Shown here piece by piece: positions 1 to 35,266 of a DNA stretch of 35,266 nt; within the stretch, counting starts at the first letter, position 1; the number at the start of each line of letters is the position of its first letter. Under the pieces are notes generated by a model that had not been told where the DNA came from, did no database searches, and saw only the letters and a program-made list of their open reading frames with translations. The stretch is from the NCBI GenBank assembly GCA_030156615.1, contig JASGME010000012.1:1-35266 (forward strand), written 5' to 3'. A program made the translations under genes and the position numbers. This DNA comes from Candidatus Woesearchaeota archaeon. Its GTDB lineage: Archaea; Nanobdellota; Nanobdellia; Woesearchaeales; UBA119.

Positions 1-798
1 TATGGCAAGGATTTAGATGAAAGGAGTAAGAATGAAGCCGTTGTTGGATGTATGTTCAATAAAGAAAACGAAATATTTGAAGATAAGGTTGAGCTAAGAG
101 ATAAAATCTTTCTCTCTGGAGAAGAGTTTGAGGTTGTAGGAATCCTTGACTGCATGGGAAGCAGAGCTCAGGATTCTGTTGTTATCATTTCACTTGATAG
201 CTCAGAAGAATATTTCAGTTCAGGAATGTTAACAATTATTGCTGAGACAACTAAAACAGCGAATCCGGAAGCAATAGCCGAAGAGATAGAAAGGAAGCTA
301 ACAAAAAGGAGGGGCCTCGATGAAGACGACAAGGTTTTCTCAATTCAGACATCTCGGGATCTTTATGAAGCTTTTAACAGGATTATCTCTATGATTCAGG
401 CAATAATAATAGGCATAGCATCAATCTCCTTATTTGTAGGAGGAATCAGCATTATCAATACAATGTATACTACAGTTCTAGAACGAAAATCAGAGATAGG
501 GATAATGAAAGCAATAGGTGCGAGAAACTCAGACATCATACAAATCTTCCTCTATGAATCAAGTCTTCTTGGTTTTTTAGGCGGAGCTGTTGGAACTTTT
601 TTTGGCATGATCCTTGGAAAGATTGCAGAATACATTGGTAACATATATTTTTCAATAGATTTCCTTCAAGTCAGTTTTTCACCAGTTTTAATCATCGGAA
701 TGCTTATCTTTTCAACAGTATTAGGAGCATTGTTTGGCGTATGGCCTGCAAGGCAAGCAACTAAATTACATGTTGTAGATGCTATCCGAAAGAAGTAG
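1..798 (+). CDS. ABC transporter permease, MacB/FtsX type (5' partial)
   Basis: The frame is open from base 1, so the start lies outside the window; 265 codons are visible. The first ~100 residues look like the end of a MacB-type extracytoplasmic domain, with the FEVVGIL strand and a later stretch of alternating charge. Three hydrophobic segments follow: one starting near IQAIIIGIAS, one at LLGFLGGAVGTFFG and one at VLIIGMLIFSTVLG. Between the first two is the family motif region ERKSEIGIMKAIGAR, and the protein ends in the usual WPARQA...DAIRKK tail. Such permeases pair with a LolD/MacB-like ATPase to export or extract substrates; the ATPase is presumably upstream. The substrate cannot be read from the sequence. 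Confidence 0.88.
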   Translation, partial: YGKDLDERSKNEAVVGCMFNKENEIFEDKVELRDKIFLSGEEFEVVGILDCMGSRAQDSVVIISLDSSEEYFSSGMLTIIAETTKTANPEAIAEEIERKLTKRRGLDEDDKVFSIQTSRDLYEAFNRIISMIQAIIIGIASISLFVGGISIINTMYTTVLERKSEIGIMKAIGARNSDIIQIFLYESSLLGFLGGAVGTFFGMILGKIAEYIGNIYFSIDFLQVSFSPVLIIGMLIFSTVLGALFGVWPARQATKLHVVDAIRKK

Positions 799-868
799 TT
801 CTAAAAGTTCTATGACTGCTCTGTAAAAAGAAAAGCTTTTTAAAAAAATTAATTTTTCTTGTGGTTAA

Positions 869-942
869 GGGCAGGTGGCGAAGCCTGGTATCGCGTCCCA
901 TTGGCTGTGGGAAGGCCCCGGGTTCAAATCCCGGCCTGTCCA
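869..942 (+). tRNA. tRNA-Ala (anticodon GGC)
   Basis: A full cloverleaf folds by eye. The acceptor stem is 869-875 with 935-941, D stem 878-881 with 891-894, anticodon stem 896-900 with 908-912, and T stem 918-922 with 930-934. The anticodon loop TTGGCTG gives GGC at 903-905. The pair at position 3-70 is G-U (871-939), the classic alanine identity element, and the discriminator is A942. CCA is not encoded. The loop is odd in having T at 37 and G at 38, and the D arm recalls proline tRNAs, so isotype is slightly less certain than the presence of a tRNA. A T/A-rich box lies upstream near 836-850. Confidence 0.88.
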
Positions 943-957
943 TTTTTTAGAATTAAA

Positions 958-1344
958 CTATTTCAATGATGCTATTGCCTTCTCAACTAACTGCAACATA
1001 TCATTGCCTTCAATAACTTTATATTCCTGAGGATCTCCGTTGAATATAAGTGCGCTTGCCTTTATCGGATGAAAATCTCTTTCAATTACACTAAATCCTT
1101 TTAGCCTTCCTTTTGATTCTTTTCTTGCAGAAATCTTTTCAATAAATTCAAATGGATCTTCATTTAAAGGACAGACTAAGAGCCTCTTAAATGAATATGG
1201 CTCATTAGAAAGAGCAGGTTCATTCCTTTTTGAGTGTTCAATAAAAATATTGTATTTCTTATTTAAGGCATTTAATCTTGATACTATCTTCTCTGGAAAA
1301 AGTTCATCCAGCTCTTTTTCTTTCGGGATTATTGTAACTACCAT
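958..1344 (-). CDS. Hypothetical protein, 128 aa
   Basis: I do not recognise this protein. It is a soluble-looking, mixed-charge 128-residue protein with no signal peptide, membrane segment or clear metal motif. Predicted strands such as MVVTIIP, FKRLLVCPL and ASALIFNG alternate with charged helices, suggesting a small alpha/beta fold. A box reading TTTTTATATATC on the coding strand lies about 26 bp before the ATG with no SD, so it is probably a single leaderless gene. It sits between tRNA-Ala and the 3' end of the Fe-S operon, and neither context indicates its role. Confidence 0.7.
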   Translation of the reverse strand: MVVTIIPKEKELDELFPEKIVSRLNALNKKYNIFIEHSKRNEPALSNEPYSFKRLLVCPLNEDPFEFIEKISARKESKGRLKGFSVIERDFHPIKASALIFNGDPQEYKVIEGNDMLQLVEKAIASLK

Positions 1345-1452
1345 AAGATAGTGAAAAACTAGAGATATATAAAAATAAGGCTTAAGAAAATTTTGTTTTT
1401 ATCAATTATTCTGCTTTCTGACTTAATAAAACAAGCCAATTTTTGTGCATAA

Positions 1453-1755
1453 TCAAAGATTCAGCCTTTCTCTTGCATTTCTATTTATCATATCAGGAGT
1501 CCATTGAGGCGAAAATGTAAGTTCAATATCCACATTTGCCTCAGGAAATTCCTCTTTAAGCTGATGCTCTGCCATTGAAGCAACATAGTTCCCTAAAGGA
1601 CATGCAGGGGATGTCATAGTCATCAAAATCTTTATATTGTTATCGTCAATATTTACATCGTAGATAAGTCCTAAGTCAACAATGTTTACTGGGATCTCCG
1701 GATCATAGACATTTGATAATGCATTAAGAACATCTTCTTTAGTTATTTTTTCCAT
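1453..1755 (-). CDS. MIP18/SufT-family (DUF59) Fe-S assembly factor
   Basis: This 100-residue protein has the two hallmarks of the MIP18/PaaD/SufT family. DPEIPVNIVDLGLIYDV lies at about residues 18-34 and TSPACPLG, with the conserved cysteine, at about 48-55. Members help deliver or repair Fe-S clusters in cytosolic apo-proteins. It is the last gene of the isc operon, 19 bp after iscU, and has an SD (AGGTGA) before ATG 1755. Placement behind cysteine desulfurase and scaffold genes supports a role in cluster maturation rather than phenylacetate degradation. Length is normal for the family. A related DUF59-like domain without the cysteine is fused to the upstream IscU. Confidence 0.9.
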   Translation of the reverse strand: MEKITKEDVLNALSNVYDPEIPVNIVDLGLIYDVNIDDNNIKILMTMTSPACPLGNYVASMAEHQLKEEFPEANVDIELTFSPQWTPDMINRNARERLNL

Positions 1756-1774
1756 AATATCACCTGTTTAAAGC

Positions 1775-2437
1775 TCATATTAGCTGAGGATGATCAACAA
1801 ATTCTATTTCAATCTTTCTTATTTTAGGAATGAATTCAAGCTTCTCCCTTATCTCTTCTTTCATATGTGCCTCAAGCTCATCATTTTCTTGTTTTCTCAT
1901 CTGGATCAAAACATCAACAGAATCTCCTTCTTTTTCAATTCCAACATATAAAACCTCCTTTAGCCTTACAATATCTGTGCCAACAGAAGGATCAATAACA
2001 TGTCTGAGTTTCCTTAAGATGAAATCCTTTGTTATACTCTCAGCATTAACCTTTGTTATTCCTTTCTCTATCTTGTATCTTTCTATTGCTTGTTTTATTG
2101 CATCCACAGCAAGTACAGAACAATGGACCTTTACCTTTGGCAGGCCTCCGAGTTCTTTAGTAACCTCTGCCCAGCTTATCTTCTCTGCTTCATCAATATG
2201 CTTCCCTTTTATCATCTCAGTCGCAATAGATGCAGTAGCTATGTTAGAAGCACATCCAAATGATTTAAACTTAACATCTTCTATTCTGCCATTTTCATCT
2301 ATCTTTAGTTGCAACTGAATAATATCACCGCATGCAGGACTTCCTTCCTGAACACTTACTGATGGTTTTTCAAGCTCCCCCACATTCTTGGGGTTCCGAA
2401 ACAGTTCTATTACCTTTTCCGTGTAATCCAAAGCCAT
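1775..2437 (-). CDS. iscU: IscU-type Fe-S scaffold fused to a DUF59-like domain
   Basis: Residues 1-~125 are an IscU scaffold. The three cluster cysteines are C36 (SPACGD), C62 (FGCAS) and C106 (VHCSV), with D38 and H105 alongside, matching the known ligand set of IscU. IscU receives sulfur from IscS and iron to build a [2Fe-2S] cluster. Residues ~135-220 form an extra domain that reads like DUF59/MIP18 (RHVIDPSVGTDIVRL then VLYVGIE) but lacks the TxPxCP cysteine. The total of 220 aa compares with about 130 for plain IscU. The start codon lies inside the iscS reading frame, with an overlap of 68 nt, and GAGAGGCGAG just upstream acts as a likely SD. Confidence 0.93.
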   Translation of the reverse strand: MALDYTEKVIELFRNPKNVGELEKPSVSVQEGSPACGDIIQLQLKIDENGRIEDVKFKSFGCASNIATASIATEMIKGKHIDEAEKISWAEVTKELGGLPKVKVHCSVLAVDAIKQAIERYKIEKGITKVNAESITKDFILRKLRHVIDPSVGTDIVRLKEVLYVGIEKEGDSVDVLIQMRKQENDELEAHMKEEIREKLEFIPKIRKIEIEFVDHPQLI

Positions 2438-3641
2438 TGTCTCGCCTCTCTTTTTCTTTATTTTCTTTCTTAGTTAATGGACTAAGCTCTCTCAACTCTT
2501 CAACAACTTTTTTTATCTTTTCAACGGCATAATCAACATCTTTTTTTGTCGTGTATTTTGATAGAGTTAGCCTGAGAGAACCATGGGCCTTTTCATGTGG
2601 TAAACCAATAGCGTTTAGCACATGACTTGGTGTTAAATTAGCTGATGAGCAAGCACTGCCAGTTGAAGTCATTATTCCATAATCACTTAATCTAAAAACT
2701 AAAGATTCTCCCTCAATGTAATCAAATCTTAAATTTGCATTGTTTGGCAATCTTTTTTCAATTGAGAGATCTGATGAACCATTCAAATAACACCCGTCAA
2801 TTTCTTTTAGTAATCTCTCAACAAGATAATCCCTTAGCTTCTTAACATATTCAGCAGTCTTCTCCATTTCTTTAGATTCAATCTCAACAGCCTTGGCAAA
2901 TCCTACAATTCCCGGAACATTATGAGTACCCGGTCTAAGTCTGAATTCATGTGGTCCGCCACCATACAATGGATCTATCTTTATCCCATCTCTTATGTAT
3001 AATGCACCTATGCCCTTTGGTCCATGCATTTTATGAGCATTCATTGTAAGCATATCTATATTTTCTTCATCAACATTTATTGGAACCTTGCAATAACTCT
3101 GAGTAGCATCTGTATGAAAAACTACATTATGCTCTTTACACAGCTTTCCAATAGCTTCTATATCTTGTATCGTTCCTATCTCGTTATTGCCGTGTATGAT
3201 TGAAACAAGAAGAACACTATCATCTAGCTCTTTCTTCAATTGCTCCATATCAATAAAACCTTCTTTATCAACATTTAGATAAACTATGTTAAATCCTTCT
3301 CTACTTAAATGAACACAGCTTCTAAAAACTGCAGCATGTTCTATTTTTGTAGTTATGATTTTATTTTTCTTATCGCTTTTATGCTTCCTGCAATAACCTT
3401 TTATTGCGATGTTATCGGATTCAGTAGCTCCAGAAGTAAATATTATCTCTTCTGGTGAAGCTCCAATAGATCTTGCTATTGTTTCCCTCGCCTTTTCAAC
3501 AGCCCTCTGAGCTTCAATGCCTAATTTATGCAACGAAGAAGGGTTCCCGTATTCCTCTGTAAAATAAGGCAGCATTGCCTTAACTACCCTGTCATCAACT
3601 CGTGTTGTAGCGGCATTATCCATATATACAATCCTTTTCAT
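2370..3641 (-). CDS. iscS: Cysteine desulfurase IscS/NifS
   Basis: This PLP enzyme takes sulfur from cysteine, passing it as persulfide to IscU for Fe-S clusters and possibly to tRNA thiolation. The sequence shows the class V aminotransferase layout: YMDNAATT at 6-13, GNPSS at 32-36, TSGATESDN at 69-77, EHAAV with H102, D178 and Q181 (HTDATQS), the PLP lysine K204 in NAHKMHGPKG, and the catalytic C331 in TGSACSSA. The family body ends near ELRELSPL. A lysine-rich tail of about 35 residues follows and runs 68 nt into iscU in another frame, giving 423 aa rather than the usual ~390-400. It follows the HTH regulator by 48 bp. Confidence 0.96.
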   Translation of the reverse strand: MKRIVYMDNAATTRVDDRVVKAMLPYFTEEYGNPSSLHKLGIEAQRAVEKARETIARSIGASPEEIIFTSGATESDNIAIKGYCRKHKSDKKNKIITTKIEHAAVFRSCVHLSREGFNIVYLNVDKEGFIDMEQLKKELDDSVLLVSIIHGNNEIGTIQDIEAIGKLCKEHNVVFHTDATQSYCKVPINVDEENIDMLTMNAHKMHGPKGIGALYIRDGIKIDPLYGGGPHEFRLRPGTHNVPGIVGFAKAVEIESKEMEKTAEYVKKLRDYLVERLLKEIDGCYLNGSSDLSIEKRLPNNANLRFDYIEGESLVFRLSDYGIMTSTGSACSSANLTPSHVLNAIGLPHEKAHGSLRLTLSKYTTKKDVDYAVEKIKKVVEELRELSPLTKKENKEKERRDNGFGLHGKGNRTVSEPQECGGA

Positions 3642-3689
3642 CTTTTATCCCTCGCATTAAGAATCCATTTTATTTCATCAATTTATCTA

Positions 3690-4055
3690 TTAAAATCTTG
3701 AGACACCACATTCATCAAAATGCTCAATCTTCTTATGTACATTACATATTATGTCGTTTTTTTCGAGTTCCCTCAAAAGTTCAACCTGAAAAACAAAAAG
3801 ATTGGCATCTTTTCTGTTTCCAAGTTTTTTTTCAATAAACCAATTAATCTTCTGAGCTTCTTCAGGGCATTCCTTTTCAACAATCATTGCCCTCTTATTA
3901 TGCATATATTGACTAACAGCAGATGGAGTAATGTTTAACATGAAAGCAATCTCTTTTTGTGGAAGACCAAGAAGTCTAAGATTCTTTACAATACTTTTTC
4001 TTATAAAAGGGACTACATACCAATACTCTATTTCAGGTCTAAGCATCTCAGGCAT
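3690..4055 (-). CDS. HTH transcriptional regulator (COG2522-like), likely isc operon regulator
   Basis: This 121-aa protein begins with the RPEIEYWYVVPFIRKSIVKNL region typical of the archaeal COG2522 / ThiN-linked HTH family. A helix-turn-helix follows at about residues 28-55 (LGLPQKEIAFML, then ITPSAVSQYMHNKR). The C-terminal half carries C63, C104 and C116, with H107 and H112 between the last two. This is enough to suggest a metal or Fe-S site, though no ligand set is proven. It is the first gene of the regulator-iscS-iscU-SufT operon. TATA at 4075-4086 puts the transcript start near the ATG, so it is probably leaderless. By analogy to bacterial IscR, though not homologous to it, it may sense Fe-S status; that is inference. 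Confidence 0.8.
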   Translation of the reverse strand: MPEMLRPEIEYWYVVPFIRKSIVKNLRLLGLPQKEIAFMLNITPSAVSQYMHNKRAMIVEKECPEEAQKINWFIEKKLGNRKDANLFVFQVELLRELEKNDIICNVHKKIEHFDECGVSRF

Positions 4056-4074
4056 ATTACTTAGGAAGAAGAAC

Positions 4075-4086
4075 TAATATTTATAA
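4075..4086 (-). promoter_or_regulatory. TATA box of the isc operon
   Basis: The minus strand reads TTATAAATATTA, centred about 26 nt before ATG 4055, the spacing expected for an archaeal promoter giving a leaderless mRNA. No SD precedes the ATG. Confidence 0.65.
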
Positions 4087-4100
4087 TTAACTATTGTTAA
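4087..4100. promoter_or_regulatory. Inverted repeat TTAAC-N4-GTTAA next to the isc TATA box, possible operator
   Basis: The 14-bp sequence TTAACTATTGTTAA is a perfect inverted repeat with a 4-bp spacer. It lies directly upstream of the TATA box, in the BRE position, and overlaps the pheT stop codon. A repressor bound here would block TFB/TBP. Binding by the operon's own HTH regulator is a guess from position. Confidence 0.4.
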
Positions 4101-5725
4101 CTGAACTTCTTTTCCATTAAATCTTCAACATTTATTTCAGCAATTGCAACAGGCATCTCTAAGCCGTAATCAGAAAGGATTGAAGGATGAATCTCTCCTA
4201 TTATTCCAATTTCTTTATTATCCAATTTTATCTTGCCAGACCTTCCTTCAATAAAGAACTTCCTTGTATCTTCTTCAAGATTAAACATCAAATCAAGTTG
4301 TTCTCCAATAAGCTGAACAATCTGTTTTATTTTAGTAAAATCTGCATCCTTTGAAGAAATTCCTAATGCAATCGTTGTTTTTTCAGAAGGAAAAATCTTG
4401 CTAATCTCAAATACCTTCTGTGGAAACACTCTTGTTTTATTTGTCCTGAAAACACTTAGCAGAGAAGGAATTAAAGAAGGCCTTAGCACATTGTATTCTA
4501 TATTTGAAGGATTCAAAATCTTTAATGCTTTGAATCCAAATCTTTCAGCATCTTCATTAGATATTAAATTAAAGTTTTTAACTTCTATAAGGCCAGCTTC
4601 AGTAACAATCTCTCTCATTTTATTTTGAAATATCTCAAAATCATCTTCCCCTCCTTTGGAGTATATTAAAGGAACTCTTGAAGGAATATTATCGTAACCA
4701 TAACCGATTGCAATATCCTCAACAACATCAACAGGATGTAAAATGTCAGTTCTGTAAGGAGGAACAAATGCCTTTCCTTCTTTGTATTCTATTCCAAGTT
4801 TGAGCAGGCTCTTCTCAATCATTTTTTCATTGAATTTTATGCCAATTAATTTTGAAACATATTTTGCATCAATCTCAATTAAATCTTCAGAGAAATCTGG
4901 CGTATATAAAACAAACTCAGGGTATTCAAGTTTCATCTTATGAATTTTTGCACCCATGTCTAGCAATGCATATGCAAGTATGTTCAATCCTTTCTTCAAA
5001 TAATCTAAATCAAAGCCAGAGCATTCTATGAATACCTCTTTTGTATCCTCTGTAATCTTTCCAGTGTCATGTGAATTGATTATTGGAGGAACTGACAAAA
5101 TCTTGTTTGATGCATCAATAAAACAGGGGAACATCGATTTCCCCTTCAATAGATCAGCATATTTTATTCCAGTAGGATGTTTTTTAAGCAAATCAACAGC
5201 ATTCATCTCTTCAGAAGATTCAAGAGGTCTGAATACTATCTTTTCAGGTCTCTCTGCCATGAATCTTATTGGAAATTTAATATTTTCAAGAGGATATATC
5301 CCTATAGCTACTTTCTTTCTTTTTCTTCCAAAAGTTATATGAAGTTTTTCCTGAATTTGTATAAGTTCTTTTATCTTTGCATCGTCAAGCTTTAATCCTT
5401 TTGCGATAGCACAAACTGTGTATGGCCTTACATCTTTAACGCTTTTATCAATTATCACTCCGTAATTATTTCTTTCATCGTAATCTTCAATACTATATCT
5501 TTTAATGCTTTTTTCCTTTTCCAAGAAATAGCGAAGACCCCTTGCAACCCCATATACAGTAAGGAAATCAGGCCTGTTTGGAAAAACCTCTATTGAGAGC
5601 TCTTCATCATCCTTTCCTTCTACACTCATTCCAAGAGAACTGAGGCTTTCTGTAAGCTTGTCATCTTCTATCTTTTCTCCAACAAGCTCATATAATTGTC
5701 CCTTGTTGATTTCAATCGTTGGCAT
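4097..5725 (-). CDS. pheT: Phenylalanyl-tRNA synthetase beta subunit (archaeal type)
   Basis: This is the structural/editing partner of PheS in the (alpha-beta)2 synthetase that charges tRNA-Phe. The 542-residue protein is the shorter archaeal/eukaryotic form without the bacterial N-terminal tRNA-binding domain. Residues ~1-80 are the archaeal N-terminal domain (EVFPNRPDFLTVYGVARGLRY). The middle third corresponds to the B3/B4 editing region (SHDTGKIT), followed by a B5 region (VPPYRTDILHPVDVVEDIAIGYGYDNIPS) and the catalytic-like core. I chose ATG 5725 rather than an upstream codon because GGAGGAG lies just before it and the conserved start is MPTIEINK. It follows the pheS stop by 10 bp. Confidence 0.95.
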   Translation of the reverse strand: MPTIEINKGQLYELVGEKIEDDKLTESLSSLGMSVEGKDDEELSIEVFPNRPDFLTVYGVARGLRYFLEKEKSIKRYSIEDYDERNNYGVIIDKSVKDVRPYTVCAIAKGLKLDDAKIKELIQIQEKLHITFGRKRKKVAIGIYPLENIKFPIRFMAERPEKIVFRPLESSEEMNAVDLLKKHPTGIKYADLLKGKSMFPCFIDASNKILSVPPIINSHDTGKITEDTKEVFIECSGFDLDYLKKGLNILAYALLDMGAKIHKMKLEYPEFVLYTPDFSEDLIEIDAKYVSKLIGIKFNEKMIEKSLLKLGIEYKEGKAFVPPYRTDILHPVDVVEDIAIGYGYDNIPSRVPLIYSKGGEDDFEIFQNKMREIVTEAGLIEVKNFNLISNEDAERFGFKALKILNPSNIEYNVLRPSLIPSLLSVFRTNKTRVFPQKVFEISKIFPSEKTTIALGISSKDADFTKIKQIVQLIGEQLDLMFNLEEDTRKFFIEGRSGKIKLDNKEIGIIGEIHPSILSDYGLEMPVAIAEINVEDLMEKKFS

Positions 5726-5735
5726 ATTTCTCCTC

Positions 5736-7310
5736 CTATATCTTAACAAACCTTTTTATTCTTCTTAAAACGTCCAAATCGTTCTTGTATATCTCTCTTA
5801 AATCAGTGAATCCAAAATAGTTCATCATAATCCTTTCAAGCCCAAGACCCCAAGCAAGCACAGGAATCTCCTTTCCAAGAAGAGGCAATGTTACCTCTGG
5901 CCTGAATATCCCTGCACCGCCTAGCTCAATCCATTCTTTTCTGTCTTCTGAATAGACCTCAACCTCTACAGAAGGTTCAGTGTAAGGGAAATAGGCAGGC
6001 TTTAATCTTATCTCATCATAGCCCATCTTCTTATAGAAGAGCTTCAGCAATCCCTTTAAAGCAGAGAAATCAACATCTTCTGAAACAACAATTCCTTCAA
6101 CCTGATAGAATTCAAATAGATGCTTCCAATCAAGTGTTTCATTTCTGAAGACTTTACTTATGCTGAAATACTTGCCAGGAATGTCCTCCTTTTTAAGTTT
6201 AGACAATGTTATTGCAGAAAGAACAGTTGAATGAGTTCTTAAAAGAAGTCTCTCAGACTCCTCTTTGTTTAGAGGAGCTCCCCATCCTCTGCTTTTACTA
6301 TTGCCCCCATCATTATGAATATCGCTTATTTTCTTAAAAAGTTCTTCAGGCAATTCTCCTTTTCCTTCAATATAGAATGTATCCTGCATCTCCCTCGCAG
6401 GATGATCTTGAGGAACAAACAAGACATCAAGATCCCAGAATGCACTTTGAATTATGTTTCCATTAATCTCTTTAAAACCTAATTCTATCCAGATTCTTTT
6501 AACATATTCAATAACTTCAGTTATGAAGTTTCTTCTTCCTGGATTGAGCTTTGGCACAGGAGCCTCTATGTCATAGTGCCTAAATTTCTTGCCTCTCCAG
6601 CTTCCATCAAGAAGCATCTCAGGGCTAAGTCTTTCTAAAATCTCTTCTTTTCCCAAATTCTTCTTTGCATCTACGCCTGCTTCTGTTAGATTAATCTTCC
6701 AATCCTTTATCTTATCTATCTTTATGAAATCCTTCCTTCTTGTAAGCTCTTTTATAAGATTTGATGAAGGCATCTCACCATCCTTTATCTTTTTCAATAC
6801 ATCCTCTTCTTCAAAACCGTTCTTAAGCGTTTCTTTCCCTTCTTGAGTAATTCTTATTATATTATCTCTGATTTCAATAGCTCCTATCTTTTTTAATGAA
6901 CCAAGGGCAAAATTTAGCTCTTCTCTATTAAGATTAAATCTCTCTGGATATTTTTGAATCTCTTTTAGCTCAATATATGATTTGCTTAAGCCTAAGAGCA
7001 ATCTCTTTTCAGGCAATCCCTTTTTTAAGACTTCAAGACCATTACTGCCAAGACTTATTCTTTCCTCTTCAATCTTCTCGCTTCTTATCAGTCCTTTATT
7101 GCCAAGCCATTGGATTGCACGCATTACCTCAACTTCCTGAAGTCCTGTCTCTTCTACTATTCCCTTCATAAAATTGTCTTCTTTATCTTTAATGCAACTG
7201 ATAACCCTTCTCTCAATAGGATTCAATTTCAGAATTATTTTATCAGAAATCTCATTTTTATGATTCCCGCTTACTCTTTTATCTTTATTCTCTTGATTTG
7301 TTTTTGTCAT
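5736..7310 (-). CDS. pheS: Phenylalanyl-tRNA synthetase alpha subunit (archaeal type)
   Basis: This is the catalytic subunit charging phenylalanine onto tRNA-Phe. The N-terminal ~230 residues contain winged-helix repeats, as in archaeal/eukaryotic PheS (NPIERRVISCIKDKE, then IQKYPERFNL). The class II core shows motif 2 (KVFRNETLDWKHLFEFYQVEG) and motif 3 (GLGLERIMM, about 488-496). The open frame extends upstream to a TTG at 7370, but ATG 7310 is the more likely start, giving 524 aa. The upstream stretch is lysine-rich filler and a weak GAAGAAGAA lies before the ATG. It is 60 bp after drg and probably in one transcript with it. Confidence 0.95.
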   Translation of the reverse strand: MTKTNQENKDKRVSGNHKNEISDKIILKLNPIERRVISCIKDKEDNFMKGIVEETGLQEVEVMRAIQWLGNKGLIRSEKIEEERISLGSNGLEVLKKGLPEKRLLLGLSKSYIELKEIQKYPERFNLNREELNFALGSLKKIGAIEIRDNIIRITQEGKETLKNGFEEEDVLKKIKDGEMPSSNLIKELTRRKDFIKIDKIKDWKINLTEAGVDAKKNLGKEEILERLSPEMLLDGSWRGKKFRHYDIEAPVPKLNPGRRNFITEVIEYVKRIWIELGFKEINGNIIQSAFWDLDVLFVPQDHPAREMQDTFYIEGKGELPEELFKKISDIHNDGGNSKSRGWGAPLNKEESERLLLRTHSTVLSAITLSKLKKEDIPGKYFSISKVFRNETLDWKHLFEFYQVEGIVVSEDVDFSALKGLLKLFYKKMGYDEIRLKPAYFPYTEPSVEVEVYSEDRKEWIELGGAGIFRPEVTLPLLGKEIPVLAWGLGLERIMMNYFGFTDLREIYKNDLDVLRRIKRFVKI

Positions 7311-7370
7311 TTTTATTCGTTCTTCTTCTTTATTGTTTTCATATGATTTTAATTTTTTGTTTTTTAGCAA

Positions 7371-8465
7371 TTATTTCTCCCTAATCTCTACAATGTCCAT
7401 ATCTTCAAGACGATGATTTAGGCTTTGTCTTTGACCAGGAAACTTGGCACTTGTTCCCCAAACCCTTGCAAATCTAAAATTCTTTGTCATATCTCTGTGA
7501 ATCTTCTCGCATAGATCTTGTATAATGCTTCCTTTTTTCAATATCATTGGTTCTTCTAAATCAGGATCTTTTCCATATTCTTTTAAAAAAACTCTAATTA
7601 AATCAAGCCTCTCAAATATAATCTTTTTTAATGTTTCTATATTTGTGTTGTTCTTTGCTGAAATGCATACGTCTGGCTTTATTAATTCCTTTACCTCATT
7701 AAGTTTTTCATCACTTACTAAATCAATCTTTGTTATTATCTTTATTCCATGCATGTATTTTCTATTTCCTTCAATAATATCAATTAAATCATCAATATCA
7801 ATATCTTCGTGAATTGTTACCTCACAATTATTATATTTAAACTCCTTAAGAATACCTTTTATAGTTTTTGGTTGGATCTTCTTAAGCTTTACAGTTGAGC
7901 GGATTACTATTCCTCCATTCTTTGTTTTCGTTATCTTAACAAAAGGCCTATGCTGATTTATCCTAATTCCTGCGTTCCAAAGTTCCTTCTTTATTGCTTC
8001 ATATTCCTCTGGCTTATTAACATCTACGAGTATTAAAGCAAGATCTGCTCCTCTTACGCATGATAGGACTTCCCTTCCGCGGCCTCTTCCAGATGCAGCT
8101 CCTTCTACAATTCCTGGCAAATCAAGAATTTGGATTTTAGCATTGTTATATTCAAGTATGCCCGGAACAACACTAACTGTTGTAAATGCATATTCAGCAG
8201 TTTCTGAGTTTGCCTTTGTAAGTGCATTTAAAAGCGTAGATTTTCCAGAAGAAGGAAATCCGAATAAAACAACAGTTGCATCTCCGCTTCTTTTTACTGA
8301 ATAACCTTCGTGTTCAGAGGATTTGCTGCTCCTAGCGATTTCCTTATCTTCAAGTTTTGCTATTCTTGCTCTTAAAAGCCCAATATGACCTTCTGTTCTT
8401 TTATTACGCTTTGTTTCAGCTAGTTCCTCTTTCAGCTTTTTTATCTCTGTAGCATAGTCAACCAT
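7371..8465 (-). CDS. drg: DRG-family Obg-like GTPase with TGS domain
   Basis: This developmentally-regulated-GTP-binding-protein relative is a translation-associated P-loop GTPase found across archaea and eukaryotes. A basic coiled-coil N-terminus (1-~60) is followed by G1 GFPSSGKS (69-76), the effector region EYAFTTVSVVPG, G3 DLPG, the GRGRGRE loop, G4 TKID and G5 SAKN. The C-terminal TGS domain ends in RVWGTSAKFPGQRQSLNHRLED. The 364-aa length is typical. It heads the drg-pheS-pheT cluster. A TATA box at 8485-8495 and absence of an SD indicate a leaderless start at ATG 8465. Confidence 0.95.
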   Translation of the reverse strand: MVDYATEIKKLKEELAETKRNKRTEGHIGLLRARIAKLEDKEIARSSKSSEHEGYSVKRSGDATVVLFGFPSSGKSTLLNALTKANSETAEYAFTTVSVVPGILEYNNAKIQILDLPGIVEGAASGRGRGREVLSCVRGADLALILVDVNKPEEYEAIKKELWNAGIRINQHRPFVKITKTKNGGIVIRSTVKLKKIQPKTIKGILKEFKYNNCEVTIHEDIDIDDLIDIIEGNRKYMHGIKIITKIDLVSDEKLNEVKELIKPDVCISAKNNTNIETLKKIIFERLDLIRVFLKEYGKDPDLEEPMILKKGSIIQDLCEKIHRDMTKNFRFARVWGTSAKFPGQRQSLNHRLEDMDIVEIREK

Positions 8466-8484
8466 ACGAATGATTAATCAATTG

Positions 8485-8495
8485 TTTTTATAAAG
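8485..8495 (-). promoter_or_regulatory. TATA box of drg
   Basis: The minus strand reads CTTTATAAAAA, centred about 25 nt before the drg ATG. Between box and start lies the perfect palindrome TGATTAATCA (8471-8480). Confidence 0.55.
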
Positions 8496-8588
8496 ATTGT
8501 CTATGTTTTTTATCTTATTTCTACATATTATTCTTTTGCTTAGTTTCATCTGTTTTTAGTGAGATAATTATATTCAATAAAAGAAAAA

Positions 8589-8652
8589 TTTAAATATTGC
8601 TTGTTCTTCCAATTTGTTGATTTTAAAGCAACTTAGTTTATTTAAGATATAC
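8589..8652 (+). promoter_or_regulatory. Probable groES-groEL promoter region
   Basis: Two A/T boxes precede groES: TTTAAATATT at 8589-8598 and TTTAAGATATAC at 8641-8652. The first would leave a leader of about 90 nt and the second about 40 nt. Unlike most single genes here, groES has an SD. I found no CIRCE-type inverted repeat, so bacterial HrcA-style control is not supported. The 247 bp between drg and groES is a divergent control region with no gene. Confidence 0.4.
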
Positions 8653-8712
8653 AAAGACAGATTAAATTAACAATATCATTGATCTGATGAAGAATTTTGT
8701 GAGGTGATAAAG

Positions 8713-8997
8713 ATGAAAATAAGGATTTTAGGACCAAGGGTTCTGTTGAAACCAACTAAAAAGGAAGAGAAGACAAAAGGAGGGCTCCTTATTCCTGATT
8801 CTGCAAAAGATGATAATAAGGAAGGAGAAGTTATTGAGGTAGGATCTTACGACATTAAGGATAAGGAAATGCCTGTAAAGAAAGGAGACAAAGTGATATA
8901 TTCAGGTTTTTCTAATAATAAGATAAACATTGATGGCGAAGATTACTATGTGGTTGATGTGAAAGATATTTTGGCAGTAGTTGAGGAGAGGAGGTGA
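8713..8997 (+). CDS. groES: Co-chaperonin GroES (Hsp10)
   Basis: This 94-residue protein forms the lid of the GroEL cage. It starts with [14 protein letters not shown] and carries the mobile loop region ([16 protein letters not shown], about 17-32), followed by the GEVIEVG strand and the [11 protein letters not shown]...[11 protein letters not shown] beta-barrel end. All are standard for bacterial Hsp10. The frame also offers an upstream GTG, but ATG 8713 sits 5 nt after a strong SD (GAGGTGA, 8701-8707) and gives the conserved N-terminus. It precedes groEL by 5 bp, the usual groESL order. Group I chaperonins are scarce in archaea and usually acquired from bacteria. Confidence 0.96.
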
Positions 8998-9002
8998 AGA
9001 AA

Positions 9003-10625
<1,623 letters not shown>

Positions 10626-10626
10626 G

Positions 10627-10668
10627 AATTTTTTAAGTTTTTTTAATTCTTTTTTATTTTTTTCTTTA
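10627..10668 (+). terminator. T-rich terminator after groEL
   Basis: Directly after the groEL stop the plus strand has several T runs in a row (TTTTTTAAG, TTTTTTTAATTC, TTTTTTATTTTTTT). This is the usual oligo-T signal for archaeal RNA polymerase. It lies between convergent genes. Confidence 0.55.
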
Positions 10669-11031
10669 TTCTTTATCAATCTTTGATTTTATTACTTTTT
10701 TATTATTTTTCTTAAGTTCTTCGTCTTGAATATATTCACAGCCAAATATGATTGCATCCTTTGCCTTTTGTAATTCTTTGCCTAAATAGCATAAATGTTG
10801 CTTATTATCAATGTTAATCTCTTTTATTATCGTTTTATATAACTTTTCAACATCTTTTCCTCTAAATATATGCGTAATTTCATATTCATAATTGCAGAAT
10901 CCTACCTCTATCTCTTTCTTTTTCTGAATAACTCTTATCAAGAAAAATCCTTTGTCATCCAAATTACATCTGATATTTCTTTCATTGATTTCTTTAGCAT
11001 CCTTTCTTATGTTTATCCTTTTAATTTTCAT
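10666..11031 (-). CDS. Small DUF4346-like protein
   Basis: This 121-residue protein has the segment HLCYLGKELQKAKDAIIFGCEYIQDEEL at about 79-106. That resembles the conserved core of DUF4346, a domain of unknown function also seen attached to methyltransferase-like and thymidylate-synthase-like archaeal proteins. The assignment rests on pattern memory of LGxELxKAxxAxxxGxxYxQD. The N-terminal half holds beta-strand-like repeats (FFLIRVIQKKKEIEVGFCNYEYEI). A TATA-like TTTTTTAAATAA lies ~26 bp before the ATG with no SD, so it is a monocistronic leaderless gene. Function is unknown; it is convergent with groEL. Confidence 0.65.
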   Translation of the reverse strand: MKIKRINIRKDAKEINERNIRCNLDDKGFFLIRVIQKKKEIEVGFCNYEYEITHIFRGKDVEKLYKTIIKEINIDNKQHLCYLGKELQKAKDAIIFGCEYIQDEELKKNNKKVIKSKIDKE

Positions 11032-11137
11032 TTAAATAAGGAATAATTGTTTATTTAAAAAAGATTCTTTTATTGCATTTAAAAAAGCGTGTTTTAGTAA
11101 CTAAAAGGTTAAATAGTATTGATTGCAAATAAAAACT

Positions 11138-11761
11138 ATGGGCATTGAAGACTATATTGAAAGGTTTGAAACAGACGCAAATCTGGAAGAAAAACTGGAA
11201 CATGTCAAATCAGTTTATGTACACTGGAGAGATTTCATCAGAAACAAAGAAAACTATAAGATAAAAGAAGGAATGAAAAACTATGAAGAGTTAAAAGGTA
11301 AAGAAGAATATAATGAATCTTTATATCATGCATCAACCTATTTTCTTGAGAATCTTGTTTCTGATTTCGGTGATTATGTAAAAATCTTGAATGAATGCGA
11401 AGAACTAATGAATATCTATAAGTTTAGGTCAATAGATGAAGATGATTATAAATCGAAGGTTAAAGGCATTGATTCAAGGAGAAGAGCTGTTCATAGTTCA
11501 ATAATTCATAAAATAGGTATCATTAACAGACTTCTTGCTTCTGATTTAGGACTTCATGATAAAATAATTAACAATGATCCTAAGAATCCTTATGTTGGAA
11601 TCTATCCTAATAGTCCGGAGCATCTCTATAAAAATCCTAAAAAAGATATAGAGATAGGCATAACGCAGGATCTTGAAAAGAAGGATTACGCAGGATATAG
11701 AGCAGAAACATCAGATACTCTAGTGAATCTAGCTTATGTAATAGCGAAGATGAGTATATGA
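11138..11761 (+). CDS. Hypothetical helical protein, 207 aa
   Basis: I do not recognise this family. The protein is mostly charged and helical (IERFETDANLEEKLEHVKS, YKSKVKGIDSRRRAVHSSI) with no signal peptide, membrane helix or catalytic motif I can name. The first ATG, 11138, is preferred over an upstream TTG in frame. GGTTAAATAGTA at about 11107-11118 gives a TATA box at the correct distance for leaderless transcription. It is divergent from the DUF4346-like gene and precedes taw1 by 100 bp with separate promoters, so no operon link is implied. Confidence 0.65.
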   Translation: MGIEDYIERFETDANLEEKLEHVKSVYVHWRDFIRNKENYKIKEGMKNYEELKGKEEYNESLYHASTYFLENLVSDFGDYVKILNECEELMNIYKFRSIDEDDYKSKVKGIDSRRRAVHSSIIHKIGIINRLLASDLGLHDKIINNDPKNPYVGIYPNSPEHLYKNPKKDIEIGITQDLEKKDYAGYRAETSDTLVNLAYVIAKMSI

Positions 11762-11833
11762 CTTCCACAGGAAACAAAGGGGTGTATCCTAGTATATCTT
11801 TCTGTATCTTTGTATTGCTTTCAAAACAGAATT

Positions 11834-11844
11834 TTTTATATATT
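11834..11844 (+). promoter_or_regulatory. TATA box of taw1
   Basis: TTTTATATATT is centred 26 bp before ATG 11865. No SD is visible, suggesting a leaderless transcript. Confidence 0.6.
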
Positions 11845-11864
11845 TCTATTTTTTTCTATTCAGA

Positions 11865-12818
11865 ATGGACGAGGGAGTTAGAAGGCTTTTGGAAAGACAG
11901 CAATATGGATTTGCTGGGGAGCACACAGCTGTAAAGATCTGCACATGGACTAAGAAATCTCTAAGAGATGAAGGTGTTTGCTACAAGGAGAAATTCTATG
12001 GCATAAAATCACACAGATGTTGTCAGATGTCACCAGCAGTTAATTATTGTCAGAATTCATGTGTATTCTGCTGGAGAGATTTGCGGGATACAGAAGGTTT
12101 TAAAATGATTCGTGCAGAGGAAGCAGATTCTCCTGAAGAAGTTATTGATAATTCAATAATAGCACAGAGGAAACTCCTGACAGGGTTTGGAGGTAATCCA
12201 AAAACCAACATGGAAAAATTTAAGGAAGCCCAAAATCCAAATCAGTTTGCCATATCTTTGACAGGTGAGCCAACCCTCTACCCTTATTTGTCGGAACTAA
12301 TCTCTTTGTTACATAAGAGAGGTAATACATCTTTTCTTGTAACAAATGGTCAGTCGCCGGATGTCTTAAAAAGGATAGAGCCACCAACACAACTTTATAT
12401 TTCTTTAGATGCTCCGGATAAGGATACCTTATTCAAAACAGATAGACCAAAAATGAAAGATGCATGGGACCGTTTAATGGGCTCTTTGGAGGCTATGCGC
12501 TCCCTTTCAAATAAAACACGAACAGTCATAAGAATTACTCTTGTAAAAGGTTATAATAATATCGCTCCAGAAGAATATGCAAAATTAATTGAATTCGCGA
12601 GGCCTCATTTCGTTGAAGTAAAAGGATATATGTTTGTAGGTGCTTCAAGACAAAGATTAAGTCTTAGCAATATGCCTTATCATACTGAGGTAAGGGCTTT
12701 TGTAAAAGAAATATCAAAACATTGCAATTATGTTCCTATTGATGAACAAAAAGAATCAAGGGTTGTCCTTTTAGGAGAATCTGCTCCAAGGGTTAGTCAA
12801 AAAATCAACTTAAATTAA
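11865..12818 (+). CDS. taw1: tRNA 4-demethylwyosine synthase Taw1/TYW1 (radical SAM)
   Basis: This enzyme uses pyruvate and SAM to convert N1-methylguanosine-37 of tRNA-Phe into 4-demethylwyosine, the tricyclic step of wyosine synthesis. The radical SAM motif is C62-x3-C66-x2-C69 (YCQNSCVFCW). C26, C39 and C52 match the positions known in archaeal Taw1 to bind the second [4Fe-4S] cluster that activates pyruvate. SLTGEPTLYPYL and TNGQSP fit the SAM barrel. At 317 aa it is the archaeal single-domain form without the flavodoxin domain of eukaryotic TYW1. It is transcribed alone and is convergent with aCPSF1. Confidence 0.96.
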   Translation: MDEGVRRLLERQQYGFAGEHTAVKICTWTKKSLRDEGVCYKEKFYGIKSHRCCQMSPAVNYCQNSCVFCWRDLRDTEGFKMIRAEEADSPEEVIDNSIIAQRKLLTGFGGNPKTNMEKFKEAQNPNQFAISLTGEPTLYPYLSELISLLHKRGNTSFLVTNGQSPDVLKRIEPPTQLYISLDAPDKDTLFKTDRPKMKDAWDRLMGSLEAMRSLSNKTRTVIRITLVKGYNNIAPEEYAKLIEFARPHFVEVKGYMFVGASRQRLSLSNMPYHTEVRAFVKEISKHCNYVPIDEQKESRVVLLGESAPRVSQKINLN

Positions 12819-12828
12819 CTTCTTCTAT

Positions 12829-14748
12829 TTACTTAAATCTAATAACATCTAGATTGCGAGGTGCAAAAGTCTCCATTCTATATGCTTTATGGATTGAGCT
12901 TGCAAGATCAAGAATTCTAGAGTTTTCTCCATGAACTATTGCAACTTTTTGAGGTTTTGGTTTTATGTTCTTTAAATAGCTCATCAATTGCCTTCTATCA
13001 CTGTGTCCTGATAATCCATCTATAGTTTCAACTCTCATCTTTATCTCATATGTTTCAACAGTGTTGCCATTGATATTGTTGCTATTTGCAGAGAATCTAA
13101 TCTCTCTTTCTCCTGCCTGAATTCTTCTTCCTAAGCTGCCTTCCCCCTGATACGAAACAAAAATCATCATATTCTTTGAATTTTCACATAACCCCTTGAG
13201 ATATTCTACGCTAGGTCCTCCTACAAGCATTCCTGATGTAGCAAGAATTATGCACGGTTCTCCTTCATCAATTAATTGCCTTCTCTCCTTATTTGAGCCA
13301 ATCCTTTTGATACTCTTTGATAAGAAAGGATTTTCATCAAGACTAAATATCTTGTTTTTTAAAGATCTTCCCAAGAAATCAGGATATGTTGAATGGATTG
13401 CTGTAATGTCCCAGACTATTCCATCAACGTACATCATTATATCAGGAATGAGCCCTTTTTTAATCGCATCTTCAAGTATTACTAAAACCTCTTGTGCCCT
13501 TCCAGAACCAAGTACAGGAATAAGAACCTTCCCTCCTTCTTCTATTGTTTGCTTAACAAAGCTTATGAGAGAGTCATTTGCATCCTTCATAGAAGGCATT
13601 ATATTTTCCCTTCCTCCATATGTGCTTTCAATTATAAGGCTTTCAACCCTTGGAAATTTAGTTTCTGCAGGCTCAAGCAAAGAACTTGGACCAAATTTTA
13701 AGTCACCGGTATATACAATATTGTGAAGGCCGTTCCCGACATGAAGATGCACTATGGAACTTCCAAGAATATGACCTGCATTATACAAAGTAATCCGAAC
13801 ATCTGGCGTAATGTCCGTAACTTCGCCATAATCAAGAGTTATCGTATGCTTAACCATCTCTTTTATATTATCTGAGGTATACAAAGGCTCTTTCCCCTCA
13901 CTTCTCATTATCTTTACAAGATCAAGAGTAAGCAAGGCAGCAACATCGCGAGTTGGTTCTGTACAATACAATGGACCACGATAACCAAACTTGTATAAAT
14001 AAGGAATAAGACCACAATGATCAAGATGTGAATGCGTAAGTATTACAGCATCAAGCTCATTAGCATTGAATTCAGGAGCTTCTAAATGAGGATAGGCATT
14101 TGCATCATTGGTTACATCTATGCCACAATCAAGAAGTATTCTTGATTCAGGCGTTTGAAGAAATAAACAAGATCTGCCAACTTGCCTTGCTCCACCAAGG
14201 AAAGAAATTCTAACCCATTCGTTTTTTCTTCCTCTGATCCATCCATCGTATATACGATGACCAACCCTGTCAAGGAACTTTTTTCTGTATTCAGATTCAA
14301 CAAATAGAACATTTCTTATGCTTTCAATTATCTTTGATTTTATTGGAGGTTCTCTTCTAACAATAGGCACAAAAAATGTTCTTTGCTTAATCTCGTTTAA
14401 TAAACTTCCCTGTTTTCCTATAACTAGGCCCGGTTTTTCTGCTTCTAAAATAACTATACTTCTTGGAAGATCAAAGAGCAGTTCTTTTAATCCTGCTTCC
14501 TCCGGCACAATCTCCTTTATTATCCTTGTAGCTGTTTCTTCATCGAAGCAGAGCGAAGGATCAGGTCTCAACTCAACTCTCTTCTTGAATTCATCAACCA
14601 CTCTTTTAATATCTGAATAGCTCTCTTTAAGATATTCTTTGTCTCTCGTGTATAAGATGATATTAGCACCTTCAAACTTAGTATCGTTTATCTTGCCTGA
14701 GGGCAATCTTGATAATATCGCCTTAATTATATCGTTCTCATTTTTCAT
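12829..14748 (-). CDS. aCPSF1-type KH/metallo-beta-lactamase/beta-CASP ribonuclease
   Basis: This is an archaeal CPSF73 homologue, an RNase implicated in transcription termination and 3'-end formation. Two KH-like domains occupy about residues 1-150, with a GKQG loop in LVIGKQGSLL. The metallo-beta-lactamase core has the zinc motif HSHLDHCG (about 239-246), NAGHILGSS and TGDLKFG. The beta-CASP insert runs from IIESTYGG through GSGRAQEV to a late LSGHSDRRQL, and the protein ends in VHGENSRI. The 639-aa length is standard. I chose ATG 14748 over an in-frame GTG three codons upstream. It follows psmB by 41 bp on the same strand and may be co-transcribed. Confidence 0.95.
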   Translation of the reverse strand: MKNENDIIKAILSRLPSGKINDTKFEGANIILYTRDKEYLKESYSDIKRVVDEFKKRVELRPDPSLCFDEETATRIIKEIVPEEAGLKELLFDLPRSIVILEAEKPGLVIGKQGSLLNEIKQRTFFVPIVRREPPIKSKIIESIRNVLFVESEYRKKFLDRVGHRIYDGWIRGRKNEWVRISFLGGARQVGRSCLFLQTPESRILLDCGIDVTNDANAYPHLEAPEFNANELDAVILTHSHLDHCGLIPYLYKFGYRGPLYCTEPTRDVAALLTLDLVKIMRSEGKEPLYTSDNIKEMVKHTITLDYGEVTDITPDVRITLYNAGHILGSSIVHLHVGNGLHNIVYTGDLKFGPSSLLEPAETKFPRVESLIIESTYGGRENIMPSMKDANDSLISFVKQTIEEGGKVLIPVLGSGRAQEVLVILEDAIKKGLIPDIMMYVDGIVWDITAIHSTYPDFLGRSLKNKIFSLDENPFLSKSIKRIGSNKERRQLIDEGEPCIILATSGMLVGGPSVEYLKGLCENSKNMMIFVSYQGEGSLGRRIQAGEREIRFSANSNNINGNTVETYEIKMRVETIDGLSGHSDRRQLMSYLKNIKPKPQKVAIVHGENSRILDLASSIHKAYRMETFAPRNLDVIRFK

Positions 14749-14789
14749 TTTTTCCACATTAATTTAAGAAGTTTAGAATTAAAAAATAC

Positions 14790-15428
14790 TTATATGTCTA
14801 AGCTCAGTTCTTTATCTAACTTAGTCTCTATCCCTTTATCAGTGATAGTAACTATTTGAATCCCGTTTCCAGTAGCAATGTCTCTCTCCATTGCCGCTTT
14901 CAATGATTTCTTAACCAGTTCTATCCCCTCTTCTGAGCTAATCCCCTCTTTATACAATGTTTCTAAAACACCAAAAGCCATTACACTGCCGCTTCCAGAA
15001 GAAGTAAAATCTTTTACTTCACTGAGAGAACCATCGGGATATAAATCATAAAGATAGAATCCTGTATTATCCTTTCCAGCAATTAAGAAATGTGTTATGC
15101 TGGGCAATGCAGAAAAGTTCCTTATGTTATAATATACGATTGTAGCGAGAAGGTTTGCTGACTCCCTTAAACTTGGTTTTCTTCCCATCTGTAATTCAAG
15201 AAGCTTTAACTCAGCTTTAATCGTTTTAATTAGCAGTTGGGCATCAGAAACTGAACCGGCAATTGTTAACACTAAATTATCATTAATCTTATGGATTTTG
15301 TTTGCTCTTTTGTCAGCTATCAAATAATCAGCAGTAGCTCTCCTATCAGCACCTAAAACAATGCCATCATTGCATTTAACTCCGATTGTTGTTGTTCCAG
15401 TCTTCATTGAATATGTATCCTTATCCAT
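14790..15428 (-). CDS. psmB: 20S proteasome beta subunit
   Basis: This is the catalytic beta subunit of the archaeal 20S core. A short propeptide (MDKDTYSMKTG) is removed to expose the nucleophile threonine of TTTIGV. Counting from that Thr1, D17 (GADRRAT) and K33 (ANK) occupy the known catalytic positions, and SGSGS with a following acidic patch lies where expected. Two ATGs are in frame. AGGAG at 15438-15442 touches the upstream one (15437) but is 9 nt before 15428, which also gives the more usual propeptide length, so 15428 is chosen. A TATA-like box lies at 15485-15494. No alpha subunit is in the window; a PAC2-type chaperone relative lies further on. Confidence 0.96.
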   Translation of the reverse strand: MDKDTYSMKTGTTTIGVKCNDGIVLGADRRATADYLIADKRANKIHKINDNLVLTIAGSVSDAQLLIKTIKAELKLLELQMGRKPSLRESANLLATIVYYNIRNFSALPSITHFLIAGKDNTGFYLYDLYPDGSLSEVKDFTSSGSGSVMAFGVLETLYKEGISSEEGIELVKKSLKAAMERDIATGNGIQIVTITDKGIETKLDKELSLDI

Positions 15429-15484
15429 TTGACTCATCTCCTATCATATAGTTAGAATACGTTTTCTTTAGAAATTTGCTTGCG

Positions 15485-15494
15485 TATTTAAACC
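15485..15494 (-). promoter_or_regulatory. TATA box of psmB
   Basis: The minus strand reads GGTTTAAATA upstream of psmB. It would give a leader of roughly 30 nt that contains the AGGAG SD, unlike the leaderless genes nearby. Confidence 0.5.
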
Positions 15495-15561
15495 TTTTGG
15501 TTTTTACCATTGACACCATTTATACTTCTTTATATGAAATTTTATGCAAAGCATGTTAAAA

Positions 15562-15634
15562 AGCCTCCGGCGAGAATTGAACTCGCGACCTTTACCTTAC
15601 CAAGGTAACGCTCTGCCGGCTGAGCTACGGAGGC
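15562..15634 (-). tRNA. tRNA-Thr (anticodon GGT)
   Basis: On the minus strand the acceptor stem GCCTCCG pairs fully with CGGAGGC. The D stem GCTC/GAGC, anticodon stem TTACC/GGTAA and T stem GCGAG/CTCGC are all perfect. The loop TTGGTAA gives anticodon GGT. The discriminator is U, as usual for archaeal threonine tRNAs. CCA is not encoded, and no intron is present. Confidence 0.95.
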
Positions 15635-15785
15635 ATCATTTGTTTTCTTCTTTGCCCTTAACTTTTTGGTTGTATTAAAATTCTTTAAAAAGGTTTTCTT
15701 TTTACTCCTTTTTTCTTCATTTCACTGGACAAATTTCAAAGATATGGCCAATACCTTTTAATACTCTTTATTTTTTTTGATTAAT

Positions 15786-17663
15786 ATGGAATTTTTTCCC
15801 TATCCAAAAGAAAGAAAAGGTCAGGAGCTAATTATAGAATATCTTGAAAGAGTTTTGAAAGATAAAAATAACCTGCTGATAAATGCTCCAACAGGTATAG
15901 GAAAAACTGCAGCAGTCATAGCCCCCTCCTTAAATTATTCCATGAGCAACAAAAAGAAGTTGTTCTTCTTAACATCTAGGCAAACCCAGCATACTATCGC
16001 TATTTCAACAGTAAAAGCAATAGCAAAGAAAATTAAAAAAGATATAAAATGTGTAGATCTTAGCGGAAGACAATCCCTATGTCTTGTTGAGGGCATAGAA
16101 AAACTTTTTTCAAATGAGTTTGCCGAGTATTGTAGATATTCAAGAAAGAATGGCTCTTGTCTGTTCTATAAAAACACCATAAATCATGATGCTCTAACAA
16201 AGAAGGCAGAAGAAATCGCCAGAAGGGTTGAGAATGGAGAGCTATCTTCTAGTTTTGATGTCAAGGAGGCCTGCAGAAAATCAGAGCTATGTCCCTATGA
16301 AATATTGATGAGATTAGCACAAAACGCAGATATCGTGATTTCAGACTATTACTACTTCTTTAATCCTAAAATAAGAGTTGGCTTCCTGAATAATATGAAA
16401 ATAGAGTTGAAAGATTCTATTGTTATTGTTGATGAAGCGCACAACCTTCCTCAAAGAATCAGAGAAGTGATGAGCTCAAGATTAACGAGCAATATGACAA
16501 GAAGGGCAATAGAAGAAGCAAGGAAATACAAGTTTGAAGATTGCATTCCAGCATTAGCCGAGATTCAGGATTTTTTAATAGAAGAAGCTAGAGAAATTGG
16601 GAGCAATGAAGAGAAACTAATCAAAACAGAAAGGTTTATTGAAAGATTAAATCTCTTTATGCCCTATGATGACATAATAGAGCTCTTAGATGATGCAGGA
16701 GAATCAATAAGAACAAAAGCAAGGCATTCTTATATTGGCAGTATTGCAGATTTTCTTGAGATGTGGAAAGGAAATGATGAAGGATTCGCAAGAATAATCT
16801 CTATAGAACATAAAAAGTCCAATGAATCTATCTCATTGCAGTATAGATGCCTGGATCCAAGCATAGCCTCAAAAGAAATAGCAGATGAATCTCACTCATT
16901 AATTCTAATGTCAGCAACATTATTCCCTCCAGAGATGTATGCAAAGGTTTTAGGAATGGATAATGCAGAGATGCTAAGTCTGAAAAGCCCTTTCCCAAAG
17001 AAGAACAGGTTAAGCCTAATAGTTCCTAAGGCAACAACAAAGTATACAAAAAGAAGCGACGATGAGTTCAAGAAAATCGCATCAATCTTGCACGACATCT
17101 CTTCTTTTGTTAAAGGAAACATGGCTGTCTTCTTCCCTAGCTATTATATCTTAGAGAAGGTAAAAGGTTTCTTTGAGGCAATACAAAGCAATAAATCTGA
17201 CACAAATAAAAGAAAACTCATTCTTACAGAGTTTGGAGCAATGGGCAAATCCGACAAGAATAATCTCTTGGAGAGATTTAAAGAAAGCAAGGATAAAGGA
17301 GGCATCCTTTTTGGCGTTTTAGGAGGCTCTTTTGCAGAAGGCATAGATTTACCGGGCGAATATTTAAATTGCGTTGTTAATGTAGGAATTCCATTTCCCA
17401 AGCCAGATTTAGAAACAAAAGAATTAATTAATTACTATAACAAAAAATTTGGCAACGGCTTATTTTATGGCTACATCTTCCCAACAATGAACAAGCTTAT
17501 TCAGGCAGCAGGTAGATGCATAAGAACTGAGAATGATAAAGGCGTTATCATTTTTATTGATGAGCGTTTTATATGGCCCCAGTATATGAAATGTTTTCCG
17601 CCAGACTGGGATTTAGTGATTAGCAAAGATCTTAAAAAAGAGATAAAAGATTTCTTTTCGTAG
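15786..17663 (+). CDS. xpd: XPD/Rad3-family Fe-S DNA helicase
   Basis: This is a superfamily 2 5'-to-3' DNA helicase of the XPD/ERCC2/DinG type, linked to repair and genome maintenance. Walker A APTGIGKT lies at 34-41. An Fe-S cluster region follows, with C99, C116, C125 and C169 (the last in ELCPYE) as the best ligand set; C163 is a spare. Walker B is DEAH (IVDEAHNLP). Helicase domain 2 has GGSFAEGIDLPG and the QAAGRCIRTENDKG motif VI. ATG 15786 is chosen over a TTG three codons upstream. A TTTTAATACT box lies about 26 bp before it and there is no SD. The 625-aa length suits the family. Confidence 0.93.
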   Translation: MEFFPYPKERKGQELIIEYLERVLKDKNNLLINAPTGIGKTAAVIAPSLNYSMSNKKKLFFLTSRQTQHTIAISTVKAIAKKIKKDIKCVDLSGRQSLCLVEGIEKLFSNEFAEYCRYSRKNGSCLFYKNTINHDALTKKAEEIARRVENGELSSSFDVKEACRKSELCPYEILMRLAQNADIVISDYYYFFNPKIRVGFLNNMKIELKDSIVIVDEAHNLPQRIREVMSSRLTSNMTRRAIEEARKYKFEDCIPALAEIQDFLIEEAREIGSNEEKLIKTERFIERLNLFMPYDDIIELLDDAGESIRTKARHSYIGSIADFLEMWKGNDEGFARIISIEHKKSNESISLQYRCLDPSIASKEIADESHSLILMSATLFPPEMYAKVLGMDNAEMLSLKSPFPKKNRLSLIVPKATTKYTKRSDDEFKKIASILHDISSFVKGNMAVFFPSYYILEKVKGFFEAIQSNKSDTNKRKLILTEFGAMGKSDKNNLLERFKESKDKGGILFGVLGGSFAEGIDLPGEYLNCVVNVGIPFPKPDLETKELINYYNKKFGNGLFYGYIFPTMNKLIQAAGRCIRTENDKGVIIFIDERFIWPQYMKCFPPDWDLVISKDLKKEIKDFFS

Positions 17664-17720
17664 AATTTTCAAATCAATAAAGAACGATAGAAATAAAAAT
17701 TCTTTAAAATTCCAATTCTT

Positions 17721-18281
17721 ATGATGAATTCTGATGAATTTGTAAGGCTTTATGAAACGATTAATCTTAATGCAAACCTTGAGCTTAGAGAGATAAGCAA
17801 TTATCTTGATTTAGCAACAAGAGCTTTTCTGGCTCAGAAACTTCCATTCTTAAACAGGCATAAAGATGTCCATGCATCATACTGGAGCTCAACAATCATT
17901 GACGGGAGACGAGTTTTCGCTTTTCCTAATGATATTAAAGAAATCTATGACAAAATACCAAAGACAGGCTTATTTAAAGATTTAGAAGAAAAATTAAAGA
18001 GGTTTGCTATTGATGTAATTCTTGAAGATAAAGGTAAATACTTGATTTCAAGAATATATGATAAAATACAACTTGAAGAGATTGCAAATGAGCAATATTG
18101 CAATAATGAAACGAATGTTTTTGAAATAGACTTTTTGGCTAAAAATATGGATAAAGATATTTCAAAATCCTTTGTACAATACATGAAAGAGCATATTGAA
18201 ACTGTGCAATACAATACTTTTAATCTTGAACAAAGGGCTGCTCATAATGTAATTTATGAAATGATGAGAGAATTTCAATAG
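17721..18281 (+). CDS. Hypothetical protein, 186 aa
   Basis: I do not recognise this protein. It is rich in charged helical segments (LELREISNYLDLATRAFLAQKL, FKDLEEKLKRFAIDVILEDKGKYL) with a central YWSSTIIDGRRVFAFP stretch. There is no membrane segment and only one cysteine, so no metal site is likely. The gene opens with two ATGs; the first is given. An A/T box at about 17691-17700 would allow a leaderless start. It stands alone between the helicase and the ribosomal operon. Confidence 0.65.
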   Translation: MMNSDEFVRLYETINLNANLELREISNYLDLATRAFLAQKLPFLNRHKDVHASYWSSTIIDGRRVFAFPNDIKEIYDKIPKTGLFKDLEEKLKRFAIDVILEDKGKYLISRIYDKIQLEEIANEQYCNNETNVFEIDFLAKNMDKDISKSFVQYMKEHIETVQYNTFNLEQRAAHNVIYEMMREFQ

Positions 18282-18367
18282 ATAAAAGGAGAATTCTTTT
18301 AACAAAAGATTTAAAAACATCCCTCAAATCCCAAATACCTGTATTTAATCCATATGAGATGATACCA

Positions 18368-18676
18368 ATGAAAATTCCTAAGAGAATAAAAAGGTTCTGT
18401 CCTTATTGCAGAAAGCATGTTGAAGTCCTAGTAATACAAAACAAAAGAAGAAAACCAAGCCCGTCTAAAAAAGGTTCAAAGTACAGAGCAAGGCTTAGAG
18501 GAGAAGCAAGAGGCCATGGAAATAGAGGAAGATATTCAAAGCCTGCTGTTACGCAGTTTAAGATGACAGGGAAAAAGCAGACTAAAAAATATGACATTAG
18601 ATATAAGTGCACTGTTTGCAATAAATCTTTCACGCCTTCAGGTGGTAAAAGAACAAAAAGGTTTGAGATTGTATGA
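18368..18676 (+). CDS. rpl44e: Large ribosomal subunit protein eL42 (L44e)
   Basis: This is a zinc-ribbon protein near the ribosomal E site. CPYC near the start and CTVC near the end form the Cys4 zinc site. The middle is the conserved basic segment with RKPSPSKKGSKYRARLRGEARGHG and RYSKPAVTQFK. The in-frame ATG three codons upstream is rejected because the family starts MKIPKRI and GAGATGAT serves as an SD for ATG 18368. At 102 aa it is slightly longer than most archaeal copies. It is first in the operon L44e-S27e-aIF2alpha-Nop10-PAC2. GATTTAAAAACA near 18307 is the likely TATA box. Confidence 0.95.
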   Translation: MKIPKRIKRFCPYCRKHVEVLVIQNKRRKPSPSKKGSKYRARLRGEARGHGNRGRYSKPAVTQFKMTGKKQTKKYDIRYKCTVCNKSFTPSGGKRTKRFEIV

Positions 18677-18685
18677 GGTGAAAAC

Positions 18686-18868
18686 ATGAGTCTTAAAGAG
18701 CCAAAATCAATGTTTGTAAAGGTCAGATGCAGCAAATGCAAGAATGAACAAATCATATTTGGGAATGCTACAACGGTTGTAAATTGTCTCGTCTGCGGAA
18801 AGGAACTTGCTGTCCCTACTGGAGGGAGAGCTAAGATCAAATCAAGGATCTTGGAGAGTCTGAATTAA
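18686..18868 (+). CDS. rps27e: Small ribosomal subunit protein eS27
   Basis: This 60-aa zinc-ribbon ribosomal protein has its Cys4 site formed by CSKC (15-18) and CLVC (34-37), followed by the conserved PTGGRAKIKSRILE end. An SD (GAGGTGA) overlaps the L44e stop codon and lies 7 nt before the ATG, suggesting coupled translation. Two bases separate its stop from the aIF2-alpha ATG. Confidence 0.95.
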   Translation: MSLKEPKSMFVKVRCSKCKNEQIIFGNATTVVNCLVCGKELAVPTGGRAKIKSRILESLN

Positions 18869-18870
18869 GA

Positions 18871-19662
18871 ATGCTTTTTAGAAGATCTGATTTTCCTGAG
18901 GAAGGAGAAATAGTTCTATGCAGAGTTGAAAGCGTTAGTAAGAGTTCTGTTTTTGTTTCATTCCTTGAATACGACGGCCTTTCAGGAATCATCTCAATTT
19001 CAGAGATCGCCCCGGGAAGAATAAGGACAATTAGAAATTATGTAAAGGAAGGAATGATTATCGTTTGTAAGGTTTTGAGAGCTTTCCCTGAGAGAAAACA
19101 TTTTGAGCTCTCATTAAGACGTGTAAGTGATAAGGAGCGGAAGAACAAATTAGAGTTCATGAAGCAGGAACAAGCGGCAGAGAAGATAGTTGAGTTTATA
19201 GCCAAAAAGAATTCTCTTGATTTCAACAAACTTTACGATGCCATCACAGAAGAACTATTCAAAGAATATTCAAGCCTGTATGAGGCTTTTTATGATATTG
19301 CTACAACAAAAAAGGAGTTTCCGCTAAAAAAGATAGCTCCGGAAGTAAGAGAACAACTTATAAAAACAATTCACGATAGAATAAAACCAAAGGTAATGGA
19401 TATAGAAGGAAATTTCTTCTTAAGCAGCATTGCTGATAATGGCATTGAGCTCATAAAAAAAGCATTTAAAGAAATAAATGGCATAAAAACCCCTTCAGAT
19501 GAGCAAATTACAATTACATATGCAGGCAGTGGAAAATATCGTTTCGTTATTTCTGGTTCAGATTATAAAAAAATGGAAGAATATCTTGCTAAAATCATCA
19601 ATCATCTTGAGGAGTTCTCAAAAAAACATAAACTTGAGTTTTCTGTAGAAAGAAAGGAGTAA
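18871..19662 (+). CDS. Translation initiation factor aIF2 subunit alpha
   Basis: This is the alpha subunit of the heterotrimer that brings Met-tRNAi to the small ribosomal subunit. The N-terminal S1/OB domain (1-~85) has GEIVLCRVESVSKSSVFVSF and GLSGIISISEIAPGRIRTI, typical of eIF2-alpha. A helical domain (~88-175) and a C-terminal alpha/beta domain (~180-263, ITYAGSGKYRFVISGSDY) follow. The 263-aa length is standard. The start follows the S27e stop by 2 bp, with GGAGAG inside S27e as SD. The gene order with Nop10 downstream is a conserved archaeal arrangement. Confidence 0.96.
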   Translation: MLFRRSDFPEEGEIVLCRVESVSKSSVFVSFLEYDGLSGIISISEIAPGRIRTIRNYVKEGMIIVCKVLRAFPERKHFELSLRRVSDKERKNKLEFMKQEQAAEKIVEFIAKKNSLDFNKLYDAITEELFKEYSSLYEAFYDIATTKKEFPLKKIAPEVREQLIKTIHDRIKPKVMDIEGNFFLSSIADNGIELIKKAFKEINGIKTPSDEQITITYAGSGKYRFVISGSDYKKMEEYLAKIINHLEEFSKKHKLEFSVERKE

Positions 19663-19694
19663 AATTAATAAGTCTGTTCAAGCAAATAAAGAAA

Positions 19695-19874
19695 ATGGTC
19701 CATCATATTAAAAAATGTCCTAAATGTGGAATTTATACATTAAAGGAGATCTGCCCTAACTGCAAAATAACAACAATATCACCAAAACCGCCAAAATACT
19801 CACCATTTAGCAGGCTCGCTCAGTATAGAAGAGAAGCTTTGCGTGAAGAGAGAGAAAGAGATGAATTGATATGA
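19695..19874 (+). CDS. nop10: H/ACA RNP component Nop10
   Basis: This short 59-aa gene encodes the Nop10 component of the H/ACA pseudouridylation complex, which braces the Cbf5 active site. The N-terminal zinc ribbon is CPKCGIYTL (C8, C11) and CPNC (C20, C23). It is followed by the hallmark PKPPKYSPFSRLAQYRRE region and a basic/acidic helix. It lies 32 bp after aIF2-alpha and its TGA overlaps the next ATG (ATGA at 19871-19874), so translation is probably coupled. Confidence 0.96.
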   Translation: MVHHIKKCPKCGIYTLKEICPNCKITTISPKPPKYSPFSRLAQYRREALREERERDELI

Positions 19875-20635
19875 ATGAATTTAAAATTGAGGAATATTCA
19901 AGAGTTCCGAAGCTGAAAAAAGCAGTCGTATTAGAAGGCCTTCCGGGAATTGCGAATGTAGGAAAGATTGCCGTAGATTACTTAGCAAGAAGTCTTAAAT
20001 CAAAAAAATTCCTTTCAATAACATCAGATTATTTCCCAGCAGTGGCTTATATTACTGAGAAAAGTTCAATCGGAAGAGCAAAAGTGGATTTTAGTTATGC
20101 AAGGGTAAAAAAGCGGGATTTTATTTTTATTACAGGCAATAGCCAACCTTCTTCAGAACCATATTCTTACATCTTTGCCAGATTAATCCTTAAATGGCTA
20201 GATGAGCATGACGTAAATACATTAATAACGACAGGAGGTATAGGTCTAATTTATCTTCCACAGAATCCGAAGGTGTATTGCGTAACTAACAAGAGACATT
20301 TAGCAAAAGAATTTGAGAAACATGGTGCAAATCCAAATGCCTATGGAGTTGTTGGTTCAATTGCAGGTGCAACTGGGTTATTGATATCATTAGCTGATGA
20401 ATTTAAGCTTGATGCAGCATCTTTATTAGCAGAAACATTAGCAAACCCGTTCTATGTGGGGGTGAGCTCCGCCAAACCAATAGTTGAAATCCTAAACAAT
20501 CAATACAATCTTGGGATTAAAAAGGAAGAAATTGAAAAAGAGTTTAAAGAACCTGTTGAGATTGATAGTTTAAAAGATATAAATCCTAAAGCAAAAACTG
20601 AAGGATATACGATGGATGTAAATTATATAGGATAA
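19871..20635 (+). CDS. PAC2-family protein (proteasome assembly chaperone-like)
   Basis: This 254-aa member of the archaeal PAC2/COG2047 family is related to proteasome assembly chaperones. Recognisable parts are LEGLPGIANVGKIAVDYLAR (about 18-37), the TGNSQPSSEPYSYIFA segment and a TTGGIGL motif near the middle. GVVGSIAGATGLLISLADE follows, then the LLAETLANPFYVG region. The gene overlaps nop10 by 4 nt and ends the translation operon. A proteasome beta gene in the same window agrees with the chaperone idea, but activity has not been shown for most archaeal members. Confidence 0.9.
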   Translation: MNEFKIEEYSRVPKLKKAVVLEGLPGIANVGKIAVDYLARSLKSKKFLSITSDYFPAVAYITEKSSIGRAKVDFSYARVKKRDFIFITGNSQPSSEPYSYIFARLILKWLDEHDVNTLITTGGIGLIYLPQNPKVYCVTNKRHLAKEFEKHGANPNAYGVVGSIAGATGLLISLADEFKLDAASLLAETLANPFYVGVSSAKPIVEILNNQYNLGIKKEEIEKEFKEPVEIDSLKDINPKAKTEGYTMDVNYIG

Positions 20636-20671
20636 AAAGGTTTTTAAATAATTCTTTTCTCTTATTTTCTT

Positions 20672-20746
20672 GGACCAGTAGCCTAGTCTGGATAGGGCAC
20701 CGGCCTTCTAAGCCGGGGATCGGGGGTTCAAATCCCTCCTGGCCCG
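20672..20746 (+). tRNA. tRNA-Arg (anticodon TCT)
   Basis: D stem GCCT/GGGC, anticodon stem CCGGC/GCCGG and T stem GGGGG/CCCTC fold well. The loop CTTCTAA gives anticodon TCT at 20707-20709, and the discriminator is G746. The acceptor stem GGACCAG/CTGGCCC has an A-C mismatch at position 3-70 (20674-20743); the common archaeal form would be A-U. A TTTTTAAATAATT box lies about 26 bp upstream. CCA is not encoded. Confidence 0.92.
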
Positions 20747-20755
20747 TTCAGAATA

Positions 20756-21550
20756 TCAGCATTCATACTCTTCTGTTCTTATTCTTGTCTCGTTGTAATA
20801 TTCAATCTCCTCAAATGTTTTTGTTAATTCTTTGAAACATCCTTCAACTCTCTTTCTTTCAAGGAAGTCTTCATTTAAAATACTTAAATCGCCACTAGTC
20901 CTTTCTCCAACAAATTCATCGTGAAATACTTGTCTGCATTCCTCCTTTGGCAAAATTCTCTGTAAAACAATAGCATAATCCTTCTTCATATCTTTTTCAG
21001 TATACCACTTATATCTTATAGGTGTAGAAGATTCATATATCGCTGGAACAACAAATGTTACAGATTCTTCACCAACTGATTCGTTCTGTCCAAGAATATT
21101 TGTTCTTAAAAAATCAAGTCTAATCTCTACACAAAGCGAAGCATTTTCATTGTTGTATAGAAGAGCTTCTTTCATGTAATATACATCCTTTACTGTTCCA
21201 TTCACAAGTACATCTTCCCATTTTCTCGTTATTGTTTTAACAGAAATATTGTAATCAGCAGGATCGCAAGATATCTGCGTAACATTATAAGTTTTTGTTC
21301 TATTAAGTGTAACATTGTATTCAACATTCCTTAAACATTTTTTCGTATCTTTTGCAGTTTCATTTGTTTCATTCTTTGGCAGCCACCATTCATCTTCTTT
21401 TGTTTCTTCTTTAGGATTCAAAGTTTCTGGATTAATATTATATTCTTTCCTTAAATCCATTGAACTTTTGATAGCAACCGCAATAAAAACAAATACAATC
21501 ACTCCTATAAAAAGGAGTAAAACCTTGAATCCAGCAACTCCTCTTTTCAT
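20756..21550 (-). CDS. Membrane-anchored, sequon-rich extracytoplasmic protein, 264 aa
   Basis: I do not recognise this family. The N-terminus is MKRG then a single hydrophobic helix (about 9-29, LLLFIGVIVFVFIAVAI), so the rest is predicted outside the membrane. The exterior part has ten N-x-S/T sequons, suggesting heavy N-glycosylation, and several cysteines including the final residue. GAGGTAAG upstream of ATG 21550 is a good SD. It is the last gene of a minus-strand operon, 20 bp after AMP phosphorylase. Its function is unknown. Confidence 0.75.
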   Translation of the reverse strand: MKRGVAGFKVLLLFIGVIVFVFIAVAIKSSMDLRKEYNINPETLNPKEETKEDEWWLPKNETNETAKDTKKCLRNVEYNVTLNRTKTYNVTQISCDPADYNISVKTITRKWEDVLVNGTVKDVYYMKEALLYNNENASLCVEIRLDFLRTNILGQNESVGEESVTFVVPAIYESSTPIRYKWYTEKDMKKDYAIVLQRILPKEECRQVFHDEFVGERTSGDLSILNEDFLERKRVEGCFKELTKTFEEIEYYNETRIRTEEYEC

Positions 21551-21570
21551 TTAACTTACCTCTTATTATC

Positions 21571-23067
21571 TTATTGCTTTATCAAATATGGATTGTTTTG
21601 ATTTATATATTTTGTTGCCTCGTTTAGTTTTTTCATATTCTCTGCGTAAAGTTCAAACAATATTTGATTCTTTTCAACCTTTTCCCCTCTCAAAGCCTTA
21701 AGATAAATTCCAGCTCCTTTATCCTTTGGTGCTCCTGCAATCCTTGCTGCATATGCTATCAAATCATTTCTTATGAGGGACACAACGCCACTTTTATTTG
21801 CTCTAATGAATGTTTTATATTGTCCCAAACTTACTTTTGAAGAAGAGTCAATCCTTAAGCCTTGAGCTCTTGCAATCTCAAAGAACTTATCCCTTGCCAT
21901 TCCACTATTCATTATTTCCTCTGCCATCTTGTTTCCTGTTCCTTTATTTGCCTTTCCAGCTAGCTCAAGCAGTTTCCCAGAAAGCATAATCCCCTTTTTC
22001 TTTAAATCTGCTGGTGCAAGAGGATGATTCTCAAATATCCTCAATGTGTCTCTTGCTTCCAACGCCGGTCCAATTCCTCTCCCTATAGGTCCATTAGCTT
22101 TTGTAATAATAACCTCTGTTCTTAATCCAATCCTCTTACTGACGCCTCTGAATAATTCTGCCAGTCTTAACCCCTCTTTCATGCTTTTTATCTTTGCATA
22201 TCTTCCAACAGGAATATCTATAAGCACAATATCGCTTGAGACAGATTTCTTTTTTGCAAGAACACTAGCTACCATTTGTTCAAAGGAGTCAATAGCCATA
22301 GGATGCTCAATTCTTATGATTTTATCATCTGCAGGTGCGAGAGAAAGGGCTCCTCCCCAAATCATACATCCTCCAGTCTTCTTTACAACCCTGAATATGT
22401 CATCTTCTTTTAATTCAACATTAAAGATTACTTCCATGGCATCTGCAGTTCCTGCCGGGCTTGTTATGCTTCTTGAAGATGTTTTTGGAATAGTCAATCC
22501 TGCTGCAGCAACTATTGAAACCACTATTGGTGTTGTCCTGTTGCCTGCAACTCCACCTATGCAATGCTTGTCTACAACAAGCTCTGAATCAAATTTCAAC
22601 ACATCGCCGGTCTTATACATAGCTTCTGTTAAATACGAGGTTTCCTGAAGTGAAAGTCCTCTTATATAAGACCCAGCAACAAAGTATGTTAATTCAATGC
22701 TTGATAAATTATTGTTTGTTATTCCTTCAACAATCTTATTTATTTGATCTTTTGAAAGTCTCTTCCCATCAAGCTTATCCTTAATGTATCTAACTGCTTC
22801 AGAAATTGCGACAGGCTCAATCTCGCAGTACATCCCATCAATTGCATCAAGCAGTTTAGATGCTTCATAATTAAGTCCGATCTCTCCCTCTTTTATTTCG
22901 TATAGGCTTTCATCCAGCGTAGCAGTTATCTTCTTGTGATTTTTAATTCCTCTGATGAGGATTCTCTCACCACGATGGGCATTCAGGCGTGCAGCATCCT
23001 CTGTATTTAAAATGCAAATAAGACTATTTCCAGAAGACCAGTCCATCTTTTTTACTTTTAATTTCAT
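21571..23067 (-). CDS. deoA: AMP phosphorylase (thymidine phosphorylase family)
   Basis: This enzyme splits AMP (also CMP and UMP) with phosphate, giving ribose-1,5-bisphosphate and base. It is the entry step of the archaeal nucleotide pathway that can feed form III RuBisCO. The N-terminal ~85 residues (SSGNSLICILN, ARLNAHRGERILIRG) are the extra domain that separates archaeal AMP phosphorylase from bacterial DeoA. The core has DKHCIGGVAGNRTTP at 166-180 and SSRSITSPAGTADAMEVI at 197-214, the phosphate/nucleoside site of the family. The 498-aa length is normal. An SD (GAGGTAAA) precedes the ATG. Neither R15P isomerase nor RuBisCO is in this window. Confidence 0.94.
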   Translation of the reverse strand: MKLKVKKMDWSSGNSLICILNTEDAARLNAHRGERILIRGIKNHKKITATLDESLYEIKEGEIGLNYEASKLLDAIDGMYCEIEPVAISEAVRYIKDKLDGKRLSKDQINKIVEGITNNNLSSIELTYFVAGSYIRGLSLQETSYLTEAMYKTGDVLKFDSELVVDKHCIGGVAGNRTTPIVVSIVAAAGLTIPKTSSRSITSPAGTADAMEVIFNVELKEDDIFRVVKKTGGCMIWGGALSLAPADDKIIRIEHPMAIDSFEQMVASVLAKKKSVSSDIVLIDIPVGRYAKIKSMKEGLRLAELFRGVSKRIGLRTEVIITKANGPIGRGIGPALEARDTLRIFENHPLAPADLKKKGIMLSGKLLELAGKANKGTGNKMAEEIMNSGMARDKFFEIARAQGLRIDSSSKVSLGQYKTFIRANKSGVVSLIRNDLIAYAARIAGAPKDKGAGIYLKALRGEKVEKNQILFELYAENMKKLNEATKYINQNNPYLIKQ

Positions 23068-23087
23068 TTTACCTCTTATACCTCCTT

Positions 23088-24182
23088 TTAGTTTTGTTTA
23101 ATATTATACTCCTCAATGTAAATCTGTATTATTTTAATCAGGAAACTTATTATTATAGGCCCGATAAAAATCCCAATAAATCCAAAAGCCTGCAGGCCGC
23201 CAAATGCTGAAACAAGGACAACAATAGGATGCATAGCAGTCCTTTGACTTACAAACTTAGATCTTATAAAAGCATCTATGTTCGCAACAGCAATCGCTCC
23301 CCATATAATCACAAAGATTCCATACCATATGAAATTTGTTCCATTTAATCCTATTCCTCTAATTATATTAATTATTCCTAAAGGAATCCAAACCAATCCA
23401 GTTCCTATAACAGGGATAAAAGAAGATATTGCCATGAAGATTCCCCAGATTATTATGCCAGGATTAGGAATATCAAAAATGAGGGCTCCGATTAAGAGTC
23501 CTAAGCTTCCTGTCAAACCCTGAACAATAGATACAATTATTTGTCCAAAGATAACAGAAGTTGCAGTATTGCTTAGCTCTTTAAACACAGCAACCTTGTT
23601 TTTCTTTGTTAATGGAAGAAGATTTTCAAAGAAATTGGCAATCTTCTCCCCATCTATAAACAAGAAAAATGTTATGAATAATACAAATATAGTAGATACT
23701 ATTAGGCTTGGAACTCCTATCAATAAATTCCTTATCAAGCCGACTAAATAATTGATTGATTGTGTAAGATTTTCGTTTATTGCTTTTGTAAGTTCTGGCC
23801 TTTCGGCGAAAAAGTAAAATATCCTCTCTTTCAATGTACAAGTTGTAAGTGTGCAATCCAGTGGCTCAGTCGTTTTTATCTCATTGAATATTAATATAGC
23901 ATCATTGTATAAATTAACCATCTCTTTAACCAATAAGTTTGCCAATATACCAAATAATACTATGGCAACAACAATTATAATTGCAATTACAAGAAGGGAT
24001 GCTATTGCCTTGTTTTTGATAGCTCCTTGAATCTTTTTGTATAATGGATAAAAGAGATAACTTAAGAGAGCTGCAGAAATAACTATTTTTAACATTGGCT
24101 GTATTGTTAAAAAGGAAAGTACAATCAATGCAATCAAAAGTGCTAAAACTAACCATTCGTTAATCTTTTTCTTAGATTTCAT
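23088..24182 (-). CDS. AI-2E family (PerM-like) membrane permease
   Basis: This 364-aa multi-spanning protein is of the AI-2E/COG0628 family. About eight hydrophobic helices are visible: two at the N-terminus, one near 60-85 and the rest after residue 150. The family-typical loop PLTKKNKVAVFKELSNTATSVIFGQIIVSIVQG comes before FIPVIGTGLVWIPLG and AFGFIGIFIGPIIISFLI. Members export small molecules or ions, and the substrate here is unknown. CTLTTC in the loop after the third helix supplies two external cysteines. TTTTTAAACTATC about 26 bp upstream gives a leaderless start. It heads an operon with AMP phosphorylase 20 bp downstream. Confidence 0.9.
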   Translation of the reverse strand: MKSKKKINEWLVLALLIALIVLSFLTIQPMLKIVISAALLSYLFYPLYKKIQGAIKNKAIASLLVIAIIIVVAIVLFGILANLLVKEMVNLYNDAILIFNEIKTTEPLDCTLTTCTLKERIFYFFAERPELTKAINENLTQSINYLVGLIRNLLIGVPSLIVSTIFVLFITFFLFIDGEKIANFFENLLPLTKKNKVAVFKELSNTATSVIFGQIIVSIVQGLTGSLGLLIGALIFDIPNPGIIIWGIFMAISSFIPVIGTGLVWIPLGIINIIRGIGLNGTNFIWYGIFVIIWGAIAVANIDAFIRSKFVSQRTAMHPIVVLVSAFGGLQAFGFIGIFIGPIIISFLIKIIQIYIEEYNIKQN

Positions 24183-24268
24183 CAGTTAATTTTGTCTATT
24201 GATAGTTTAAAAACATTTTGTTTATGGCATATCTCTCAGCTAATTTTGGGCAAAAGTTAGGAATTTAT

Positions 24269-24693
24269 CTATTTTAAATAAATCTCTCCTTCATATATAA
24301 GATAATCGCCATCTGAATTTTTCTTCTGAGTAACAAAGAATTCTACGCTGTCTGATTGAATGTTCTTTATTATTATATCTTCAAGGTTGCCTCCTTCAAT
24401 CTTTTCCCTTGCAAGCATCTTTCCTTCATCGTTAAAAAGAGCAATATACTCGCATGAAGGAAGATCCCAACTTTTCCCATGTTTATCTGAGATGCTTAAA
24501 TAATAATTCTTTGAATCTATTGAGAATTGTTGCTTTGTTGAGTCATATTCTTTATCTCAGTCTGAGTTATAGAAGAATTTGCAAAATATACATTCGGAAT
24601 CATGGCAATTGCAGAAGCGATTCCTCCAATAGCTAACTTCAAATGCAGAGAGCTTCTTTCTTGTTTCTTCAAACCTGATTCTTTGTTTTTCAT
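24269..24693 (-). pseudogene. Small exported-protein gene split by a frameshift
   Basis: Read from ATG 24693, frame one gives MKNKESGLKKQERSS, a hydrophobic stretch (LKLAIGGIASAIAMIPNVYFANS) and then a stop after about 58 codons. Shifting one frame near 24541-24560 opens STKQQFSIDSKNYYLSISDK and continues through CEYIALFNDEGKMLAREKIEG to IYEGEIYLK and TAG at 24269. The total of 425 nt is one base short of a whole number of codons. The second part is clearly coding-like, so this looks like an exported or anchored ~141-aa protein that lost one base, or a sequencing error. The product family is unknown. A TATA-like CTTTTTAAAGAG lies ~26 bp before the ATG. Confidence 0.7.
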
Positions 24694-24852
24694 GGTATTA
24701 CTCTAAAGGAACGAAATTCTCTTTAAAAAGTTTTGTTGCTTGCAAAAGATAGAAAGGATTTTTCTTTATTTAAAGGTTTAAGGCAGTGAAGACAAAATAA
24801 TTCAGAAATAAAAGTAAAAAATAAAGGACATGAAGCTAAAAATATAGCATTT

Positions 24853-25014
24853 TTAGAACTTTTTATGTTTTTGGTAACACTCCCTGCAATAGACAGGCTT
24901 TCCTTCAGTAGGTTTAAATGGAACCTCACATTCTTTTCCACAATCTGAGCAGATTGCCTTATACATTTTTCTTGGCCCAAAATCCCTTCTGAATCCACTT
25001 TCTTTTCTCATCAT
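24853..25014 (-). CDS. CxxC-x17-CxxC zinc-ribbon protein, 53 aa
   Basis: This short gene encodes MMRKESGFRRDFGPRKMYKA followed by a zinc-ribbon. C22-x2-C25 and C43-x2-C46 are separated by exactly 17 residues, with an extra C28 (SDCGKEC) and the conserved PFKPTEGKPVYC stretch. This is the CxxC-x17-CxxC domain common in archaea and candidate-phylum bacteria; its role is unknown but nucleic-acid binding is plausible. An SD (AGGTGA) precedes the ATG. The longer open frame on the same strand in another register is a shadow without these motifs. Confidence 0.88.
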   Translation of the reverse strand: MMRKESGFRRDFGPRKMYKAICSDCGKECEVPFKPTEGKPVYCRECYQKHKKF

Positions 25015-25257
25015 ATTTTTCACCTAGTTTTTATATTTGCCATCCAAAGAATAGACATTCAAGAATTCATCTATTTTATCAGATATTTTAGAACTCTAAG
25101 ATATCTTTTGTATGACTTAAAAGATGTAATATGAAGATGTATTTAAGGCTAACTGTTTAATTCTTTCTTATTGAGGTTTTAGGTGATTTTGGCATAATCT
25201 CAGTCGATAAATTCTGCGATTTGCCCATAAAAAATGTAGTTTCAATAGTTAGAAAGC
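25015..25257. other. Intergenic stretch without a supported gene
   Basis: This 243-bp A/T-rich stretch lies between the zinc-ribbon gene and the restriction-enzyme remnant. It contains the upstream SD region of the zinc-ribbon gene near 25020-25028. The only other item is a 23-codon minus-strand frame starting MGKSQNLSTE, which is too short to support. It is probably decayed sequence continuous with the remnant. Confidence 0.4.
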
Positions 25258-25851
25258 TTATATGCTGACCCAATTTTGAGCAACTAGTTCTGCCTGCTTC
25301 AAAACAGTTTCTGTTGCTCTCTTCTCTTTATCTGGAGGATAACCATATCTTCTTAAAATCTTCTTGACTTTCAAACGAATTTCTGCTTGCACACTTTCTC
25401 TTTGAGTCCAGTCTATTGTTACGCTTTTCCTAATCATTTGTGTCAATTCTAATGCAATCTTTCTAAGTGTTTCATCTCCCAAAACTTTAACAGCACTGTC
25501 ATTTACTCCAAGAGCGTCATAAAATGCTATCTCATCGTCGTTCATATTAAGCTCTTTGCCTCTATTCTTTTCATCCCTTATTTTTCTTGCTAGTTCAATC
25601 AATTCTTCTATTACTTGAGCAGCTTCTATGCTTCTATTCGTATATCTCTTAATTGTTTTCTCGAGCAACTCTGTAAATGATTTGGCCTCTACTATGTTTT
25701 TCTTTGAAATAATTCTTATTTCATCATTTAGTAATTTCTTTAACGCCTCAAACGCAAGATTTTTCTGTGGCATTTCTTTGACTTCTTCCAAAAATCCATC
25801 TGACAAAATAGAAAGTTCTGGCTTCTGGATTCCAGCTCTTCTTTCATTTAA
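25258..25851 (-). pseudogene. C-terminal remnant of a type I restriction R subunit (HsdR, DUF3387 region)
   Basis: The open frame encodes about 197 residues that match the C-terminal end of HsdR. It begins [20 protein letters not shown], then [38 protein letters not shown] and [26 protein letters not shown] and [12 protein letters not shown] follow near the end. Full HsdR is roughly 1000 residues with nuclease and DEAD motor domains, none of which is present upstream. There is no proper start: an in-frame ATG-less stretch runs into TAA at 25852-25854. The coding order is intact to the natural stop, so this is the tail of a deleted type I restriction locus. No hsdM or hsdS is visible. Confidence 0.82.
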
Positions 25852-26554
25852 TTATCTCCCAATGTCCCCCCTTATCTGGACCAATTCTTTTTAATATTCC
25901 CTTTTTCTTTAACTGCTGAATATTCCATTCAATTCCCCTTCTAGTTAATCCTGTCTTTTGTGAAAGTTCTTCCTGGGTTATTCTTGGATTTTCATTAATT
26001 AGAAAAATAATTTTCTCCACAGTTTTCTCCACAGTTTTCTCCACAGTTTGGATGGAAGGCCTTTTTAATATGACTCTGAAAAACCCTGTACTTTCAAACT
26101 TGACATCAAGACCGTATGCTTTCATAGAATCCTTAATCCTTCTTATACCTGAGCCAATCTTCTCAACCTTGTTTACCCTTAACATCAAATCCATAATTAG
26201 TGGATTGCGCGGAAGACTTACTTTCCCGAAATCCTTTTTTGTTAATCCTTTAATAAGCCCTCCTGGATTGCTGATTTCAACCCTGTCAAGAAAGATATCT
26301 ATCTGAATATGCCCAGTAGAAAAATAATCCCTATGAACAACTGCATTAATAATTGCTTCCCTCAAAGCTTCTTCAGGAAGCTCAAGCCTTTCAATCCTTT
26401 CTCTTTTTATTATATAGTTGGTATTAAGTTTAGAAATCAAGTATATTAATGCATTATCGTAATTTGAAAGAATATCTGAATCAAACTCTTTCTTGTCAAG
26501 TATTTCAGTTTTGCTTTTCCCTTTATATAAAACACATGTAATAGTTGCGCCAGA
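25844..26554 (-). pseudogene. Truncated AlbA/ATPase-like transcriptional regulator (COG2865)
   Basis: The frame reads SGATITCVLYKGKSKTEILD right after an in-frame stop, then continues through LPEEALREAIINAVVHRDYF (GHKL-type ATPase-like part) and DRVEISNPGGLIKGLT. VNKVEKIGSGIRRIKDSM and a C-terminal winged helix (ITQEELSQKTGLTRRGIEW) follow. This is the last half of a COG2865 protein; the N-terminal AlbA_2 DNA-binding domain (~200 aa) is missing and no ATG starts the frame (the nearest start is a TTG at 26440). A nearby ATG at 26574 with an SD is in another frame. The linker has three TVEK repeats. It ends 8 bp inside the HsdR remnant. Confidence 0.75.
26011..26046. repeat. 12-bp tandem repeat, three copies
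   Basis: TTTTCTCCACAG occurs three times in direct tandem and encodes the repeated TVEK linker of the truncated COG2865 protein. Such short EK-type linker repeats between the ATPase-like and winged-helix parts are familiar in this family and are prone to slippage. Confidence 0.9.
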
Positions 26555-26639
26555 TTAGCACCATTCTTTGACATTTTCTCACATCCTCCGCTAACTAAAC
26601 CCCCTATTTATTCTATAATAAATCTTTTTGATTAATCAT

Positions 26640-26993
26640 TTAACATTTTATATTAACCAATTTTGTGTTTCTTATCGCTTTTGATAAATGTATTTTTTTG
26701 CCTGAATCATCATCAACAGCGTATTTTATATCTTTATCATAATCGCAATCAACATAGCCTAACTTCGTTTTTAGAAACCATATTATTTGTTCATAAAACT
26801 CTGGCAGACATTCAACCGTATATCCCTTTCCTAGGTATTCTCCTTCTTTTATCTCTTTGCCCATAAGACTCTCAGCAAATTCTTTAGCTTTGATTAAATC
26901 TTTTTCAAATTCTTCATAAGAAACATCTTTGCCTAATAATGTTTCAGAACAATCTCCTTCATACCACTGATATCCTATTCTAAAAATTTTCAT
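26640..26993 (-). CDS. Hypothetical protein, 117 aa
   Basis: This small soluble protein begins MKIFRIGYQWYEGDCSET and has a conserved-looking centre, GKGYTVECLPEFYEQIIWFL. I recall similar uncharacterised proteins scattered in archaea and bacteria, but none with a known role. It has cysteines at about 15, 62, 83 and 117 without a clear metal pattern. A strong SD (AGGAGGAG) lies just before the ATG, unusual for a single gene here and more like transferred genes. It lies next to the remnant defence cluster. Confidence 0.7.
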   Translation of the reverse strand: MKIFRIGYQWYEGDCSETLLGKDVSYEEFEKDLIKAKEFAESLMGKEIKEGEYLGKGYTVECLPEFYEQIIWFLKTKLGYVDCDYDKDIKYAVDDDSGKKIHLSKAIRNTKLVNIKC

Positions 26994-27153
26994 TTTCTCT
27001 CCTCCTTATCTAAACTTTAATAGTATGGATAATTTTTCCACTTGTATTTTAAAAATCGATTAAATCTTTTCTTTTAAATACTTATAAATATTACTTTTTA
27101 TCATTTAAAAAAACACAGAAAATTTTAAATAGAACTCAATTCTAAATTAACTT

Positions 27154-27315
27154 ATGAAAAAATCAAATAAAAATGAAAACGAGAGTGGTTTGCTCTTCCT
27201 GATAGGGCTAATGATTGGATTTGGTATCGGCTTTATAGCAAACAGCTTCTTCGGAGGGCTCTTTTTGGGCTTAGGTTTCGGCTTCCTTGGAAGTTGGTAT
27301 AGCAACAAGAGATGA
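27154..27315 (+). CDS. Tiny glycine-rich membrane protein, 53 aa
   Basis: The 53 codons read MKKSNKNENESGLLFLIGLM then IGFGIGFIANSFFGGLFLGLG and a short WYSNKR end. Two hydrophobic helices are joined by NSFFGG, rich in GxxxG-like glycine spacing, with a charged N-terminus. ATTTTAAATAG about 26 bp before the ATG supports a leaderless gene. The TGA overlaps the ATG of the DUF167 gene by 4 nt, so the two are translated together. Function is unknown; two other small two-helix proteins occur at 27973 and 32383. Confidence 0.7.
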   Translation: MKKSNKNENESGLLFLIGLMIGFGIGFIANSFFGGLFLGLGFGFLGSWYSNKR

Positions 27316-27563
27316 TTATGGAAAGCTTTGTTGTAAGAGTTATTCCAAACTCTAAAGAGCAGAGACTGTTTAGGGAAGGGAATGCTATTAAAGCATATGT
27401 TAAAGCCAAGCCAGAACATGGTAAAGCTAATCAGGAGTTAATAAAGCTCCTGTCTGAATTCTTTGATGTTAATAAGCGGGAAATCAGAATAGTCAGGGGA
27501 GAAAAATCAAGGAAGAAAGTTATTCAGATTTCTTCTTATGAATCAAATCATAATCAAAACTAG
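27312..27563 (+). CDS. DUF167/YggU-family protein
   Basis: This 83-residue protein belongs to the DUF167 (YggU) family. The key parts are VVRVIPNSKEQRLF near the start, IKAYVKAKPEHGKANQELIKLLSEFFDV in the middle and IRIVRGEKSRKKVIQI at the end; the last is the family signature. Its biochemical role is unknown. It overlaps the upstream small membrane gene through ATGA, though an alternative ATG two codons on (27318) is equally possible. Its last 44 bp overlap, on the opposite strand, an apparent coding extension of the next gene. Confidence 0.9.
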   Translation: MIMESFVVRVIPNSKEQRLFREGNAIKAYVKAKPEHGKANQELIKLLSEFFDVNKREIRIVRGEKSRKKVIQISSYESNHNQN

Positions 27564-27627
27564 CATCTTCATTAAGATATATTGAATCTCCTTTATCATC
27601 TTTTATTAACTTAACATATGCTTCTCT

Positions 27628-27879
27628 TCAATCATTGTGCTTGTAATACCAATGTATAAGAAATCTGCTTTCTCTCTCTGAGAGGTAAAAGCCATTAGAA
27701 GTCGCTTTTGTAACTAATGTTCCTTTTTCTATCTTTAGTCCATCTAAATCAAAATAGTGAACCTCTAACTTCTGCCCAATGTATTTATTTATCTTATCAA
27801 CAGGATATTTAGTCTTCTCCTCTTCTATCTTCTCTTCTAAATCATTCTTTCTCCTTTTTAGAATCTTTTCTAACATCAT
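27628..27879 (-). CDS. Hypothetical basic coiled-coil protein, 83 aa, possibly ended early by TGA
   Basis: I do not recognise this family. It starts with a charged helix (MMLEKILKRRKNDLEEKIEE), followed by a beta-rich part (KYIGQKLEVHYFDLDGLKIE, GTLVTKATSNGFYLS). ATG 27879 is chosen because GTTTATATAG lies about 26 bp upstream, matching a leaderless start; the frame extends further upstream but through the promoter. After the TGA at 27628-27630 the same frame continues for 35 codons (REAYVKLIKDDKGDSIYLNE onward) to TAA at 27520, and that stretch reads like protein. The annotated gene may therefore be a nonsense-truncated form. Confidence 0.6.
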   Translation of the reverse strand: MMLEKILKRRKNDLEEKIEEEKTKYPVDKINKYIGQKLEVHYFDLDGLKIEKGTLVTKATSNGFYLSERESRFLIHWYYKHND

Positions 27880-27972
27880 CTTGTTTTGTTTTTTTCTATA
27901 TAAACAATTTTTGTTATGTTTTTTTTGCAAAAATATATATATCCTATGATCTTTAGTTAATTTGGTGATCTT

Positions 27973-28152
27973 ATGGAAACGAAAAAATCAATTATAAAAG
28001 GACTGGTGGTTGGTGGAGTTAGTGGTGCTGCTGGAGGAGGTTTAGGCGCCTTTTTAGGATCATTCTATAATCTCAATGTTTTAGTTATAGCTCTTTTGGC
28101 ATTTGCTATTGCAGTTGGCGTAGCTGTATTGATCTCTCTTCTTTGGAAATAA
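27973..28152 (+). CDS. Tiny glycine-rich two-helix membrane protein, 59 aa
   Basis: The 59 codons read METKKSIIKGLVVGGVSGAA, then a glycine-rich turn (GGGLGAFLGSF) and a second helix (VLVIALLAFAIAVGVAVLISLL) ending WK. Lysines at the front predict an inside N-terminus and a hairpin topology. GGTGAT sits 6 nt before the ATG as an SD. The layout (KK, first helix with GxxxG, glycine turn, second helix) is shared with the 67-aa protein at 32383, which may be a distant paralogue. The family is not recognised. Confidence 0.72.
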   Translation: METKKSIIKGLVVGGVSGAAGGGLGAFLGSFYNLNVLVIALLAFAIAVGVAVLISLLWK

Positions 28153-28246
28153 TTATGAGGATTTAACTTTTTTATTTTTCTTCATTTTAAAGCAAACAAA
28201 GTCTTCAGAAAGCTTTAAAAATTAACAAATCTTGCTCAAGAAGAAT

Positions 28247-28319
28247 AGCCCCGTAGTGTAGTGGCCAATCATAGGGGACTCTGGATCCTCTGACAGCGGT
28301 TCGAATCCGCTCGGGGCTA
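28247..28319 (+). tRNA. tRNA-Gln (anticodon CTG)
   Basis: The acceptor stem AGCCCCG pairs fully with CGGGGCT. T stem AGCGG/CCGCT and anticodon stem GGGGA/TCCTC (one G-U) fold, and the loop CTCTGGA gives CTG at 28281-28283. The D arm GTGTAGTGGCCAATCAT is characteristic of archaeal glutamine tRNAs, and A1-U72 is also typical. GCTTTAAAAATTA upstream is the likely promoter box. CCA is not encoded. Confidence 0.94.
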
Positions 28320-28368
28320 TATATTTTAGCTAATAATTAACTTTAAATATCTCTATACTATACCAAAA

Positions 28369-29277
28369 ATGATGACTAACGAATATAAAGATGATTTAAG
28401 GAAGGAACTGGAAGAATGGTTTTCTAAAGACCTTTACAAAAAAATTAATGAAACACTCAAATCTGTTTCAAACTATTTTGTTACTTTCTTTAATCCTTCA
28501 TCAGATAAGAAGCCAGCAAAAGGTGAAGCAATAGAAGAAATTATTACAAAAGCTCCTCCATTACCTGATTCTGTGAAATATAGCAATGAAGATAAAGGCG
28601 ATAGCCCTTTAGAAGCTCTATTGTTTGAAGAAGACATAAAAGGATATGTCCCTAAAGAGAAAGATGAACAAATTTTAGATGAACAGTCATATTTGTATAA
28701 TCTATTAGATTCTTTTTATAAGACAAAATTGGCTTCTTTTGATGATTTCTTGGAAAAGAATGGAATGAATCCTCGCTATCCTCAAAATATAGCGAATTCA
28801 AAAAATGATTTAGGGAATGTTGTTGCCTATACAGATGGTTACACAAAGATTGGAGCATCCTTAAATCTTAAAGATAAGGTTGATGCGCTAAGCAGTCAGT
28901 ATTCTATCCCGCCGGAAGATGTAGAAGAACTTTTAATTACTCATGAGCTTATGCATATGTCTCAGCCTGCCCAGTATTTAACAAATGAATATCTTGCAGA
29001 GATTCATAATGAATCATTATCGACAAAATACTTTATGGATTTAGCAGATGAAGAAGATGAAAAAGACAAATATGCCCGACTTGCATCAGTAACTTATAGA
29101 AGAATGCTATCCAACATTAGCGAATACTTAGAGGATGGAGCAAAATACCTGAATGAAAAAGAATATGAAGAAACAAGCAAGAAAATAGATGAAATATTAA
29201 AAGATACAACAAAGTTGTATGACCCTTTCATAGCTCCTTATCAAAAGGAATCAGACTCTGCCTTGTCTTATAGATAG
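28369..29277 (+). CDS. Putative HEXXH zinc metalloprotease, 302 aa
   Basis: The only clear motif is HELMH at residues 192-196 (LLITHELMHMSQ). It is set in a helix and followed by a second acidic helix (NEYLAEIHNE) with E207, E211 and E215 as possible third zinc ligands. This suggests a gluzincin-like peptidase, but no named family is recognised. The rest is highly charged. Residues 1-60 contain an amphipathic helix and YFVTFFNPSS, and the middle has Pro/Asp-rich linkers. There is no signal peptide, so it should be cytoplasmic. ACTTTAAATATC about 26 bp upstream gives a leaderless start at one of two adjacent ATGs. Confidence 0.7.
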   Translation: MMTNEYKDDLRKELEEWFSKDLYKKINETLKSVSNYFVTFFNPSSDKKPAKGEAIEEIITKAPPLPDSVKYSNEDKGDSPLEALLFEEDIKGYVPKEKDEQILDEQSYLYNLLDSFYKTKLASFDDFLEKNGMNPRYPQNIANSKNDLGNVVAYTDGYTKIGASLNLKDKVDALSSQYSIPPEDVEELLITHELMHMSQPAQYLTNEYLAEIHNESLSTKYFMDLADEEDEKDKYARLASVTYRRMLSNISEYLEDGAKYLNEKEYEETSKKIDEILKDTTKLYDPFIAPYQKESDSALSYR

Positions 29278-29282
29278 CTCAA

Positions 29283-30359
29283 TCATGCCTTTCTGAAATT
29301 CGTGGAATATTTTTCTTTGTGTGGATTTCTTCTATAAGCCCTTTTCTCATACTTCTCTTTCTTTCTTAATCCTTCCTTCAGATGATATACCATATCTTCA
29401 CACATCTCTCTCAAAGAATATCTAGGATTCCAGCCCCAATCCTCCCTTGCTCTATTGTCGTCAATGCTATGTGGCCAGCTATCAGCTATTGCCTGTCTAT
29501 AATCTGGTTTATACTCAACCTCAAAATCCCCTAAAATCTCCTTAACGATTTCTTCAAGCTCCTTTGCAGAAAAACTCATTGAAGCAATATTATAACTAGT
29601 CCTCTCTTTAATCCTTTCCGATGGAGCATCCATTATGTCTATTGCCGCTTTTATCGAATCAGGCATGTACATCATTGGCAATATTGTTTCTGGTTTGACA
29701 AAACATTCAAACTTTCCTTTCTCAATAGCATCGTAGAATATCTGAACAGCATAATCAGTTGTGCCACCCCCTGGAGGTGTTTTATAACTAATAATTCCGG
29801 GATAACGAACGCTTCTAACATCAACCTTTCTTATCTTTCCATTAACTTTCTTCCCTGTTTCTGCATAATAATTACACAATAATTCTCCAGTTCTTTTTGA
29901 GATACCATATATGGTTGTCGGGGTCATTAATGTATTCTGTGGAGTGTTCTCCTTTGGAGTATCATTGCCAAAAGCTGCAATTGAGCTCGGCCAGAAAACC
30001 TTTATTTTGTATTTTGCAGCAAGATCAAGAACATTCTTCAAGCCATTTATATTAACCTCCCATGCAAGATCTTGATTCTTCTCTGCATTAGCAGATAAAA
30101 TACCAGCAAGATGATAAATCGTGTTAATATTATACCTTCTGATAATCTTCTCTAAATTTTCCTTGTCCCTGACATCTAAGTATTCAATTCGCTGTTTATC
30201 ACTCGAATAGTTTTTTTTAACATATCCCTTTTCTTCTTTGTTGAGCACGCTTGCAATAACAATCTCTGAGTTATATTTTTCGCACAATGCAGGCACTAAT
30301 TCTGAACCAATCTGCCCGGCTGCACCAGTCACAAGAATTCTTTCAAGATTTTCAACCAT
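29283..30359 (-). CDS. tdh: NAD-dependent L-threonine 3-dehydrogenase-like epimerase
   Basis: This 358-aa extended short-chain dehydrogenase has the dinucleotide loop GAAGQIG near the start. D62-like DVRD follows, then HLAGILSA, a WPSSIAAFG strand, and the catalytic YGISK (Tyr and Lys). GIISYKTPPGGGTTDYAVQ, LPMMYMPDSIKAAI and YRQAIADSWPHSIDD are the features that set threonine dehydrogenases of the SDR type apart from UDP-sugar epimerases. The expected reaction is L-threonine to 2-amino-3-ketobutyrate with NAD. GGGGGGTAAAA before the ATG may serve as SD. A basic tail of about 30 residues extends past the usual end. No kbl gene is nearby. Confidence 0.85.
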   Translation of the reverse strand: MVENLERILVTGAAGQIGSELVPALCEKYNSEIVIASVLNKEEKGYVKKNYSSDKQRIEYLDVRDKENLEKIIRRYNINTIYHLAGILSANAEKNQDLAWEVNINGLKNVLDLAAKYKIKVFWPSSIAAFGNDTPKENTPQNTLMTPTTIYGISKRTGELLCNYYAETGKKVNGKIRKVDVRSVRYPGIISYKTPPGGGTTDYAVQIFYDAIEKGKFECFVKPETILPMMYMPDSIKAAIDIMDAPSERIKERTSYNIASMSFSAKELEEIVKEILGDFEVEYKPDYRQAIADSWPHSIDDNRAREDWGWNPRYSLREMCEDMVYHLKEGLRKKEKYEKRAYRRNPHKEKYSTNFRKA

Positions 30360-30441
30360 TTTTACCCCCCAACTTTAATATAAAACCTCAAATCTTAAAA
30401 AGAAATCGTTATTTGATTATATATTTCTATAATTAAATTAT

Positions 30442-31287
30442 TTATTCTTTAATTCTTCTGTTCCTCTTCCTTTTCTTATTTATTGGAGTAAGTATTATCA
30501 GAAGAGCGATTAATGCAATTATGCATATTATTGCAAATAACATAAAGAAGGAGCCATTCTCAACAAACTCATCCTCTTCCTCATATTCTCCATTGTTTTC
30601 TTTAGTCTCATTCCATAGCAATCTCCATTTATCAATCTCTATTGAATTCTCAAATAAAATCTCATCAGCTCCAACCTTAATCTTTATGAATTGACTTTGA
30701 TTATATTCAATCTCATCTAAGTTTTCTAATGCCTGTTGAATGTTTTCTGCCTCGAAAAGATATTTTGCTAATTCTGAATTAATAGGGTTTTTATTTGCTG
30801 GAGGAATCAAAACTCTGTTTCTATTCCATATTCGTAATGAACCTTCTATTTTGCTTAGATCAAGCTCTGAAAACTCAATTGATTCATTAGTGAGAGGGCA
30901 AGGATTCTCAGTTAAAGATTCAATTATTTCATATGAATCCATAATTTCGTATTTGCCAAGTGCAAATGTTTTGTTTTTGAAGATTAATGAAGGAATCCCT
31001 TCCTTCCCTTTTTCCATGTATGAATTAAAAAAAATAGATGCAATCTCCTGATTTGTTGAAGTTTCATGTATGTCGTATTCAATCAAAACTAATTGAGGAT
31101 AATTCAAAGTAAAGTTTGTTAAAACTATCTTGTCTGTTATCAGGCAGTCAGGACATTTTGAGCTTGTTAGATATACTGCACAGACATCATTTTGACTTAG
31201 AGAAAGATTAATATCCGATATAAAAATACATAAGACCAATGAGAACAATATTAAATTCTTCCTTCTTCGATTATAACTTTTTTTCAT
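30442..31287 (-). CDS. Membrane-anchored extracytoplasmic thioredoxin-like protein with CPDC motif
   Basis: An N-terminal basic stretch and hydrophobic helix (about 11-28) export the chain. A thioredoxin-like start follows: DVCAVYLTSSKCPDCL with the redox pair C45-P-D-C48 and an extra C36. GIPSLIFKNKTFALGKYE fits the cis-Pro strand of the fold. The middle (150-240) is unclassified. A C-terminal helix at about 246-268 is followed by a basic tail (NKKRKRNRR), so both ends are cytoplasmic and the thioredoxin part is outside. It is probably a thiol oxidoreductase or disulfide carrier. It lies 25 bp after the membrane HTH gene and is likely co-transcribed, so the two may work together. Confidence 0.78.
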   Translation of the reverse strand: MKKSYNRRRKNLILFSLVLCIFISDINLSLSQNDVCAVYLTSSKCPDCLITDKIVLTNFTLNYPQLVLIEYDIHETSTNQEIASIFFNSYMEKGKEGIPSLIFKNKTFALGKYEIMDSYEIIESLTENPCPLTNESIEFSELDLSKIEGSLRIWNRNRVLIPPANKNPINSELAKYLFEAENIQQALENLDEIEYNQSQFIKIKVGADEILFENSIEIDKWRLLWNETKENNGEYEEEDEFVENGSFFMLFAIICIIALIALLIILTPINKKRKRNRRIKE

Positions 31288-31312
31288 TTTTATATTCAGC
31301 CAATGAAGTTTA

Positions 31313-31828
31313 TCAAGAGAGGAATAGTTCTTTTATCTCTTTTTCAAGCTCAACAATATTTGTCATTCCGTTCTGACTTTTCTTAATAATTCCTTTTTGC
31401 TCAATTTTCTTTAATATCCTTGAAACTTTCACCCTTGAAATCCCCGTTTTTTTAACAATGTCTGATTGAGATGACTTGCCTTTATTATCAATAATCGCTT
31501 CAATTATCTTCTTTTCGTCGGGCTCTAATAAGGAAAGCATTATTCTATTATCTCTGTGAATCTCTTTCAGTTTTTCTTCGTATCTTTCAGATCTTTCAGA
31601 TATTAAATAATATGTTAAACTTCCTACAAAAAGTCCAAATAATGAAAGTGTTACTATGGCTAATATTACCTCGTTCCTCATCCTGCATTGAAGATCACAT
31701 AAAACCTGTTGATTTAGGTATATGAGAGAGAAAAACAAGACTGAAGTAAAACCAGCGATACATGCAACTATGAGCCAAAACCGAAGATAATTGTTTTTCA
31801 CAGGATTCATTCTTATCATCATGCTCAT
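31313..31828 (-). CDS. Membrane-anchored winged-helix regulator with external Cys pair
   Basis: The 171-aa protein has two transmembrane helices (about 17-38 and 54-76) joined by a short loop holding C44 and C48 (VLCDLQCRM). A charged linker helix (ERSERYEEKLKEIHRD) and a C-terminal MarR-like winged helix (about 95-165) follow: LLEPDEKKIIEAIIDNKGKSSQSDIVKKTGIS, with the recognition helix RVKVSRILKKIEQKG. With N-terminal basic residues inside, the loop should face outside and the DNA-binding part the cytoplasm. This makes it a one-component membrane regulator. Several ATGs cluster at the start; the first is given. A CPDC protein follows in the same operon. Confidence 0.8.
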   Translation of the reverse strand: MSMMIRMNPVKNNYLRFWLIVACIAGFTSVLFFSLIYLNQQVLCDLQCRMRNEVILAIVTLSLFGLFVGSLTYYLISERSERYEEKLKEIHRDNRIMLSLLEPDEKKIIEAIIDNKGKSSQSDIVKKTGISRVKVSRILKKIEQKGIIKKSQNGMTNIVELEKEIKELFLS

Positions 31829-31908
31829 TTAAGTTATTCAAATATATAATTTTCCTTTTTCTCGCTCTAAATAAAAAAATATAAATCAGGTGTTTCTTCA
31901 TTTATCAC

Positions 31909-32316
31909 ATGAAAGAATTTAACGAAGCTAAGCAAAAGTTAAATGAATTATGCAACTCAAATAATCTTGATTTGATTGAGAAAAGAGAAAGATTAGAGGA
32001 CATAGTTGTTAATTATGGAAGATTGAATAAAGAAAAGCTTTGGATAGAGCCAGAAGGGATAGATTGTCAAAAACTTGAAGAAGGACCATCTATAGTCTTT
32101 CGGGGACTTTATGATTCTTTGGAATTTATTGGCTTCTATGTAAAAGAAGATTCTTTCTATCTGCTAACTCCACGAAGTTATTTTCGGAAAGATTATGGTG
32201 AAAATCCATATCTTAAATTGAAGAAAGCATTCACAAGAATCTTGGGACATGAAGAGACAGATATTGTTTTAAATTGTTACGGAGTGTTGGAGACATGGTG
32301 GGAAGAGGATATTTAA
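31909..32316 (+). CDS. Hypothetical protein, 135 aa
   Basis: I do not recognise this protein. It starts with a helix pair (MKEFNEAKQKLNELC, LIEKRERLEDIVVNYG), followed by a beta-rich part (GPSIVFRGLYDSLEFIGFYV, FYLLTPRSYF) and ends in a Trp/Glu-rich tail. It is soluble, with no export signal. AAAATATAAATC about 26 bp before the ATG and no SD indicate a leaderless single gene. It is divergent from the membrane HTH gene with an 80-bp gap, so it could be a target of that regulator; this is only positional. Confidence 0.65.
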   Translation: MKEFNEAKQKLNELCNSNNLDLIEKRERLEDIVVNYGRLNKEKLWIEPEGIDCQKLEEGPSIVFRGLYDSLEFIGFYVKEDSFYLLTPRSYFRKDYGENPYLKLKKAFTRILGHEETDIVLNCYGVLETWWEEDI

Positions 32317-32382
32317 TAAAAAATTAGGAAAATCGCAGGAGAACTAGAAATCTTTAAATATGAGAACTCTTAAAAAAAGTGT

Positions 32383-32586
32383 ATGAAGAAATTAGCCAAT
32401 CTAATTCCCAAAAATAAGACACATTCTACTAAGAAGGTGGTTACTGGGGTTATTGAAGGCGCTGTTGTAGGCTTCGTAGGAGGATTGATTGTTGGAGCAA
32501 TGGGATTGCACCCTGCCATGATAGGAGTTGTTGTCTTGGTTGCAGCAATCCTTGTTTGGGTTGTCCTTACATTAGCTCTCAGATAA
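32383..32586 (+). CDS. Small glycine-rich two-helix membrane protein, 67 aa
   Basis: After a basic front (MKKLANLIPKNKTHSTKK) come two helices: VVTGVIEGAVVGFVGGLIVG and, after a short HPAM turn, IGVVVLVAAILVWVVLTLAL. GxxxG spacing in the first helix suggests tight packing or oligomers. The layout resembles the 59-aa protein at 27973. TCTTTAAATATG about 26 bp before the ATG supports a leaderless gene. The family and function are not recognised. Confidence 0.7.
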   Translation: MKKLANLIPKNKTHSTKKVVTGVIEGAVVGFVGGLIVGAMGLHPAMIGVVVLVAAILVWVVLTLALR

Positions 32587-32733
32587 AACCAAGATCAATC
32601 TTTCGGCCTGAAAATTTTTAGATTTAGTTAGTTTTTTTTAGATTATTATTACTTTTCTTTTTCTTCATTTTTTCTCAAAACAAAAGTTTTAAATATTGTT
32701 CTTTTTCAGTAGTAAGGAGAATCATAGAGAAGG

Positions 32734-34794
32734 ATGAGAGGCAATAAAATGGATCTGGTTTCTTCAAGAAAAGGACAGGCAATCCTTTTTATAATTCTCG
32801 CAATAATTATTGTAATGATTTTCATTCTTGTTTTTTCTATTATGCGTAGTTCTCCAGAAGAATATGAAGTTCCAACAGGATACAATGATTATCAGCCAGT
32901 TTATAACTACCTTGAAGGATGTTTAAAGGAATCTGCTAAAGATGCTGTTCAGGAGGTTGCAATGTTCGGCGGTTATTCATCTGCGATTTCTGACGAGCTT
33001 AACCCAGTTATAGGTCAACCAACGCTTTCAAATGCAATATATTTCCCAGCCGAAAGTAATGTAATTCTTCCATTGTGGTACCACATGAGCTCTTCAGATT
33101 ATTGCACATCTAATTGCGAATTTGAGTCTGAAGTTCCTACAATAGAATCAATAAAATCCCAACTTAAGTTTCTCGTTGAAAATGATGTCTACGAATGTAT
33201 GAGAAACGCTGAGGAAGTTCTTGTTGATTATGAAATAGAAAGGAAAGGAATGCCTTATGTAGAAGTTACAATGAACGAAGAAGAAGTTATCTTTGACCTT
33301 GATTATCCGATTGATGTAAAAGAAAAAGAAACTGAAGGGGCTTCTTATTCTTTGGGAAGCGTCAGGGTAGTATTGAATGCCCCTTTGCTTAAGATGTACA
33401 ATATTGCAAAAGAGATTACTGCTGTTGAAGCAGTTTATTCCTTCTATGAAAAAGCCATTATTGACATAATTGTTGCAAACTCAGGACTTTCTAGAGAAAA
33501 ACTTCCTCCTTTCTATCATTTTGAGATTGGATTTCAAGAGCCTGTCTTCTGGAGTGCTTTAGATGTTAAAAACAAGCTTAGCAATCTTATCTTATCATAT
33601 TCTAACCTTTTTATGTTAAATGGCTCTAAAAATATGATTCATATTGGAAATGAAAATATAAATTATTATGATGAAATGTTTCTAAATCGATTTGTTCTAA
33701 ATCTTATAGATCTTGGTGATTTTTCAGACATATCTTATTCTGTTTTATTTGATCAATCTTGGAATTATTACTTCAGTTTTGGAGGAGAATACTTTGCGGG
33801 ACCAGAAACCGCAGGATCTGCTCCATTCCCAATGAATCAATATGTTGTTCCATACGACATCTCAATGCCTTTAGTTATCTCTTTGAGTGATTCAGAAGCA
33901 TTAGAAGGAGAAGGGTTATTTTTTAACTTTGCACTTGAATTAAATATAAGAGATTCAGAGCCTTTTAACGCAACTTCTGAGATCTATGAAGGAGCTGAAA
34001 GTTATCTTTGCTTGGAGAGCAATTTCCTCTGTGATGGGAAGATTAATGTAATAACTAATTCTGGAGAATATGTTGAAGATGCTGATGTTTTCTTTTCTTC
34101 AGCTGACGAGAGCTGTTTCATTGGAAAAACAAATGAAACCGGAATATTAGAAGGAAAGTTTCCATGTGGATTAGGTTATCTTACAGCATCAAAGGGAGAG
34201 TTAGAATCATCTGAAGTTCCTGTTCTTTTTGATTCAGATAGAACAGTAGAAGAAACTATTCAAATGCTTGAAAAGAAAGAAGTAGAAGCAAAAGTAAGAA
34301 AGTATGTTGTAACAGAGGAAGGAGTTAATGAGATGCCCATTCAGCTTGCGCCTAATGAAATAGCCATCTTTAACCTACAGATGGTTTCAAATACAGGAAA
34401 TCCTTTTTCAACAGCATTAATAATTAATGGCTCTGAAGAATCTAAGAATATCACTCTTGTAGAAGGAGATTATGAAATCAATGGTTTCCTTATTTTAGAG
34501 GATAACATTGTAATACCAGAAAAGGAGATATGTCCAACAATTGAGCTTCCTTTGCTTGGATGTTTAGATGATCCTGTCATCTTAGAATCCTTTGAGATGA
34601 ATAGTAGTTTAATGGGCAAGGTTGAATTAATTGAGCCCACTTGGCATTATGACGGAAATCAAGAATCGCTGACATTTTATCTTATTGCATTAGATAAAAT
34701 AGCTAGTTATGATGATTTGGAAGAGTTAGGAAACTTAGATACATATGTTGAAGAGAATAAAGAATGGTTGGTGCCAAAAGAGAATGTTAATTAA
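32734..34794 (+). CDS. Large surface protein with type IV pilin-like N-terminus
   Basis: The N-terminus reads MDLVSSRKGQAILFIILAII (from the second in-frame ATG, 32749). This fits an archaeal class III signal: a short charged part, RKG, then QA and a hydrophobic helix. Cleavage by a PibD/FlaK-type prepilin peptidase after G is predicted. The large external part (~640 aa) has cysteine pairs (CTSNC; CLESNFLC) and a short Ig/carboxypeptidase-regulatory-like strand set near INVITNSGEYVEDADVFFSS. The start is either 32734 or 32749; the later ATG gives the usual short leader. TTTTAAATATTG at about 32687-32698 is the TATA box. The family is unrecognised. A second secreted gene follows 29 bp downstream. 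Confidence 0.75.
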   Translation: MRGNKMDLVSSRKGQAILFIILAIIIVMIFILVFSIMRSSPEEYEVPTGYNDYQPVYNYLEGCLKESAKDAVQEVAMFGGYSSAISDELNPVIGQPTLSNAIYFPAESNVILPLWYHMSSSDYCTSNCEFESEVPTIESIKSQLKFLVENDVYECMRNAEEVLVDYEIERKGMPYVEVTMNEEEVIFDLDYPIDVKEKETEGASYSLGSVRVVLNAPLLKMYNIAKEITAVEAVYSFYEKAIIDIIVANSGLSREKLPPFYHFEIGFQEPVFWSALDVKNKLSNLILSYSNLFMLNGSKNMIHIGNENINYYDEMFLNRFVLNLIDLGDFSDISYSVLFDQSWNYYFSFGGEYFAGPETAGSAPFPMNQYVVPYDISMPLVISLSDSEALEGEGLFFNFALELNIRDSEPFNATSEIYEGAESYLCLESNFLCDGKINVITNSGEYVEDADVFFSSADESCFIGKTNETGILEGKFPCGLGYLTASKGELESSEVPVLFDSDRTVEETIQMLEKKEVEAKVRKYVVTEEGVNEMPIQLAPNEIAIFNLQMVSNTGNPFSTALIINGSEESKNITLVEGDYEINGFLILEDNIVIPEKEICPTIELPLLGCLDDPVILESFEMNSSLMGKVELIEPTWHYDGNQESLTFYLIALDKIASYDDLEELGNLDTYVEENKEWLVPKENVN

Positions 34795-34823
34795 AGGAAT
34801 ATGCTAAAAGGAGGATGAATAAT

Positions 34824-35266
34824 ATGAGAAGAAATCTATTGTTGCTATTTTTATTGCCTTTCCTGTTGAACCTTTCCATTGTGTCTTTAGCTTATTCTGA
34901 GGTAGAGATGAATCTAACTATAAGCGGCAGTGATGGAATTGATGCAGTTAGAGGAGGAAGTGGTCCTCTTATTTTTCTAATGAACTTCTCAGGTGTTCCT
35001 GCAACAGAACTTCCAGAGGACAGCATCATGATAAATGATACTCCAGTTTCAGAAGATTATCTGACCTGTTTGTCTCAAGATTCAGGAGCATTTATCTGTT
35101 CTTATATAACTCCTGGATTCGTTGCAGAAAAATCTTTTTATGATTACACAGTAAAACTTGTTATTGGTGATGTTCTTGCTTCTGAAACGAAAAGGGTTTA
35201 TGTAGATAAGCTGAGCCCAGTGATTGAGAGTGTTGAAGGACTTCCAGAGGTAATCAAAAAAGATAA
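34824..35266 (+). CDS. Secreted protein with signal peptide (3' partial)
   Basis: The frame runs to the window end, with 147 codons visible. It begins MRRNLLLLFLLPFLLNLSIV and SLAYS, a standard Sec signal peptide with probable cleavage before EVEM. The exported part shows beta-sandwich-like strands (MNLTISGSDGIDAVRGG, FDYTVKLVIG-like YDYTVKLVIGDV) and one cysteine pair (YLTCLSQ, AFICSY), suggesting an Ig-like surface domain. ATG 34824 is preferred because AGGAGG (34809-34814) is 9 nt upstream; the in-frame ATG at 34815 touches it. It is 29 bp after the pilin-like gene and probably in the same operon. Confidence 0.8.
   Translation, partial: MRRNLLLLFLLPFLLNLSIVSLAYSEVEMNLTISGSDGIDAVRGGSGPLIFLMNFSGVPATELPEDSIMINDTPVSEDYLTCLSQDSGAFICSYITPGFVAEKSFYDYTVKLVIGDVLASETKRVYVDKLSPVIESVEGLPEVIKKD

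Follow-up and report, generated by a model that had tools for sequence, protein, structure and literature searches.

An archaeal contig attributed to Candidatus Woesearchaeota places a membrane-anchored winged-helix regulator with a pair of loop cysteines next to a thioredoxin-like protein with a CPDC motif, raising the question of whether the two genes form a switch that carries the thiol state outside the membrane to the DNA. The window analysed here, the whole stretch of 35,266 nucleotides, is contig C16 of a 0.86-Mb assembly (G000), and both genes lie on its minus strand. In the sequence-only reading of this DNA, the CPDC protein controls the thiol state of the loop cysteines and the winged helix relays it to DNA, a signalling link that remains an inference.

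Architecture of the membrane regulator

The regulator P0001 (31313–31828, minus strand) reads from ATG to stop as a protein of 171 residues. Its residues 103–161 match Pfam DUF7343 (PF24034) with 51.6 bits against a gathering cut-off of 27.6, and the AlphaFold model, built with 11 sequences, consists of a helix at residues 10–42, a tight turn at 43–47, a long helix at 48–99 and a winged helix at 103–170 (mean pLDDT 73). Within the first helix, a hydrophobic stretch at about residues 17–40 (31709–31780) marks transmembrane helix 1. Transmembrane helix 2, at about residues 53–77 (31598–31672), is predicted to extend far into the cytoplasm, its helix ending only at residue 99. The winged helix (31319–31522) is related to the solved structures of CodY and of MarR/ArsR-type regulators. 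Between the two membrane helices lies the C44-x3-C48 pair (31685–31699), with the codons of C44 and C48 at 31697–31699 and 31685–31687, respectively. The open reading frame, the Pfam match and the model thus bear out the earlier description of two membrane helices joined by a short loop with two cysteines. Given two predicted membrane passes and a DNA-binding C-terminus in the cytoplasm, the short loop with C44 and C48 must, on topological logic rather than by measurement, face outside.

Conservation of the loop cysteines

The L-C-x3-C motif at the loop is kept in all 10 closest relatives of P0001, so that both cysteines are invariant in the 11 aligned sequences. By comparison, C23 in helix 1 is not conserved among the same relatives, which argues that the loop pair is not a matter of chance. 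A wider sister group carries C-x-C at the same loop place, typically as NNACGCVIPIP. The conservation that the redox-switch idea calls for is therefore present, in the C-x3-C form among close relatives and as C-x-C in the wider group.

The assemblies of the closest relatives are labelled Woesearchaeota, Pacearchaeota, Nanoarchaeota and ‘Nanohalarchaeota’, indicating that the hosts are DPANN-type archaea, and 191 of the 378 genomes sampled in the class have a match to the regulator family as a whole. G000 itself holds two paralogues of P0001 (L002 and L003) without the loop pair. Three regulators that adjoin thioredoxin/CcdA genes (L055, L062 and L065) have a single loop cysteine; a strict intramolecular disulfide therefore cannot be universal in the family.

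Association with thioredoxin and CcdA genes

The gene next to P0001 belongs to a group found in 39 of the 288 genomes of the order, whose members mostly encode longer proteins in which a CPxC thioredoxin-like part is fused to a CcdA/DsbD-like membrane domain (hereafter Trx-CcdA). Pfam recognises only some of these members; L042, for example, scores above the cut-off for Glutaredoxin and below it for DsbD_TM. To relate loop type to neighbourhood, 147 distinct relatives of the regulator were gathered by regulator similarity alone, blind to their neighbours, and 141 of them were classed by loop, adjacency being defined as a Trx/CcdA (DsbD-type) gene within 600 bp of the regulator.

Such a gene adjoins 36 of the 39 assessable regulators with C-x3-C or C-x-C loops (10/11 and 26/28, respectively), compared with 7 of the 94 with other loop types (Fisher p = 6e-22, a value inflated by the relatedness of the rows by descent). 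The other types comprise C-x5-C-CPM loops (0/27), other C-x5-C loops (3/15), other loops with at least two cysteines (0/16), one-Cys loops (3/6) and loops scored as Cys-less (1/30); the lone adjacent case in the last class, L132, really has VCDAQQLC, which the helix finder misread. Closer inspection of the three exceptions shows that L036 is an artefact of overlapping gene calls, its Trx-CcdA gene being in fact adjacent, and that L040 and L094 belong to genomes in which the CcdA gene is unlinked but preceded by an exact copy of the operator described below. In L072, which could not be assessed, the contig breaks off within a gene that looks like the same Trx gene. The conserved adjacency agrees with the co-occurrence of the two genes expected under the sequence-only reading.

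The gene arrangements vary: regulator and target are co-directional, divergent or unlinked, and Trx and CcdA are fused or split. The association survives these rearrangements, and on the winged-helix tree the relative orientation changed at least four times, although a single clade with weak support takes in most of the adjacent rows (36 of its 41 rows are Trx/CcdA-adjacent); an independent-contrast test on this tree had too few supported pairs to decide.

Further neighbours were seen at some of the C-x3-C loci. At L068, L070, L072–L074 and L077, two MinD/Mrp-type ATPases with inserted ferredoxin domains precede the regulator, and further small genes, by eye of NifX/DUF134-type look, often lie upstream of these ATPases. 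At L040/L071 (G068), the regulator is followed by a flavoprotein that by eye resembles CoA-disulfide reductase/NADH oxidase, not by Trx-CcdA.

A tandem operator around the TATA box

The loci share a 17-bp inverted repeat, GTTWCA-N5-TGWAAC, which occurs as a tandem pair with starts exactly 32 bp apart and a TATA box between the two sites. Of 46 site pairs, 41 keep this spacing, and an A/T run of at least 6, usually a clear TATAAA-like box, is present in the 15-bp spacer of all but one of 31 tandem elements (30/31). With up to two mismatches allowed, 34 sites lie upstream of C-x-C regulators where shuffled sequences give 1.1, and 14 lie just after C-x3-C regulators, before the Trx gene, where shuffles give 0.4; the loci used for this first count are also those from which the consensus was derived. 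The C-x5-C-CPM class shows no such excess (2 seen, 1.4 expected). Upstream of the Cys-less relatives, 21 sites were found against 2.9 expected, and 26 against 2.6 for a form with an N6 spacer, indicating that this DNA specificity is shared across the family beyond the Cys-loop members.

Independent support for the operator comes from the scan of the window's own genome, from genomes in which CcdA is unlinked and from a blind scan. The blind scan for the tandem operator covered 288 genomes, and among the places listed with 0–1 mismatches, 17 of 18 are at Trx/CcdA loci. One place, in G114, proved to be a regulator locus not previously collected, with the loop HACVCF and an adjoining Trx-CcdA gene. 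Another, in G001, a member of the window's genus, precedes a Trx-like lipoprotein gene just after a masked gap, in which the missing regulator could lie. The remaining place, G086:C20, is inside a gene and was set aside as chance together with the tandem matches G236:C21, G171:C7 and G107:C28, also inside genes. The tandem match G173:C62 (two mismatches) is intergenic and has no adjoining Trx/CcdA gene. Exact single sites at L206–L209 and L212–L214 fall inside open reading frames and were likewise rejected.

Conversely, the operator is absent from all 22 Trx-CcdA genes of the P0002-like group whose locus has no Cys-loop regulator (0/22), a set that leaves out L011, whose genome has its regulator on another contig, and L021, which has no CcdA part; L011 carries the tandem pair. 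As judged from sequence, the regulatory link among regulator, operator and Trx/CcdA gene is well supported.

The thioredoxin-like neighbour and the operators of the window's genome

P0002 (30442–31287, minus strand, 281 residues) follows P0001 after a gap of 25 bp (31288–31312), as had been noted. It has an N-terminal hydrophobic signal, the CPDC motif at residues 45–48 (31144–31155), with both cysteines invariant in the alignment, and a predicted C-terminal transmembrane helix at residues 245–265 (30493–30555), which together make it a predicted secreted, membrane-anchored CPDC protein, in line with the earlier prediction that it faces outside. It is assigned as thioredoxin-like because it is homologous to the N-terminal half of Trx-CcdA fusions (E = 1.2e-24), combines the CPDC motif with a cis-Pro-like GIPSLI and has the corresponding order of strands and helices. 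The Pfam match is below threshold and the structure model poor; searches of the PDB, by structure with this model and by sequence, returned nothing useful, and a scan of the genome contigs with P0002 as query gave no match. P0002 stops after one C-terminal helix and thus does not have the multi-helix CcdA/DsbD membrane domain. It is a CcdA-less variant, co-oriented with P0001, that may serve as the redox partner of the loop. Because the CcdA domain is absent and no clear operator precedes the gene, P0002 is more likely a co-expressed partner of P0001 than its regulated target; it is also possible that it is a decaying remnant.

The sole exact operator site in the 0.86 Mb of G000 lies on a contig other than the window's (C7:14896–14912, GTTTCAAAAAATGAAAC). 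Some 30 bp beyond it begins a gene for a secreted thioredoxin-like protein with a CGAC motif, and CcdA comes next. A TATA-like GTTTAAAAG occupies the 15-bp spacer, and a second half-site lies at 32 bp. A search of G000 with this CcdA as query found no other CcdA in the genome. The same arrangement, an unlinked CcdA with the operator in front and a Cys-loop regulator elsewhere than beside it, occurs in G334 (L205) and G068 (L211), and in G058 (L250) with an operator of three mismatches.

Within the window, a degenerate dyad, TTCA-N5-TGAA (31295–31307, no strand assigned), lies between P0001 and P0002, at the place where relatives carry their first operator. It has four mismatches to the consensus and is one of four such dyads in the 35-kb window; on its sequence it is only a possible operator remnant. 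A shared operator near the neighbouring gene at 31909, which the sequence-only reading had suggested looking for, was not found: with up to three mismatches, the window has 71 matches against 60 expected, not above chance. Of the redox-switch reading, then, the conserved loop cysteines and the conserved adjacency to Trx/CcdA genes stand, and the shared operator near 31909 falls away.

The paralogue L003 (G000:C7; also L194), which has a long loop without cysteines, is divergent from a gene for a small secreted protein and has an operator-like GTTTCATTCTATGATAC about 106 bp upstream. L003 may compete for the same operators, and since Cys-less relatives use similar operators, ownership of the G000 operator could be shared with it. 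Two further features of the window were noticed in passing: a bacterial-type GroES–GroEL pair, by eye, in this archaeal genome (8704–10625, plus strand), and, on sequence reading only, an iron-sulfur assembly-like set with IscS/NifS-like, NifU-like and SufT-like genes (1453–3641, minus strand).

Sister loops of the family

Regulators with C-x-H-G-x2-C-P-M and related C-x5-C loops (L110, L113, L123, L127, L138, L139, L147, L150, L165 and others) adjoin genes resembling HMA/heavy-metal P-type ATPases, and this cluster of neighbours occurs at 40 loci. Within the same family, these sister membrane regulators likely sense copper. Regulators with LC...CPAH/CPVH-type loops (L105, L118, L145, L149, L162 and L185) lie near cupredoxin-like, multicopper oxidase, DUF411 and DsbD_TM genes. 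We put forward, as a tentative generalization that may well prove too broad, that this archaeal family of membrane winged-helix proteins comprises modular one-component sensors with interchangeable extracytoplasmic metal or thiol loops, in which C-x3-C and C-x-C loops would serve a Trx-CcdA homeostat through the tandem operator, and C-x-H-G-x2-C-P-M and CPAH loops would serve copper defence.

A proposed model for outer-redox control and its alternatives

On the architecture, cysteine conservation, gene association and operator, as they appear from sequence, we think it rather probable that P0001 is a membrane repressor that senses the extracytoplasmic thiol/disulfide state and controls a thioredoxin–CcdA reducing pathway in archaea of the Nanoarchaeota/Woesearchaeota type. 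Members of its family would be transmembrane one-component regulators of an extracytoplasmic thiol-reducing pathway made of a thioredoxin-like protein and the CcdA electron transporter, and we infer that the cytoplasmic winged helix, as a dimer, recognizes both 17-bp inverted repeats around the TATA box of the target promoter. In archaeal promoters, sites around the TATA box argue for repression, and since the operator sites flank it, repression is the response argued for here: occupancy would block TBP/TFB and RNA polymerase, as suggested by the position of the sites. The loop cysteines would act as the sensor, with their thiol/disulfide state set by external oxidants and the thioredoxin domain and relayed to the winged helix by way of the helix hairpin. 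Once oxidized, the loop would lift repression, and the additional Trx/CcdA produced would re-reduce it, giving a feedback homeostat. In the genome of the window, the target would be the single CcdA gene and its thioredoxin at G000:C7.

The cysteine pair might instead serve as a ligand for a metal or sulfur species (copper, mercury, arsenic or sulfane sulfur), with control of Trx-CcdA belonging to the cell's response to metal or sulfur stress. The HMA/P-type ATPase, cupredoxin-like and multicopper-oxidase genes beside the sister classes whose loops are C-x-H-G-x2-C-P-M or C...CPAH, and the existence of single-Cys members, speak for such a role, but the C-x3-C and C-x-C loops do not have the conserved His/Met of the copper-linked classes and the HMA cluster is a neighbour at none of their loci, and we regard this reading as unlikely. 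Still less probable, in our estimate, is that the pair forms a constitutive structural or dimer-locking disulfide while another signal, such as membrane state or a ligand, is sensed and Trx-CcdA is only the target; although one-Cys relatives, and Cys-less relatives with similar operators, imply that fold and DNA binding are independent of the pair, Cys loops specifically track the Trx/CcdA target.

A further explanation concerns P0002 and is compatible with outer-redox sensing by P0001. P0001 and P0002 could be a leftover pair in which P0002 is a decaying Trx-CcdA remnant with no signalling role and the C7 operon is the working target. The missing CcdA part, the lack of a clear operator before P0002 and the exact operator at C7 all fit this explanation, but the P0002 frame is intact over 281 codons and retains the CPDC motif, the signal and its own C-terminal anchor, so that we hold it to be a serious yet somewhat unlikely account of the pair.

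Comparison with known systems

A search limited to the open literature found no description of this regulator–operator system and no paper naming Pfam DUF7343. CadC and ToxR–TcpP of E. coli and Vibrio have an N-terminal OmpR-type winged helix, one membrane helix and a large periplasmic domain. They resemble the P0001 family in being membrane-integrated and in that external (periplasmic) cysteines matter. The CadC disulfide has been demonstrated, and periplasmic oxidoreductases are reported to have had no major influence there (PMC3096576). CadC is a precedent for a membrane regulator tuned by a disulfide outside the membrane. By comparison, P0001 has two N-terminal helices that form a hairpin around a tiny loop, and its winged helix is C-terminal and of the DUF7343/MarR-like kind, so that it does not have the ToxR/CadC arrangement.

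Winged-helix repressors switched by a cysteine pair are also known from sulfur-oxidising bacteria, where soxS, which encodes a periplasmic thiol-disulfide oxidoreductase, is found nearby (PMC10451225). These repressors, SoxR and SqrR, are of the ArsR type and are not known to have a membrane part. Among archaea, SurR and MsvR respond through a thiol switch and are reduced by proteins of the thioredoxin type, and the review covering them describes no membrane part (PMC7278568); their cysteines report the cytoplasmic state, unlike the external loop cysteines of P0001. ArnR and ArnR1 of Sulfolobus are likewise archaeal one-component regulators bound to the membrane, where two C-terminal helices anchor them, and they act at inverted-repeat boxes; they have an N-terminal HTH, a HAMP-like and a sensor domain and type IV pilus/archaellum targets, and the main text mentions no cysteine (PMC6396743). 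P0001 differs from the ArnR type in its opposite domain order and in having no sensor domain.

The closest general category is that of the transmembrane transcription regulators (TTRs), which a census found to occur in archaea and in whose main text a term search found no mention of a cysteine, disulfide or redox role (PMC10269533). P0001 unites a DNA-binding domain with one or more transmembrane regions in a single polypeptide, as the definition of a TTR has it, and shares with TTRs the one-component design of a DNA-binding domain with membrane helices. The operator, the target pathway and the named sensor residues make outer-redox sensing directly testable, and the operator provides a genome-wide handle on the regulon in mostly unculturable organisms with reduced genomes, in which the sensing of surface conditions is little known. 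If the proposal is true, P0001 would be, as far as the compared literature shows, the first archaeal transcription regulator that reads the redox state outside the membrane.
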